Shown here: positions 1 to 64,000 of the stretch, one piece after another
How positions within the stretch are numbered: the first letter of the stretch is position 1
How the letters are laid out: each line of letters starts with the position of its first letter
Source of the DNA: Micrococcus endophyticus
GTDB lineage: Bacteria > Actinomycetota > Actinomycetes > Actinomycetales > Micrococcaceae
Direction of reading: 5' to 3'
Assembly (NCBI RefSeq): GCF_014205115.1
Contig: NZ_JACHMW010000001.1
Location: 186,001-250,000, forward strand
DNA length: 64,000 nucleotides
The notes under the pieces: generated by a model
The model's input: the letters and a program-made list of their open reading frames with translations, nothing else
The model's database searches: none
What the model was told of the DNA's origin: nothing
Translations under genes and position numbers: made by a program

Positions 1-521
1 CGCAGCAGCGCCCGGCGGTCGTAGGACTCGGGGAAGCCCTTGCGGGCCATGATGCCGCGCTCCTGCAGCACTGCGTTGGGGTGCAGGAAGCCGTCCGTGG
101 TGATCAGCTCGACGCGCGGGGTGGTGGGCCAGCGGCGCAGCATCTCCTGGAGCACGCGGGCCGTCGTCGACTTCCCGACGGCGACCGAGCCGGCCACGCC
201 GATCACGTACGGGGTGCGCCCCGTGCGCTCCCCGAGGAACGCGTTGGTCGCGCTGCGCAGCGCCCCGGAGGCCTCCACGTTGATGCTCAGCAGGCGCGAC
301 AGCGGCAGGTACACCTCCGCCACCTCGCGCAGGGACAGGTGCTCGCCGAGGCCGCGCAGCCGCTCGACGTCCCCCTGGTCGAACGGCTGGGCCATCTCCG
401 TGGCGAGCCGGGCCCAGGTCTGGCGCTCGAGCTCCACGAAGGGGGAGCGGTGGTGGTCCGAGACCGGGTCGTCCTCGAGGTCCTCGGGAACCGGCGGCGC
501 GGGCTGGGTGGAGTCCTTCAC
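1..521 (-). CDS. coaA: Pantothenate kinase type I, 3' end beyond window
   Basis: Phosphorylates pantothenate, the first committed step of coenzyme A synthesis, in the cytosol. Reading from a GTG at 521, the protein shows the P-loop [15 protein letters not shown], then [11 protein letters not shown] and KGFPESYD, all diagnostic of bacterial type I (CoaA) kinases. About 173 residues are visible and the C-terminus lies outside the window. The GTG is chosen because the N-terminal length fits the family and a CATACT hexamer ends 6 nt before it, as in the leaderless genes of this window. It is divergent from galE. Confidence 0.93.
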
Positions 522-594
522 CCCACCAGTATGGTGCCGCGCCGGCCTCGGCCCGGCCCGGGGACGCACGCGGCGCGGCGTCACGGGGGCGGCA

Positions 595-600
595 TAGGAT
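595..600 (+). promoter_or_regulatory. -10 box of galE (leaderless type)
   Basis: TAGGAT lies 6 nt before the ATG at 607. A hexamer this close puts the transcription start on or next to the start codon, so the mRNA should be leaderless. There is no Shine-Dalgarno sequence in between. Confidence 0.6.
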
Positions 601-606
601 CGGCCC

Positions 607-1662
607 ATGCGCGTGCTCGTGACCGGCGGAGCCGGCTACCTGGGGTCCCACACCGTCGTGGTCCTGCTCGAGGCCGGCCACGACGTCCTGGTGCTGGACA
701 GCCTCGTGGCCGGCTCGACGGCGCCGCTCGAGCGGGCGGCCGAGCTCGCCGGCGTGGCCCTCGGCGGCCGGCGGCTGGACCTCGTGGTCGCCGACATCCG
801 CTGCCCGGCGGACTACCGGGCCGCCCTGGAGGCCTTCGCACCCGAGGCGATGGTGCACTTCGCCGGCCTGAAGTCCCCGGCCGAGTCCCTGAGCCGCCCG
901 GCCGACTACTACGACGTCAACGTGGGCGGCACCGCCGCGGTGGCCGCGGCCGCGCTCGCGGCCGGGGCGCGGACCGTGCTGTTCTCCTCCTCCGCCACCG
1001 TCTACGGCGACCGCGCCCCCGTCCCCGTGGACGAGACGGCCCCCACGGACCCGGTCTCGCCCTACGGCCGCTCCAAGCTGATGGCCGAGCATGTCCTGCG
1101 GGACGTCTGCGCCACCACGGACGGTGTGGGCCTGGCGATGCTGCGCTACTTCAACCCCGTGGGCGCCCACCCGTCCGGCCGGCTGGGGGAGGACCCCCGC
1201 GGCGTCCCCGCCAACCTCATGCCGTTCGTGGCGCGCGTGGCGACGGGGGCCTACCCGGAGCTGCAGGTCTTCGGGGCGGACTTCCCCACTCGGGACGGCA
1301 GCGCCGTGCGGGACTTCATCCACGTGATGGACCTCGCCGAGGCGCACCTGGCCGCCCTGGCGTGGCTCGCGGCGCGCCGCGGGGACGGGGCGGAGCCGAC
1401 GACGCGGGTGTGGAACATCGGCCGCGGCGAGGGCGTGACGGTCTTCGAGATGGTGCGCGCGTTCGAGGAGGTCACCGGGGCGCGGATCCCGTGCCGCGTG
1501 ACGGCGCGGCGCGCCGGGGACATCGCCGAGTCGTGCGCGGCGGTGGACGCCGTCGAGGCCGAGGTGGGCTGGCGGGCCCGGCGCGACGTCACCGCCATGG
1601 TGCGCGACCTCTGGGCGTGGCAGCGGGCCCATCCGCACGGCTTCGGCACCGGCGCGGCCTGA
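607..1662 (+). CDS. galE: UDP-glucose 4-epimerase
   Basis: Interconverts UDP-glucose and UDP-galactose, supplying galactose for cell-envelope polymers. The 351-residue protein has the Rossmann motif GGAGYLG at residues 7-13, the SSSAT loop at 127-131 and the YxxxK catalytic pair Y153/K157 of extended short-chain dehydrogenases. Its length matches the family (about 330-350). The ATG at 607 is supported by the N-terminal [10 protein letters not shown] and the -10 box directly before it. glmS follows 49 nt downstream, so both genes feed nucleotide-sugar supply. Confidence 0.92.
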
Positions 1663-1698
1663 GCCCGGCCGCCGTCAGCGGAAGGGGCCCGCGCCCGG

Positions 1699-1704
1699 TA
1701 TCCT
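1699..1704 (+). promoter_or_regulatory. -10 box of glmS (leaderless type)
   Basis: TATCCT ends 7 nt before the ATG at 1712, with no Shine-Dalgarno sequence between. This leaves no room for a 5' leader, so a glmS ribozyme is excluded if this is the main promoter. Confidence 0.55.
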
Positions 1705-1711
1705 CGTCCGC

Positions 1712-3583
<1,872 letters not shown>

Positions 3584-3620
3584 CCCGCCGCCGCTGAGGC
3601 ACTCCCGCCTCGACGCCCTC

Positions 3621-3650
3621 GGGCCCGGTCGCCGCATGGCGACCGGGCCC
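3621..3650 (+). terminator. Perfect hairpin after glmS
   Basis: A 13-bp perfect stem (3621-3633 with 3638-3650) closes a GCAT loop 38 nt after the glmS stop. There is no U-run, as is usual for actinobacterial terminators. Confidence 0.75.
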
Positions 3651-3757
3651 GAGCCGTCCCGCAGGAGCGTGGCCGGCCAGGGCGGTAGGGTGATCCACGT
3701 CACGGTCGCCATGGGCGCCGTGGCCTTCCACCCCCACCGATCCCGAGGAGCCCGCCC

Positions 3758-5017
3758 ATGTCCACCTCCCGTCGCCGTCTGACCCAGGGGCTGGCCGCCG
3801 GTGCGGCCTGTCTCGCCCTGCCCGCGGGCCTCAGCGCCCCCGCGGCCGCTGCACCCTCCGCGCGGTCCTCCCGCACCCCGGACAGCGCCGCCCTGCAGGC
3901 CGCGCTCGAGGCACTCGTGCAGTGGCCGGTGGCGGGCGCCGTCTGCGCGGCCGCGAGCCCCGCCGGACTCGTGGAGCTCGCCGCGGGGCGCCGCTCCACG
4001 GCCTCCCCGGCCCCGGCGCGTCCGCAGTCCGTGGCCCGCGTGGCGAGCGTGACCAAGGCCATGACCGCCACCGTGGCCTTCCAGGAGATCGAGCGGGGCA
4101 CCCTGCGCCTGGACTCCACGATCGGCGAGGTCCTGCCCGGGCTGTGGCCCGGCCGCGAGTCCGTGACGCTCGGCCAGCTGCTCAACCACACCTCAGGGAT
4201 GCCCGACGCCGTCTGGGTGCTGATGGACCACGTGTCGCTGTGGGACCTGCCCCTGGAGCACGTGCGCGACGTCGTCGCCCGCTCCTACCCGCCGCGTGAG
4301 CTGGTGGAGCTGGCGAAGCAGGACGGCTGGTGGTTCGAGCCCGGCACCGACTGGGGTTACTCGAACACGGGATACGTCGTCGCCCAGCTCATGGTCGAGG
4401 CGGCGGCGGGCCGTCCGCTGTCCTCCCTCATCCGCGACCGTGTCTTCCGCCCGGCGGGCATGCACCGCACGCGCCTGGAGGAGGGCGCCCTGGTGCGGGG
4501 CGCCGAGATGGAGGACGCCGCCGTCCGGCCCGGGCAGACCATGCGGCTGCAGACGATCGACCAGTCCGTGTTCGCCGGCGCCGCGGCCGTCAACGCCACG
4601 GCCGGGGACGTCGTGCGCTTCTACCAGGCCCTGATGCGGGGCCGTCTGGTCGGCCAGGCCTCCGTGGACGCGATGGTCACCCCGGTGGGCGCCGCCCGGG
4701 CGGCCGCCTACGGCTACGGGATCTTCCAGGTCCCGGACCCCGTCCGCGCCGGCGAGGTGCTCTACGGCCACGACGGCGGCGGATTCGGCTCCGCCTCGCT
4801 CGCCGTGTCCAGCCGGGACGGCTCCCGGGCCATGGCGTTCACCTTCGTGGGGCGCCCGTACTGGGCGGCCGGCGCGAACGAGGTCTGGCCACGTCAGACG
4901 GCGGTGCTGCGCGCGGCCATGTCCCTGTCCGGCACCGCCGGGCGCCCGGGAGGCTCGGCGGGCCGGGCCGCCGCGGGGGCGGCCCACGCGGCCGTGGGCG
5001 GCACGCGCCTGGGCTGA
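3758..5017 (+). CDS. Exported serine hydrolase (beta-lactamase/D,D-peptidase family)
   Basis: A class C-like serine hydrolase of 419 residues that acts outside the membrane. The N-terminus SRRRLTQGLAAGAACLALPA is a twin-arginine-like signal followed by Ala-rich cleavage sites. Active-site motifs of the penicillin-binding fold are present: SVTK (S97, K100), YSN (201-203) and HDG (338-340), the last replacing KTG as in D-alanyl-D-alanine carboxypeptidase and esterase relatives. The substrate cannot be read from the sequence: peptidoglycan stem peptide, beta-lactam or ester are all possible. The C-terminal 30 residues are low-complexity Ala/Gly. Confidence 0.85.
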   Translation: MSTSRRRLTQGLAAGAACLALPAGLSAPAAAAPSARSSRTPDSAALQAALEALVQWPVAGAVCAAASPAGLVELAAGRRSTASPAPARPQSVARVASVTKAMTATVAFQEIERGTLRLDSTIGEVLPGLWPGRESVTLGQLLNHTSGMPDAVWVLMDHVSLWDLPLEHVRDVVARSYPPRELVELAKQDGWWFEPGTDWGYSNTGYVVAQLMVEAAAGRPLSSLIRDRVFRPAGMHRTRLEEGALVRGAEMEDAAVRPGQTMRLQTIDQSVFAGAAAVNATAGDVVRFYQALMRGRLVGQASVDAMVTPVGAARAAAYGYGIFQVPDPVRAGEVLYGHDGGGFGSASLAVSSRDGSRAMAFTFVGRPYWAAGANEVWPRQTAVLRAAMSLSGTAGRPGGSAGRAAAGAAHAAVGGTRLG

Positions 5018-5092
5018 GGCCCCGGCCACGCCGCCCGCCGGCCGGGCCAGGCCTGGCCGGCGCCGGCCCGGGTCCGTGCCCCTACGCCCCAG

Positions 5093-5098
5093 TAGACT
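5093..5098 (+). promoter_or_regulatory. Probable -10 box of the glgX operon
   Basis: TAGACT lies 52 nt before the preferred ATG at 5150, which predicts a start near 5105 and a leader of about 45 nt. It falls only 16 nt before the alternative ATG at 5114, which argues for 5150. Confidence 0.45.
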
Positions 5099-5149
5099 CC
5101 CGGAGGGAGCCCGATGGTCGGGCCCCGTCGAACGACCCCTCGGAGAGTT

Positions 5150-7279
5150 ATGCACACTGTGGACATCGGCCAGCCGTACCCCCTCGGGGCCACGGTGGAC
5201 GAGACCGGAACGAACTTCGCCGTCGCGCTGGCCCGCGAGGCGGAGTCGGTCGAGCTGTGCCTGGTGGACGAGGACGGCGTCGAGACCCGCCTGCCCGTCG
5301 TGGAGCGCCACGGCACCACGTGGCACGTCCACGTGGCCGGCGTCGGGCACGGCCAGCGCTACGGCTACCGCGTGACCGGCCCCTGGGACCCCTCCCGCGG
5401 CCTCTGGCACAACCCGGCGAAGATCCTCGTGGACCCGTACGCCCGCGCGTTCGCCGGCGAGCACGAGTGGGGCCAGCAGCACCACTCCTACGACTTCGAC
5501 GAGCCGGACCGCATGGACACCTCGGACAACCTGGGGACCACCATGCTCGGCGTCGTCACGGACGACGACTTCGACTGGGGCGAGGACGCCCCGCCGAACA
5601 TCGCGATGACCGACACCGTGGTCTACGAGACCCACGTCAAGGGCATGACCATGCGGCACCCCGCCGTGCCCGAGGAGCTGCGCGGCACCTACGCCGGCAT
5701 GGCCCACCCCGAGGTGGTCCGCCACCTCACGGACCTGGGGGTGACCGCCGTTGAGCTGATGCCGGTCCACCAGTTCGTGGACGACGCCACCCTGCAGGAG
5801 AAGGGGCTGAGCAACTACTGGGGCTACAACACGCTCGGCTTCTTCGCCCCGCACGCCGCCTACGCGGCCTCCCAGGAGGTCGGCGGGCAGGTGCGCGAGT
5901 TCAAGCAGATGGTGAAGGACCTGCACGCCGCCGGCCTCGAGGTGATCCTCGACGTTGTCTACAACCACACCGCCGAGGGCAACGACAAGGGCCCCATGCT
6001 GAGCATGCGCGGCCTGGACAACGCCGGCTATTACCACCTCGTCGAGGGCGACGAGCGGCACTACATGGACTACACCGGCACCGGCAACTCCGTGGACCTC
6101 TCCAGCCCCAAGGCCCTCCAGCTGGTCATGGACTCGCTGCGCCACTGGGTCACCGAGATGCACGTGGACGGCTTCCGCTTCGACCTGGCCACCACCCTGA
6201 CCCGCGTGGAGGGCGAGCAGGGCCCGGACATGTTCTCGGCCTTCTTCGACGTGGTCCGCCAGGACCCGGTGCTGCGCACGGTCAAGCTCATCGCCGAGCC
6301 GTGGGACGTGGGCTGGGGCGGGTACCAGGTGGGCAACTTCCCGGGCATCTGGTCCGAGTGGAACGGCATGTACCGGGACACCGTGCGGGACTTCTGGCGC
6401 GGCGAGCCCGGCACCCTCGGCGAGTTCGCCACCCGCCTGACCGGCTCCGCGGACCTCTACGAGGGGGACGGGCGCAGCCCCGGCGCCTCGGTGAACTTCG
6501 TCACCGCCCACGACGGCTTCACGCTGCGCGACCTCGTCTCCTACAACGAGAAGCACAACGAGGCCAACGGCGAGGACAACAACGACGGCGACTCCCACAA
6601 CCGCTCGTGGAACTGCGGCGTGGAGGGAGAGACCGACGACCCCGAGGTGCTCACCCTGCGCGCCCGCCAGCAGCGCAACTTCCTGGCCACCCTGCTGATC
6701 AGCCAGGGCGTGCCGATGATCAGCCACGGCGACGAGCTGGGCCGCACCCAGGGCGGCAACAACAACGTCTACTGCCAGGACAACGAGATCTCCTGGATCG
6801 ACTGGTCCGCGGTGGACGACGCGCTCGTCGCCTTCACCCGTGACCTGCTGCGCCTGCGCCGCGAGCACGCGGTGTTCCGCCGCCGTCACCACTTCGACGG
6901 ACGCCCGGCCGCGCGCGACGTGCACGCCCCGCTGCCGGACATCGTCTGGCTCGAGCCGGACGCCACCGCCAAGACGGAGGACGACTGGGGCTCGGAGGCC
7001 CGCTCGATCGGCTTCTTCCTCTCCGGGCACGCGATCGCCCGCCCCGAGGACGCCGACGACGCGGCGCACCGCGACTTCTACGTGCTCATGAACGCCTGGT
7101 GGGAGCCGGTGCCCTACACCCTGCCCGGCCCGCTCTTCCCGGAGACATGGGAGGTCGTGGTGGACACCTCGTCCCACGTGGCCCCCAGCGGATCCCGCCC
7201 GCGCGTGCGCGCCGGCGAGGTGCTCGAGGTGCCCGCCCGCTCCACCGTGATCCTGCGGCAGGTCCCCGAGGGCGCATGA
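5150..7279 (+). CDS. glgX: Glycogen debranching enzyme (GH13_11)
   Basis: Hydrolyses alpha-1,6 branches of limit dextrin during glycogen breakdown. An N-terminal CBM48 domain ([20 protein letters not shown]) precedes the GH13 barrel with [18 protein letters not shown] (nucleophile Asp), LIAEPWD (acid/base Glu) and [10 protein letters not shown]. The ATG at 5150 gives 709 residues and begins where family homology begins; an in-frame ATG at 5114 would add 12 residues and has a GGAGGG before it, so the start is not certain. It heads a chain of genes joined by 4-base overlaps reaching tsaE. Confidence 0.93.
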
Positions 7280-8061
7280 GCGAGGGCTCGGACCGGGCGC
7301 GCGCCCGGCGCGGCGCGCGAGGCGTGCCGCGCGGGGTGCGGGCCCTGCTGTCCGCCGCGGCGGGCACCGCCGCCCTCGCCCTGGCGTTCGGGGTCGGCTG
7401 GGCCGCGCACGCCGTGACCTCCCCGCGCCCGGACGACCCGGAGCGCGTGGACGCCCTGCTGGTGCTCTACAGCCAGCCCCGGGTGTACGACGCCGCGATC
7501 GAGCTGGCCGCCGACGGCGTCGCCGACCGCCTGTTCGTCTCCGCGCACCTCGGCCCGGACGGCCACGAGCGCCTGTGCGGCCCCGAGGAGCGGCGGGACC
7601 CCCGCCTGGCCGGCGTGAGCGTGGAGTGCTTCGCCCCCGACCCGCTCACCACCCAGGGCGAGGCGATGCACGCCGCCGCCCGCATGCGCGAGCTCGGCCT
7701 GGAGCACCTCGGCGTGCTCACGTTCCACCAGCACCTGGAGCGCTCGCGGCTGCTCGTCGAGCGGTGCTGGACGCCGCAGGAGGGCCGGGTGTCCATGGTC
7801 GCGTTCGACGCCGGGCTGGACCGGTGGGGCCGGGTGCGCCACGGCGCCTACGGGGTGCTCGCCTACGGCAAGGCCATGGCGACCCCCGGCTGCGACCAGG
7901 AGCTGCCCGGCGTGCTGCAGTGGCCCCTGGACCTGGCCAAGCGGCTGCGCGGCCAGCCGGTGGGCGCCGAGGTCGGCGCCGCCGGTCCCGCTTCGGGTGC
8001 CTCGGCTGCCCCCGCCGCCGCGGCGTCCGCGGCCCCGGCACGAGGAGAGGGTTCGGCATGA
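7276..8061 (+). CDS. YdcF/SanA-like (DUF218) membrane-anchored protein
   Basis: A 261-residue protein with a positively charged N-terminus, one transmembrane helix (about residues 22-45) and an extracellular domain containing [20 protein letters not shown], the signature of the DUF218 (ElyC/SanA/YdcF) family linked to cell-envelope integrity. The biochemical activity of the family is unsettled. The tail after about residue 230 is Ala/Pro-rich. Its ATG overlaps the glgX stop (ATGA), and acpS starts in its own stop the same way, so it is translationally coupled within the operon. Confidence 0.72.
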
Positions 8062-8435
8062 TCGTGGGAGTCGGGATGGACGTGGTGGACGTGCCGCGGT
8101 TCCGGGCGCAGCTGGAGCGCACGCCCGCCCTGCGCGAGCGCCTGTTCACGGAGGACGAGCGAGACCTGCCCCTGCGCTCGCTGGCCGCGCGGTTCGCCGC
8201 GAAGGAGGCGATCGCCAAGGCGATGGGCGCCCCGCCCGGGATGATGTGGCACCACTGCTGGATCCCGCGCCCGGACCACGGCGACGGCCGCCCCACCGTG
8301 CACCTCACCGGCACGGTGCAGGCCCAGGCCGAGGCGCAGGGCATCACGCACTGGCACCTGTCCCTGAGCCACGACGGCGACGTGGCCGCCGCCTACGTGG
8401 TGGCCGAGCGGCGCGCGGGGGAGGACGGAGCGTGA
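8058..8435 (+). CDS. acpS: Holo-[acyl-carrier-protein] synthase
   Basis: Transfers 4'-phosphopantetheine from CoA to acyl carrier protein, activating fatty acid synthesis. The protein has 125 residues, the usual AcpS size. It shows [10 protein letters not shown] with metal-binding Asp8 and [13 protein letters not shown] with Glu50, the two conserved Mg2+ ligands, and ends with [15 protein letters not shown]. The start ATG overlaps the preceding stop (ATGA), and its own stop overlaps the GTG of nnr. Confidence 0.93.
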
Positions 8436-10009
8436 GCGTCGAGGAGCTGCGCCGCGTCGCCGTCGCCGGATCCGCGGTGCGCGCGGCTGAGGCGCCGCTG
8501 CTGGCCGCCGGCCGCGGCCCGGCGATGATGCGCGACGCCGCCTGGGCCCTCGCCGAGCACGCCGCCGCCCTGCTGCGGGCGCGCGGCCCGGTGGCCGGGA
8601 CCACGGTGGCCGCGCTCGTGGGCCCGGGCAACAACGGCGGGGACGCCCTCTTCGCGCTCGCCTTCTTGCGCCGCCGGGGCGTGGCCGCGGTGGCCGTGCC
8701 CGTGCGCCACGACGACGACGGCGCCCCCCGCTGGCACGCCGAGGGCTGGGCGGCGCTGCGGGCGGCCGGGGGACGGCGCGCCGACGCGGTGCCCGCCGCG
8801 GCCGCGCTGGTCATCGACGGGATGCTCGGCACCGGCTTCGCGGGGGAGCTCACCCTGCCGCCGGCGGCCCGGGCCCTGCCGCGCGACGCCGTCGTGCTGG
8901 CCTGCGACGTGCCCTCCGGCGTGGACGCGGACACGGGCGAGGTCCGGGGCGAGGCGCTGCGCGCTGACGCCACCGTGACGTTCGGCGCCCTGAAGACCGG
9001 CCTGCTCGTGGGCGAGGGGGCCGCGCTGGCGGGCGAGGTCCACCCCGTGGACATCGGGCTGGGCCCGCAGCTGCCGACGTCGCCGGCCGCCCGGCTGCGC
9101 CTCGCCGACGAGGCCGCCGTGCGCGCCGCCCACCCGGCGCCCGCGCCGGACGCCCACAAGTACACGCGCGGGCTCGTGGCCGTGGCGGCCGGGTCGCCGC
9201 GGTACCCGGGGGCCGCCGTGCTCAGCTGCTCGGGGGCGCTGCATGCGGGGGCGGGCATGGTCCACCACGCCGGGCCGGAGGCCACCCGGGACCGCGTGCT
9301 CGCCGAGCACCCCGAGGCGCTCGTCTCCACCGAGGGCCCCGCGCCGGACCGCGCGGACGCGTGGGTGGCCGGCCCGGGCCTCGACACGCAGGACGACGCG
9401 CGGCGCCGCTGGGAGGGCGTGCTGTCCGCCCTGGCCGAGCGGCCCGAGGCCGCGCTCGTGGCCGACGCCTCCGCCCTGGAGCTGGTCACCGCAGCCCAGC
9501 TGCGCGCGCTGCGCGAGGCCGGCACGCCCGTGGTGCTGACCCCGCACGCGGGGGAGTGGGCGCGACTGCGCGAGCGGCTGCCGGCCGACGGGGCCGACGC
9601 CGCCGACCCGCTGGCCGCCCTGCGCGCCTGGAGCGCCGCACACGGGGCGACCGTGCTGCTCAAGGGCCCGCGCACGCTCACCGTCCAGCCCGACGGCGAG
9701 GCGTGGCTCGTGGCCGACGGCGGCCCGGAGCTGGCCATGGGCGGCACGGGCGACGTGCTCGCCGGGGCGCTCGGCGCCGTGCTGGCCGCGGACGTGGCCC
9801 GGCGCTCCCGCGCCCGTCGCGCCGGACAGGCGCCGGGGCCGGTGCCGACGGCGGCGCTCGCCGCGGCGGCCGCCTGGCTGCACGCCCGGGCCGGCGCCGA
9901 GCAGGCGCGGGCCGGACGGCTCACCACGAGGACGCTGCCGGCGGCCCTGGGCGCGGTCACCGCGCGCCTGTGGCGGGCCGGGGACGAGGACGGAAGGACG
10001 CGAGGATGA
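8432..10009 (+). CDS. nnr: Bifunctional NAD(P)H-hydrate epimerase / ADP-dependent dehydratase
   Basis: Repairs hydrated NAD(P)H (NADHX/NADPHX). Residues about 1-215 form the YjeF-N epimerase domain ([15 protein letters not shown], then [12 protein letters not shown]). Residues about 225-525 form the ribokinase-like dehydratase domain ([42 protein letters not shown]). At 525 residues it has the normal fused length. The GTG start at 8432 overlaps the acpS stop (GTGA). The order acpS-nnr-alr-tsaE is widespread in actinobacteria. Confidence 0.94.
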
Positions 10010-11223
10010 CCCAGCAGGACAGGAGCGCCGGACCCGCCGAGCGGACCGCGCGCATCGACCTGGGCGCGGTGCGGCACAACGTGGCCGCCGTGCGCGCCCG
10101 CACCGTCCGTCAGGACGGCACCCGCCCGCTGCTCACCGCCGTGGTGAAGGCCGACGGCTACGGCCACGGCGCCGTGGCCGTAGCCCGCGCCGCGCAGGCC
10201 GCCGGCGCCGACCGGCTCGGCGTCGCCCACGTGCGCGAGGCCCTCGAGCTGCGCGCCGCGGGCCTGCGCCTGCCGATCCTCGCCTGGCTCCACACCGTCG
10301 GCACCGACTTCGCCGCCGCGCTCGAGGCGGACGTGACCCTCGGCGTCTCGGGCTGGGACCTCGACGCCGTCGCCGCGGCCGTGCGCGCCCTGCGCCCGGC
10401 GCCCGGCGCGGCGGACGCCGGCCCGGTGCGCGCCCGCGTGCACCTCAAGGCGGACACGGGGCTGGGCCGCCACGGCTGCGCCCCCGCGCAGTGGGGGGAG
10501 CTCCTCGAGCGGGCGGCACAGCACGAGGCCGAGGGCCTCGTGACGGTGGAGGGCGTGTTCTCCCACCTGGGCGTCGCCGACGACCCGGAGCGCGCCGAGG
10601 AGACCACGGCCCAGCTGCGCCGCTTCGAGGAGGCCGCCGCCGCGGCCGCCGCGGTGCTCGGCCGCCCGCTGCTGCGCCACCTGGCCAACACCCCCGCCAC
10701 CCTCTCCCGGCCGGACACCCACCTGGACATGGTGCGCGTGGGCCTCGGCCTCTACGGGCTCTCCCCGTTCGAGGGCGTGGACGCCACGGCCCTGGGCCTG
10801 CGCCCGGCCATGTCCCTGGGGACCACGCTGGCCAACGTGAAGCCGGTGCCGGCCGGGCAGGGGGTCTCCTACGGCTTCCGCCACGTGGCCCCGGCCCCCA
10901 CCACGCTGGGGCTCGTGCCGCTGGGCTACGCCGACGGCGTCCCGCGGATCGCCGAGGGCGCCCGCGTCCACGTGGGCGGGCGGACCGTCCCCGTGGTGGG
11001 GCGCATCGCCATGGACCAGTTCGTCGTGGACCTCGGCCCGGACGCCCGCGACCGGCCGGGCGACGCCGTCGAGCTGTTCGGCCCCGCCTCGGGCATCCCC
11101 GCCGACGAGTGGGCCGCCGCCGCCGGCACCATCAACTACGAGCTCGTCACCCGCATCGGCGCGCGCGTGGACCGCGCGCACCAGGGCGGCGAGGCCCCCG
11201 ACGCCCAGGAGGCATGCGCATGA
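10006..11223 (+). CDS. alr: Alanine racemase
   Basis: PLP enzyme producing D-alanine for peptidoglycan. The 405-residue protein has the PLP lysine in [16 protein letters not shown] (about residue 48) and the catalytic tyrosine in [18 protein letters not shown] and [12 protein letters not shown] are further fold-type III racemase signatures. The ATG at 10006 overlaps the nnr stop and is preceded by GAGG. The internal stretch [13 protein letters not shown] is a small lineage insertion. It is coupled downstream to tsaE. Confidence 0.95.
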
Positions 11224-11846
11224 GCCGCCACGAGCCCCCCGCCCCGGACCCGGCCCTGCCGGAGCCCACCCTCCTCGCCCGGGTGCCCCTGGACGGCGCG
11301 GCCGGCACCCGCGCGTTCGGCGCCGCGCTCGCGGCCCTGCTGCGCCGGGGCGATGTCCTGATCCTCACCGGGGACCTCGGCGCCGGGAAGACGACCTTCA
11401 CGCAGGGGCTCGCCGCCGGGTTCGGCGTGCACTCCGGCGTGGTCTCGCCCACCTTCGTGCTCTCCCGCGTGCACCCGGCCCCCGCCGACGCCCCGGCGGG
11501 CACCCCGGACCTCGTGCACGTGGACGCGTACCGGCTGCGCTCGGCCGGGGAGCTGACGGACCTGGACCTGGACGCCACCGTGGACCGCTCGGTCACCGTG
11601 GTCGAGTGGGGCCGCGGCCTGGCCGAGTCCCTCGCCGGCTTCCCCGAGGACCCGGACGCCTCGTGGCTGGACGTGGAGATCGTCCGCGCCCGCGGCGGCG
11701 AGGACCCGGCGCCCGCGGGGCCGGGGGAGGACGACGGCGGGATCGTCACCGACTTCTCGGACGAGGACGGCGAGCAGGCCGAGGAGCTGCGCTCCGCCGT
11801 CGTGACCGGATACGGCCCCCGCTGGGCCGGGGTCCGGCTTCCGTAG
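11220..11846 (+). CDS. tsaE: tRNA threonylcarbamoyladenosine (t6A) ATPase TsaE
   Basis: ATPase that drives the TsaB-TsaD complex making t6A37 on ANN-decoding tRNAs. The P-loop [14 protein letters not shown] and PTFVLSR (switch) are followed by [10 protein letters not shown] and VTVVEWGRG. At 208 residues it is longer than usual (about 150) because of an acidic, disordered C-terminal extension. ATG 11220 is preferred over the in-frame ATG 11214, since AGGAGG at 11207-11212 is correctly spaced only for 11220. Its TAG stop is also the first half of the tsaB -10 box. Confidence 0.93.
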
Positions 11847-11849
11847 ACT
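11844..11849 (+). promoter_or_regulatory. -10 box of tsaB, overlapping the tsaE stop codon
   Basis: TAGACT: its first three bases are the TAG stop of tsaE, and it ends 7 nt before the tsaB ATG at 11857. This is leaderless geometry, giving tsaB-rimI a promoter of their own inside the operon. Confidence 0.55.
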
Positions 11850-11856
11850 GGCCGGC

Positions 11857-12528
11857 ATGGCCCTGCTCCTCGCCCTCGACTCGTCCGCCGCCGCCTCCGT
11901 CGCCGTCCTGCGCGACGGCGAGGCCCTCGCGCGCTGGGCCACCGAGGACACCCACGCGCACGCCGAGGTGCTCGCCCCGGCCGTGCGCGCCGTCCTGGCC
12001 GAGGCCGGGGTGGCGGGCGCCGGGCTGGACGCCGTCGCCGTGGGCGTGGGCCCCGGCCCGTTCACCGGCCTGCGCGCCGGCCTGGCCACCGCGGCCGCGC
12101 TCGGCCTGGCGTGGGACGTGCCCGTGCGCGGCGTGCGCAGCCTGGACGCCCTCGCCCACGACGCCGCCGTGGACGCCTTCCGCCACGGCGCCGAGGAGTT
12201 CGTGGTCGCCACGGACGCGCGCCGCCGCGAGGTGTACTGGGCCCACTACGCCCAGGTCGGCGGGCAGCCCACCCTGCTGCACGGCCCCTTCGTCTCCGCC
12301 GCGGACGAGGTCACGTCCCTGCCCGCCTACGGCGCGGGGGCCGGCCTCTACCCCGAGGCGCTGCGCGCCGTGCCCGGCTGGGAGGCGGCGACGCCCACCG
12401 CCGTCGGGGTGGGGCAGGTGGCCGAGCTGGCGCTGCGCCGCGGCCGCGGCCTCGTGGCCCCCGAGCCCCTCTACCTGCGCGAGTCCGACGCCAAGGTGCC
12501 CGGCCCCCGCAAGCGGGCCGGCGCGTGA
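11857..12528 (+). CDS. tsaB: t6A biosynthesis protein TsaB
   Basis: Catalytically inactive ASKHA-fold partner of TsaD in t6A synthesis. The 223-residue protein begins [16 protein letters not shown] and carries [12 protein letters not shown], the hallmark of TsaB. It lacks the metal-binding histidines seen in TsaD, as expected. The ATG follows a -10 box directly. It sits between tsaE and rimI; the rimI GTG overlaps its stop. Confidence 0.94.
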
Positions 12529-13109
12529 GCGACGCCGACCGCCCCGCCGGGCCCGCCGCGGGCGAGGACGACGGCCATGGCCTGCCGCCCGGCTACCTGC
12601 TGCGCCCCATGACCGTGTGGGACATCCCCGAGGTGCTCGCCCACGAGGCCGCGCTGTTCCCCCTGGACGCGTGGCCGGCGCGCTTCTACGAGGAGGAGCT
12701 GGCGCAGGCCGGACCCGCCGGCGGTGCGGACGTGCACGGCCGCCCCGCCACCCGGGACTACCGCGTGGTGGTCCGCGACGTCCCCGCGCCCGGCGCGCCG
12801 GACGAGGACGGCCCGGCCCCCGGGGAGATCGTGGGGTACGGCGGGATCATGGTGGCCGGGGACGTCGCCGACGTGCAGACCGTGGGCACCGTCGCGGCCG
12901 CCCAGGGCCGGGGGATCGGGGCGGCCCAGCTGCGGTGGATGGCCGCCGAGGCCGCCGCCCGGGGCGCGTCCGCCCTGATGCTCGAGGTCCGCGCCTCCAA
13001 CGACGCCGCCCGGCGCCTCTACGCCCGCCACGGCTTCGAGGAGCTGCACGTGCGGCGCCGGTACTACCCGGGCGGCGAGGACGCCGTGATCATGCGCAAG
13101 GCCCTGTGA
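12525..13109 (+). CDS. rimI: Ribosomal-protein-alanine N-acetyltransferase (RimI-like GNAT)
   Basis: N-terminal acetyltransferase acting on proteins, classically S18. A GNAT fold is visible: [23 protein letters not shown] at the start, the acetyl-CoA pyrophosphate loop [14 protein letters not shown] at about 122-135, and [19 protein letters not shown] near the end. At 194 residues it is longer than E. coli RimI (148) owing to a Pro/Asp-rich insertion at about 60-100. The GTG start overlaps the tsaB stop (GTGA). Linkage to tsaB and tsaD supports RimI over a generic GNAT. Confidence 0.88.
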
Positions 13110-13122
13110 GCCGCGCCCTCAC

Positions 13123-13128
13123 TAGGAT
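13123..13128 (+). promoter_or_regulatory. -10 box of tsaD (leaderless type)
   Basis: TAGGAT ends 7 nt before the ATG at 13136, so tsaD is probably transcribed separately from tsaB-rimI as a leaderless message. Confidence 0.55.
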
Positions 13129-13135
13129 GGAGCCC

Positions 13136-14227
13136 ATGCCCACCGCCACCTCCGCCCCCCTCGTCCTCGGCATCGAGTCCTCCTGCGACGAGACCGGCGT
13201 CGGGATCGTCCGCGGCACCGCGCTGCTGGCCCACGAGGTCGCCTCCTCCGTGGAGGAGCACGTGCGCTTCGGCGGCGTGATCCCGGAGATCGCCGCCCGA
13301 GCCCACCTCGAGGCGCTCGTGCCCACCGTCCGCCGCGCCCTGGAGGCCGCGGACGTGGGCCTGCAGGACCTGGACGCGATCGCCGTGACCTCGGGCCCGG
13401 GCCTGGCCGGCGCGCTCATGGTGGGCGTCGCGGGGGCCAAGGCCCTCGCCACTGCCCTGGACACGCCCCTGTACGGGATCAACCACCTCGTGGCGCACGT
13501 GGGCGTGGGCATGCTCGACGGGGTCCGCCCCGAGGCCTGGGACGACCTGCCCGAGGACCTCGGCGCCCTGCTCGTCTCCGGCGGGCACACCGAGATCCTG
13601 CGCGTGGGCCGGATCAGCTCCGAGGTGGAGCTGCTCGGCTCCACCATCGACGACGCGGCGGGCGAGGCCTACGACAAGGTCGCCCGGCTCATCGGCGCCG
13701 GCTACCCCGGCGGGCCCGTGATCGACCGGCTCGCCCAGGAGGGGGACCCGAAGGCCTTCCGGTTCCCGCGCGGGCTCACCGCCGGCAAGTTCGTGGGCAG
13801 CGTCGAGGAGCCCGGCCCGCACCGGCACGACTGGTCCTTCTCCGGGCTCAAGACCGCCGTCTCCCGGGCCGTGGAGCAGTTCGAGGCCCGCGGCCTCGAG
13901 GTGCCCCGCGCGGACATCGCCGCCTCGTTCCAGGAGGCCGTGGCGGATGTCATCACGGCCAAGGCCGTCCGCGCCTGCCGCGAGCACGGGCTCACCCACC
14001 TCCTGCTCGGTGGCGGCGTGGCCGCCAACTCGCGCCTGCGCGGCCTGCTGGCCGACCGCTGCCGCTCCGCCGGCATCGAGCTGACCGTGCCGCCCGTGAA
14101 CCTGTGCACGGACAACGGCGCCATGGTCGCCGCCCTCGGCGCGCGCCTGGTGAGCGACGGCGTCGCCCCCTCGGACGCGTGGTTCGGGGCCGACCCGGGC
14201 CAGCCAGTCGAGGTCGTCAGCGTCTGA
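13136..14227 (+). CDS. tsaD: tRNA N6-threonylcarbamoyladenosine transferase
   Basis: Catalytic subunit transferring threonylcarbamoyl to A37 of t[17 protein letters not shown] opens the ASKHA fold; [16 protein letters not shown] and [11 protein letters not shown] carry the metal-binding histidines; [11 protein letters not shown] and [13 protein letters not shown] follow. Length is 363 residues. ATG 13136 is taken over the in-frame ATG 13127 because 13127 lies inside the -10 box and homology starts at LVLGIESS. Confidence 0.96.
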
Positions 14228-14282
14228 TCCCGGCGGGGGTGAGTCCTTGCGGGGCGGGCCGCCGCCCCATAGACAGACGGAC

Positions 14283-14843
14283 ATGACCACCGCGCAGCCG
14301 ACCCCCGACCCGCACTCCGCCTCGACCCCCGCCCCGGGCGCCGATCCGCAGGCCTCCGGCGTGGACCGCGAGATGCTGGAAGACTTCCTCAATCAGCACC
14401 TGCTGGGCTCCCGCTCCGGCGTGAAGGCCTTCCGGGCCGCCGCGCAGACCTGGGACGACACCCCGCAGGGCGCCGACCTCACCCGCCTGGGCGACGACGT
14501 CGAGCAGGACCAGGAGCGGCTCGAGGCCCTGATCCGCGAACTGGGCCTCACCACGCCCGTCCCGGTGAAGGCCGCCGGCGTGGCCGCCGAGGCGGCCGGG
14601 CGCGTGAACCCCGTGAACCTGATGCGCACGCGCGGCTCCGGCTGGACACAGGTCGAACTGGACCTGCTGCAGGGCATGCTCCAGGCCAAGGCCGCCATGT
14701 GGCACGTCCTGGAGGCCCTCGCCCCGCACGAGCCCGTCCTCGACGCCGGCGAGATGGCCGCGCTGTACGAGCGGGCCCAGGACCAGCAGCGCGCCGTGCA
14801 GCGCATCGCCGAGGACACCCTGGCCGAGCGCTTCCTGCGCTGA
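14283..14843 (+). CDS. Ferritin-like four-helix protein, function unknown
   Basis: A soluble protein of 186 residues. After a disordered Pro/Ala N-terminus (about 1-30) it is predicted all-helical, with amphipathic segments REMLEDFLNQHLLGSRSGVK, DVEQDQERLEALIRELGL, WTQVELDLLQGMLQAKAAMW and EMAALYERAQDQQRAVQRIA, which look like a four-helix bundle of the YciE/DUF892 kind. I see no complete EXXH pair, so a di-iron site is not established. A TAGACA hexamer lies 7 nt before the ATG. It ends convergent to the CDF transporter across a hairpin. Confidence 0.72.
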   Translation: MTTAQPTPDPHSASTPAPGADPQASGVDREMLEDFLNQHLLGSRSGVKAFRAAAQTWDDTPQGADLTRLGDDVEQDQERLEALIRELGLTTPVPVKAAGVAAEAAGRVNPVNLMRTRGSGWTQVELDLLQGMLQAKAAMWHVLEALAPHEPVLDAGEMAALYERAQDQQRAVQRIAEDTLAERFLR

Positions 14844-14856
14844 GCCGGTCCGCCGA

Positions 14857-14889
14857 CCCCGCCGCCGCGCGGCGACGCGGCCGGCGGGG
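14857..14889. terminator. Bidirectional hairpin between convergent genes
   Basis: A CCCCGCCG/CGGCGGGG stem extended by CCGCG/CGCGG, with one bulged base and a 6-nt loop. It lies between the ends of the helical protein (+) and the CDF transporter (-) and can serve both. Confidence 0.55.
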
Positions 14890-14899
14890 CCGCGGCCCC

Positions 14900-15934
14900 T
14901 CACTCCTCGCCGGACTGCTCGTCCCCCGAGGCGCCGCCGTGGACCTCGGCGGGCAGCTGCGCCACCGGGACCACGACGACGTCCTCGAGCTTCCAGTCCA
15001 GCGCGACGATCTCCTCGCGCAGCTGGGCGCAACGGCCCACCGTGGCGCCGGCGCCCTCGTGGGGCACCACGAACATCTCGACGTGGAGCACGTGCCCCTC
15101 GTCCCGGACGCGGGCCCCCGCGTGGCGCACCCACGGCTGCGCCCAGGCCACGTGCTCGGCACGGTCGATCAGCGGATGGGGGCGGTCGCCGTCGATGGTG
15201 GTGGCCCGCCGGTCGGCGAGGTTGCCCACCGCCTCCCGCAGGTTCCGCCAGCCGTCCAGGACGATGCTGACGCCCACGAAGATCGCGGCCGCGGAGTCCG
15301 CCCACCACCAGCCCAGGCCGATGCCGGCCACGCCGACGACGGTGGCGACGCCCGTCTGCCAGTCCGCCTTGTTCATGTCCGCGTCCGCGTAGAGCACGCG
15401 GTCGTGCAGCTGCTCGGCGAGCTTGAGCTTCGCCCGGCCCAGGAGCACGGGGCCCGGGATGGACAGCGCCATCACGGCCATCATGAACCAGCCCTGCCAC
15501 ACGGTGTGGCCGAAGAGGTCGAACGTGCCGATGGGCGGGTGCTCGCCCGTGACCAGTCCCAGGGCGGAGTCGGCCACCAGGATCACGCCCATCACGGACA
15601 GCGCGACGGCGGCCACCAGGTGGCCGACGCCCACGGATCGGTGCGAGCCGTACGGGCGGGCCCGGGTGGGATGCCGCCGCGTCACGCGCACGGCCACGAG
15701 GAACGCGATCGGTGGGACCAGCGAGAGCAGGTCCTCGATCCAAGCCGCGCGCATGGCCTGCGAGGAGCCCATCACCACGGCCACCAGGGCGATGGTGACG
15801 GCCAGGACCGCCAGCGTGGCCCATTCCAGACGCACCGCCCGTTGGAGGGCGCGCTCGATCTCCGGCGGCAGCTCGGTCGCGCCGAAGCGCCGGCCGCCGG
15901 GGGAGCGGTGAGCCGTCGAGGCGTGGCGCGTCAT
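14900..15934 (-). CDS. Cation diffusion facilitator (CDF) family transporter
   Basis: A 344-residue inner-membrane divalent-metal/proton antiporter. Hydrophobic segments are at about 40-57, 68-83, 105-125, 145-165 and 190-225, followed by a cytosolic domain (from about 245) as in CDF proteins. Candidate metal residues are E67/D68 in IEDLLSLVPP and the acidic YADADMNKADWQTG segment in the later membrane region. The metal cannot be assigned. The ATG overlaps the stop of the preceding mini binding protein (ATGA), making it the last gene of a four-gene coupled operon. Confidence 0.86.
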   Translation of the reverse strand: MTRHASTAHRSPGGRRFGATELPPEIERALQRAVRLEWATLAVLAVTIALVAVVMGSSQAMRAAWIEDLLSLVPPIAFLVAVRVTRRHPTRARPYGSHRSVGVGHLVAAVALSVMGVILVADSALGLVTGEHPPIGTFDLFGHTVWQGWFMMAVMALSIPGPVLLGRAKLKLAEQLHDRVLYADADMNKADWQTGVATVVGVAGIGLGWWWADSAAAIFVGVSIVLDGWRNLREAVGNLADRRATTIDGDRPHPLIDRAEHVAWAQPWVRHAGARVRDEGHVLHVEMFVVPHEGAGATVGRCAQLREEIVALDWKLEDVVVVPVAQLPAEVHGGASGDEQSGEE

Positions 15935-16434
15935 CGGCCGGCCTCTCGGGCCTGGGCGTCGAGGTGGGCCTCGAGGGCGGCGAGCATCTGGTTCTCGCCC
16001 GGCGGCACGGCCATCACGAGCTTCACGGGCTCGCCGTCCGGGCCGGCGGCCTCGGCGTAGTCGCGGGTGAGGCTCGCGTGGGTCGTCCAGGGCGAGTCGG
16101 AGGTCAGGCCGCCGGCCACGAGGTCCACGTCGCCCTTCTCCAGGGCGGTCATGAGGGCCTCCTCGCCGGAGACCGTCCAGGCGATCTCCGCGTCGTGCGC
16201 CGCTGCGAAGGAGCGGATCAGGTCCGGCTCCGGGCCCGCGGGCTCGGCGCCGGAGGCGTCCACGTGGGGCGGGTGATGCACGACGCCGGCGCGCAGCGTC
16301 CCGCCCGTGACGCGGTCCAGGGTGCCGTTCGGGTCGGCGGGGTAGCCGGAGGAGGTGCAGGCGGCGAGGCCGAGGGCGGCGCCGCCGAGCAGGCCCGTCA
16401 GGGCAGCCCGGCGGGTGATGGTCATCGTCCTCAT
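15931..16434 (-). CDS. Short lipoprotein resembling a family 3 solute-binding protein
   Basis: A 167-residue exported lipoprotein: TITRRAALTGLLGGAALGLAAC has a twin-arginine-like start and a lipobox with Cys26. The mature part, TLRAGVVHHPPHVDASG, EPDLIRSFAAAHDAEIAWTV and ALEKGDVDLVAGGLTSDSPW, matches the first lobe of amino-acid-type binding proteins, but the usual second lobe (about 80-100 residues) is missing. No permease or ATPase is adjacent; the neighbour is a CDF transporter joined by ATGA. ATG 16434 overlaps the epimerase stop; an in-frame ATG at 16425 is possible. Confidence 0.75.
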   Translation of the reverse strand: MRTMTITRRAALTGLLGGAALGLAACTSSGYPADPNGTLDRVTGGTLRAGVVHHPPHVDASGAEPAGPEPDLIRSFAAAHDAEIAWTVSGEEALMTALEKGDVDLVAGGLTSDSPWTTHASLTRDYAEAAGPDGEPVKLVMAVPPGENQMLAALEAHLDAQAREAGR

Positions 16435-17462
16435 TCCGTGGGCGAGTGGGACCGGTGCCCGGCGTTGCCGAGGCCTTCGGGGCCGTCGAGATGGTCGAGC
16501 ACGAGGCGGACCGCCTCCCGGGCGTCGGTGGTCTCGGACCAGCCGGTCGCGGCGCGCAGGGCCGTGGTGTCCATGGTGGGCACAGCCGCCGCCATGTCCA
16601 CCCACCCTGGGTCGGTGGGCTGCAGCCGTGCCCGGTAGGTCAGCGCCGCGGCCGCTCGGAACAGGCCCACGGGCAGCTCCAGGATGCGGCGCGCCCCGAG
16701 GACGGTGCCCATGGTGTGCGCGTCCAGCACGGGTTCGGCGGCCACATTGAAGGCCCCGCCCGCCCGATGGGCGATCACGCGCCAGTACGCGTCCGCCACG
16801 TCCTGGGCCGTGAGCGCTTGGAATCGCAGGCCCCGCGGGAACGGCAGCACCGGGGTGCGCAGGCGGGCGACCAGCCGGGCGGGGACGAGGTCGCCCAGGA
16901 AGTAGCCCTTGATCTCGGGCCCGGCGGCGGACTGGAAGATCAGCCCGGGGCGCAGCCGGGTCACGAGCATCTCGGGGTGCTCGGCCTGCACGCGGTCGAG
17001 GATCGACTCGACCTCGGCCTTCTGCGCCGCGTAGTGGGAGGTGGGGACCCCGGTGGTGGGGTGGGACTCGGGCACGGCGCGGCCCTTCGGCCCGGGCCCG
17101 TACGCGCCCACCGAGGACGCGTAGACCAGGTGGGGCACGCCCGCCTCGGCCACGGCCCGGAACACCCGCTCGTTGCCGGCCACATTGACGGCGCGCAGGT
17201 GGTCGCGGTCGCGGTTGGGGCGGATCACCCACACCAGGTCGACGACGGCGTCGGCGCCGGCGACGATCTCGCTCAGCCGCCCCGCCGCCGTGGGCTCCGC
17301 GACGTCCAGGCGGTGCCACTCGACGCCATTGTAGGGGGCCCCGGCCCGGTCCGGGCCGCGGCGGCTCACCCCGACGATCGAGGTCACCTCGTCGGCGGCG
17401 TGGAGGCGCTCCAGCAGGGCGGTGCCGACGTTGCCGGTGGCGCCCAGGACGACGATCCTCAC
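16431..17462 (-). CDS. NAD(P)-dependent epimerase/dehydratase (atypical SDR)
   Basis: A 343-residue extended or atypical short-chain dehydrogenase. VRIVVLGATGNVGTALLERL gives the GxTGxxG nucleotide-binding loop, VYASSVGAYGPG the catalytic Ser region, and SHYAAQKAEVE the YxxxK pair. The substrate is unknown; relatives act on nucleotide sugars or serve as redox sensors. The GTG start at 17462 overlaps the dehydrogenase stop, and its own stop overlaps the next ATG, so it is translationally coupled on both sides. Confidence 0.85.
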   Translation of the reverse strand: MRIVVLGATGNVGTALLERLHAADEVTSIVGVSRRGPDRAGAPYNGVEWHRLDVAEPTAAGRLSEIVAGADAVVDLVWVIRPNRDRDHLRAVNVAGNERVFRAVAEAGVPHLVYASSVGAYGPGPKGRAVPESHPTTGVPTSHYAAQKAEVESILDRVQAEHPEMLVTRLRPGLIFQSAAGPEIKGYFLGDLVPARLVARLRTPVLPFPRGLRFQALTAQDVADAYWRVIAHRAGGAFNVAAEPVLDAHTMGTVLGARRILELPVGLFRAAAALTYRARLQPTDPGWVDMAAAVPTMDTTALRAATGWSETTDAREAVRLVLDHLDGPEGLGNAGHRSHSPTE

Positions 17463-18637
17463 GGCTTCAGCACCACCTTGATGCAGCCGTCCTCCTTCTT
17501 CTGGAACGTCTCGTACAGGGCCGGGGCGTCCTCGAGGGGAGCGGTGTGCGTGGTCAGGTCCAGCACGCCCAGCGGGTCGGAGGGGTCGTCGAGCAGCGGC
17601 AGCAGGTCGTCGACCCACCGGCGCACGTTGCACTGGCCCATGGCCAGGGTGACCTGCTTGTCGAACATGGTCAGCAGGGGCATCGGGGACTGCATGCCGC
17701 CGTAGACGCCGGACAGGGAGACGGTGCCGCCGCGGCGGACGGCGTCGATCGCCGTGTGCAGGGCGTCGAGCCGGTCCACGCCGGCGGTCTTCATGGCCGC
17801 GCGCCCGAGCGCGTCGGGCAGCAGGCCGACCACGGTGTGCGCCGCCTTCGCCACGGGGGAGCCGTGCGCCTCCATGCCCACGGCGTCCACGACGCCGTCC
17901 GGGCCGCGGCCCTGCGTGCGCTCGCGCAGCAGCTCGGCCACGCCGCCGTCGGAGGAGTCCAGGACCTCGACGCCGTGCCGGGCGGCCATCGCCCGCCGCT
18001 CGGGCACCGGGTCCACGCCGATCACGCGCAGGCCCTGGTGCACGCCGATGCGCGCCGCCAGCTGCCCGATGGGACCGAGGCCGATCACGGCGAGGGTGCC
18101 GCCGCGCGGGACCTGCGCGTACTGCACGCCCTGCCACGCGGTGGGCACCACGTCCGAGAGGAACAGCCACTGCTCGTCGGGCCCGGTGTGCGGGACCTTC
18201 ACCGGCCCGTAGTCCGCGTGGGGGACGCGCAGGTACTCCGCCTGCCCGCCGGGCACGGAGCCGTAGAGGCGGGAGTAGCCCAGCAGCGCCGCACCGGAGC
18301 CCTGCTCCCGGACCTGGGTGGTCTCGCACTGGGACTGCAGGCCGCGCTCGCACATCCAGCAGCGGCCGCAGGCGATGTTGAACGGGACGACCACGCGGTC
18401 GCCCGGCTTGATGTGGGTGACCTCGGCGCCGACCTCCCGCACGATGCCCATCGGCTCGTGGCCGATCACGTCCCCGGCGTCCATGAAGGGGCCCAGCACC
18501 TCGTAGAGGTGCAGGTCCGATCCGCAGATGCCGGTGGAGGTGATCTCGACGATCGCGTCCGTGGGCTCCTGGATCCGCGGATCCGGGACGTCCTCGACGG
18601 CGACGTTGCGCTTTCCCTGCCAGGTGAGTGCTCGCAT
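17459..18637 (-). CDS. Zinc-dependent alcohol dehydrogenase (formaldehyde/threonine dehydrogenase-like)
   Basis: A 392-residue medium-chain dehydrogenase. The catalytic zinc site is set by Cys38 (GICGSDLH) and His60-Glu61 (IGHEPMG). The structural zinc is bound by Cys90, Cys93, Cys96 and Cys104. VIGLGPIGQLAARIG is the NAD-binding loop. Length and the long substrate loop resemble glutathione-independent formaldehyde dehydrogenase and related enzymes; the natural substrate is not readable. It is the first gene of a four-gene operon with the epimerase, mini binding protein and CDF transporter. Confidence 0.88.
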   Translation of the reverse strand: MRALTWQGKRNVAVEDVPDPRIQEPTDAIVEITSTGICGSDLHLYEVLGPFMDAGDVIGHEPMGIVREVGAEVTHIKPGDRVVVPFNIACGRCWMCERGLQSQCETTQVREQGSGAALLGYSRLYGSVPGGQAEYLRVPHADYGPVKVPHTGPDEQWLFLSDVVPTAWQGVQYAQVPRGGTLAVIGLGPIGQLAARIGVHQGLRVIGVDPVPERRAMAARHGVEVLDSSDGGVAELLRERTQGRGPDGVVDAVGMEAHGSPVAKAAHTVVGLLPDALGRAAMKTAGVDRLDALHTAIDAVRRGGTVSLSGVYGGMQSPMPLLTMFDKQVTLAMGQCNVRRWVDDLLPLLDDPSDPLGVLDLTTHTAPLEDAPALYETFQKKEDGCIKVVLKP

Positions 18638-18644
18638 GGGTGGG

Positions 18645-18650
18645 ACCGTA
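18645..18650 (-). promoter_or_regulatory. -10 box of the dehydrogenase operon (leaderless type)
   Basis: TACGGT on the minus strand ends 7 nt before the ATG at 18637; no Shine-Dalgarno sequence lies between. Confidence 0.5.
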
Positions 18651-18746
18651 GCCCCGCCCGAGCGGCCGGGGGAAGCGTGGGGGCGCGGTCGGGCACCTCG
18701 GCCTGACCTGGGGCGACGCCAGGCCGGGCGGGTGGGGGCCGCGCCG

Positions 18747-19943
18747 TCAGCCGCCCACGCGCTCCAGGGACTCGCGGGTGCGGGCGGCGGCGTCGAGCAC
18801 CACGGCGCGCAGCGGGGCCGCCGCGTCGTGGGCGGACTCGCCCTCGGCGGGCGGGCCGGCCAGGGCCTCGGCCTCGACGGCGCGCTGGCGGTCCGCCGGG
18901 CTGTGCTCCATGAGCACGCGCGCGTGGGCGAGCTCGGCGGCGCAGCCCAGCTCCTCGGCGATCGGCGCGAGCCGCTCGAGGTCCGCGCCCAGGTGCTCGG
19001 CCAGCGGCACCTGGGTGCCGGCGGCGTCCACGATCACCGTGGCGTCCATCCCGTAGCGGGAGGCCCGCCACTTGTTCTCCTGCGTGTACCACGGCGGCAG
19101 GATCTCCATGTGGCGCCCCCGCTCCACGTCCGCGGACAGCTCGTGCACGAGGCACTGCGTGTAGGCGGCGACGGCGGCGATCTCCTCGAGCGTGGCCATC
19201 CCGTCGCACGCCCGCATCTCCACCGTGCCCAGCCGCGGCACCGCGCGCACGTCCCAGCGGCACTCGGTGACGTCCTCCACCATGCCCACGTCCGTCATCT
19301 GCTGCACGCAGGCCTCGAACTCGGCCCACGTCTCGAACTGGAAGGGCAGGCCCGCGGTGGGCAGCTGCTGGAAGAGCTGGGTGCGCTGGGACTGGTAGCC
19401 GGTGTCCGCCCCCACCCAGAACGGCGAGGACGCGGACAGCGCCAGCAGGTGCGGGAAGCGGCTGATGAGGCGGTTGACGGCGGGCATCGCCTTGGCCGGA
19501 TCGTCGAGGCCCACGTGCACGTGGACCCCGAAGATCAGCATCTGCCGGCCCCAGTACTGGGTGAGGTCCACCATGCGGCCGTACCGCTCCTTGGGGGTGA
19601 TCGGCTGGGTCATCGCCTCCCCGAACGGGTGGGTGCCCTGGCAGTACAGCGCCAGGCCTCGGTCGGCGGCGGCGCGCGCCACCCGGGCCGCGATCGTGCC
19701 GAGCTCGGCCACCGCCGTCGGGACCGCCTCGTGCACGCCGGTGACCAGCTCGACCGTGTTCTGCAGCAGCTCGCCGGTGACGTGGGGGTGGTCCTCGCCC
19801 TCCGCGAGCCCGGCCTCCTTGTGGAGCTCATGCAGAATCGCGGGCGCCTCGGAGCGCAGGTCCCCGGTCGCGGCGTCCACGAGCGCGACCTCCCACTCGA
19901 TGCCGAGGGTGGACTGCGTGGAGTCGGCGAAGGGCAGATTCAT
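18747..19943 (-). CDS. Carboxylate-amine ligase, YbdK/GCS2 family
   Basis: A glutamate-cysteine-ligase type 2 family protein of 398 residues. Signatures are STLGIEWEVALVD, VTGELLQNTVELVTGVH, HVHVGLDDPAKAMPAVNRL and the late NKWRASRYGMDATVI. The YbdK group has weak or unknown ligase activity; Micrococcaceae use mycothiol, so a role in glutathione synthesis should not be assumed. Its TAGGAT box lies 6 nt before the ATG (leaderless type), and it is divergent from the methyltransferase gene. Confidence 0.87.
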   Translation of the reverse strand: MNLPFADSTQSTLGIEWEVALVDAATGDLRSEAPAILHELHKEAGLAEGEDHPHVTGELLQNTVELVTGVHEAVPTAVAELGTIAARVARAAADRGLALYCQGTHPFGEAMTQPITPKERYGRMVDLTQYWGRQMLIFGVHVHVGLDDPAKAMPAVNRLISRFPHLLALSASSPFWVGADTGYQSQRTQLFQQLPTAGLPFQFETWAEFEACVQQMTDVGMVEDVTECRWDVRAVPRLGTVEMRACDGMATLEEIAAVAAYTQCLVHELSADVERGRHMEILPPWYTQENKWRASRYGMDATVIVDAAGTQVPLAEHLGADLERLAPIAEELGCAAELAHARVLMEHSPADRQRAVEAEALAGPPAEGESAHDAAAPLRAVVLDAAARTRESLERVGG

Positions 19944-19949
19944 GGACCC

Positions 19950-19955
19950 ATCCTA
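19950..19955 (-). promoter_or_regulatory. -10 box of the carboxylate-amine ligase gene (leaderless type)
   Basis: TAGGAT on the minus strand ends 6 nt before the ATG at 19943. Confidence 0.55.
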
Positions 19956-19998
19956 GGGACCGCCGCCCGCCACCGCGCGGGGGCGCCGTCGGCGGACC

Positions 19999-20004
19999 TA
20001 CGCT
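19999..20004 (+). promoter_or_regulatory. -10 box of the methyltransferase gene (leaderless type)
   Basis: TACGCT ends 7 nt before the ATG at 20012. It faces away from the 19950-19955 box; the 43 nt between them must hold both upstream promoter regions. Confidence 0.5.
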
Positions 20005-20011
20005 GGAGCCC

Positions 20012-21343
20012 ATGGCCCGCCCCCGTCCGTCCGCCCGCGCCCCCCGTCCCACGGCCGCCGCCTCGGAGGCGGACCCCACCGCCCTCGCCCCTGTCCTCGA
20101 GCCCGAAGGGCGGGCGCTGCTGGACTCCCTGGGCGAGCACCGCGCGGCGGACGCGCTCGCGGTCTCCTCCCGGCTGCGCGCCGCCGGGCATCCGCCCGAG
20201 CGGGTGGCGGCCGTGCTGACCCAGGCGGACCTGCGCGCCCGCGCTGTGCCGCGGCTCGGCCCGGACGCGCGGGGCATGCTGTTCACCCGGGACGGCCTCG
20301 AGCAGGCCACCCGGCCCGTCGTGGCGGCGCTGCACGCGCAGCGGATGGCCGCCGCCGGGGCCCGGACGGTCGCCGACCTGGGCTGCGGGCTGGGCCTGGA
20401 CGCCCGGGCGTTCGCCGACGCCGGCCTGGGGGTGGTCGCCGTGGAGCGGGACGCCGTCGTCGCCGCGGCCGCCGAGGTCAACCTGACCGACCGCCCCGGC
20501 GCCCGCGTGGTGCACGGCGACGCCGTGCCGTGGGCCCGCGAGCACGTGCCCGCGCAGGCGGACGCCGTGTGGCTGGACCCCGCGCGCCGCCAGGTGGGCG
20601 GGGGCGGATCGGCCCGCGTGTTCGACCCCGAGGCGTTCTCCCCTCCGCTGAGCGTGGTCGAGGAGCTGGCGGCCACCGGCGTCCCGGTCGGCGTCAAGCT
20701 CGGCCCGGGCCTGCCCCACGAGGCCGTGCCGGCCGGCGCGGAGGCGGAGTGGGTCAGCGTGGACGGCGACGTCGTGGAGGCCGCCCTGTGGTTCAACGCC
20801 GCCGCCCGGCCCGGGGTGCGCCGCGCCGCCCGTGTGATCGACACCCGCGGCGGGCAGGCGACGACGGCGGAGCTCGTCTCCGGCGCGGACTTCGGCGACT
20901 CCCCGGGGGTCGAGGCCGTGGGGGAGGAGGGCATGCCCGGGCTGGTGGGGGAGGTGCTCCACGAGCCGGACGGCGCCGTCATCCGGGCCGGGCTCGTCAC
21001 GGACCTGGCGGTCTCCTGGCCGACGCCGGCCCGCCAGCTGGACCCGCACCTGGCCTATTTGGTGGCCACCGAGCACGCGGCCGACCCGCTGGCCCGGGCG
21101 TACCGGATCGACGCGGTCCACGATTTCCACCTCAAGTCTCTGCGCCGGTGGGCGAAGGAGGCGGGGGTCGGCCGCCTGGACGTGAAGAAGCGGGGCGTGC
21201 GCGAGACGCCCGAGGAGGTCCGCCGGCAGGTCCTGGGCGGCTCGAAGGGCGGCCGGGCCGCCGCCGGCGGGCGGCACGCGACGCTCGTGCTGGCCCGCGT
21301 GGGCGAGCGCCGGTTCGCGCTCGAGGTGACGCCCCTGGACTGA
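20012..21343 (+). CDS. SAM-dependent methyltransferase with THUMP-like domain
   Basis: A 443-residue class I methyltransferase. VADLGCGLGLDARAFADAG is the SAM-binding motif I, VVAVERD motif II, and AVWLDPARRQ the DPPR/DPAR-type motif seen in RNA- and nucleotide-modifying enzymes. The C-terminal part (KSLRRWAKEAGVGRLDVKKR ... RRQVLGG) matches the THUMP-like domain found in actinobacterial proteins of this type, suggesting an RNA substrate. The target is unknown. The first 30 residues are disordered. Confidence 0.82.
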   Translation: MARPRPSARAPRPTAAASEADPTALAPVLEPEGRALLDSLGEHRAADALAVSSRLRAAGHPPERVAAVLTQADLRARAVPRLGPDARGMLFTRDGLEQATRPVVAALHAQRMAAAGARTVADLGCGLGLDARAFADAGLGVVAVERDAVVAAAAEVNLTDRPGARVVHGDAVPWAREHVPAQADAVWLDPARRQVGGGGSARVFDPEAFSPPLSVVEELAATGVPVGVKLGPGLPHEAVPAGAEAEWVSVDGDVVEAALWFNAAARPGVRRAARVIDTRGGQATTAELVSGADFGDSPGVEAVGEEGMPGLVGEVLHEPDGAVIRAGLVTDLAVSWPTPARQLDPHLAYLVATEHAADPLARAYRIDAVHDFHLKSLRRWAKEAGVGRLDVKKRGVRETPEEVRRQVLGGSKGGRAAAGGRHATLVLARVGERRFALEVTPLD

Positions 21344-21484
21344 GGGAGGCCGCGCCGGGAGGCCGCCGGGGACGACCCGTGGCGGTTGCGGGCGCAGGGT
21401 CGCCGGGGGCGCGGCGACCGGCGCGGGCGCGGCGCGGAGACGGCGGGCGGTGACGGGTCGCGGCGGGGGGTGCCGACGGTCACA

Positions 21485-21513
21485 TTGGTGGATACGAAAG
21501 ATCCGTGTACCGT
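21485..21513 (+). promoter_or_regulatory. Promoter of the siderophore transporter operon
   Basis: TTGGTG (21485-21490) and TACCGT (21508-21513) are separated by 17 nt and predict a start near 21520. The 272-nt gap before the lipoprotein gene otherwise holds only the iron box and a leader of about 95 nt. Confidence 0.5.
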
Positions 21514-21520
21514 AATCGAC

Positions 21521-21539
21521 TGAGGCAAGGCTCACCTGA
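21521..21539. promoter_or_regulatory. IdeR/DtxR-type iron box
   Basis: TGAGGCAAGGCTCACCTGA agrees with the DtxR/IdeR consensus TTAGGTTAGSCTAACCTAA at 14 of 19 positions, including the AGG...ACCT half sites. It sits at and just after the predicted start, where Fe-loaded repressor would block transcription of the siderophore transporter. Confidence 0.75.
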
Positions 21540-21615
21540 TCGACGGGGGCCGGCCTGACCCCCCGATCCCCGTGAACCGAGGCGGCCCTCGACCGCGCCG
21601 CCCGGAAGGAGCACC

Positions 21616-22674
21616 ATGCAGCGTTCCCCGCGCACTCCCCGCCTGAAGGCCCTCTCCCTCGCCTCCGTCGCCGCCCTCGCCCTCGTGGGCTGCTCCGCCG
21701 GCGGCGCCGCCGAGGCGCCCGCCTCCGGCTCGGAGGACACCGGCTCGGCCGCGGGCTCCGGCTCGGCCTCGGCTCCCGCGGGCGACGGCGTCGCGGCGGG
21801 CGCCACCGTCACGGACATGTCCGGCGCGGAGATCACCCTGCCGGAGGAGATCGACTCCGTGATCACCACGGACAACCGCACCTTCCGCACCCTGGACGAG
21901 TGGGGCGTCGAGCTCTCCGCCGCCCCCAAGCAGCTCATGTTCAAGGGCGAGGGCGGCCCCGGCTACCTCCAGGACGACGAGGTGGCCGACATCGGCAACC
22001 ACCGCGAGCCGGACATGGAGGTCTTCGTGACCGCCGAGCCCGACGTCGTCTTCAACGGCCAGCGCTTCAACGAGCGCAAGGCCGAGATCGACGAGCTCAC
22101 CGGCGACGCCGCCGTGATCGACACGAACTTCGACCCGAAGCAGAAGCCGATGGACGAGGGCCTCAAGGAGCTCACGACGCTCCTGGGCGAGGCCACCGGC
22201 CACCAGGCCGACGCCGCGGCGCTCAACAAGGAGTTCGACGACGCCGTCGCGAAGGCCAAGGAGGCCTACGACTCCGAGCAGACCGTCATGGGCCTGATCT
22301 CCACCGGCGGCGAGCTCTCCTACGTGGCCCCGGGCACCGGCCGCTCCATCGGCCCGATGTTCGACATCCTCGGCCTCACCCCGGCCCTCGAGCAGGCCGG
22401 CTCCGACAACCACCAGGGCGACGACATCTCCGTCGAGGCCATCGCCCAGTCCAACCCGGACTGGCTGATCGTCATGGACCGGGACGCCGCCACCGGCGAG
22501 GCCAACGCCACCGCCGCCGAGCTCATCGAGCGCTCCGAGGCGCTCAAGGACGTGACCGCCGTCAAGGAGGGCAACATCGTCTACCTGCCCCAGGACTTCT
22601 ACGTCGCCGAGGACATCCAGAACTACACCACCGTGATGGACGACCTCGCGAAGGCCTTCGAAGGCGCCCGGTGA
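21616..22674 (+). CDS. Iron-siderophore ABC transporter, substrate-binding lipoprotein
   Basis: An exported lipoprotein of 352 residues: a signal helix, then LALVGC with lipidated Cys26, an acidic Ser/Gly linker (about 28-58) and a FepB/FatB-type binding fold (PEEIDSVITTDNRTFRTLDEWGV, PDVVFNGQRFNERKAEIDEL, NPDWLIVMDRDAATGEAN). AGGAG lies 6 nt before the ATG. Followed by two permeases and an ATPase with overlapping ends, it completes a ferric-siderophore importer; the siderophore (catecholate or hydroxamate) cannot be told. Confidence 0.9.
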   Translation: MQRSPRTPRLKALSLASVAALALVGCSAGGAAEAPASGSEDTGSAAGSGSASAPAGDGVAAGATVTDMSGAEITLPEEIDSVITTDNRTFRTLDEWGVELSAAPKQLMFKGEGGPGYLQDDEVADIGNHREPDMEVFVTAEPDVVFNGQRFNERKAEIDELTGDAAVIDTNFDPKQKPMDEGLKELTTLLGEATGHQADAAALNKEFDDAVAKAKEAYDSEQTVMGLISTGGELSYVAPGTGRSIGPMFDILGLTPALEQAGSDNHQGDDISVEAIAQSNPDWLIVMDRDAATGEANATAAELIERSEALKDVTAVKEGNIVYLPQDFYVAEDIQNYTTVMDDLAKAFEGAR

Positions 22675-23726
22675 CCGACCTGCACCCCGGTGTCGCCGAC
22701 GCCCGGACCCGGCTCCCCGAGCCCGGTCCGGGCGAACGCGTGTGCTGGGTACCCCCCGCCGTCCTCCGCCCCCAGCGCTCCCGCTGGCAGCGCACCTGGC
22801 CGCTGCTGGCCGGCGTCGCCGTGACCGTGCTCCTGGCCGTGGTCTCCCTCTTCGTGGGCGTCTACGACGTCGGCGCGGAGGGTGGGCGCGAGATGTTCGC
22901 CATCACGCGCGTCCCGCGCACGGTCGCCCTCGTGCTGGCCGGCGCGTCCATGGCCATGTGCGGCCTGATCATGCAGCTCATGACACAGAACCGCTTCGTG
23001 GAGCCCAGCACCACCGGCACCACCGAGTGGGCCGGGCTGGGGCTGCTCGTCACCATGATCCTGATCCCCGGGGCGAGCATCGTCACCCGGATGACCGGCG
23101 CCGTGCTCTTCGCGTTCGTCGGGACCATGGTCTTCTTCCTCTTCCTGCGCCGCGTGCGGCTGCAGTCTTCCCTGATCGTGCCGATCGTGGGCATCATGCT
23201 CGGCGCCGTCGTCGGCGCCGCCTCCACCTTCCTCGCCCTGCAGACGGACATGCTCCAGCAGGTCGGGGCGTGGTTCGCCGGCTCCTTCACCTCCGTGGTG
23301 CGCGGCCGCTACGAGCTCCTGTTCCTCGTGCTGGTCGTCTGCGTGGCCGTGTTCGTGATCGCCGACCGCTTCACCGTGGCCGGCCTCGGCAAGGACGTGG
23401 CCACCAACGTGGGCCTCAACTACAACGCGGTGATCCTCACCGGCGTGGCCATGGTGGCCGTGGCCACCGGCGTGGTGACGGTGGTGATCGGCGCCCTGCC
23501 CTTCCTGGGGCTCGTGGTGCCCAACATCGTCTCCATGGTGCGCGGCGACAACCTGCGCACGAACCTGCCGTGGGTGGTCATGGTCGGCATCTGGGTGGTC
23601 ATCGTGTGCGACCTGATCGGACGCACCGTGATCGCCCCCTTCGAGGTGCCGATCTCCCTGATCCTCGGCCTCGTGGGCGCCGTCGTGTTCCTCGGACTCC
23701 TGATCCGGCAGGCCAAGCATGGCTGA
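22671..23726 (+). CDS. Siderophore ABC transporter permease (FecCD family), first
   Basis: A 351-residue FecCD/BtuC-type permease with about 8-9 membrane segments. ITRVPRTVALVLAGASMAMCGLIMQ is the family N-terminal signature, and GALPFLGLVVPNIVSMVRG the conserved coupling region facing the ATPase. The GTG start at 22671 overlaps the lipoprotein stop (GTGA). The next permease begins 8 nt inside its end, so the four transport genes are one coupled unit. Confidence 0.92.
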   Translation: MTDLHPGVADARTRLPEPGPGERVCWVPPAVLRPQRSRWQRTWPLLAGVAVTVLLAVVSLFVGVYDVGAEGGREMFAITRVPRTVALVLAGASMAMCGLIMQLMTQNRFVEPSTTGTTEWAGLGLLVTMILIPGASIVTRMTGAVLFAFVGTMVFFLFLRRVRLQSSLIVPIVGIMLGAVVGAASTFLALQTDMLQQVGAWFAGSFTSVVRGRYELLFLVLVVCVAVFVIADRFTVAGLGKDVATNVGLNYNAVILTGVAMVAVATGVVTVVIGALPFLGLVVPNIVSMVRGDNLRTNLPWVVMVGIWVVIVCDLIGRTVIAPFEVPISLILGLVGAVVFLGLLIRQAKHG

Positions 23727-24807
23727 GCCCTCGACCATGCGCCCCGGGCGGATCCCCGCCCCCGTCGGCGGCTCCACCGCCGCCGGCCCCGCCGAGACCG
23801 ACGCCCCCCGGACCTCCGGCGCGTTCACCACCCGCCGGGACCGCGTCCGCTACGTCCTCGTGGTGGCCGTCCTCGCCGTCGTCGCCGTGCTCTCCACCGC
23901 CGGCATCCTGCTGTGGGGCAACGAGGCCGAGCCGGGATCCCGCGCGTTCTGGATGATCGCCGGCATGCGCCTGGACTCCCTCGGCGTGATCGCGATCGTG
24001 GCGCTGTGCCACTCGTTCGCCACCGTCAGCTTCCACACCGTCACCGGCAACCGCATCATCACGCCGTCGATCATGGGCTTCGAGGCGCTGTACACCGCCG
24101 TCCAGACGGGCGCCGTGTACGTGCTCGGCGCCGCGGGGATCGGCGTGGTCACCGGCACCGGGCCGTTCCTGGCCCAGGCGGCGCTCATGGTGGTGCTGGC
24201 CACCGTGCTCTACTCGTGGCTGCTCTCCCGGCCCTACGGGTCCATCCACCTGATGCTGCTGGTGGGGGTCGTGCTCGGCGGCGGCCTGGCCGCGCTCAGC
24301 ACGTTCATGCAGCGGCTGCTGGACCCCAACTCGTTCGACGTGCTCTCCGCCCGGCTCTTCGGCAACATCTCCAACGCGCGGTCCGAGTACGTGGCGATCG
24401 CCGCGCCGATCGTCGTCGTCGTGTGCCTGGTGCTGTGGCTGCGCTCGCGGCGCATGAACGTGCTGGCGCTCGGCGCGGACTCCGCCACCAACCTCGGGCT
24501 GCACCACCGGCGCGAGCTGATGGTCACCCTGCTGCTGGTGTCCGTGCTCATGGCCATGACCACCGCGCTCGTGGGGCCCATGACCTTCCTCGGGTTCCTG
24601 GTGGCCACGCTGGCGTACAGCCTGGTGGACACCCATGACCACCGCATGGTGCTGCCCGTGGCCGCCCTCGGCGCGTACGCGGTGCTCACCCTCGCCTACT
24701 TCGTGCTGCGGCACGTGTTCTACGCGGGAGGTGCGGTCACGGTGATCATCGAGCTCGTCGGCGGCATCACCTTCCTGATCGTCGTGATGAGAAAGGGACG
24801 TCTGTGA
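23719..24807 (+). CDS. Siderophore ABC transporter permease (FecCD family), second
   Basis: A 362-residue FecCD-family permease. A roughly 50-residue cytosolic N-terminus rich in Pro/Ala precedes the membrane segments. GMRLDSLGVIAIVALCHSFA and VGPMTFLGFLVATLAYSLV correspond to the conserved N-terminal and coupling-helix regions. It overlaps the first permease by 8 nt and the ATPase by 4 nt, as expected for a heterodimeric channel with balanced synthesis. Confidence 0.91.
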   Translation: MAEPSTMRPGRIPAPVGGSTAAGPAETDAPRTSGAFTTRRDRVRYVLVVAVLAVVAVLSTAGILLWGNEAEPGSRAFWMIAGMRLDSLGVIAIVALCHSFATVSFHTVTGNRIITPSIMGFEALYTAVQTGAVYVLGAAGIGVVTGTGPFLAQAALMVVLATVLYSWLLSRPYGSIHLMLLVGVVLGGGLAALSTFMQRLLDPNSFDVLSARLFGNISNARSEYVAIAAPIVVVVCLVLWLRSRRMNVLALGADSATNLGLHHRRELMVTLLLVSVLMAMTTALVGPMTFLGFLVATLAYSLVDTHDHRMVLPVAALGAYAVLTLAYFVLRHVFYAGGAVTVIIELVGGITFLIVVMRKGRL

Positions 24808-25559
24808 TCGAGCTGCGCGGCGTGGTCAAGCGCCACAGCGACGAGGTGTGCATCGGACCCGTGGACCTCGACATCGAGGCCGGAGGCATCACCGCGCTCG
24901 TCGGACCCAACGGGGCCGGCAAGTCCACGGTGCTGACCATGATCGGCCGGCTCCAGGACGTGGACGCCGGCACGATCGCCGTGGGCGGGCAGGACATCAC
25001 CTCGACGCCGTCGCGCCGGATCGCGCAGACCCTGTCGATCCTGCGCCAGGAGAACCACTTCGTCACCCGGCTGACCGTGCGCCAGCTGGTGGGCTTCGGC
25101 CGCTACCCGTACACGCAGGGGCGCCTCACGCTCGAGGACGAGCGGTACGTGTCCGAGGCGATCGACTTCCTCAACCTCGGCCCCTTCGAGAACCGCTACC
25201 TGGACCAGCTCTCCGGCGGCCAGCGCCAGCGCGCGTATGTGGCCATGGTGCTCGCCCAGAACACCGAGTACGTGCTGCTCGACGAGCCGCTGAACAACCT
25301 GGACATGCAGCATTCCGTGCAGATGATGCAGCAGCTGCGACGAGCCGCGGACATGCTGGGCCGCACCGTGGTGATCGTGCTGCACGACATCAACTTCGCC
25401 GCCCGCTACGCCGACCACATCGTGGCCATGGGCGACGGCCAGGTGGTGGAGACCGGCACCCCCGGCGAGATCCTGCGCCCCGAGGTGCTCGAGCGCATCT
25501 TCCGCACCCCGTGCAGCGTGGTGGACGGCCCCCACGGGCCCCTGGCCGTGTACTACTGA
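24804..25559 (+). CDS. Siderophore ABC transporter ATP-binding protein
   Basis: A 251-residue FecE/FepC-type ATPase powering iron-siderophore uptake. Walker A is GPNGAGKST (about residues 34-42), the signature LSGGQRQRAYVAM, Walker B YVLLDEPLNNLD, and the switch histidine is in VIVLHDINFA. The GTG start overlaps the permease stop (GTGA). It is the last gene of the iron-box operon. Confidence 0.95.
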   Translation: MIELRGVVKRHSDEVCIGPVDLDIEAGGITALVGPNGAGKSTVLTMIGRLQDVDAGTIAVGGQDITSTPSRRIAQTLSILRQENHFVTRLTVRQLVGFGRYPYTQGRLTLEDERYVSEAIDFLNLGPFENRYLDQLSGGQRQRAYVAMVLAQNTEYVLLDEPLNNLDMQHSVQMMQQLRRAADMLGRTVVIVLHDINFAARYADHIVAMGDGQVVETGTPGEILRPEVLERIFRTPCSVVDGPHGPLAVYY

Positions 25560-25639
25560 CGGCCGCGGGGGAGCGGGGCCGGGTGCGTCGGGGGAGCGGG
25601 GCGGGGCGGGCTCCAGCTCCGCTCCTCGCGTCCTCGCTC

Positions 25640-25694
25640 GGCGTTGCGCTCACGACTCGCCGCGTGCCGTTTCCTCAGACGGCGAGTCGTGAGC
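25640..25694. repeat. Stem-loop repeat downstream of the DUF559 gene
   Basis: A perfect 14-bp stem (25648-25661 with 25681-25694) around a 19-nt loop. The outer arm 25640-25662 recurs inverted at 26821-26843 with 21 of 23 matches. It may terminate the DUF559 transcript or mark one end of a small mobile cassette. Confidence 0.75.
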
Positions 25695-25730
25695 ACGACG
25701 GCGCTGCTGCAGCTGGGCGATGACACTGCG

Positions 25731-26648
25731 CTAGCCCTCGGCGTGGTCCGCAGCGGTGATCCGCATCGGCGTCACGCCGTAGGAGAGCAGGCGCCGGTCC
25801 CGGCGCGCGTCCCGGGCCTGCTGCTGCCGGTCGAGGTGATGCTCCCCGTCGTACTCGAGGGCGACCCGGAGGTCGACGAAGTACAGGTCCGACTCGGCCA
25901 GTGCGGGATCGTCGGGGGCGACCTTGTGCTGGAGCAGGGGCTCGCCCAGGCCCGCGTCGATGAGCGCCAGGCGGGCGTGGGTCTCCATGGCGGAGTCCGC
26001 TCCGACGCGGACCCGCCCCAGGGCGGCACGGGCCCGGCCGACGCCGTGGAACGGGGCGAGCGCCTCGAGGACCTCGGCCAGGCGTTCGACGGTGGTGCGC
26101 GGCGGAAGCCGCCCGCCGCCCGCCCACGGGTGCCGGACGAGATGGTCGCCGGCGGCGACGAGGTCCGCCTCATCCCAGCGCGGACGGAGGGCGCACAGAT
26201 CCGCCCAGGTCCGCTCCGGGCTCGTGACCGTGAGCCCGTGGACCACGCTGCTGTGCTCCGGCGGCACGGTCCGGCGGTGCACCCGCACGCCGGGACGGCG
26301 GACGTCGCGAGGAGTCGAGACGGAGACGGGCTCGGGGGCGTCGACGGCACGGTCCAGGGGGCGGGGGATCCCGTGCGGGTGGGCGGCGGTGGCGTGGGAG
26401 AGCACCGCGTCCGGCCGCAGGCGCTGCAGGGCGGTCAGATCCTCGACGGTCCAGGAGTGCGGCGGGGTGGCGAAGCCGAGCCCGGTCCAGGTCGGGGGAG
26501 TGCCCACGGACTGGACGCGGGCGCCGTGCAGCGGCACTGCCAGGTCCTGGCGCCGCAACCGGGACCGGCTCGCGCCCTTGGCGCGGGCCTCGGCCACGGT
26601 GAAGACGAGCGGAAGCGGAGGCAGGCGGGTGCGGGACGTCGTCGTCAT
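25731..26648 (-). CDS. DUF559 (Vsr-like nuclease fold) protein with AbiEi-like N-terminus
   Basis: A 305-residue protein. The N-terminal half ([20 protein letters not shown], then [14 protein letters not shown]) resembles the winged-helix and AbiEi-like region often fused to DUF559. The C-terminus holds [20 protein letters not shown], the D...ExDGxxH core of the very-short-patch/PD-(D/E)XK-like nuclease fold. Activity is unproven, and these genes usually stand alone. The ATG at 26648 gives the natural N-terminus. It is transcribed against its neighbours and enclosed by two inverted stem-loop repeats, suggesting recent acquisition. Confidence 0.75.
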
Positions 26649-26786
26649 GGGGGAGATGCTCCCTGGATGACGGCCCCGGAGGCGCCGGGGCGGCGGGCGC
26701 CGTGGACACGATGCGGCCGGGCGTGGGCTGTGCAGGAGTGCCCGACGACGGAGGCCCGGCGCAGCAGGGGGCCCGCAGCGCCCGTG

Positions 26787-26843
26787 GCGCTCACGACGCG
26801 CCGCACGACGGACCGGCCGACGGCGTGTTGTGAGCGCAACGCC
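26787..26843. repeat. Stem-loop repeat upstream of the DUF559 gene
   Basis: A 17-bp stem (26787-26803 with 26821-26837, two G:T pairs) around a 17-nt loop. All arms of this repeat and of the one at 25640 share GCTCACRACDCGCC. The rest of the 576-nt gap between the DUF559 gene and groES shows nothing else until the CIRCE elements. Confidence 0.75.
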
Positions 26844-27021
26844 ACCGGGCGGGACGGGGGAACGGCCGGAGAGAAAGTGGAGGGGGAACGGTCCGGCGGG
26901 ACCGGGCTGGGAGGTCGGCCGGGGAGAGGGGCAGTGGGCCAGCAGCCGGGCGAGCGGCTCGGCGGCCGCCCCGCCCCGAGAGCCGCCCCGCCACCGCCCC
27001 CTCCGCCCCTGGCGGACACGG

Positions 27022-27048
27022 CTGGCACTCATGTTGAAGGAGTGCCAA
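27022..27048. promoter_or_regulatory. CIRCE element 1 (HrcA operator)
   Basis: CTGGCACTC-N9-GAGTGCCAA is a perfect 8-bp inverted repeat of the CIRCE type (consensus TTAGCACTC-N9-GAGTGCTAA). It covers the predicted -35 hexamer TTGAAG (27034-27039). Confidence 0.9.
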
Positions 27049-27063
27049 AGCCCGGAGTAGAGT
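27034..27063 (+). promoter_or_regulatory. groESL promoter
   Basis: TTGAAG (27034-27039) and TAGAGT (27058-27063), separated by 18 nt, predict a start near 27070. That leaves a leader of about 155 nt before groES and places both CIRCE copies over the promoter and start. Confidence 0.6.
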
Positions 27064-27068
27064 CAGGG

Positions 27069-27095
27069 CTGGCACTCGGGGGTACCGGGTGCCAA
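27069..27095. promoter_or_regulatory. CIRCE element 2 (HrcA operator)
   Basis: CTGGCACTC-N9-GGGTGCCAA, with one mismatch in the right arm, begins at the predicted transcription start. It is the second of a tandem CIRCE pair, centre to centre 47 nt. Confidence 0.8.
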
Positions 27096-27224
27096 TGCCC
27101 GAGGTGGACCGTCCGGCACCGCGACGACGGAGGGTCTGACGCCCGTGGCACACCCGCAGACCACAGCATCAGCGGACCGGCGAGCCCGCCGGAGCCGCAC
27201 GTCGACGAAGAAGGAGTGTGCAGC

Positions 27225-27521
27225 ATGTCTGTCTCCATCAAGCCCCTCGAGGATCGCATCGTTGTCCGCCCCCTGGAGGCCGAGCAGACCACCGCGTCCG
27301 GCCTCGTGATCCCGGACACCGCCAAGGAGAAGCCGCAGGAGGGCCAGGTCGTGGCCGTGGGCCCGGGCCGGGTCGCCGAGAACGGCAACCGCGTGCCCGT
27401 CGACGTCGCCGAGGGCGACGTGGTGCTGTACTCCAAGTACGGCGGCACCGAGGTCAAGGTCGGCGGCGAGGAGTACCTGGTGCTCTCCGCCCGCGACGTG
27501 CTGGCCGTCGTCACCAAGTGA
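27225..27521 (+). CDS. groES: Co-chaperonin GroES
   Basis: Ten-kDa lid of the GroEL chaperonin, 98 residues. [20 protein letters not shown] and [15 protein letters not shown] (mobile loop) are the standard signatures, with [15 protein letters not shown] at the end. AAGGAG sits 8 nt before the ATG. It is transcribed from the CIRCE-controlled promoter; groEL follows 108 nt later beyond a strong hairpin. Confidence 0.97.
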
Positions 27522-27533
27522 CCCCGCCGCGAC

Positions 27534-27581
27534 GGGCCCGGTGAGCGGCGCGCACCGCACCGGTGCGCGCCCGCCGGGCCC
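27534..27581 (+). other. Strong hairpin between groES and groEL
   Basis: Outer arms GGGCCCG/CGGGCCC (27534-27540, 27575-27581) and a perfect 10-bp inner stem (27548-27557, 27561-27570) with a 3-nt loop. It could be an RNA-processing or partial-termination site that sets the groES:groEL ratio. Confidence 0.65.
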
Positions 27582-27611
27582 CTCGCGTCTCCGCTCCCCC
27601 CGACTCTCTGA

Positions 27612-29231
<1,620 letters not shown>

Positions 29232-29242
29232 TCCGCGTGGTC

Positions 29243-29288
29243 ACACGGGACCGGCCCCTCACCTTCGGGTGAGGGGCCGGTCCCGTGT
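29243..29288 (+). terminator. 21-bp terminator hairpin after groEL
   Basis: A perfect 21-bp stem (29243-29263 with 29268-29288) capped by a TTCG loop, starting 12 nt after the groEL stop. No U-run follows. Confidence 0.88.
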
Positions 29289-29335
29289 CCGGGGGCGTGC
29301 GGCGGGGGCGGGGTCGGCGCCGGTGCCGGTGCCTA

Positions 29336-29426
29336 GCCTCCCGTTTCCCGCACGAAAGTGCTCCGGCAGCCTCCCGTTTCCCGCACGAAAGCGCCCCCGG
29401 AGGCTCCCGTCTTCCGCACGAAACGG
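29336..29426. repeat. Three tandem copies of a 33-nt repeat
   Basis: Copies begin at 29336, 29369 and 29402, exactly 33 nt apart. The conserved part is GCCTCCCGTTTCCCGCACGA followed by AAG/AAC; about 10 nt vary between copies. The same repeat occurs twice at 54794-54851. Both sites lie between convergent gene ends, beside a terminator hairpin. Confidence 0.85.
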
Positions 29427-29484
29427 GATTCCGGGGCTCCGGGGGCGTCGAGGCGCCGCGCGCCAGCGGGCCGGCGGGCCGGGG

Positions 29485-32654
<3,170 letters not shown>

Positions 32655-32666
32655 CGGGCGGGACCT

Positions 32667-32714
32667 GCGCGCCGAGGCGGCGCCGACGACACGGTCGGCG
32701 CCGCCTCGGCGCGC
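32667..32714 (+). terminator. 21-bp terminator hairpin after guaB
   Basis: A perfect 21-bp stem (32667-32687 with 32694-32714), 6-nt loop. The guaB3 -10 box begins 6 nt after it, so guaB and guaB3 are separately transcribed. Confidence 0.85.
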
Positions 32715-32720
32715 CTGGGC

Positions 32721-32726
32721 TAGGCT
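32721..32726 (+). promoter_or_regulatory. -10 box of guaB3 (leaderless type)
   Basis: TAGGCT ends 6 nt before the GTG at 32733. Confidence 0.6.
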
Positions 32727-32732
32727 GGACCG

Positions 32733-33869
32733 GTGACGAATCAGATTGAGATCGGCCGCGGCAAGCGCGGTCGCCGGGCCTTCTCCCTCGACGACGTCTC
32801 GGTGGTGCCCGCGCGGCGCACCCGGGATCCCAAGGACGTCAGCCTCACCTGGCGCATCGACGCCTACACGTTCGAGATGCCCGTGATCGGCGCCCCCATG
32901 GACTCCGTGATGAGCCCGGAGACCGCCATCGCCCTCGGCCGCCTCGGCGGCCTCGGCGTGCTCAACCTCGAGGGCCTGTGGACCCGTCACGAGGACCCCC
33001 GTCCCCTCCTCGAGGAGATCGCCGCCCTCGAGGCCGGCCCGGACGGCACCGAGGCCACGCGCCGGCTGCAGGAGGCCTACGCGGCCCCCATCCGCGCCGA
33101 GCTGATCACCGAGCGCCTCGCGCAGATCCGCGAGGCCGGCGTCGTGGTGGCCGGCTCGCTCACCCCGCAGAACACGCAGGAGTTCTACAAGACCGTGCTC
33201 GCCGCTGGCGTGGACCTGTTCGTCATCCGCGGCACCACCGTCTCGGCCGAGCACGTCTCGTCCTCGCACGAGCCGCTGGACCTCAAGCAGTTCATCTACG
33301 AGCTGGACGTGCCCGTGATCGTGGGCGGCGCGGCCGGCTACACCCCGGCCCTGCACCTGATGCGCACCGGCGCGGCCGGCGTGCTCGTGGGCTTCGGTGG
33401 CGGCTCCTCCACCACAACGCGCCGCGCCATGGGCATCCGCGTGCCGATGGCCACGGCCATCGCGGACATCGCCGAGGCCCGCCGCGACTACATGGACGAG
33501 TCCGGCGGCCGCTACGTGCACGTGATCGCCGACGGCGGCGTCTCCACGTCCGGCGAGATCGTCAAGGCCCTCGCCATGGGCGCCGACGCCGTGGTCCTGG
33601 GCGCCGCCCTGGCGCGCGCCACGGACGCCCCCGGCGGCGGCTGGCACTGGGGCCTCGAGGCCGCCCACCCGGAGCTGCCGCGCGGGCACCGCACGCACGT
33701 GGGACAGGTGGCGCCGCTCGAGGAGGTCCTGTGGGGCCCCGGGCACCATGCCGACGGCACCTCCAACCTCATGGGCGGGCTGAAGCGCGCCATGGCCACC
33801 TCCGGCTACACCGAGCTCAAGGACTTCCAGAAGGTGGAGGTCCTGGTGACCCCCACCCAGACCGTCTGA
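32733..33869 (+). CDS. guaB3: GuaB3 family IMP dehydrogenase-related protein
   Basis: A 378-residue IMPDH paralogue typical of actinobacteria. FSLDDVSVVPARRTRDPKDV and FEMPVIGAPMDSVMSPETA match the family; there are no CBS domains. The loop that carries the catalytic Cys in IMPDH reads GFGGGSSTTTRRAMG, with no Cys, so it is unlikely to work as a standard IMPDH. Its real role is unsettled. The GTG start is directly preceded by a -10 box. Confidence 0.88.
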   Translation: MTNQIEIGRGKRGRRAFSLDDVSVVPARRTRDPKDVSLTWRIDAYTFEMPVIGAPMDSVMSPETAIALGRLGGLGVLNLEGLWTRHEDPRPLLEEIAALEAGPDGTEATRRLQEAYAAPIRAELITERLAQIREAGVVVAGSLTPQNTQEFYKTVLAAGVDLFVIRGTTVSAEHVSSSHEPLDLKQFIYELDVPVIVGGAAGYTPALHLMRTGAAGVLVGFGGGSSTTTRRAMGIRVPMATAIADIAEARRDYMDESGGRYVHVIADGGVSTSGEIVKALAMGADAVVLGAALARATDAPGGGWHWGLEAAHPELPRGHRTHVGQVAPLEEVLWGPGHHADGTSNLMGGLKRAMATSGYTELKDFQKVEVLVTPTQTV

Positions 33870-33921
33870 CCGCCGCCGCCCCGCCTCGGGGCGGCACCCC
33901 GACCGGAAGAGTTGATGCGGG

Positions 33922-34833
33922 TTGCTGCGCACCGCCCTCAAGCCCGTCTGGCTGGCCACCCTGGTCCTCGCCCTGGTGGCGGCCGGCCTCTTCGTGGCGC
34001 TGTCCAAGTGGCAGTTCGAGACCGCGGAGACCAACGCTCCGCCGCCGCGCACCCAGACCGAGCAGCCTGTCCCGCTGACGGACCACGTCCGCCCCTACGA
34101 GCCGCTGCTGGCCCGTGACGCGGACCAGGTGGTCACGGTCCCGGGCGAGTTCCTGCCGGACACGGACGTCCTCGTCGGGCCCCGCCTGCTGCGCGGCGAC
34201 GAGGGCTTCTGGACGGTGTCCGCGTTCCGCGTGGCCGGTGCGCCGGACGGCGAGGTCATCCCGGTGGTGCGCGGCTGGTCGGCGGGCGCCGACGTCGTCG
34301 ACCCGGCCCCGCAGGGCGACGTCACCGTCACGGGCCGCCTGCTGCCCCCGGACGGGCCCCTGCCGCGGACGGCCGCCGAGGCCGACACCGCCGACCGCCT
34401 GCTCTACGCCAGCCTCGCCCCCGGCCAGCTGGTGAACGTGTGGGACGAGCCCTCCTACGCCGCGTTCGTGGCCGCCTTCGAGGTGGCCGACGCCGCCGGC
34501 GCCGAGGTGGGGGCGGGCGCGAGCGAGGGCGGGCTGGAGCCCGTGTGGGTCGCCCCGCAGCCGGAGGAGACCGAGGTCATCTGGCTGAACGTGTTCTACG
34601 CGGTGGAGTGGATCCTCTTCGCCGGCTTCGCGCTGTTCCTGTGGTGGCGGTTCGTCCGCGACGACCACCTCCGCGACGAGCGCGAGCGCGAGCTGGACGA
34701 GGAGTGGGCGGCGCAGTGGCGCGCCGAGGAGCTCGCCCGCCGCCGCGAGGAGGCCCGCCTGGCGAAGGAGCGCGCCTACGCCGCGCAGGCCGCGGCCCGA
34801 CCATCGACCGACCCCGAGGAGAACCGGCCATGA
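33922..34833 (+). CDS. SURF1-like cytochrome oxidase assembly protein
   Basis: A 303-residue membrane protein with two helices, at about 10-28 and 225-243, and an extracytoplasmic domain between, the SURF1 layout. [11 protein letters not shown] near the start and [20 protein letters not shown] then [11 protein letters not shown] are family-like. SURF1 proteins help insert heme into aa3-type oxidases. No ATG or GTG is available in frame after the stop at 33913, so TTG 33922 is the start. The C-terminus is a charged coiled-coil-like helix. The next ATG overlaps its stop. Confidence 0.8.
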
Positions 34834-35366
34834 GCCACACCGAGCCCGTCGACCCCGCCGCCCTGCCCGACCCCGAGGACATCACGGAGGCCGACCTGCC
34901 CGAGGCCCCGCCGCGGCCGGGCCGGGAGCGCCGGCGCTTCGCCGGCACGCAGCAGCAGATCCGCTCGGCCACCCGCTTCTACGTGGTGTGCTCGTGGATC
35001 ACGGGCGTCATGCTCCTGCTGCTGGTGGCCGAGATGGTCTTCAAGTACGCGTGGGGCCAGGAGCTCTTCGCCGGCGGCACGACCGTGGACGGCGAGCAGA
35101 ACATCCTGGGCCTGCACCCCGAGGACTCGGTGACCGGCGGCGTGAACCTCTCGCTGTTCATCCTCATCGCGCACGGCTGGATGTACGTCGTGTACCTGCT
35201 GGCCTGCTTCCGCCTGTGGTCCCTGATGCGCTGGCAGCCGATGCGGCTGCTGGCGATGGCCGGCGGCGGCGTCGTGCCGTTCCTGTCCTTCGTCGTGGAG
35301 AAGAAGGTCACGAAGGTGGTCCGCGACGAGGTGCACCGCTTCCCGGACGCCGCCCGCCGCTACTGA
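34830..35366 (+). CDS. DUF3817 integral membrane protein
   Basis: A 178-residue protein with about three membrane segments ([58 protein letters not shown]) after an acidic Pro-rich N-terminus, and a basic end [14 protein letters not shown]. This matches the DUF3817 family, whose role is unknown. The ATG overlaps the SURF1-like stop (ATGA), so both are probably made together and may serve respiratory-chain assembly. Confidence 0.78.
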
Positions 35367-35422
35367 CCGTCGCCGCCCGCCGTGCCGACGTGACGCCGGA
35401 CGGCGGGGAGGGGCGGCTCGAC

Positions 35423-35428
35423 TATCCT
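35423..35428 (+). promoter_or_regulatory. -10 box of guaA (leaderless type)
   Basis: TATCCT ends 6 nt before the GTG at 35435. Confidence 0.55.
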
Positions 35429-35434
35429 GGACGG

Positions 35435-37054
35435 GTGACCGAGAACGCCCCCCATTCCGACGCCCCCGCCCCGCTCAGCGACGTGATGCCCACGGTGCTG
35501 GTGCTGGACTTCGGCGCCCAGTACGCCCAGCTCATCGCCCGCCGCGTGCGCGAGGCCAACGTGTACTCCGAGGTGGTCCCCGCCTCCACGCCGGCCGCGC
35601 AGATCCTGGAGCGTCGGCCGGCGGCGCTGATCCTCTCGGGCGGGCCCTCGTCCGTCTACGAGCCCGGCGCGCCCACGCTGGACCCGGCGCTGCTCGAGGC
35701 GGGCGTCCCGGTGCTGGGCCTGTGCTACGGCTTCCAGTCCATCGCCCACGCCCTCGGCGGGACCGTGGCCAAGACCGGCACCCGCGAGTACGGCTCCACG
35801 CGCCTGGACTCCGTGGACGCGGACTCCGTGCTCTTCGCCGGCCAGGACCTCGAGCAGGTCGTGTGGATGTCCCACGGCGACGCCGTCACGCAGGCCCCCG
35901 AGGGCTTCGCCGTGACCGCCTCCACCGCCGGCGCCCCCGTGGCCGCGTTCGAGGACGCCGAGCGGCGGATCTACGGCGTGCAGTGGCACCCCGAGGTGGG
36001 CCACTCCTCCCACGGCCAGCAGGTGCTCGAGCACTTCCTGCACCAGGGCGCCGGCCTGGGCTCGGACTGGACCGCGAGCAACGTGATCGAGGAGCAGGTC
36101 GAGCGCATCCGCGAGCAGATCGGGGACAAGCGCGCGATCTGCGGCCTCTCCGGCGGCGTGGACTCGGCCGTGGCCGCCGCGCTCGTGCAGCGCGCCATCG
36201 GCGACCGCCTCACCTGCGTGTACGTAGACCACGGCCTCATGCGCCAGGGCGAGTCCGCGGAGATCGAGCAGGCCTTCGGCGAGGCCCACGGCGGCGCCCG
36301 CCTCGTGATGGTGGACGCCCGCGAGGACTTCCTGTCCGCGCTCGCCGGGGTCACGGACCCGGAGGCGAAGCGCAAGATCATCGGCGAGCGCTTCATCCGC
36401 ACCTTCGAGAAGGCACAGGCGGACATCATCCTGGAGTCGGAGCACGACCCGGAGGCCACCGAGGTGCGCTTCCTCGTGCAGGGCACCCTGTACCCGGACG
36501 TCGTGGAGTCCGGCGGCGGGGACGGCGCCGCCAACATCAAGTCGCACCACAACGTGGGCGGCCTGCCTGACGACATCGAGTTCGAACTGTGCGAGCCGCT
36601 GCGCGAGCTGTTCAAGGACGAGGTCCGCGCCGTGGGCGCCGAGCTCGGCCTGCCGGAGGGCATCGTCCACCGCCAGCCGTTCCCCGGCCCGGGCCTGGGC
36701 ATCCGCATCATCGGCGAGGTCACCCAGGAGCGCCTGGACCTGCTGCGCAGCGCGGACGCCATCGTGCGCGCCGAGCTCACCGCCGCCGGCCTGGACCGCC
36801 AGATCTGGCAGTGCCCGGTGGTCCTGCTCGCGGACGTGCGCTCCGTGGGCGTCCAGGGCGACGGCCGCACCTACGGCCACCCGATCGTCCTGCGGCCGGT
36901 CACGAGCGAGGACGCCATGACGGCGGACTGGGCGCGCATCCCGGACGACGTGCTCTCGCGCATCTCGAACCGCATCACCAACGAGGTCGACGGCGTCAAC
37001 CGCGTCGTCCTCGACGTCACCAGCAAGCCCCCGGGCACCATCGAGTGGGAGTGA
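35435..37054 (+). CDS. guaA: GMP synthase (glutamine-hydrolysing)
   Basis: Amidates XMP to GMP. The glutamine amidotransferase domain (about 20-210) has the catalytic Cys in [15 protein letters not shown] and His/Glu in WHPEVGHS. The ATP-pyrophosphatase P-loop is [13 protein letters not shown] at about 240. The dimerisation domain ends with [17 protein letters not shown], the universal GuaA C-terminus. Length is 539 residues. The GTG is adopted because the -10 box abuts it; homology itself starts near [10 protein letters not shown] (about residue 22). Confidence 0.97.
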
Positions 37055-37076
37055 GCGGCGGGCCCACCGCCGCATC

Positions 37077-37102
37077 CGGCCGCCCCTGAACGGGGGCGGC
37101 CG
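37077..37102 (+). terminator. Hairpin after guaA
   Basis: A 10-bp perfect stem (37077-37086 with 37093-37102) with a 6-nt loop, 22 nt after the guaA stop. Confidence 0.65.
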
Positions 37103-37153
37103 CCCGCACGCATCTCGCCTGGGACCAGGCGACGGAGGAAGGACCGCACGCAC

Positions 37154-40100
37154 GTGAGAGAGCAGGAGTTCCCGCGCCTGGCCCGCGCCCGCGCCGCCGC
37201 ACGCCCCGAGGAGGGGCAGACGCGCCCCGACCCGGCCGCCTGGGTGGCCTCGCTCGGCTCCGGCGCCGAGAACGACACGATGCTGCGGTTCGCCCCGTCC
37301 GCGGCCAACAGCATCGACGTCACGGCCGCGAACTCCTCGGGCGTCTCCCAGCTACTGCTGGGCCGGCGCACCCGCCTGTCCACGCTGCTGCCGGCTGGGC
37401 CCGCCCTGCAGGCGGCGGAGGAGGTCGCCGCGGGGCTGCGCGCCAAGGTGCGGGAGCTGTCCGAGGAGCGCGGCATCGACGTCGGCGCCCTCGCCGTGGG
37501 CGTGGCCACGTGGACGGCGGAGGAGGACGGCCGACGCGAGCGCCGCTCCGCCCCCGTGCTGCTGGCCCGCGTGGCCCTGACCGTGCGCCGCGGCGCCCGC
37601 GGCCGGGATGAGCTCGAGGTCCAGATCACCGAGCCGGCCCGCCTCAACCCCGCGCTCGTGCGCAACCTGCGCCGCCACCACGGCATCGCTCTGGACCCCG
37701 AGGCCTACCGGCAGGCCGCCTACGCCACCGCGCGCCTGGAGCAGGGCCCCGCGCTGGCCCGCCTGCGCGAGGAGGCCGCGGCGCTCACCGGCCTGCAGGT
37801 GGAGGACCGGATGCTGGTCTCCACGTTCGCGGACCTCGGCGAGACCGCCACCCTGCCCGCCTCCCTCGAGCACCTGCCCGTGGTCGAGGCGCTCTACGAC
37901 GCCGGCACCGGCATGGTGCCGCGGCCGCCGGCGCTGCAGCCCACCGAGGCCCCGGGAGAGGACGACGTCGCCCCGGCGGACGAGCGACTCGTCCTCGACC
38001 TCGACGCCGCCCAGCGGCGCGTGGTCGAGCACTCCGCCGCGGGGGAGTCCCTCGTGGTGGCCGCCGCGCCGGGCACGGGCCAGACGCAGACCGCCGTCGC
38101 CGTGGCCGCCCGCCTGGCCTGGGAGGGCCGCCGCGTCCTCGTGGTCGCCGAGCGCTCGGCCGCCCTGGCCGACGTGCACGCCCGCCTCGACGAGATCGGC
38201 CTGCGGGCCGCCGCCCTCGACGTGCCCGCCCACGCGGACCCCGAGCAGCTGCGCCGCCAGCTCGTGCAGGCCGTCCTGCGCGCCGAGCGCGCCGAGGCCC
38301 CCGACGCCGCCCGGGACGAGGCGGCGCTGACCGAGCGCCGCCGTCGTCTGCAGGAGCACGTCGGATCCCTGCACCACGTGCGCCCGCGGTGGGGCTGCTC
38401 GCCCTTCCAGGCGATGCAGGCCCTGGCCGCCCTGACCGGGCTACCGACCCCGCCGGCCACCACCGTGCGCCTCAAGCGCTCCGTGCTGGACTCCACCGTG
38501 AACCGCCAGGCCGTGGCAGAACAGCTCGTGCGCGCCGGCGAGCTGGGCGCGTTCTCCGCGGCCGCCACCGAGAGCCGCTGGTTCGGGGCGCGCGTGCGCA
38601 ACGTCCAGGAGACCGAGGCCGCCTCCGAGCTGGCCGATGAGCTCGCCGCGGCCCTGCACACCACCCGCCGCGCCGTGGACACCGCCGCCGCGCAGGCCGG
38701 CCTGCGCCCCGAGCGCACCGTGGCCGGCTGGGCCGAGCAGGCGGACCTCTACCGCCGCGTGGCCCGCACGCTCACCGAGTTCACCCCCGAGGTCTTCGCC
38801 CTCGACGTCCCGCAGCTGGTGGCCGCCACCGCCACCAGCACGTGGCGCCGCACCCACCTCGTGGAGATGTCCTCCGTGGCCCGCTCGCGCCTGCGCCGCG
38901 CGGCCAAGGATGCGGTCCGCCCGGGCGTGCAGCCCACGGACCTGCACGGCGCGCTCGTGGACGCGGCCGCCGTCCTCGAGGACTGGAACCGGCACGCCGC
39001 TGAGCCCGGCACGCCCCCGCAGGTCCCGGACCAGGGCGAGCGCGTCATGGGCGTGGTCGGGGACGTCCGTGAGCGCCTGCGCCGCCTCGAGCGGATCCTC
39101 GCCCCCGAGGCCGTCGCCGAGCAGCCCCTGGCCGAGCGGGACGTGGACGACCTCGTGGCCGCCGTGGACGGGCTCGTCGCGGACCGGGACACCCTGGCCA
39201 CGCTGCCCGAGCGCACCCTCGTGCTCGACAGCCTCAAGGACCACGGCCTCACCGAGCTGCTGACGGACCTGCGGGACCGCGAGGTCCCCACCGAGGCCCT
39301 CGCCGCCGAGCTGGAGCTCGCCTGGTGGCAGTCCGCCCTGGAGGCGATGATCTCCGGCGACGACTTCCTGGCCATGATGAGCGGCGCCGACCTGGCCGAG
39401 GTGGAGCGCGGCTTCCGCGAGCTGGACCGCGCCCACCTGGAGCGCGGCGCGGACCGCCTCTCCGCCGCCCTCGGCGCCCGCTGGAAGGAGGCGCTGCGCA
39501 CCTTCCGCGCGGACGCCGCCGTGCTGCGCGGCCTGCTCAAGCAGGGCCGGCCCACCGTGGAGGCCCTGACCACCCTCGCGCCCGAGGTGCTGCAGCCGCT
39601 CGTGCCCGTGGTCACCACCTCGCCGATGGCCCTGTCCGAGTTCCCCTCGGACTGGGGCGCCGACGTCGTGGTGCTGCTGGAGGCGGACGCCACCGCGCTG
39701 GCCACCGCGGTGGGCGCGCTCACCCGCGCCCCGCAGGTGGTCGCGTTCGGCGACCCGGTGATCGGCCGGCCGCAGTCCTTCCAGGTGTCCGTGGACCCCA
39801 CCGCCACCGCCGGCCCGCTGCGGCCCCTGCGCTCCGCGCACGACGCGCTGGCCGAGGTGCTTCCCACCGTGGCGCTGCGCACCGTGCACCGCCCGCTCGA
39901 GCGGCGCCTCGTGCGGATGCTCTCCGCGCTGGCCTACGAGGGGGCGCTGGAGGCGCTGCCGACCGCCGGCGAGGCAACCGGCCGGGACCGCACGGTCACC
40001 GCCGAGTACCTGCAGGAGGGCACCGGCATCCCCATGACCGGCGGCGACGTGGTGGAGTCCACGAACGCCGAGGTCGCCCGCACGGTGGAGCGCGTGTTCG

Positions 40101-40927
40101 AGCACATCCGGGACCGCCCGGAGCAGTCGCTGGCCGTGGTCACCGTCTCCGAGCCGCACGCCCGCCGCGTGGCCGCCGCCGTGCAGGCCACCGCGGCCCG
40201 GGCCCCCTGGGCCCTGGACTTCCTGTCCCGCGGCCGCGGCGAGGACGCCGAGGGCGCGGAGCCGTTCGTGATCGTGCCCGTGACCCGCGCCGCGTCCGTG
40301 ATCCGCGACGCCGTGATCCTCACCCCCGGCTACGGCCGCACCCCGCACGGCCGCGTGGTGCACCACTTCGGGGCGTTCTCGGATCCGGGCGGCGAGCGCA
40401 TGGTGGCCGTGGCCCTCACGCGCGCCCGGCAGCGGCTGCACCTGGTCTCCGCGCTGCGGGCCGCGGACCTCGACGAGGACCGGCTCGACGGCGGCGCGCT
40501 CTGGTTCCTGCGCCTGCTGGAGGCCTACCTCGGCGACGGCGCCCCCGACCCGGTCGGCATGGTCAGCGACCCGCTGCTGGCCGACCTGCGCGAGCGGCTC
40601 GAGGAGCGCGGCGCCCGCGTCCTGCCCCGCCACGGCGGCGTGATGGACCTGGCCGTGGTGGACCCGCACCCCGAGGACGAGGACGGGGACGCGCCCCGCC
40701 CGCTGGCCCTCGCAGGCGACGGCGGCGACGTCCACCGCGCCCTCACCGTCCGGGAGCGCACCCGCACCCTGCCGGAGCGGCTCGAGGCCCGCGGCTGGGA
40801 CCCGCGCACCCTGTGGGCGATCGAGGTGTTCGCGGATCCGGAGTCGGTGGCCCAGGAGCTGGCCGACCGACTCGGCGTGCGCCCGGCGGACGAGTCCGAG
40901 CGCGACGCCGACGACGATGGGCGCTGA
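37154..40927 (+). CDS. Large SF1 helicase-like protein with degenerate nucleotide site
   Basis: A 1257-residue cytosolic protein resembling UvrD/DUF4011-type AAA helicases of actinobacteria. The Walker A region reads AAAPGTGQTQTAVAVAA, with Gln310 where the catalytic Lys should be; the Walker B region reads VVVLLEADATAL, without the DE pair. The C-terminal motif VI-like VALTRARQRLHLVSAL is kept. DNA or RNA binding without ATP-driven motion is a reasonable inference. The GTG start is preceded by GGAAGG. The following 79-residue ORF starts inside its end. Confidence 0.8.
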   Translation: MREQEFPRLARARAAARPEEGQTRPDPAAWVASLGSGAENDTMLRFAPSAANSIDVTAANSSGVSQLLLGRRTRLSTLLPAGPALQAAEEVAAGLRAKVRELSEERGIDVGALAVGVATWTAEEDGRRERRSAPVLLARVALTVRRGARGRDELEVQITEPARLNPALVRNLRRHHGIALDPEAYRQAAYATARLEQGPALARLREEAAALTGLQVEDRMLVSTFADLGETATLPASLEHLPVVEALYDAGTGMVPRPPALQPTEAPGEDDVAPADERLVLDLDAAQRRVVEHSAAGESLVVAAAPGTGQTQTAVAVAARLAWEGRRVLVVAERSAALADVHARLDEIGLRAAALDVPAHADPEQLRRQLVQAVLRAERAEAPDAARDEAALTERRRRLQEHVGSLHHVRPRWGCSPFQAMQALAALTGLPTPPATTVRLKRSVLDSTVNRQAVAEQLVRAGELGAFSAAATESRWFGARVRNVQETEAASELADELAAALHTTRRAVDTAAAQAGLRPERTVAGWAEQADLYRRVARTLTEFTPEVFALDVPQLVAATATSTWRRTHLVEMSSVARSRLRRAAKDAVRPGVQPTDLHGALVDAAAVLEDWNRHAAEPGTPPQVPDQGERVMGVVGDVRERLRRLERILAPEAVAEQPLAERDVDDLVAAVDGLVADRDTLATLPERTLVLDSLKDHGLTELLTDLRDREVPTEALAAELELAWWQSALEAMISGDDFLAMMSGADLAEVERGFRELDRAHLERGADRLSAALGARWKEALRTFRADAAVLRGLLKQGRPTVEALTTLAPEVLQPLVPVVTTSPMALSEFPSDWGADVVVLLEADATALATAVGALTRAPQVVAFGDPVIGRPQSFQVSVDPTATAGPLRPLRSAHDALAEVLPTVALRTVHRPLERRLVRMLSALAYEGALEALPTAGEATGRDRTVTAEYLQEGTGIPMTGGDVVESTNAEVARTVERVFEHIRDRPEQSLAVVTVSEPHARRVAAAVQATAARAPWALDFLSRGRGEDAEGAEPFVIVPVTRAASVIRDAVILTPGYGRTPHGRVVHHFGAFSDPGGERMVAVALTRARQRLHLVSALRAADLDEDRLDGGALWFLRLLEAYLGDGAPDPVGMVSDPLLADLRERLEERGARVLPRHGGVMDLAVVDPHPEDEDGDAPRPLALAGDGGDVHRALTVRERTRTLPERLEARGWDPRTLWAIEVFADPESVAQELADRLGVRPADESERDADDDGR

Positions 40928-41156
40928 GGTCCCGGACCCGGCGCCCCGCCGCCGCGGACCGCGCCGGGCCGACGCCCCGGGCACCGGGCCGGCGTCCGCC
41001 GACGCGCCCGAGCCGCGCCTGCCCGGCGTCGGCGCCGGGACCGACGGCGCGCGCGGCGCTGTGGGTGCTCGCGGCGCGGTGGGGGAGCAGCCGGCGGCCG
41101 CGGCCGACGAGCGCGACCGCTGGCTCCTCGAGCAGCGCCCGCCCCACTGGGGCTGA
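40917..41156 (+). CDS. Small acidic/Ala-rich protein coupled to the helicase-like gene
   Basis: A 79-residue ORF whose ATG overlaps the helicase-like stop by 11 nt. The first 60 residues are disordered (Pro/Ala/Arg/Gly). The end, ADERDRWLLEQRPPHWG, is non-random and ends in Trp-Gly, the kind of short conserved tail that acts as a binding peptide. I do not recognise a family. The overlap and the ordered C-terminus support a real gene; the biased N-terminus is the reason for caution. Confidence 0.55.
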   Translation: MGAEVPDPAPRRRGPRRADAPGTGPASADAPEPRLPGVGAGTDGARGAVGARGAVGEQPAAAADERDRWLLEQRPPHWG

Positions 41157-41235
41157 GACGCGCCCGGAGGCGGCGGGCGCCGCCGGCGCGACGGGGGCCG
41201 CCGGTCTGAGGGCCGTCAGCTGACCGGCGCCGCGG

Positions 41236-41541
41236 TCAGTCCTTCGAGCCCGACGAGGACGAGGACGAGCCGCTGGACCCCGAACCGCCCGACGACGTCG
41301 AGGACGTCCCGGAGTCGCCCGACGACGTCGAGGACGTCCCGGACCCGCCGGAGGCCGACCCGGCGGAGCGGGAGTCGGTGCGGTAGAAGCCGGAGCCCTT
41401 GAAGCTCACGCCCACGGACCCGTACTGCTTGCGCAGCACGCCGCCGCACTCGGGGCACTGCGTGAGGGCCTCGTCGGTGAAGGACTGGACGGCGTCGAAG
41501 GCGTGGCCGCAGTCGCGGCAGCGGTAGGCGTAGGTGGGCAT
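41236..41541 (-). CDS. FmdB family zinc-ribbon protein
   Basis: A 101-residue protein. The zinc ribbon has CxxC pairs CRDC and CPEC in PTYAYRCRDCGHAFDAVQSF and TQCPECGGVLRKQYG, then VSFKGSGFYRTDS, all FmdB signatures. The role of the family is unclear; it is sometimes called a regulatory protein. The tail (about 58-101) is Ser/Gly/Thr-rich and contains a 10-residue duplication (GTSSTSSGDS/GTSSTSSGGS) encoded by a 30-nt tandem repeat at 41288-41347. Confidence 0.9.
   Translation of the reverse strand: MPTYAYRCRDCGHAFDAVQSFTDEALTQCPECGGVLRKQYGSVGVSFKGSGFYRTDSRSAGSASGGSGTSSTSSGDSGTSSTSSGGSGSSGSSSSSSGSKD
41288..41347. repeat. 30-nt tandem duplication inside the FmdB gene
   Basis: Two adjacent 30-nt copies (41288-41317, 41318-41347), in frame, differing only near the end. 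They duplicate ten residues of the Ser-rich tail. Confidence 0.8.
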
Positions 41542-41622
41542 GCTCTCTCCGGCTCGCTCGGGGCGCGCGGGGACGCGCGCGGTGCAGGGGGTCCGACCCG
41601 TGATGCTACTCCGCGCAGCCGC

Positions 41623-42285
41623 TCAGACGTGGCGCAGTCCCGCGGCGGTGACGACGGCGTCCACGGGCCGGTCCGTCGGCTCGGCGGGCACGGACCCGGC
41701 CGGCAGCAGCTCGTCCTCGAACAGGAGGGCCACGGTGGGCACGCTCCGGGGCAGCCGCGCGAGGAAACGGTCGTAGTAGCCGCCGCCCTGGCCCAGGCGC
41801 ATGCCGTCCTCGGCCACGGCCAGCGCGGGCATCACCACGGCCACGGCCTCGGCGAGGGCCTCGACGCCGTGCCGCTTGCCCACGGGCTCGTCCACGGGGG
41901 CCGCGGCGGCGCGGGCGGTGGCCACCCCCGGATGCCACGCGGTCCAGCTCAGCCGGCGCTGCGGCTCGATCACGGGGACGAGGACGCGGGCGCCGGCGGC
42001 CACGAGCCGCTCGCGCAGCGGGCCCGTGTCCGGCTCGGTGGGCATGGGCAGCACGGTGGCCACCACGGCCTCCCCGTCCCGGGCAGCCTGCGCGACCCGG
42101 GGGCCCAGCCACGCCCACAGGTGCTCGACGGCGGCCGCGGACTCGGCGGCGCGGCGCTCGGGGGAGCGCTCGCGGCGGGCGGCGCGCAGGCGGGCGCGCA
42201 GGGCGGCCTTGGCCGCCACCACGTCGTCGACGCCGGCCACGGGGCCCGTGGAGGCGGGCTCGGGTGCGGGAGGGGGAGTGCGCAT
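41623..42285 (-). CDS. 5-formyltetrahydrofolate cyclo-ligase
   Basis: Converts 5-formyl-THF to 5,10-methenyl-THF with ATP. The 220-residue protein has AAKAALRARLRAARRERSPERRA, the basic N-terminal helix of the family, and MRLGQGGGYYDRFLA, the ATP/substrate loop with GGGYYDR. ATG 42285 is preferred: CATGAT ends 6 nt before it, and the upstream extension in the open frame is low-complexity. Divergent from the GNAT gene. Confidence 0.9.
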   Translation of the reverse strand: MRTPPPAPEPASTGPVAGVDDVVAAKAALRARLRAARRERSPERRAAESAAAVEHLWAWLGPRVAQAARDGEAVVATVLPMPTEPDTGPLRERLVAAGARVLVPVIEPQRRLSWTAWHPGVATARAAAAPVDEPVGKRHGVEALAEAVAVVMPALAVAEDGMRLGQGGGYYDRFLARLPRSVPTVALLFEDELLPAGSVPAEPTDRPVDAVVTAAGLRHV

Positions 42286-42344
42286 GCCCCCATCATGCCG
42301 GGCGGGGCAGCGCCGCGCGCGGCCGCCCCGGCGCTGCGCGCGCA

Positions 42345-42350
42345 TAGGAT
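42345..42350 (+). promoter_or_regulatory. -10 box of the GNAT gene (leaderless type)
   Basis: TAGGAT ends 6 nt before the ATG at 42357. Confidence 0.55.
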
Positions 42351-42356
42351 CGGGCC

Positions 42357-42983
42357 ATGTCCTGGCAGCGCTCTCCCTGGCCCGTGACCCTGCGGCACGG
42401 CACCCTCTCCCTGCGCCCGCTGCGGCGCCGGGACCGGGACGCGTGGGAGGCCCAGCGCGCCCACAACCACGCGTGGCTGACCCCGTGGGACGCCACCAGC
42501 CCGGTGCCGGGCGCGGGGCCGTCGTCGTTCGGGCAGATGGTCCGCTGGCACGGCCGGCAGGGGCGGGAGGGGTCCTCGTTCACGTGGGGCGTGGCCCTGG
42601 ACGACGACGCCCCGGACCGGGACCGCCTCGTGGGGCTGCTGAGCCTGGGCGGGATCCAGTACGGCTCGGTGCTCTCCGGCTCGATCGGCTACTGGATCGA
42701 CCGCCGCGAGGCCGGGCGCGGGCTCACCCCGACGGCGGTGGCCATGGCCGCGGACTGGGCGTTCCGCAGCGCCGGCCTGCACCGGGTGGAGGTCAACATC
42801 CGCCCCGAGAACGCGGCCAGCCTGCGCGTGGTGGAGAAGCTGGGGCTGCGCGACGAGGGGGTGCGCCGGTCCTACCTGCACGTGGACGGGGACTGGCGGG
42901 ACCACCGCACCTTCGCGATCACCGCCGGAGAGGTCCCCGAGGGCCTGCTCGCGCGGTGGCTGGCGAGCCGGCCCCGCGCCTGA
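42357..42983 (+). CDS. GNAT acetyltransferase, RimJ/RimL type
   Basis: A 208-residue GNAT-family enzyme. LRHGTLSLRPLRRRDRDAWEAQRA is the RimJ-type start, GYWIDRREAGRGLTPTAVAM the acetyl-CoA loop, and HRVEVNIRPENAASLRVVEKLGLRDEG the conserved C-terminal part. Probably acetylates a protein N-terminus or a small molecule; the substrate is not readable. The leaderless -10 box fixes the ATG. Confidence 0.87.
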   Translation: MSWQRSPWPVTLRHGTLSLRPLRRRDRDAWEAQRAHNHAWLTPWDATSPVPGAGPSSFGQMVRWHGRQGREGSSFTWGVALDDDAPDRDRLVGLLSLGGIQYGSVLSGSIGYWIDRREAGRGLTPTAVAMAADWAFRSAGLHRVEVNIRPENAASLRVVEKLGLRDEGVRRSYLHVDGDWRDHRTFAITAGEVPEGLLARWLASRPRA

Positions 42984-43072
42984 ACGCCGGCGGCGGGGGA
43001 GACCCGCAGCACCCCCGGGGACACGCCGGGACGCACCGGCCCGGGCTCCGCGGCGGGGCGCTCCCCCCGGTC

Positions 43073-43078
43073 TAGGCT
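43073..43078 (+). promoter_or_regulatory. -10 box of the 43085 gene (leaderless type)
   Basis: TAGGCT ends 6 nt before the ATG at 43085. Confidence 0.55.
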
Positions 43079-43084
43079 GGCCGC

Positions 43085-44008
43085 ATGGAGGACACCACGG
43101 CGCCGGCTTCGGCGGGACGGGCCGCGCTCGACGCGCTGGCCGACGCCCGCGTCAGCGCCTCCTTCGTCATCCTGGCCCTCGTGGCCTACTTCGCCTGGCG
43201 GCTCGTCGTGCGCCGCCGCCGCGTCGAGTCCGCCCCCGCCCGCCCGACGATGCTGAGGTCCACGATGCACCGCCTGCAGAGCTCGCCCGCCGTCCGCGCC
43301 CTGACCGAGCGGCTCTCGGGCCGCGTGAGCGGCCTGGCCGACTCCGCGCGCGCCGCGGGCCGCCGCACCGCCGGCCTCCAGGTCCGCTGGGGTCGCACCG
43401 CCCTCTTCCTCGCCGCCCTCGCGGCGCTCGCGGTGGCGCTCGTCGCCGGCGTGGCCGCCGCGTTCGGGGCGGGCACCGCGGGTCTGGCCGGCGCCTGCCT
43501 GCTCTTCGCCGTGGCCGCCGTCGCGGGCCTGCGCGCCCTCGCCGTGCGGGACCGCGCCCGCCGCGCCCCCGCCGCCGTCGTCGAGGCGCCCGCCGAGGCC
43601 GCGCCGCACGCCGCTCCCGAGGCGGCCCGCGTCGACCCCGAGCGGGACCGCCGCGTGTTCGAGACCGTGCTGGCCCTCGAGGACGAGGCGCCCCGCGTCA
43701 GCGCCGCGGCCCCGGCTGCCCCCGCCGCCGCCGCGCCGACGGTCGTCGCCGCGTCCGCCGTGCGCGCCCCGGAGGCGACGGACACCGTCACCCTCCCCGT
43801 GGTGCCGCGCCCCACCTACCTGGACGCGCCCGAGATGCTGCGCCCCGCCCCCGCCCCGCTGACGGCCCCGGAGGCCGCGGGCTCGGACGTCCGCCTCAAG
43901 GACGCCGCCCGCGCCGCCGAGCACGAGGAGGCGCTCAGCGCCACGGCCGAGCAGGACGTCGCCGCCCTGGACCTGGACCACGTCCTGGCCCGGCGCCGCG
44001 CCTCCTGA
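43085..44008 (+). CDS. Membrane protein with long Ala/Pro-rich cytosolic tail, unknown
   Basis: A 307-residue protein that I do not recognise. There is one membrane helix at about 23-38 (VSASFVILALVAYFAWRLVV), a basic linker, and two more helices at about 100-120 and 125-145 (LFLAALAALAVALVAGVAAA, GLAGACLLFAVAAVAGLRAL). The remaining 150 residues are Ala/Pro-rich with charged patches (ARVDPERDRRVFETVLALED; EQDVAALDLDHVLARRRAS). The phosphotransferase gene begins 22 nt downstream and is probably co-transcribed. Confidence 0.75.
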   Translation: MEDTTAPASAGRAALDALADARVSASFVILALVAYFAWRLVVRRRRVESAPARPTMLRSTMHRLQSSPAVRALTERLSGRVSGLADSARAAGRRTAGLQVRWGRTALFLAALAALAVALVAGVAAAFGAGTAGLAGACLLFAVAAVAGLRALAVRDRARRAPAAVVEAPAEAAPHAAPEAARVDPERDRRVFETVLALEDEAPRVSAAAPAAPAAAAPTVVAASAVRAPEATDTVTLPVVPRPTYLDAPEMLRPAPAPLTAPEAAGSDVRLKDAARAAEHEEALSATAEQDVAALDLDHVLARRRAS

Positions 44009-44030
44009 CCGTGGTTCGGCGGGCGCGGCC

Positions 44031-45224
44031 GTGAGCATCGGGCGCGCCTCCGCGCCCCTCGCCGTCCGCGCCTCCGGCCTGCGCTGGCTGCGCACCCGAG
44101 CCGACGCCCTGCACCTGCAGCGGGGACGTCGGCTCGCGCGCGTGCTGGACGTGGACGTCATGGAGGGGCGCGCCGGCGACGCCCGGGTCCGCACCCGCAC
44201 CCTCGTCCTGGCCCGCGACCCGCGGACCGGTCCCGACGCCGCCCCTCCCGGCTCGGCGCGGACGAGCGAGCGCGGCGTCCTCGAGGACGGCACCCTCTGG
44301 TGGTGGGCCGCCGCCGACCCCGCCCTGCCCGGGCTCGCGCTCACGGAGGACGACGCCGGCCTGGCCGCCCTGCTGGGCACGGCCCCGGGCCGAGTCCGCC
44401 TCACCTGGCGCGGCTACCGGCCCCGGGAGCGGGCGGTGATCGCCCTCGACGCCGCGGACGCGGGCCTCGCCGGCTCCCGCGCCTACCTCAAGGTGCTGGC
44501 CCCGGCCGCCGCCGAGGCCGTCGCCGCGCGGCTGAGCGCGGCGCGCGCGGCCGGCGTGCCCGTCCCGGACCTGCTGGCGGCCCCCGAGCGGGGCGCGCTG
44601 CTCCTGGGGAACGTCCCCGGCCTGCCCTGGGGCGCCCTGCTCGGTGACGCGCGAGCCGACGCCCTCGACCCCGCCCGGGTCGCCGAGGTGCTCGACCGGA
44701 TGCCGGCGCCCCCGGGCGAGGCGGGGCCCGCCCCCGACGCCGCCGCCGTGCTGCTCGAGCACGCCGCGTGGGCCGCCGTCGTGCTGGACCCGGAGCGTCA
44801 GGCCGAGTCCGCCGCCCGCGCCGACCGCCTGCGCGCCGCCCTGGCCGCCGGCGACCCCGGCCCGCCCGTGCCGGTGCACGGGGACCTGCACCCGGGCAAC
44901 CTGCACGTGGACGCCTCCGGCGGGCGCGTCACCGGGCTCGTGGACTGCGACGGCCTCGGTCTCGGGCACCGCGTGGACGACTGGGCCACCCTGCTGGCCC
45001 ACCTCGAGGCCGCGGCCGCCGACCTCGGCCCCGGCGGCGGCGCCGTCCGGGCCGTGGCCGAGCGCGTGCGGGCGCATGCCCGCACCGAGACGGACGAGGT
45101 GGCGCTCGCCGCGCGCGCCGCCGTCGTGCTCGCCGCCCTCGGGGCCGACCCCTCCGTCCCGCGCGCCGCCCGCACCGCCCGCCGCGCCGCCGCGGACGCC
45201 GCGCTGGCCCGCGTCAGCCGCTGA
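44031..45224 (+). CDS. Aminoglycoside/choline kinase-like phosphotransferase (APH fold)
   Basis: A 397-residue protein with the APH-type kinase catalytic loop VHGDLHPGNLHVD (Asp and Asn present, about residue 287) and the metal loop GLVDCDGLGLGHRVDDWA. An N-terminal lobe with the ATP lysine is suggested by SRAYLKVLAP. The substrate is unknown; such genes next to small membrane proteins are not evidence of drug resistance. The GTG start follows the 43085 gene by 22 nt. Its last 11 nt overlap, tail to tail, the end of the response regulator gene. Confidence 0.82.
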   Translation: MSIGRASAPLAVRASGLRWLRTRADALHLQRGRRLARVLDVDVMEGRAGDARVRTRTLVLARDPRTGPDAAPPGSARTSERGVLEDGTLWWWAAADPALPGLALTEDDAGLAALLGTAPGRVRLTWRGYRPRERAVIALDAADAGLAGSRAYLKVLAPAAAEAVAARLSAARAAGVPVPDLLAAPERGALLLGNVPGLPWGALLGDARADALDPARVAEVLDRMPAPPGEAGPAPDAAAVLLEHAAWAAVVLDPERQAESAARADRLRAALAAGDPGPPVPVHGDLHPGNLHVDASGGRVTGLVDCDGLGLGHRVDDWATLLAHLEAAAADLGPGGGAVRAVAERVRAHARTETDEVALAARAAVVLAALGADPSVPRAARTARRAAADAALARVSR

Positions 45225-45900
45225 GCTCGTCCTCGCCGGCCAGCCGGTAGCCCAGGCCGCGGACCGTGAGGATCCGCTCCGCACCGATCTTGGCGCGCAG
45301 GTAGCGCACGTACACGTCCACCACGTTGGAGCCGGACTCGAAGTCCTCGCCCCACGCGCCGTCCAGCAGCTGCTCGCGGCTGAGGACCTGGCCGGGGCTG
45401 CGCAGGAACTCCTCGGCCAGGGCGAACTCGCGCGCCGAGAGCGCCACCGTGCGCCCGTCCACGCGCGCCGTGTGGGAGGCCGGGTCCAGCTCGAGGTCGC
45501 CGTGGCGCAGCACCGAGTCCGTCGGTTCCGGGGCGGGGGCGCCCGGGCGCAGGCGCAGCCGCACGCGGGCCAGCAGCTCGGCGAACCGGAAGGGCTTGGG
45601 CATGTAGTCGTCCGCCCCGGAGGTCAGGCCCTCCACGGTGTCCTGGGCCGAGGAGCGCGCCGTGAGGATGATGACGGGCAGGTGCGCGTTCTGCCGCCTG
45701 ATCCGGGCGAGCACGTCGAAGCCGTCCGCGTCCGGCAGGCCCAGGTCCAGGATGACCAGCTCGAAGGCCCCGGTCATGGCCAGTCCCACGCCCTCGGCGC
45801 CGGTGCCGGCCGTGGTGACCGCGATGCCCTCCGCGGCCATGCCCTTGGTGACGAACGCGGCGATGCGCTCCTCGTCCTCGATCAGCAGCACAGGGATCAT
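45214..45900 (-). CDS. OmpR/PhoB-family response regulator
   Basis: A 228-residue two-component regulator. The receiver domain has acidic E8/D9, phosphoacceptor Asp52 in LVILDLGLPDADG, and Lys102 in GADDYMPKPF. The winged-helix domain (about 130-225) ends VVDVYVRYLRAKIGAERILTVRGLGYRL, typical of the family. The ATG overlaps the kinase stop (ATGA), so the kinase at 45897 is its partner. Confidence 0.95.
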   Translation of the reverse strand: MIPVLLIEDEERIAAFVTKGMAAEGIAVTTAGTGAEGVGLAMTGAFELVILDLGLPDADGFDVLARIRRQNAHLPVIILTARSSAQDTVEGLTSGADDYMPKPFRFAELLARVRLRLRPGAPAPEPTDSVLRHGDLELDPASHTARVDGRTVALSAREFALAEEFLRSPGQVLSREQLLDGAWGEDFESGSNVVDVYVRYLRAKIGAERILTVRGLGYRLAGEDELSG

Positions 45901-47330
45901 GCGGGGTCCTTCCCGGGGGTGAGGGAGCCGGCCGGCCGGCTCGGGGTGCTCAGGGGCAGCTCGATGCGGAAGACGCTGCCGAGCCCGGGCACGGAGTCCA
46001 GGCTCACCTCCCCGCCGTGCGCGGCGGCGATCGAGGAGACGATGGCCAGGCCCAGGCCTGAGCCGTCCGCGCGGGTGCCGTGCGCGCCCCGGCCGAACCG
46101 CTCGAAGATCTGGGCGCGGTCCTCGGGGCGCACGCCCACGCCGTGGTCCTGGACCCACAGGCGCAGGGTGTCGCCCTCCACGGCCGAGCCCAGGCGCACC
46201 ACGGTGCCCGGCTCGGAGTACCGGACCGCGTTGGCGGCCAGCTGCAGCCACGCCTGGGTGATCCGCTGGGCGTCGAGGGAGGCGGTGACCTCCGCGACGC
46301 CGTCGAGCTCCCACACGTGGCCGTCGAAGCCCGACGCGCGGGTCAGCACCCCGCGGGTCAGCTCGGCCACGTCCACGGGGGCCGGGCGCAGGAAGTCGGG
46401 GTGCTGGGCCTTGGCGAGCACCAGCAGGTCGTCCACGAGGCGGCTCATCCGGTCCAGCTCGTCGAGGGTCAGGCGGGTGGTCTCGCGCACGTCCGCGGGG
46501 TCGTCCGGGTCCATCACCTCGAGGTGGCCCTGCACGATCGTCACCGGCGTGCGCAGCTCGTGGCCGGCGTCGTCCAGGAGGCGGCGCTGGGAGGCGAAGG
46601 AGTCCTCGAGCCGCTCCAGCATGGCGTTGAAGGAGTGGCCGAGGGCCGCGACGTCGTCGTGGCCGAGCACCTCCACGCGCCGGTCCAGGTCGTGCTCGGT
46701 GACCTCGCCGACCGCCTCCTGGAGGGACTCGAGCGGGGCGAAGACGCGGCGCAGCAGCGGCACGCCCACGGCGAGGGCGAACACCGTGGTGAGCAGCGCG
46801 CCGCCGGCGAAACCGAGGAAGGTGCGGTCCAGCCGGCCGACCTCCGCGTCCACGTCCACGGCCAGCAGCAGGGCGCCGGCGTCGTCCTGGCCCCAGCCGG
46901 TCACGGGCACGACCACGGCCCGGTACGTGGCGCTGTTGGTCGTGACGGTCTCCGCGCGGGCCTCTTGATCGCCCACCCGGGCCAGCGCCCACGCGACGAG
47001 CTCGGGGTCCTCCTCGAGGCGCAGCTCGACGGCGTCGCTCGCGGCCAGCTCGGCCCGGTCGGGCGCGAGGCCCAGGATGCCCTCGTTGTCATGGGGGAGG
47101 ACCCGCAGCATGGCCAGGCGGATGAAGGCGGCGGCGGAGTCCGGCGGCTCGCCCGTCTCGGGGTCCACACCCGTCTCGGAGAGCAGGGCGACCTGATCGA
47201 CGACGCGCTGCAGGCTGGCCTCGATCCGGTCGTTCACGGTGATGCGCAGGACGGTGTAGGCGGTGATGCCGGAGACCGTCAGCGACAGCACGAGGACGAG
47301 GGCGAGGAGGGTGCTCAGGCGCGTGCGCAC
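45897..47330 (-). CDS. Sensor histidine kinase
   Basis: A 477-residue membrane kinase. TM1 is at about 8-28; a 140-residue extracytoplasmic sensor follows, then TM2 at about 172-192. The HAMP domain runs about 193-245, the H-box is DAGHELRTPVTIVQGHLEV, the N-box LQLAANAVRYSEPG, and the G-boxes VQDHGVGVRPED and DGSGLGLAIVSSIAAAHGG. The GTG at 47330 is the only usable start after the upstream stop. The signal is unknown. It sits 66 nt after the acidic-tailed membrane protein gene. Confidence 0.94.
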   Translation of the reverse strand: MRTRLSTLLALVLVLSLTVSGITAYTVLRITVNDRIEASLQRVVDQVALLSETGVDPETGEPPDSAAAFIRLAMLRVLPHDNEGILGLAPDRAELAASDAVELRLEEDPELVAWALARVGDQEARAETVTTNSATYRAVVVPVTGWGQDDAGALLLAVDVDAEVGRLDRTFLGFAGGALLTTVFALAVGVPLLRRVFAPLESLQEAVGEVTEHDLDRRVEVLGHDDVAALGHSFNAMLERLEDSFASQRRLLDDAGHELRTPVTIVQGHLEVMDPDDPADVRETTRLTLDELDRMSRLVDDLLVLAKAQHPDFLRPAPVDVAELTRGVLTRASGFDGHVWELDGVAEVTASLDAQRITQAWLQLAANAVRYSEPGTVVRLGSAVEGDTLRLWVQDHGVGVRPEDRAQIFERFGRGAHGTRADGSGLGLAIVSSIAAAHGGEVSLDSVPGLGSVFRIELPLSTPSRPAGSLTPGKDPA

Positions 47331-47396
47331 CGGCAGGGACTGCCAGCGCTGGCGCAGCTCCTCGGTGCGTGAGGCGCTCAGGGCGTCCGCCCTGGG

Positions 47397-47972
47397 TCAG
47401 TCGTCGTCCCAGTCGTCCGAGTCGTCGTCCCAGTCGTCGTCATCGTCGTCATCGTCGTCCGAGTCGTCGTCCCCGTCGTCGTCATCGTCGTCCCAGTCGT
47501 CATCGTCATCCCCGTCGTCGTCCGCGTCCCACGAGTCTGCCAGAGGCGTGGGTGCGGGCGCGGGAACGCGGGACACGGTTGCGGCGGCGCGGGACTCGGC
47601 CGCGGCGGCGGCGCGGGACTCGGCCGCGGCCTCTTCGGCGGCGCGGGACTCTGCGGCGGCCTCCTCGGCGGCGACGGCGGCCCGGGACTCGGCGGCGGCC
47701 GACGACGACGCCGCGGCGGAAGCGGCGCGGGACTCGGCGGCGGCACGCGACTGGGCGGCCGAGGACGAGGCGGCGGCCGACGACGACGCGGGGGAGGGGC
47801 GGACCGCCGAGGCGGGGCCGCCCGAGGGGGCCGCCGGCATGGAGCCCAGGGTGATCTGCGGGCTCAGGACCGTCTGGCCGGGCCGGGCGGCGTTCAGCGC
47901 GAGGGCGACCGCCCCGGCGACGACGATGAGCGCCAGCACGATCGCGAGGAGGAGACGGGGGGTGCGGGACAT
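47397..47972 (-). CDS. Membrane-anchored protein with ESRAA repeats and polyaspartate/Trp tail
   Basis: A 191-residue protein of no family I recognise. An N-terminal helix (about 7-27, LLLAIVLALIVVAGAVALAL) anchors it or acts as a signal. Residues about 65-130 are Ser/Ala-rich with repeated AESRAA units, predicted helical. The last roughly 45 residues are almost only Asp with spaced Trp (DDDWDDD). Such a tail should bind divalent cations. It is the first gene before the kinase and regulator, so it may deliver or detect the signal. A CATCGT hexamer lies 6 nt before the ATG. Confidence 0.78.
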   Translation of the reverse strand: MSRTPRLLLAIVLALIVVAGAVALALNAARPGQTVLSPQITLGSMPAAPSGGPASAVRPSPASSSAAASSSAAQSRAAAESRAASAAASSSAAAESRAAVAAEEAAAESRAAEEAAAESRAAAAAESRAAATVSRVPAPAPTPLADSWDADDDGDDDDDWDDDDDDGDDDSDDDDDDDDDWDDDSDDWDDD

Positions 47973-47993
47973 GCCACCACGATGCCCCACGTC

Positions 47994-48010
47994 CATGAGG
48001 GGCGCATGAG
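47994..48010. promoter_or_regulatory. Tandem CATGAG repeats, possible response-regulator operator
   Basis: CATGAG at 47994-47999 and 48005-48010, spaced 11 nt, lie in the -35 region of the acidic-protein/kinase/regulator operon. Direct repeats with an 11-bp period are how OmpR/PhoB-type regulators bind, so autoregulation is plausible. Confidence 0.45.
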
Positions 48011-48073
48011 AGACGGCTTCATCCCGCGCGGGTCCGCACCGCCGAGGCGGTCGGTCCGGGGCCGCCGGCCGGC

Positions 48074-49903
48074 TCAGTCCGCGCCGAGCTGCTCCCGGAC
48101 CGCGTCGAGGTCGTCCCGCACCCGCGCGGCGCCGTCGTGGTCGCCCACCGCGGAGAGGCACTGGTGCAGGCCCGTGAGGGCTCCCAGGCGCACGAGCGTG
48201 GACTGGGTGGACTCGCTCACCAGGCGGAAGAGGGTGGCCGCCTGCTCCGGGCTGCCGTCCTCGGCCACCACGGACGCGGCGAACAGCTCCGCCTGGGCCG
48301 CGCCCTCCGGGTCCTGCGCCGCGGTGAACAGGTCGGCGGCGTGCAGGGCCGTCGAGACGGCCTCCGCCCCCTGCTCCAGCGACCACAGCGCCCGCGCGCG
48401 GGTGTCCGTGTAGTCGGCCACCTGCCAGGGCGCCTCGGCCTCGCGGACGAGCGCCACGGCCTCGTCCAGCAGCTCCAGGCCCTCCGGACGCCCGGACTCG
48501 CACAGCAGGTAACCGTGCGCGTGCAGGGCGGCCGGCAGCACGGCCGGGTCCTCGTCCACGGCGCGGCGGGCCGCCGCCACGGCGCGCTCGAACAGGTCCA
48601 GCGCGGAGGGGCGGGTGAGCTCGTCGCGCTCGCGGTTCACGAGGGCGCCGGCCGCCAGGAGCGTGCGGGCGGCGTCCTCCCAGCGGCCGTGGGCCTCGAA
48701 GAGCCCGGCGGCCTCGCGCCACAGGGGCAGCGCGTTCTCCGAGCGGTCCTGGTCGTGGTGGGCGTGGCCGAGGTCCACGAGGGCCCGGGCCTGCTCGACG
48801 TCGTGGCCCTGGGCCGCCTCCCGGCGCACGAGGCGGGCGAGCAGCGGCTCGGCCTCGTCCGGACGGCCGGCCAGCACGAGCTGGTGGGCCCACCAGTAGC
48901 TCAGGCTCGACGCCTCGGGTGCCTCGGCCTTCTCGGCGTGCACGGAGGCCAGCTCCCAGGCGGCCACCGCGGCCTCCTCGTGGCCCTCCAGGTCCCCGGC
49001 CACCCGGCCGGCCAGGGAGGCCGCCGAGGCGGCGCCCCGTCGCAGGCCCACCCGCGCCATGCGGTCCGCCGCGTCCAGGGCGAGGGCGAGCGCCGCCGTC
49101 GGGCGGTCCTGCTCGTGCGCGGCGATCGCGCGCACCGTCGTGGCCGAGGCGAGGACGGCGCGGGCGGCGGGCAGCGAGGTCACCACGGCCGCGGCCTCGT
49201 CCGCCTCCGCGTGCTCGCCCCGCCACAGGTGCAGGCGGGAGAGCAGCAGGTGCGCGCTCGACCACGAGCCGACCGGCAGCACGGCGCCGGCGGCGCGCAG
49301 GCCGCGCAGCGACTCGACGGCGCGGCGGGCCGCCGCCATCGCCCCGTCCAGGTCCGAGGCGTGCACCCGGTGGACCGCCAGGGCCAGCGCCGCCTCGGGC
49401 AGCACGGTGTCCCCGGGCTCCTCGCCCGGCACGCCCGGCTCCTCCTCCACGACGCCGGCCAGCACGGCCGCCTCGAAGCCGTCCGGCTCGCGCACGAGGG
49501 AGGCGCCCAGCTGGGTCTCCAGGGCCGCCTGCCGGGGACGGCCCAGGGTGCGCAGCAGCGCGGCGCGGGCCTCGATCCACCGCGTCAGCCCGGTCTCGTC
49601 CCCGAGCCGGTCCGCGGCCACGGCGAGGGCGCGCAGCAGGGACAGGCGCACGCCGTCCTCGCCCGGGCCCAGGGCCGCCAGGCCGGACTCGGCGCAGCGC
49701 GCGGACTCCCGCGGCTCGTCCCGCAGCGCCGCCTCCAGCGAGAGCTCCCACCACTGCCGGGCGTCGTGGTCCACGGGGGCGGCGTCGACGGCGTCCTCGG
49801 GGGCGCCCGACGTGCGCGCCTCCGCCAGGAGGGTGCGCACGCGCGCGAGCACGGCCGTGGGGCCGACGTCGGCCGGCGCGGGGGTCTGCTGCGGGGCGTC
49901 CAC
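48074..49903 (-). CDS. TPR-like helical repeat protein
   Basis: A 609-residue cytosolic protein made almost entirely of Ala/Leu-rich helical hairpins resembling tetratricopeptide repeats (e.g. ALVDLGHAHHDQDRSENALPLWREAAGLFEAHGRWEDAARTL around residue 400). There is no catalytic motif, signal or membrane segment. It is probably a scaffold or sensor domain protein. The GTG at 49903 is preceded by GGAGAGGAG. It ends about 100 nt before the start of the acidic membrane protein gene on the same strand, but a separate promoter is likely there. Confidence 0.8.
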   Translation of the reverse strand: MDAPQQTPAPADVGPTAVLARVRTLLAEARTSGAPEDAVDAAPVDHDARQWWELSLEAALRDEPRESARCAESGLAALGPGEDGVRLSLLRALAVAADRLGDETGLTRWIEARAALLRTLGRPRQAALETQLGASLVREPDGFEAAVLAGVVEEEPGVPGEEPGDTVLPEAALALAVHRVHASDLDGAMAAARRAVESLRGLRAAGAVLPVGSWSSAHLLLSRLHLWRGEHAEADEAAAVVTSLPAARAVLASATTVRAIAAHEQDRPTAALALALDAADRMARVGLRRGAASAASLAGRVAGDLEGHEEAAVAAWELASVHAEKAEAPEASSLSYWWAHQLVLAGRPDEAEPLLARLVRREAAQGHDVEQARALVDLGHAHHDQDRSENALPLWREAAGLFEAHGRWEDAARTLLAAGALVNRERDELTRPSALDLFERAVAAARRAVDEDPAVLPAALHAHGYLLCESGRPEGLELLDEAVALVREAEAPWQVADYTDTRARALWSLEQGAEAVSTALHAADLFTAAQDPEGAAQAELFAASVVAEDGSPEQAATLFRLVSESTQSTLVRLGALTGLHQCLSAVGDHDGAARVRDDLDAVREQLGAD

Positions 49904-49999
49904 GGGTGCTGCTCCTCTCCGGGGGACGGGGACGGGTGGTCCTCCAGCGTAGGACGCCCCGGGCCCGGGCGCGGGGGTGTTCGCGGTGGGCGGTGCTCG

Positions 50000-50005
50000 T
50001 AGACT
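50000..50005 (+). promoter_or_regulatory. Probable -10 box of the NUDIX-lipoprotein pair
   Basis: TAGACT lies 59 nt before the ATG at 50065; AGGAG at 50050-50054 would be in the leader. Confidence 0.4.
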
Positions 50006-50064
50006 GGCCGGGCCCGGGCGTCTCCCGCCGCGGGCCGTCCCCTGCCGCCAGGAGCCTGCCGCCC

Positions 50065-50547
50065 ATGAGCCCCACCCCCGTCCCGGACGCCGAGCCCGCC
50101 CGCGCGGACGCGCCCGCCGGCCCCTTCCAGACGCGCGCCGGGGCCTACGCGCTGATCGTCGACGGCGGCCGCGTGCTGCTCAGCTCGTGGCAGGGTCCCG
50201 AGCACCTCGTGTGGACGCTGCCCGGCGGCGGGATCGAGCTGGGGGAGAGCCCCGAGGAGGCCTGCCGGCGCGAGGTGTGGGAGGAGACCGGCCACACCGC
50301 CGAGCTCACCGGGCTGCTCGGCGTCACCACCGGCGTGATCCCGGCCGAGCGGCGCCTACGCGGCGAGGCCCTGCCGCTGCTGACCGTGCAGGTCCTCTAC
50401 ACGGCCCGCATCACCGGCGGCGTGCTGCGCCCCGAGGTCGGCGGCTCCTCCACGGACGCCCGCTGGTTCGACCTGGCCGGCCTGGACGCCGTGCGCACCG
50501 CGCCGTGGGTGCGCGAGGCCCTCGCCCGGGCCGGAGCGGCCGCATGA
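50065..50547 (+). CDS. NUDIX hydrolase
   Basis: A 160-residue NUDIX protein. The NUDIX box runs GGGIELGESPEEACRREVWEETGH, with the REVWEE core binding Mg2+ (about residues 59-82). YALIVDGGRVLLSSWQGP precedes it, as in ADP-ribose/NTP-type hydrolases. The substrate is unknown. The start of the lipoprotein gene overlaps its stop (ATGA). Confidence 0.88.
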   Translation: MSPTPVPDAEPARADAPAGPFQTRAGAYALIVDGGRVLLSSWQGPEHLVWTLPGGGIELGESPEEACRREVWEETGHTAELTGLLGVTTGVIPAERRLRGEALPLLTVQVLYTARITGGVLRPEVGGSSTDARWFDLAGLDAVRTAPWVREALARAGAAA

Positions 50548-51701
50548 GCGGCCCGGCCCGCCGGCGCGCCCTGCCGGCCGTCTCTGCCGCCGCGGCGCTC
50601 GCCCTCGCCCTGGGCGCCTGCACCCCCGAGCCGACGGCGTCCGCCACCCCGGAGGCCTCCGGCACGCCCCTGACCGTGGTCCACGGCGGGCAGGGCCTGG
50701 AGCCGGCCGTGGCCGCTGTCCTCTCCCGCCACCTGCGCCAGGGCGGCCACGCCGTCACGGACGAGGACGGCGTGCCCCTCGCGCAGCCGGCCTGGACCGC
50801 CGCCGACGCGCACACCGTGGCCGTGGTGGACACCCTGCGCCTGGCCGTGGCCGCCGACGCCGCCGCCGTGCTGCCCGCGCCGCCCGAGCCGAGCCCGGAG
50901 CCCACGGAGGGCGGCGAGGCCGGAGACCCCGCGGATCCCGGCCTCGGCCTGCCCACGGCCTCCGAGTCCGCCGACGCCGCCGACGCCTCCGCCACGCCCG
51001 AGCCGACCCCCCTGCCCGACGGCGAGCCCGCCGCCGACGCCGCCGAGGCCGGCCGCGTCGTCGAGCGCCTCCTGCAGGGCGACGCCGAGGCCGGCGCGTC
51101 CCCGGAGCCGGGCGACGCCGTCGCCGTGCTGGGCTCCTCCGCGGGGGTGCTGCGCCTGAGCGCCGTGGTCACCGCCACGACGGCGGCGCGGCTCGAGCTC
51201 GACGCCCTCGAGGACCTCAACGGCCGGTGCGAGGGGCTCACGGCCGCGCTGCCGGCCGGCCTCGCCGGCGATCCCGAGGCGAACGCCGCCCTGCACGCCC
51301 GGCTCGACCGGCTCGCCGGCTGCCGGCCCGGGACGTGGCGGGAGGAGGACGCGTCCGCGGCCGCCGTCGTCGTCGCCGACCAGGCCCAGCTGGGACTCCT
51401 CTCCGCCACCGACCCCGAGATCCCGGCGAGCATGCTCGTGCCCCTCGAGGACCCCGAGCGGGTGCTGCCCGAGGGCCGCCTGGCCGCCGTCGGCGCCCCG
51501 GACGCCCTCGACGACGACGCGCAGCGGCGCATCGAGGAAGTGCTCTCCGCCCTCAACGAGGACGGGCTGCGCGAGCTCGAGCGGATCACCACCGGCGCGG
51601 ACGCGCTCCCGCCGGCCGAGGCCGCCCGCTACTGGCTCGTGGACCAGGGGCTCGAGGACGTCCCGGAGGGCTGGTTCATGCCCCGGGACTCCTGGTTCTG
51701 A
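50544..51701 (+). CDS. Lipoprotein distantly resembling OpuAC/OsmX binding proteins
   Basis: A 385-residue exported lipoprotein with lipobox LALGAC (Cys26). PLTVVHGGQGLEPAVAAVLSRHL and the ending ALNEDGLRELERITTGADAL then YWLVDQGL recall the first and last segments of glycine-betaine/choline-type binding proteins. Between them lies a Pro/Glu/Ala-rich insertion (about 110-165), and no transporter genes are adjacent. The assignment is therefore only structural resemblance. Coupled to the NUDIX gene by ATGA. Confidence 0.7.
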   Translation: MSGPARRRALPAVSAAAALALALGACTPEPTASATPEASGTPLTVVHGGQGLEPAVAAVLSRHLRQGGHAVTDEDGVPLAQPAWTAADAHTVAVVDTLRLAVAADAAAVLPAPPEPSPEPTEGGEAGDPADPGLGLPTASESADAADASATPEPTPLPDGEPAADAAEAGRVVERLLQGDAEAGASPEPGDAVAVLGSSAGVLRLSAVVTATTAARLELDALEDLNGRCEGLTAALPAGLAGDPEANAALHARLDRLAGCRPGTWREEDASAAAVVVADQAQLGLLSATDPEIPASMLVPLEDPERVLPEGRLAAVGAPDALDDDAQRRIEEVLSALNEDGLRELERITTGADALPPAEAARYWLVDQGLEDVPEGWFMPRDSWF

Positions 51702-51785
51702 CCCGGCCGCGGGCGCCGCAGACGCCCCGTGACGCGCGTGCGTCCCTGTGATGCACGCCGCCCGCCGCGGTGCCATGATGGGGGC

Positions 51786-53024
51786 ATGCCCACCCCGCGA
51801 CCCCGCCAGATCCGCCAGTCCGCCAAGCTCCTGAACGTCCGCTACGACGTGCGCGGCCCCATCCTGGAGGAGGCGCAGCGCATGGAGGCCGCCGGTCACC
51901 GGATCATGAAGCTGAACATCGGCAACCCCGCCCCGTTCGGGTTCGAGGCGCCGGACGCGATCCTGCAGGCCATGTACCGGCACCTGCCCCACGCGCAGGG
52001 CTACTCGGACTCGCAGGGCATCTACTCGGCGCGCACCGCCGTCTCCCAGTACTACGAGTCCCGCGGCATCCGGGACATCGGCGTGGAGGACGTGTTCATC
52101 GGCAACGGCGTGTCCGAGATGATCTCCATGGTGCTGCAGGCCCTCGTGGACGACGGCGACGAGATCCTCGTCCCCTCGCCCGACTACCCGCTGTGGACCG
52201 GCGCCACCACGCTGGCCGGCGGCCGCGCCGTGCACTACCGCTGCGTGGAGGAGGAGGGCTGGGCGCCCGACCTCGAGCACATCGAGTCCCTCGTGACCGA
52301 GCGGACCAAGGGCATCGTCCTGATCAACCCGAACAACCCCACCGGCGCCGTCTACTCGCGCCAGATCCTCCAGGGCATCATCGACGTGGCCCGGCGGCAC
52401 GGCCTGGTCCTGATGGCGGACGAGATCTACGAGAAGATCACCTACGACGGCGCCCGGCACATCAACGCCGCCGGCCTGTCCGACGACGTGCTCACCCTCA
52501 CCTTCTCCGGCCTGTCCAAGGCCTACCGCGTGGCCGGCTTCCGCTCCGGCTGGGTGGCCGTCTCCGGGCCCAAGCACCGCGCCCGCGACTTCCTCGAGGG
52601 CCTCACCCTGCTGGCCAACATGCGCATGTGCGCCAACGTGCCGGCCCAGCACGCCATCCAGGTGGCGCTCGGCGGCTACCAGTCCATCGACGACCTCGTG
52701 CTCCCCGGCGGCCGGCTGCTCGAGCAGCGCAACCTCGCGCAGAAGCGGCTCAACGACATCCCCGGCGTCTCCGTCCAGCCCGCCCAGGGTGCGCTCTACC
52801 TGTTCCCGCGCCTGGACCCGGAGGTCTACGCGATCGAGGACGACCAGGAGTTCGTGATCGACCTGCTGCGGGCCAAGAAGATCCTGGTCTCCCACGGCGG
52901 CGCCTTCAACTACCCGCACACGGACCACTTCCGGCTCGTCACGCTGCCCAGCGTGGAGGACCTGGACGTGGCCCTCGACCGTCTCGAGGACTTCCTCGAG
53001 GACTGGAGGGAGCGCCGTGGCTGA
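51786..53024 (+). CDS. PLP-dependent aminotransferase, AlaA type
   Basis: A fold-type I aminotransferase of 412 residues, probably glutamate-pyruvate (alanine) transaminase. KLNIGNPAPFGFEAPD, GYSDSQGIYSAR, INPNNPTGAVYS, LMADEIYEKITYDG and the PLP-lysine loop TFSGLSKAYRVAGFRSGW follow the AlaA pattern closely. ATG 51786 is preceded at 6 nt by CATGAT, the same 15-base context as the cyclo-ligase gene at 42285. The PPK2 gene begins 8 nt inside its end. Confidence 0.92.
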   Translation: MPTPRPRQIRQSAKLLNVRYDVRGPILEEAQRMEAAGHRIMKLNIGNPAPFGFEAPDAILQAMYRHLPHAQGYSDSQGIYSARTAVSQYYESRGIRDIGVEDVFIGNGVSEMISMVLQALVDDGDEILVPSPDYPLWTGATTLAGGRAVHYRCVEEEGWAPDLEHIESLVTERTKGIVLINPNNPTGAVYSRQILQGIIDVARRHGLVLMADEIYEKITYDGARHINAAGLSDDVLTLTFSGLSKAYRVAGFRSGWVAVSGPKHRARDFLEGLTLLANMRMCANVPAQHAIQVALGGYQSIDDLVLPGGRLLEQRNLAQKRLNDIPGVSVQPAQGALYLFPRLDPEVYAIEDDQEFVIDLLRAKKILVSHGGAFNYPHTDHFRLVTLPSVEDLDVALDRLEDFLEDWRERRG

Positions 53025-53940
53025 GAACGGCACCGCCGAAACCGTCCGCCCGGACGACGCCGAAGGCGCCGAGACGGGCGTGTTCTCGGCCCCCGCCCGG
53101 GAGCTGTTCGCCGCCCGCCGCGGGGACGCCGTGGCGGACCCGGCCGACGTCGACGCCTCCGCGACCCCCGGCTACACGGGCGGCAAGGCCCAGGGCAAGC
53201 AGGACCTCGCCGACCGCGCCGACGTGCTCGCCGACCTGCAGGAGCTGCTCTTCGCGCAGTCCACGCGCGAGGCGCCCTCGGGCGAGGTGCCGTCGCTGCT
53301 GCTGGTGATCCAGGGCATGGACACCGCCGGCAAGGGCGGGATCATGCGCCACGTGATCGGGGCGATGGACCCCCAGGGCGTCCACCTGCACGCCTTCAAG
53401 GCGCCCACGGCCGAGGAGCGCGCCCACGACTTCCTGTGGCGCATCCGCCCGCACCTGCCCCGCCCCGGCCGGGTCTCCGTGTTCGACCGCTCCCACTACG
53501 AGGACGTCCTCGTGCACCGGGTGCGGGAGCTGTCCCCCCTGGCCGAGGTGGAGGAGCGCTACGGGGCCATCCGCGAGTTCGAGTCCCGCGTGCGCGCCGC
53601 CGGCACCCGGATCGTGAAGGTGATGCTGCGGATCTCCGCCGAGGAGCAGGCCGAGCGGCTCCTCGCGCGCCTCGACGACCCCACGAAGCACTGGAAGTTC
53701 AACGAGGGCGACCTCGACGACCGTGCCTACTGGGACGATTACATGGACGCGTACCGGATCGCGATCGAGCGCACGGACACCGAGGACGCCCCGTGGTTCG
53801 TGGTGCCGGCGGACCGCAAGTGGTTCGCGCGCCTGGCCGTGCAGCAGCTGCTGATCGAGACCCTGCAGGGGCTGGACCTCGACTGGCCCGAGGCCGACTT
53901 CGACGTCGAGGCCGCCCGCCGTCGCCTGCTGGCGGGCTGA
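53017..53940 (+). CDS. PPK2-family polyphosphate:nucleotide phosphotransferase
   Basis: Transfers phosphate between polyphosphate and (d)NMP/NDP. The 307-residue single-domain protein has Walker A GMDTAGKGGIMRHV (about residue 103), the lid motif, and Walker B VFDRSHYEDVLVHRV; KHWKFNEGDLDDRAYWDDYM is a further PPK2 signature. The class (I-III) cannot be set firmly. The GTG start overlaps the aminotransferase gene by 8 nt and follows GGAGGG. Its stop codon region is repeated downstream. Confidence 0.93.
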   Translation: MAENGTAETVRPDDAEGAETGVFSAPARELFAARRGDAVADPADVDASATPGYTGGKAQGKQDLADRADVLADLQELLFAQSTREAPSGEVPSLLLVIQGMDTAGKGGIMRHVIGAMDPQGVHLHAFKAPTAEERAHDFLWRIRPHLPRPGRVSVFDRSHYEDVLVHRVRELSPLAEVEERYGAIREFESRVRAAGTRIVKVMLRISAEEQAERLLARLDDPTKHWKFNEGDLDDRAYWDDYMDAYRIAIERTDTEDAPWFVVPADRKWFARLAVQQLLIETLQGLDLDWPEADFDVEAARRRLLAG

Positions 53941-54022
53941 GCGCCGCCGTCGTCGCGGTGGGCGGGCTGAGCGCCGCCGTCGTCGCGGTGGGCGGGCTGA
54001 GCGCCGCCGTCGTACGCGGTGG
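53932..54022. repeat. Three tandem 30-nt copies spanning the PPK2 stop codon
   Basis: Unit GCGGGCTGAGCGCCGCCGTC plus ten more bases, at 53932, 53962 and 53992; the third has one extra A. The first copy contains the end of the PPK2 gene (LAG-stop), so the repeat has duplicated the stop region into the gap before the DJ-1 gene. Confidence 0.9.
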
Positions 54023-54128
54023 GCGGGCAGTGGTGGCCGGACCTTGCCAGGCCCGGGGCCGCAGTGAGTTGATCAAGGAACACCGGCCGCCGCAGAGGCG
54101 TGCCGGACCCGATCCGAAAGGTGGACTC

Positions 54129-54713
54129 ATGACTGAGAACGCTGCCCAGAACGCCCCGCTGACCGGCAAGACCGTCGCGTTCCTCGCGACCAACGGCGTC
54201 GAGCAGGTCGAGCTGACCTCCCCGTGGGAGGCCGTGATCGCCGCCGGCGCGACCCCCGTGCTCGTCTCGCCGGAGTCCGGCACCATCACCGCGATGCAGT
54301 CCGACTGGGATCACGGCGAGTCCTTCGAGGTGAACACCACGGTGAAGGACGCCAAGGCCGAGGACTTCGACGGCCTCGTGATGCCGGGCGGCACCCTGAA
54401 CGCGGACGCCATGCGCGTCAACAAGGACGCGCAGGCGTTCGTGCGTGCCTTCTTCGAGCAGCACAAGCCGGTGGCGGCCATCTGCCACGCCCCGTGGACC
54501 CTGATCGAGGCCGGCGTCGTGGAGGGCCGTCGTCTGACCAGCTACTCCTCGCTGAAGACCGACCTGAAGAACGCGGGCGCCCAGTGGGTGGACGAGGAGG
54601 TCGTCGTGGACAACGGGCTGACCACCTCGCGCTCCCCGGAGGACCTCGACGCCTTCAACGCCAAGGTCGTGGAGGAGCTGGCCGAAGGCAAGCACGAGGA
54701 CCAGACCGCCTGA
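54129..54713 (+). CDS. DJ-1/PfpI family protein (YhbO/general stress type)
   Basis: A 194-residue class I glutamine-amidotransferase-like protein. KTVAFLATNGVEQVELTSPWEA opens the fold; the nucleophilic Cys is in PVAAICHAPWTLIEAG (about residue 119), and GRRLTSYSSLKTDLKNAGAQWVD follows. Relatives act as deglycases or stress proteases; the activity is debated. GAAAGGTGG lies before the ATG. Terminator hairpin at 54730. Confidence 0.92.
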   Translation: MTENAAQNAPLTGKTVAFLATNGVEQVELTSPWEAVIAAGATPVLVSPESGTITAMQSDWDHGESFEVNTTVKDAKAEDFDGLVMPGGTLNADAMRVNKDAQAFVRAFFEQHKPVAAICHAPWTLIEAGVVEGRRLTSYSSLKTDLKNAGAQWVDEEVVVDNGLTTSRSPEDLDAFNAKVVEELAEGKHEDQTA

Positions 54714-54729
54714 TCCCGGCGGGATGACG

Positions 54730-54771
54730 ACGCGCGGGGGCGGGGGCCGGTGGGCCCTCGCCCCCGCGCGT
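54730..54771 (+). terminator. Terminator hairpin after the DJ-1 gene
   Basis: A perfect 13-bp stem (54730-54742 with 54759-54771) extended inward by about five pairs. It lies between convergent genes, followed by the 33-nt repeats. Confidence 0.75.
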
Positions 54772-54793
54772 GTGCGGGCTGGGTGAAGGGATA

Positions 54794-54851
54794 GCCTCCT
54801 GTTTCCCGCACGAAAGCGCCGGGGACGCCTCCCGTTTCCCGCACGAAAGTG
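54794..54851. repeat. Two tandem copies of the 33-nt repeat
   Basis: Copies start at 54794 and 54827, again exactly 33 nt apart, and match the three copies at 29336-29426. They sit directly after the stop of xseB on the minus strand. Confidence 0.85.
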
Positions 54852-54857
54852 CGGGGG

Positions 54858-55130
54858 TCAGGCGGTGGGGGAGTCGGCCGCGCCGCGCACCTCGTCGAGG
54901 CGGGCGCGGGCGCCGTCGAGCCAGGCCTGGCAGCGGGCGGCCAGGGCCTCGCCCCGCTCCCACAGCGCCAGCGACTCCTCGAGGCCGGCGCCGCCCGCCT
55001 CGAGCCGCGTGACGGTCTCCACGAGCTCGGCGCGCGCCTGCTCGTAGCTCATGCCCGCCACGTCCGACGTGTCCGCCGAGGTGAAGCCCTCCACGGGGGC
55101 GCCGGTCTGCTCCTGCTGCTGCTCGCTCAT
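54858..55130 (-). CDS. xseB: Exodeoxyribonuclease VII small subunit
   Basis: A 90-residue partner of XseA in single-strand DNA degradation. [20 protein letters not shown] and [26 protein letters not shown] are the XseB signatures and form its two helices. The ATG overlaps the xseA stop (ATGA). It ends beside the 33-nt repeats. Confidence 0.95.
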
Positions 55131-56467
55131 GCCTGCTCCTTCGTTCCTGCCTGCTCGTCCTCGTCTTGCACCGTCCCCGGGCCGCCCACGCGACCGGGGC
55201 GCACGGCGGTGACCTCCGCGCTGATCCGCCCGGAGGCCACGAGGATGTCGACGTCCTCCCCGGGGGCCACCTGCGCCGCGTCCCGGATCAGCCGGCCCTC
55301 CTGCTGGACCACCGCGTAGCCGCGGTCCAGGGTCTGCTGCGGGGAGAGCGCCCGCACGCGGGCCACCAGGTGCTCGACGGCGTCGCGCTCGCGGGTGAGC
55401 CGGTGCGCCGTGGCGCGCCGGGCGCGCTCGCGCCACGCGTGCAGGTCCTGCTCGCGCCCGTCCACCATGACCACCGGGTCCGCGAGCACGGGGCGGGAGC
55501 GCAGCTGGGCCAGCCCCTCGCCCTCGCGCTGGACCCGGCGCTCCACCGCGGCGGCGAGCCGGCGACGGGCCTCGGCGATGCCGGCGGCCTCCTGGGCGGC
55601 GTCCGGGACGATGCGCTTGGCCGCGTCCGTGGGGGTGGAGGCGCGCACGTCCGCGACGTCGTCCAGCACGGGCCGGTCCGCCTCGTGGCCGATGGCGGAG
55701 ACCACGGGGGTGCGGGCGGCGGCGACGGCGCGCACGAGCGCCTCGTCCGAGAACGGCAGCACGACCTCCTCGAGGGCGCCGCCGCCGCGGGCGATGACTA
55801 TCACGTCCACGGCGGGGTCGGCGTCCAGGTCGGCGAGGGCGGCCGCCACCTGGCGGGGCGCCTCCGGGCCCTGCACCGCCACCTCGCGGACCTCGAAGCG
55901 CACCGCCGGCCAGCGCAGCTGGGCATTGCGCAGCACGTCCTTCTTCGCGTCCGAGTCCCGGCCGGTGATGAGCCCCACGAGACCGGGCAGCAGCGGCAGC
56001 GGGCGCTTGCGGGCCGGGTCCAGCAGCCCCTCCTCGCCGAGGCGGCGGCGCAGCAGCTCCACGCGGGCCAGCAGGTCGCCGAGCCCCACGGGGCGCATCT
56101 CCTGCACCACCATGGACAGCCGCCCGGCCTTGGTCCAGAAGTTCGGCTTGACCCGGGCCACCACGCGCGAGCCCTGCTGCACCGTGCCCTCGAAGGTCAC
56201 GGCCACGTTCCGCCACGCGGTGACGGGCAGGGAGTACTCCTCCTCGAGGTCCCGCATGGTCATGTACACGTTGCCGCGATTGTTCTTGTACTCGATCAGC
56301 TGCCCCTCGATCCACGTGGCGGGGGCGCGCTCGATGTGCAGCTTGAGGTTCTCCGAGAGCCGCCGCAGCGGCCACGGGCGCTCGGCCGAGGTCTGGGACG
56401 CGGTGGCCGGCACGCCGGCGTCCAGGAGCGCGTCCGCCTCGACGTGCGCGGTGCTGCTGGGGTCCAC
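55127..56467 (-). CDS. xseA: Exodeoxyribonuclease VII large subunit
   Basis: Catalytic subunit of ExoVII, 446 residues. The N-terminal OB fold contains [20 protein letters not shown]. The catalytic domain has [63 protein letters not shown] and [11 protein letters not shown], all conserved. The GTG at 56467 follows AGGAG by 6 nt. The C-terminal 25 residues are acidic and disordered. xseB is translationally coupled. Confidence 0.95.
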
Positions 56468-56628
56468 GTTCGGCTCCTGTTCCTGGCGGCGGCGCCCTCC
56501 CGGCGGGGGAGCGGCGGCGGGTCCACGACCCGATCACGAGGGTGTCAGTACCCTCGGACACAGTAACGCGCCGCCGTCGCCGTCCCCTCAGCCCTGTGGA
56601 CGAGCCCCCGCCCCGGAAGGACCGCCCC

Positions 56629-57708
56629 ATGCGCCAGCTGACCGCCGTGCTCCTCGCGCTCGTCGCGGGGGTGCTCGCCGTGCTCGCCACGGCCGGCGCC
56701 CTCGTGGACGAGGCCGCCCACCGGCCCGCGCTGGTGCGGCAGGCGGCGGAGCAGGTGGCCTCCGACGACGACGTCCGCGCGGCCATCCCGGGGGCCGTCG
56801 CCGACGCGGTGGGGGACGCCGTGCCCGAGGGCGTGCCCGGGCCGCTGCGGGGGCTCGCCCAGGACCTGGTCCGCCCGATGGCGGAGTCCGCGGCGCAGGA
56901 CGAGGGCGTGGTGCGCGGCTGGTCCGACACCGCAGACGAGGCCCGTCGCGCCTGGCTGCACGACCTGCGGGAGGCCTCGGACGCGACGGGGCCGGTGCCC
57001 GGCGGGGACTTCACGATCCCGTTCGGCCCGGTGGCCCAGTCCGGCGTGGCGGCGGCGCTCGGGGACCTCGAGACGGACCTGCGCGAGGACCGCCTGAACC
57101 TGCCCGGCCAGCAGCTCGTGGAGCGGCTGCTCGGCGTGGACTTCGGCGACTGGGCCGTGGACACGCTCGTGGGCCCCCTCCACGAGCGCGCCGCCGAGCT
57201 GCGGGACCGCACCGACCTCACCATGACCGTCACCGTGGACGCCCTGCGGGACGTGGACCGCTCCGAGGTGGCCCGCTGGGTGGGCGCCTCCGTGCACTGG
57301 CGCTGGGCCGCCGGCGGCGCCGTCGTCCTCCTGGCGGCGGCGGTGCTGATCGCCCCGCTGCGCTGGCGCGGCGTGGCCGTCCTGCTCTCGGCCGCGACCG
57401 CGCTCGTCGGCGGCTACCTGCTCGCGAACGCGACGCGCGCGGAGGCGTTCGCCGTCGCCGCCCCGGAGGGCGCCCCCGCCGGCATCGCCCGGCTCGTGGA
57501 GCGCGTGGAGCAGGCCCTGCGCCCGGCCGTGGACGCCGCCCTCGCCCCCTACGCCGACGGGCTGACGACGGCGGGCTGGATCGCGCTCGCGGTCGGCGCG
57601 GCGCTGCTCGTGGCCGAACTGGTGCTCTCCGCCGCCCGCGCAGGCCGGACCACGCCCCCGCGCGACCGCGGCGGCTCCCGGGCGGCCGCCGACCCCGCGT
57701 CCCGCTGA
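56629..57708 (+). CDS. Membrane protein of unknown function (extracellular domain, 4 TM)
   Basis: A 359-residue protein that I do not recognise by name. An N-terminal helix (about 4-26) is followed by a roughly 190-residue extracellular region rich in Ala/Asp/Val ([40 protein letters not shown]), then helices at about 222-242, 248-265 and 315-335. The layout matches actinobacterial hypothetical membrane proteins with a DUF-like extracellular part. GGAAGG is 8 nt before the ATG. Confidence 0.78.
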
Positions 57709-57744
57709 GGGCGGACGGCCGGGCCCGGCCCCGTGCCCGGCCGA

Positions 57745-57750
57745 TAGCAT
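57745..57750 (+). promoter_or_regulatory. -10 box of ispH (leaderless type)
   Basis: TAGCAT ends 7 nt before the ATG at 57758. The in-frame ATG at 57749 lies inside this box and is therefore disfavoured. Confidence 0.55.
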
Positions 57751-57757
57751 GGTCGGC

Positions 57758-58858
57758 ATGTCCGCACCCTCCGTCTCCGCCCGCCCGTCCGCCGTCGGCC
57801 TCGGGATGCCGCAGGTCCCGCGCGTCCGCCGCACCCGTGAGGACGTGGAGGCCGCCGCCCCCGTCTCCGGCGACAAGCGCGTGCTGCTCGCCGCCCCCCG
57901 CGGCTACTGCGCCGGCGTGGACCGCGCCGTCGTCGCCGTCGAGAAGGCCCTGGAGCACCACGGCGCCCCCGTGTACGTCCGCAAGGAGATCGTGCACAAC
58001 CGCCACGTGGTGGACACCCTGACCGAGCGCGGCGTGGTGTTCGTCGAGGAGCTCGACGAGATCCCCGAGGGCGCCCTCACCGTGTTCTCCGCCCACGGCG
58101 TGTCCCCGGCCGTGGTCCAGGACGCCGAGCGGCGCAGCCTGCGCACCATCGACGCCACCTGCCCCCTCGTGACCAAGGTCCACCGCGAGGCCGTGCGCTT
58201 CGCGAAGCAGGACAAGCAGATCCTCCTGATCGGCCACGAGGGCCACGAGGAGGTCGAGGGCACGTACGGCGAGGCGCCGGAGCACACCACCGTGATCAAC
58301 GACGTCGCCGAGGCGCGCGCCGTGCAGGTGGCGGACCCGGACAACCTGATCTGGCTCTCCCAGACCACGCTCTCCGTGGACGAGACCCTCGAGATCGTCG
58401 CCGTGCTGCGCGAGCGCTTCCCGAACCTGCAGGACCCGCCCTCGGACGACATCTGCTACGCCACCTCCAACCGCCAGGCGGCCATCAAGTCCATCTCGCC
58501 CGAGTGCGACCTCGTGATCATCGTGGGCTCGGCGAACTCCTCGAACTCCGTGCGCCTCAAGGAGGTCGCCGCGGAGTACGGTGCCTCCCGCGCGGAGCGC
58601 GTGGACTTCGCCAGCCAGGTGGACGAGTCCTGGTTCGAGGGCGTCTCCACGGTGGGCCTGTCCTCCGGCGCCTCCGTCCCCGAGGTCCTCATCCAGGACG
58701 TGCTGGCCCTGCTGGCCGAGTACGGCTACGGGCAGGTGGACGAGGTGGTCACCGCGGAGGAGGACATCATGTTCTCCCTGCCCAAGGAGCTGCGTGCCGA
58801 GCTCAAGCGCGTGGGCGACGACTCGCGCGGCCTCGGCGGCCGCCGGACCGAGGGCTGA
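57758..58858 (+). CDS. ispH: 4-hydroxy-3-methylbut-2-enyl diphosphate reductase
   Basis: Last enzyme of the MEP isoprenoid pathway, making IPP and DMAPP with a 4Fe-4S cluster. The three cluster cysteines are in [25 protein letters not shown] and [19 protein letters not shown] and [10 protein letters not shown] are substrate motifs. It has 366 residues, with a roughly 40-residue N-terminal extension. A gluconokinase gene follows with little space. Confidence 0.96.
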
Positions 58859-58947
58859 GCAGCCTGGACCAGCGCGACGACGACGACCGCACCGGGCTGA
58901 CCGCCGCCGACGACGACGCCGCCACCCCGGAGTCCCGCGCGGCCGCC

Positions 58948-59496
58948 GTGCAGGACGCCCGGCGCGCGCTCGAGGCCGTGGGGTCCGTGCCGGACCTGGC
59001 CGGGACGGCCGTGGTGGTCATGGGCGTCTCCGGATCGGGCAAGACGGTGCTGGCGCTGCGCCTGGCCGCGGCCCTCGGCGTCCCGTTCGCGGAGGCGGAC
59101 GAGTTCCACAGTCCCGAGGCCGTGGCGAAGATGGCCGGCGGCACCCCGCTCACCGACGCGGACCGGCTGCCCTGGCTGCATCGGATCCGGGACTGGACGG
59201 CGGGCGCCGCGGCCGAGCGCGGCGCCATCGTGACCTGCTCCGCCCTCAAGCGCTCCTACCGCGACCTGCTCCGGGACGGTCCGGCCCGCGTGGTGTTCCT
59301 CCACGTGGACGCGCCCCAGTCCGAGATCCGGGACCGGATGGCGCGGCGCCGGCACTATATGCCGCCGACGCTGCTGCACAGCCAGGCGGCCACGCTCGAG
59401 CCCCTCGAGGCGGACGAGCCCGGCGCCGTGCTGGCCAACGACTCGACCGTGGAGGACCTGACCGAGCGCGCCCTGCGCGTCCTGGCGGCCCGCTGA
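58948..59496 (+). CDS. Gluconokinase
   Basis: Phosphorylates gluconate to 6-phosphogluconate (GntK type). The P-loop is VMGVSGSGKTVLALRLA, followed by FAEADEFHSPEAVAKMAGGTPLTDADRLPWL and CSALKRSYRDLLR, the thermosensitive/thermoresistant gluconokinase signatures. The start is uncertain: GTG 58948 gives 182 residues; GTG 58978 or 58987 would be shorter, and a CTG at 58855 would extend it into the ispH stop. Confidence 0.9.
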   Translation: MQDARRALEAVGSVPDLAGTAVVVMGVSGSGKTVLALRLAAALGVPFAEADEFHSPEAVAKMAGGTPLTDADRLPWLHRIRDWTAGAAAERGAIVTCSALKRSYRDLLRDGPARVVFLHVDAPQSEIRDRMARRRHYMPPTLLHSQAATLEPLEADEPGAVLANDSTVEDLTERALRVLAAR

Positions 59497-59513
59497 GCCC
59501 CGCCTGCAAGGCC

Positions 59514-59552
59514 GACGGCCCCGCCCCGGATCGCTCCGGGGACGGGGCCGTC
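59514..59552. terminator. Bidirectional terminator between gluconokinase and DASS symporter
   Basis: A 17-bp stem with one bulged A and a 4-nt loop, between two convergent genes. Confidence 0.8.
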
Positions 59553-59571
59553 CGCGTGGTGGAGGCGTGGC

Positions 59572-61254
59572 TCAGAGGCCGAAGACCCACACCAGCAGGG
59601 TCATCGAGGCCACGGAGATGAGCACGGCGGCGATGATGTTCAGCCACACGCCGCCCTTCACCATCTGGCCGATGGTGACGTAGCCGGAGCCGTACGCGAT
59701 GGCGTTCGGCGGGGTGGCCACCGGCAGCATGAACGCGCAGGTGGCGGCGAGGGCCACGGGGGCGGCGAGCATGAGCGGCTCGACGCCGGTGCCCAGGGCC
59801 ACGCCCGAGGCCACGGGCAGGAACGTGGCCGCGGTGGCGGTGTTGGACGTCATCTCGGTGAGCAGCAGGATGCCGATCGCGGCGATCACCACGAGCACCC
59901 ACACGGGGATCTCGCCCAGGCTGCGCACCTGCTCGCCGAGCCACGTGGACAGGCCGGACTTGGAGAACTGGCCGGACAGGGCCAGGCCGCCGCCGAAGAG
60001 CAGCAGCACGCCCCACGGGAGGTCCTTCGCGGCCTCCCAGTCCAGCAGGCGCACGCCGCGGCCGGCACCGCCGCCGGCGGGCAGCAGGAAGAGGACGAGG
60101 CCGACGACCATGGCGATGGCGGCGTCCGAGAGGAGCGGAGAGTCGAGGCCGAGCACGTACTCGGACAGCAGCGGCACGGTGATCCAGGCCAGGGCGGCGA
60201 GGACGAAGATCACGAGGACCTTGGCCTCGGGGGCACTCATGCGGCCCAGACGCGCCAGCTCGGCGGCGATCAGGTCGCGGCCGCCGGGGACCTCGTCGAT
60301 CTCCGGGCGGAACATGACGCGGGTCAGCAGCAGCCAGCAGGCCAGCAGCAGGACGACGGCGATCGGCACGCCCACGAGCATCCACTGGCCGAAGCCGATT
60401 TCGATGCCGTGCTCGGTGGCCATGTGGCCGGCCAGCAGGGTGTTGGGCGGGGTGCCGATGATGGTGCCGAGGGAGCCGATGGAGGCGGCGTAGGCGATGC
60501 CGAGCATGAGCGCGGTGCCGAAGTTGGACTTCGTGAGCGAGCGGATCTCGGCCTGGGTGGGGGCCTCGCCGGGGGCGGACTGCTCGGCGGCGGGGACGGC
60601 GTCCGCGGCGAGGGCGTCCTCGGTGCCGTAGCGCTGGACCAGCACGAGAATGGACACGCCGATCGGCAGCATCATCACGGCGGTGGCGGTGTTGGAGACC
60701 CACATGGAGATGAAGCCGGTGGCGATCATGAAGCCCAGGACCAGGTTCACGGTCTTGGCGCCCATGAGCTTGAGCACGCCGAGGGCGATCCGGCGGTGCA
60801 GGTTCCACCGCTGCATGGCCAGGGCGAGCATGAAGCCGCCCATGAACAGGAAGATGATGTTGTTGCCGTAGCTGGCGCCGATGGAGTCGAAGGTGACGCC
60901 GCCGTCCGACTCCGCGGCGGGCACGCCGAGCGGGAAGACGACGAGCGGCAGCAGGGCCGTGGCCGGGATGGGCAGGGCCTCGGTCATCCACCAGACCCCC
61001 ATGAGCACGGCGGTGGCGGCGACGAGGCGGGGCCAGACGGCGAGGTCGCCCGGCATGAGCAGGTAGAGGCCGATCGCGAGGAGCGGGCCGGCCACGAGGC
61101 CGATGATGCGCTTGGTGTGCTCGCCGCCGGTCAGCGGCTGGTCGCGCATGCCCGGGGAGGTCTCGTGCTCGAACTCCTGGGCGGCGGCCTGCGGGTCGAA
61201 GCGCGAGACGTGTTCGTTCACGTTGCTCGGCGGCGGGACGGGGCGGGACGCCAT
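59572..61254 (-). CDS. Divalent anion:Na+ symporter (DASS/SLC13 family)
   Basis: A 560-residue sodium-coupled transporter of dicarboxylates, citrate, sulfate or phosphate. Paired SNT motifs are present: MWVSNTATAVMMLPIG and TEMTSNTATAATFLPVA, the sodium and carboxylate clamp of this family. There are about 11-12 membrane segments after a roughly 60-residue cytosolic N-terminus. ATG 61254 is chosen over an upstream in-frame ATG because GAGGAGG lies just before it. The exact substrate is open. Confidence 0.92.
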   Translation of the reverse strand: MASRPVPPPSNVNEHVSRFDPQAAAQEFEHETSPGMRDQPLTGGEHTKRIIGLVAGPLLAIGLYLLMPGDLAVWPRLVAATAVLMGVWWMTEALPIPATALLPLVVFPLGVPAAESDGGVTFDSIGASYGNNIIFLFMGGFMLALAMQRWNLHRRIALGVLKLMGAKTVNLVLGFMIATGFISMWVSNTATAVMMLPIGVSILVLVQRYGTEDALAADAVPAAEQSAPGEAPTQAEIRSLTKSNFGTALMLGIAYAASIGSLGTIIGTPPNTLLAGHMATEHGIEIGFGQWMLVGVPIAVVLLLACWLLLTRVMFRPEIDEVPGGRDLIAAELARLGRMSAPEAKVLVIFVLAALAWITVPLLSEYVLGLDSPLLSDAAIAMVVGLVLFLLPAGGGAGRGVRLLDWEAAKDLPWGVLLLFGGGLALSGQFSKSGLSTWLGEQVRSLGEIPVWVLVVIAAIGILLLTEMTSNTATAATFLPVASGVALGTGVEPLMLAAPVALAATCAFMLPVATPPNAIAYGSGYVTIGQMVKGGVWLNIIAAVLISVASMTLLVWVFGL

Positions 61255-61369
61255 GGGCGCCTCCTCACGGTTCGGGTTTCGAGTGCGGGCTGGCAACTCT
61301 CTGTGAGTTTCACGATAGCAAGTGATCTTGGACACACAGAACCGAGGCCGGCGCGCCGGCCGGGGCGGA

Positions 61370-62659
61370 TCAGGCCTCCCGGGCCGGGTCCTCCCGCACG
61401 GCCTCCTCGCGCGCCGGGTCCTCGCGGCGACGGCGGAGCTCGTCCTGCTCGACGCCCTCGACGAGCTCGGGGGCGGAGAGCACGCGCGGCGCGGACTCGA
61501 GGGTGCGGATGTCCGGGGTGGGTGCCAGGCCCGGGTCCGCCTCCCGCAGCTTGCGGGCCGCCGGGAGCACCCGGGACTCCACGTTGCCGACGAGCTGGTT
61601 GTAGCGGTCCACCGTGGTCTTGAGGGAGCCGCCCATGCGGTCCAGGTGGGTGCCGAGGGTCCCCAGGCGCTCGTAGAGGTCCTTGGCGCTGGCGACCACC
61701 GTGTGCGCGTTCTCCGCGAGGGTGTCCTGGCGCCAGGCGTAGGCCACCGACTTCAGGGCGGTCAGCAGGGAGACGGGGGCGACGAGGGCGACGTTGCGGG
61801 AGAAGGCGTGGTCCAGCAGGCCGCCGTCCGCGTCCAGGGCGGCGGCGAGCAGGGACTCGGCCGGCAGGAAGCAGAGGACGAGCTCGGGGGAGTGCTCGAG
61901 TCCGGCCCAGTAGGCCTTGGCCGAGAGCTGGTCCACGTGGCGGCGCACCGCGGCCGCGTGCTGGGCAGCCAGGGCCTGCCTCCGCTCCCAGGCCTCCTCG
62001 CCGGGCTCGTCCGCGAGCGCCTCGGCGGCGAGGGCGTCCCCGATGGGGGCCTTGGCGTCCACGGCCATGGTCTTGCCCCCGGGCAGGGACACCAGCAGGT
62101 CCGGGCGCAGGCGCTCGCCGTCCCGCCCGCTGAGGGTGGACTGCTCCGAGAAGTCGACGTGGTGGAGCATCCCGGCGGCCTCCACCACGCGGCGCAGCTG
62201 GGCCTCGCCCCAGTGTCCGCGGGCGGAGGTGGAGCGCAGGGTGGCCATCAGGGAGGTGGTCTGGTTCAGCAGGTCCCGGTCCGTGGCCGCGGCGGCGCGC
62301 AGCTGCTCCCCGAGGCGGCCGAACTGCGCGGCGCGGTCCCGTTCGAGCACGCCCACCTGCTCCTGCAGGGCGGTGAGCTGCTGCCCCAGGGGGGTGAGGG
62401 TGGAGAGCACGCGGGCCTCGGAGCGCTGCCGCTCCACGTCCTCCGCGCGCGCGGCCGCCACGGCCCGGTGCTCCGCGCGGGCGGCGGCGAGCTCCTCTCG
62501 CGTCCCCTGGTGCTCCACGCGCAGCGCGGCCAGCTCCTGTTCCGCGCGGCGGGCCTCCTCACCGCCGCCGGCCGCGCGGCGCCACATGAGCCAGGCGCCC
62601 GTCAGGGCGCCGACCACGAGGCCGAGGGCGAGGGCGAGCAGCAGGCTGAGGATGTCCAT
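61370..62659 (-). CDS. rmuC: DNA recombination protein RmuC
   Basis: A 429-residue protein: an N-terminal membrane helix (LLLALALGLVVGALTGAWLM), a long coiled coil (about 35-150), then the RmuC nuclease-like domain with RGHWGEAQLRRVVEAAGM, LVSLPGGKTMAVDAKAPIGDAL and VALVAPVSLLTALKSVAYAW. RmuC limits inversions and degrades aberrant DNA. The C-terminal roughly 30 residues are acidic/Arg repeats (REDPAREE). Confidence 0.93.
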   Translation of the reverse strand: MDILSLLLALALGLVVGALTGAWLMWRRAAGGGEEARRAEQELAALRVEHQGTREELAAARAEHRAVAAARAEDVERQRSEARVLSTLTPLGQQLTALQEQVGVLERDRAAQFGRLGEQLRAAAATDRDLLNQTTSLMATLRSTSARGHWGEAQLRRVVEAAGMLHHVDFSEQSTLSGRDGERLRPDLLVSLPGGKTMAVDAKAPIGDALAAEALADEPGEEAWERRQALAAQHAAAVRRHVDQLSAKAYWAGLEHSPELVLCFLPAESLLAAALDADGGLLDHAFSRNVALVAPVSLLTALKSVAYAWRQDTLAENAHTVVASAKDLYERLGTLGTHLDRMGGSLKTTVDRYNQLVGNVESRVLPAARKLREADPGLAPTPDIRTLESAPRVLSAPELVEGVEQDELRRRREDPAREEAVREDPAREA

Positions 62660-62793
62660 GCCTCCACCCTTCCAGGCGAGGCGGACGCGTTAAGCGGCGG
62701 CGCGCCGTCGTCGTGCGGCCGGACCCGCGGCCGGACCCGTCGCCGGCGTGCCTCGGCGCCCCCCGCCGGCCTGCCTCCGCTGGCGCGCCCGGC

Positions 62794-63231
62794 TCAGCCG
62801 AACAGCGGGTTCGGGCCGTTGGCGACCACCTGGGGGTCGCCGTCGACCTGCGCGGCGATCCCGGCCCCGGGGACGCCGGGCAGGTAGGTGAAGACGAGGC
62901 GCACGGAGGCCAGGGCGGCGGCGTCGAAGGCCTCCACGGCCACGGCGGGGCGCGGGCCGTCCTCGGTGTCGGCCTCGCCCTCGAACACGGCCACCGCGCG
63001 GGCCGGGCGCGGGCTGATCTTCGCCACCTCGGCGGCGGCCTGCTCCGGCTCGAGGTCGGGGTGCTCCCACATGCCGCGCTGGCCGTCGGCGGTGACGGCC
63101 AGGATGGTCGGGTGGAACACGGGCCGGCGCCCGAGCGTGTCGAACACGTGCTCCACGGCGAGCGTGATCAGCGGCAGCAGGTCTCGCGTGGGCGGGGTGG
63201 GGGTCGCGTCGGAGGGGGTCGAGGTGCTCAC
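62794..63231 (-). CDS. Hypothetical small protein, divergent from the macro-domain gene
   Basis: A 145-residue soluble alpha/beta protein that I do not assign with confidence. DLLPLITLAVEHVFDTLG, PTILAVTADGQRGMWEHPD and AAALASVRLVFTYLPGVPG are the ordered parts; the first roughly 15 residues are Thr/Pro-rich. The GTG at 63231 has TAGCCT 7 nt upstream, so it is probably leaderless. The 57-nt gap to the macro-domain gene contains a symmetric dyad, which suggests shared control. Confidence 0.68.
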   Translation of the reverse strand: MSTSTPSDATPTPPTRDLLPLITLAVEHVFDTLGRRPVFHPTILAVTADGQRGMWEHPDLEPEQAAAEVAKISPRPARAVAVFEGEADTEDGPRPAVAVEAFDAAALASVRLVFTYLPGVPGAGIAAQVDGDPQVVANGPNPLFG

Positions 63232-63238
63232 CGGCCCG

Positions 63239-63244
63239 AGGCTA
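63239..63244 (-). promoter_or_regulatory. -10 box of the hypothetical gene at 63231 (leaderless type)
   Basis: TAGCCT on the minus strand ends 7 nt before the GTG. Confidence 0.55.
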
Positions 63245-63248
63245 CCGG

Positions 63249-63270
63249 GCCTGTCCGGCGGCGGACAGGC
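63249..63270. promoter_or_regulatory. Symmetric dyad between two divergent promoters
   Basis: GCCTGTCCG-N4-CGGACAGGC, a perfect 9-bp inverted repeat, lies 4-5 nt from each of the two facing -10 boxes. It covers both -35 regions and looks like a shared operator. Confidence 0.6.
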
Positions 63271-63275
63271 GGGCC

Positions 63276-63281
63276 TAGCGT
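63276..63281 (+). promoter_or_regulatory. -10 box of the macro-domain gene (leaderless type)
   Basis: TAGCGT ends 7 nt before the ATG at 63289. Confidence 0.55.
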
Positions 63282-63288
63282 GGAGCGC

Positions 63289-63840
63289 ATGGAGCTGCTC
63301 ATCGCCCCCGGGGACATCACCGCCACCACCGCCGACGTCGTCGTCAACGCCGCCAACTCCACCCTGCTCGGCGGGGGCGGGGTGGACGGGGCCATCCATC
63401 GGCGCGGCGGGCCCGAGATCCTCGCCGAGTGCCGCCGCCTGCGCGAGACCGAGCTGCCGGACGGACTGCCCGCCGGGCAGGCCGTGGCGACGACGGCGGG
63501 CCGCCTCCCGGCCCGCTGGGTCGTCCACACGGTGGGCCCGGTGTGGGCGAAGACGATCGACAAGTCGGCGACCCTGGCCTCCTGCTACCGGGAGTCCCTG
63601 CGGGTGGCCGCGGAGCTCGGCGCCCGGTCGGTGGCGTTCCCGGCCATCTCGGCCGGCGTCTACGGCTGGCCCATGGACGACGCGGCCCGGATTGCGGTGA
63701 CCACGTGCCGGGAGGTCGCCGCCCAGGGGGCCGGGTCGGTGGAGCGGGTGCTCTTCGTGCCGTTCGGCGAGCGCGCCGAGGCCGCCTTCCGCGCGGCCCT
63801 GGACGCCCCGGACGCGACCGGGGCGCCGGCGGAGACCTGA
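63289..63840 (+). CDS. Macro-domain protein (ADP-ribose/O-acetyl-ADP-ribose hydrolase-like)
   Basis: A stand-alone macro domain of 183 residues. DVVVNAANSTLLGGGGVDGAIHRRGG is the ADP-ribose-binding signature with the catalytic Asn-Asp type residues, and VAFPAISAGVYGWPMDDAA the second loop, as in E. coli YmdB-like deacetylases. It removes ADP-ribose or hydrolyses O-acetyl-ADP-ribose; the natural target is unknown. The leaderless ATG and shared operator-like dyad link it to the divergent gene. Confidence 0.92.
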   Translation: MELLIAPGDITATTADVVVNAANSTLLGGGGVDGAIHRRGGPEILAECRRLRETELPDGLPAGQAVATTAGRLPARWVVHTVGPVWAKTIDKSATLASCYRESLRVAAELGARSVAFPAISAGVYGWPMDDAARIAVTTCREVAAQGAGSVERVLFVPFGERAEAAFRAALDAPDATGAPAET

Positions 63841-63876
63841 CGCCGGCTCCGGAGACGCCGGCCCCAGAGCCGCGGA

Positions 63877-64000
63877 TCAGAGCCAGCCGCGGTCCCGGGC
63901 GACGACGGCGGCCTCCCCGCGCGTGCTCGTCGCCGTCTTGCCGATCGCCGCGCTGAGATGGTTCCGCACGGTGCCGGAGGACAGGTGCAGGCGCGCCGCG
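63877..64000 (-). CDS. NarL/LuxR-family response regulator, C-terminal end only
   Basis: Only the last 40 codons are inside the window. AARLHLSSGTVRNHLSAAIG followed by KTATSTRGEAAVVARDRGWL is a LuxR-type helix-turn-helix of the DesR/NarL group, which usually pairs with a histidine kinase. The receiver domain and start lie beyond the window. Confidence 0.82.
   Translation of the reverse strand, partial: AARLHLSSGTVRNHLSAAIGKTATSTRGEAAVVARDRGWL

Follow-up and report, generated by a model that had tools for sequence, protein, structure and literature searches.

Why is a sensor kinase gene preceded, in the same orientation, by a gene for a small membrane protein ending in almost pure aspartate? 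The question arises from a locus within a 64,000-nucleotide stretch of DNA, analysed here as a whole and called the window, from a genome of 2.71 Mb in one contig. The preliminary description proposed a three-gene operon headed by the acidic gene, whose product would be either the input of the sensor or the main output of the system.

A conserved three-gene module

The minus-strand order is acidic gene, histidine kinase, OmpR-type regulator, and all three are real genes, on one strand and in the order first described.

47397..47972, minus strand: acidic one-helix membrane protein gene, 191 aa (translation; homologs in relatives)
45897..47330, minus strand: histidine kinase gene, two TM helices, GTG start (domain search and sensor model)
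45214..45900, minus strand: OmpR/PhoB-type response regulator gene (domain search)
44031..45224, plus strand: convergent APH-type phosphotransferase gene (PF01636), overlapping the regulator 3' end
48074..49903, minus strand: TPR-like gene upstream, a flank outside the module (gene order)

The kinase stop codon and the regulator start codon overlap as ATGA. The kinase start codon is uncertain, because no ATG lies ahead of the first helix.

The regulator is present in 8 of the 11 genomes of the genus. Synteny across the genus had been named as a check, with separation of the acidic gene from its two-component partners in most relatives as the refuting outcome. This outcome did not occur: in seven of these eight genomes, the window's own included, the acidic gene lies directly before the kinase. 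In the eighth (G007), the module kinase is truncated or rearranged: on a genome fragment (L026, G007:C1:89500-97500) it is cut at the sensor half and fused to other sequence, which is either real or an assembly fault. The three genomes without the regulator also lack the acidic gene. In G004 and G006 the TPR and APH genes are immediate neighbours and the entire trio is missing from between them, and in G003, G007 and G008 the module sits apart from the TPR gene. This absence and relocation of the whole block indicate that the trio was lost or moved together.

The family was represented by 47 loci from about 20 genera. A gene for a one-helix protein with an acidic tail is found directly upstream of the kinase in 37 of them and elsewhere at the locus in 3 more; about 15% have no acidic gene nearby. 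When this strict criterion of an acidic gene upstream was applied to 20 loci from many other families of the class, 12 satisfied it, and the remaining ones include some with weaker, masked or diverged tails. None of the six paralogous two-component systems of the window's own genome has an acidic gene, and a kinase scan of named genomes returned distant relatives only. That the acidic gene is an independent gene was rejected, as it is gained and lost with the two-component genes, and other Asp runs belong to different proteins. The three genes are a conserved unit.

Architecture of the acidic protein

From N- to C-terminus, the acidic protein comprises an Arg-bearing start, one hydrophobic helix, the motif RPGQTVLSPQITLG, an AESRAA linker and the Asp/Trp tail.

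47892..47954, minus strand: transmembrane helix, residues 7-27 (sequence and hydropathy scan)
47844..47885, minus strand: juxtamembrane motif RPGQTVLSPQITLG (in relatives, ..LGPxI.. or ..DLGGPIxV..)
47580..47738, minus strand: linker of five AESRAA units, lineage specific (sequence)
47400..47534, minus strand: Asp/Trp tail, residues 147-191, 35 D and 4 W (sequence)

Because Arg residues precede the helix, the positive-inside rule predicts an N-in, C-out orientation. The protein has no Cys, hence no lipobox, and an N-terminal anchor helix instead. Its 45-residue tail contains 35 D, 4 W, 3 S, 2 G and 1 A, so that the single helix and the nearly pure Asp tail after AESRAA repeats, as first reported, both stand. 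The repeats themselves are indeed present (ESRAA at positions 80, 95, 108, 118 and 126), but they belong to this lineage only, most relatives having a P/S/T/A/G-rich linker in their place. The periodicity ascribed to Trp was lost on inspection: the tail Trp residues are at 148, 160, 181 and 188, with gaps of 12, 21 and 7, which makes them recurrent but irregular. With Trp in only 21 of 55 tails, we rejected it as a conserved or periodic tail feature. The juxtamembrane motif is kept in relatives while linker and tail vary, and [DE][LVIF]G is present in 29 of 57 homologs.

Could the tail be a chance or wrong-frame reading? Dozens of species retain it at the homologous site. Of the non-acidic tail residues, 11.3% are Trp, versus 1.2% in kinases, a roughly 10-fold enrichment, and Leu, Ile and Val are depleted. 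On these grounds a chance open frame was rejected. Within the genus, the D-D-W-D-D-D pattern occurs in the acidic gene only, and none of the other Asp runs examined there lies in a one-helix Asp-tail protein. L279, L252, L256 and L259 encode a membrane protein of several helices, one loop of which contains a conserved stretch of 6-7 Asp; it resembles cadmium-resistance transporters. No matched Pfam or NCBIfam family model describes poly-Asp/Trp surface tails.

A direct repeat ahead of acidic genes

The new element here is a putative operator, the direct repeat TCTCAT-N5-(T)CTCAT, which emerged from the upstream sequences of these genes. In the window it is followed by a candidate promoter box.

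47995..48011, minus strand: operator, 11-bp direct repeat TCTCATGCGCCCCTCAT, proposed site of the system's own regulator (10/10 at CTCAT-N6-CTCAT)
47979..47984, minus strand: -10-like hexamer CATCGT, a weak match, 10 nt past the operator and 6 nt before the ATG

Among 51 A/B-type genes, CTCAT-N6-CTCAT is matched at 10/10 in 28 and at 9/10 in 13 (at least 9 in 41 of 51), for a base-shuffle expectation of about 0.5 in all. When 120 genomes of the family were searched with a 12-base version of the pattern, 40 of them contained it, at 57 sites in all; the reversed pattern, used as a control, occurred 3 times. The operator ends 22-23 nt ahead of the start codon in 29 of 36 acidic genes, and a -10-like box lies 6-7 nt before the ATG, with the consensus g..A.a.T among relatives, to which the window gene is a poor match. 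This spacing, with a -10-like box in between, suggests a leaderless transcript starting at the acidic gene's ATG, with the repeat taking over from a -35 box as the site of an activator. Since the site is conserved, the spacing fixed and the gene order kept, a single regulator-driven promoter would serve all three genes.

Direct repeats with an 11-bp period are a usual operator form of the OmpR-type regulator class, as with PhoP. The repeat found here is tandem, has a period of about 11 bp and lies at a target promoter, which on sequence alone is what an OmpR/PhoB-family system would show. From adjacency, we infer that it is bound by the module's own regulator rather than by a paralog. Outside the family the operator gains an inverted repeat, ATGAGAG-N2-CTCTCATC-N4-TCTCA, and six loci match this extended form at 16/16 ahead of the acidic gene, shuffled sequences reaching 11 at most. 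Three Streptomyces-like loci (L212-L214) have the same three-gene order with a variant operator.

Other genes behind the operator

Genes for B-type one-helix proteins, often near the APH gene, frequently carry the operator as well. In most cases it lies at a greater distance from their start codons than it does in the acidic genes; for non-acidic B-type genes of the family this distance is 54-89 nt. Their repeat tails are neutral, basic (SPKSPVSAKSA), mixed (TRDN, WDDRHDD) or acidic. At L207, besides the acidic gene before the kinase, a second small acidic protein with WDDRHDD repeats is encoded beside the regulator (5796-6149). The APH-type gene (44031-45224, plus strand, in the window) recurs beside the module in several families.

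The operator also precedes acidic D/Q-rich lipoproteins (L098, L132, L161), a secreted repeat protein (L127, L140) and a phytoene-desaturase-like FAD oxidoreductase (G000, G001, G009, G013, G057). In the window's own genome, outside the window, a perfect copy stands before the FAD oxidoreductase gene (G000:C1:319172-319188; L121, L172). This site was found in three genomes with the system, in none of three without it, and was not found in others with it; as only some system-bearing genomes have it, the wider regulon appears fluid. Relatives have a gene for a ZupT-type zinc transporter that is oriented divergently from this region. Zinc control through this neighbour is a weak candidate, since the operator points at the divergent oxidoreductase.

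Divergent operator copies, single or clustered, accompany a gene for a GT28-like glycosyltransferase, which has several sites (L115, L157, L169, L170). A DUF4956-VTC polyphosphate-polymerase pair lies behind the operator in L135 (1500-3005) and adjoins the regulator in L087 and L211, in separate lineages. Weaker sites in the window's own genome precede an acidic PepSY lipoprotein gene (G000:C1:1390333; L233:1560-2264, plus strand; 2 mismatches) and a membrane protein, both candidates only. The glycosyltransferase and oxidoreductase have no obvious fit to a theme of surface charge.

The acidic tail could be a neutral low-complexity expansion, produced by slippage in Asp codons, of a small membrane protein that is functional in other respects, only the helix and the motif being of consequence. 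Such drift would agree with tail lengths of about 10 to 79 residues among relatives, and with the uncharged, basic or mixed-charge tails of B-type proteins at comparable sites. However, acidic tails, encoded by both GAC and GAT codons, have been retained in several families and about 20 genera; the residue enriched in them, Trp, is at least two base changes away from Asp codons, while Leu, Ile and Val are depleted; and the operator is common to other acidic proteins. We regard neutral expansion as very improbable.

Input or output of the kinase

The kinase has HAMP, HisKA and HATPase domains and the regulator Response_reg and Trans_reg_C. With PF00072, PF00486, PF00512, PF02518 and PF00672 all above cut-offs, the pair belongs to the OmpR/PhoB family. 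The regulator scored below cut-off against the curated CseB model (182 bits, cut-off 350) and the heavy-metal (CztRS/CopRS) models TIGR01386 (181.7/292.6 bits) and TIGR01387 (189.6/279.2 bits). The sensor part was modelled with confidence (pLDDT 94); its fold is PAS/sCACHE-like and modestly similar to those of WalK, SrrB and CzcS. The extracytoplasmic domain of the kinase has a net charge of -15, and none of the 56 aligned relatives has a positive one.

By analogy with CseA, LiaF, EsrI or YycH/YycI, as these are thought to act, the acidic protein might mainly serve the kinase as an accessory input or as its inhibitor. Its helix and the LGPxI motif would then touch the kinase, and this contact would be released or strengthened when the tail binds a cation or peptide. 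Three points agree with an input role. The acidic gene adjoins the kinase gene in the operon and shares its gains and losses; the juxtamembrane motif is kept where linker and tail vary; and the sensor model is similar to WalK, a kinase that acts together with membrane proteins. The sensor charge speaks against it: an acidic tail is unlikely to dock on an acidic sensor by plain electrostatic attraction, although cation bridging or contact through the juxtamembrane motif is possible. Moreover, at two loci of one genus (L088, L089) the acidic gene is on the opposite strand, beyond the regulator, and the same operator fronts unrelated acidic proteins whose genes have no kinase as neighbour, which fits an output better. 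We hold an input role to be a serious but less likely possibility.

Rather, the locus is probably an autoregulated three-gene envelope-signalling operon, of a kind found widely in Actinomycetes, in which the acidic protein is primarily an output. Of the two roles first proposed, the main output is favoured over the input, because the conserved operator fronts the acidic gene and other acidic surface proteins. In this output scheme, the phosphorylated regulator would bind the TCTCAT repeat at the -35 position and activate the leaderless promoter, giving a transcript from the acidic gene through kinase and regulator. The anchored, C-out protein would have a disordered linker taking the poly-Asp/Trp tail into or through the wall, where the tail would add a strong, tunable negative charge to the surface. 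Further outputs would be the other acidic lipoproteins and the envelope genes that share this operator. Judging from composition, the tail may bind Ca2+, Mg2+ or cationic peptides. Its charge would probably buffer the stress caused by cationic peptides or by free metal ions, divalent or trivalent, and by lowering the stimulus such buffering would exert negative feedback. The conserved juxtamembrane motif may in addition let the acidic protein touch the kinase.

Comparison with known systems

In PhoQ-type sensors, an acidic extracytoplasmic surface lies within the kinase itself; here an acidic surface is likewise near the sensor, but also on a separate anchored protein. As in LiaFSR/EsrISR-like three-component systems, a membrane-protein gene stands beside kinase and regulator in conserved order (37/47 and 12/20 loci). 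We presume L212-L214 to be Streptomyces and, from synteny, their kinase-regulator pair to be the probable SCO2142/SCO2143 ortholog. SCO2142/SCO2143 have neither name nor function in a 2022 review (PMC9739842), and their expression was unchanged in a secretion-stress study of S. lividans (PMC3498368).

CseA-CseB-CseC of Streptomyces coelicolor consists of a lipoprotein, a regulator and a kinase for cell-envelope stress, and its operon is positively autoregulated (PMC9739842). The likeness is an anchored extracytoplasmic protein co-operonic with an OmpR-type regulator and kinase. CseA is however a lipoprotein and the Cse operon carries sigE, whereas here we find an Asp-tail one-helix protein, no sigma factor, and the kinase before the regulator. 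CutRS and MprAB are likewise actinobacterial OmpR-type systems for extracytoplasmic stress. Their published motifs, TAWATAAA for CutR (PMC12802291) and TKTTAAGAAM for MprA in C. glutamicum (PMC12113857), differ from the TCTCAT repeat, and the descriptions consulted name no acidic partner gene. Operators of Streptomyces PhoP and PolR are direct repeats of about 6 bp with an 11-bp period, for example GTTCACnnnnnGTTCaC (PMC6754071); the period is the same as here, the half-site another. PolS-PolR was rejected as an ortholog, being DevS/DevR-like. A literature search for Asp-rich partners of two-component systems found none.

Significance

The system is apparently common to Streptomyces-like genomes, the window's genus and many relatives, and no description of it was found in the literature searched. 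As a tentative extension, in which we place less trust than in the operon itself, it may be a class-wide system setting negative surface charge: one regulator and operator would drive disordered Asp/Trp-tailed membrane proteins, acidic lipoproteins and, in some genera, the DUF4956-VTC pair, with feedback of the acidic protein on the kinase. A precise operator, a short target list and a signature protein make the system directly testable. If true, this would give poly-Asp/Trp surface tails a function.
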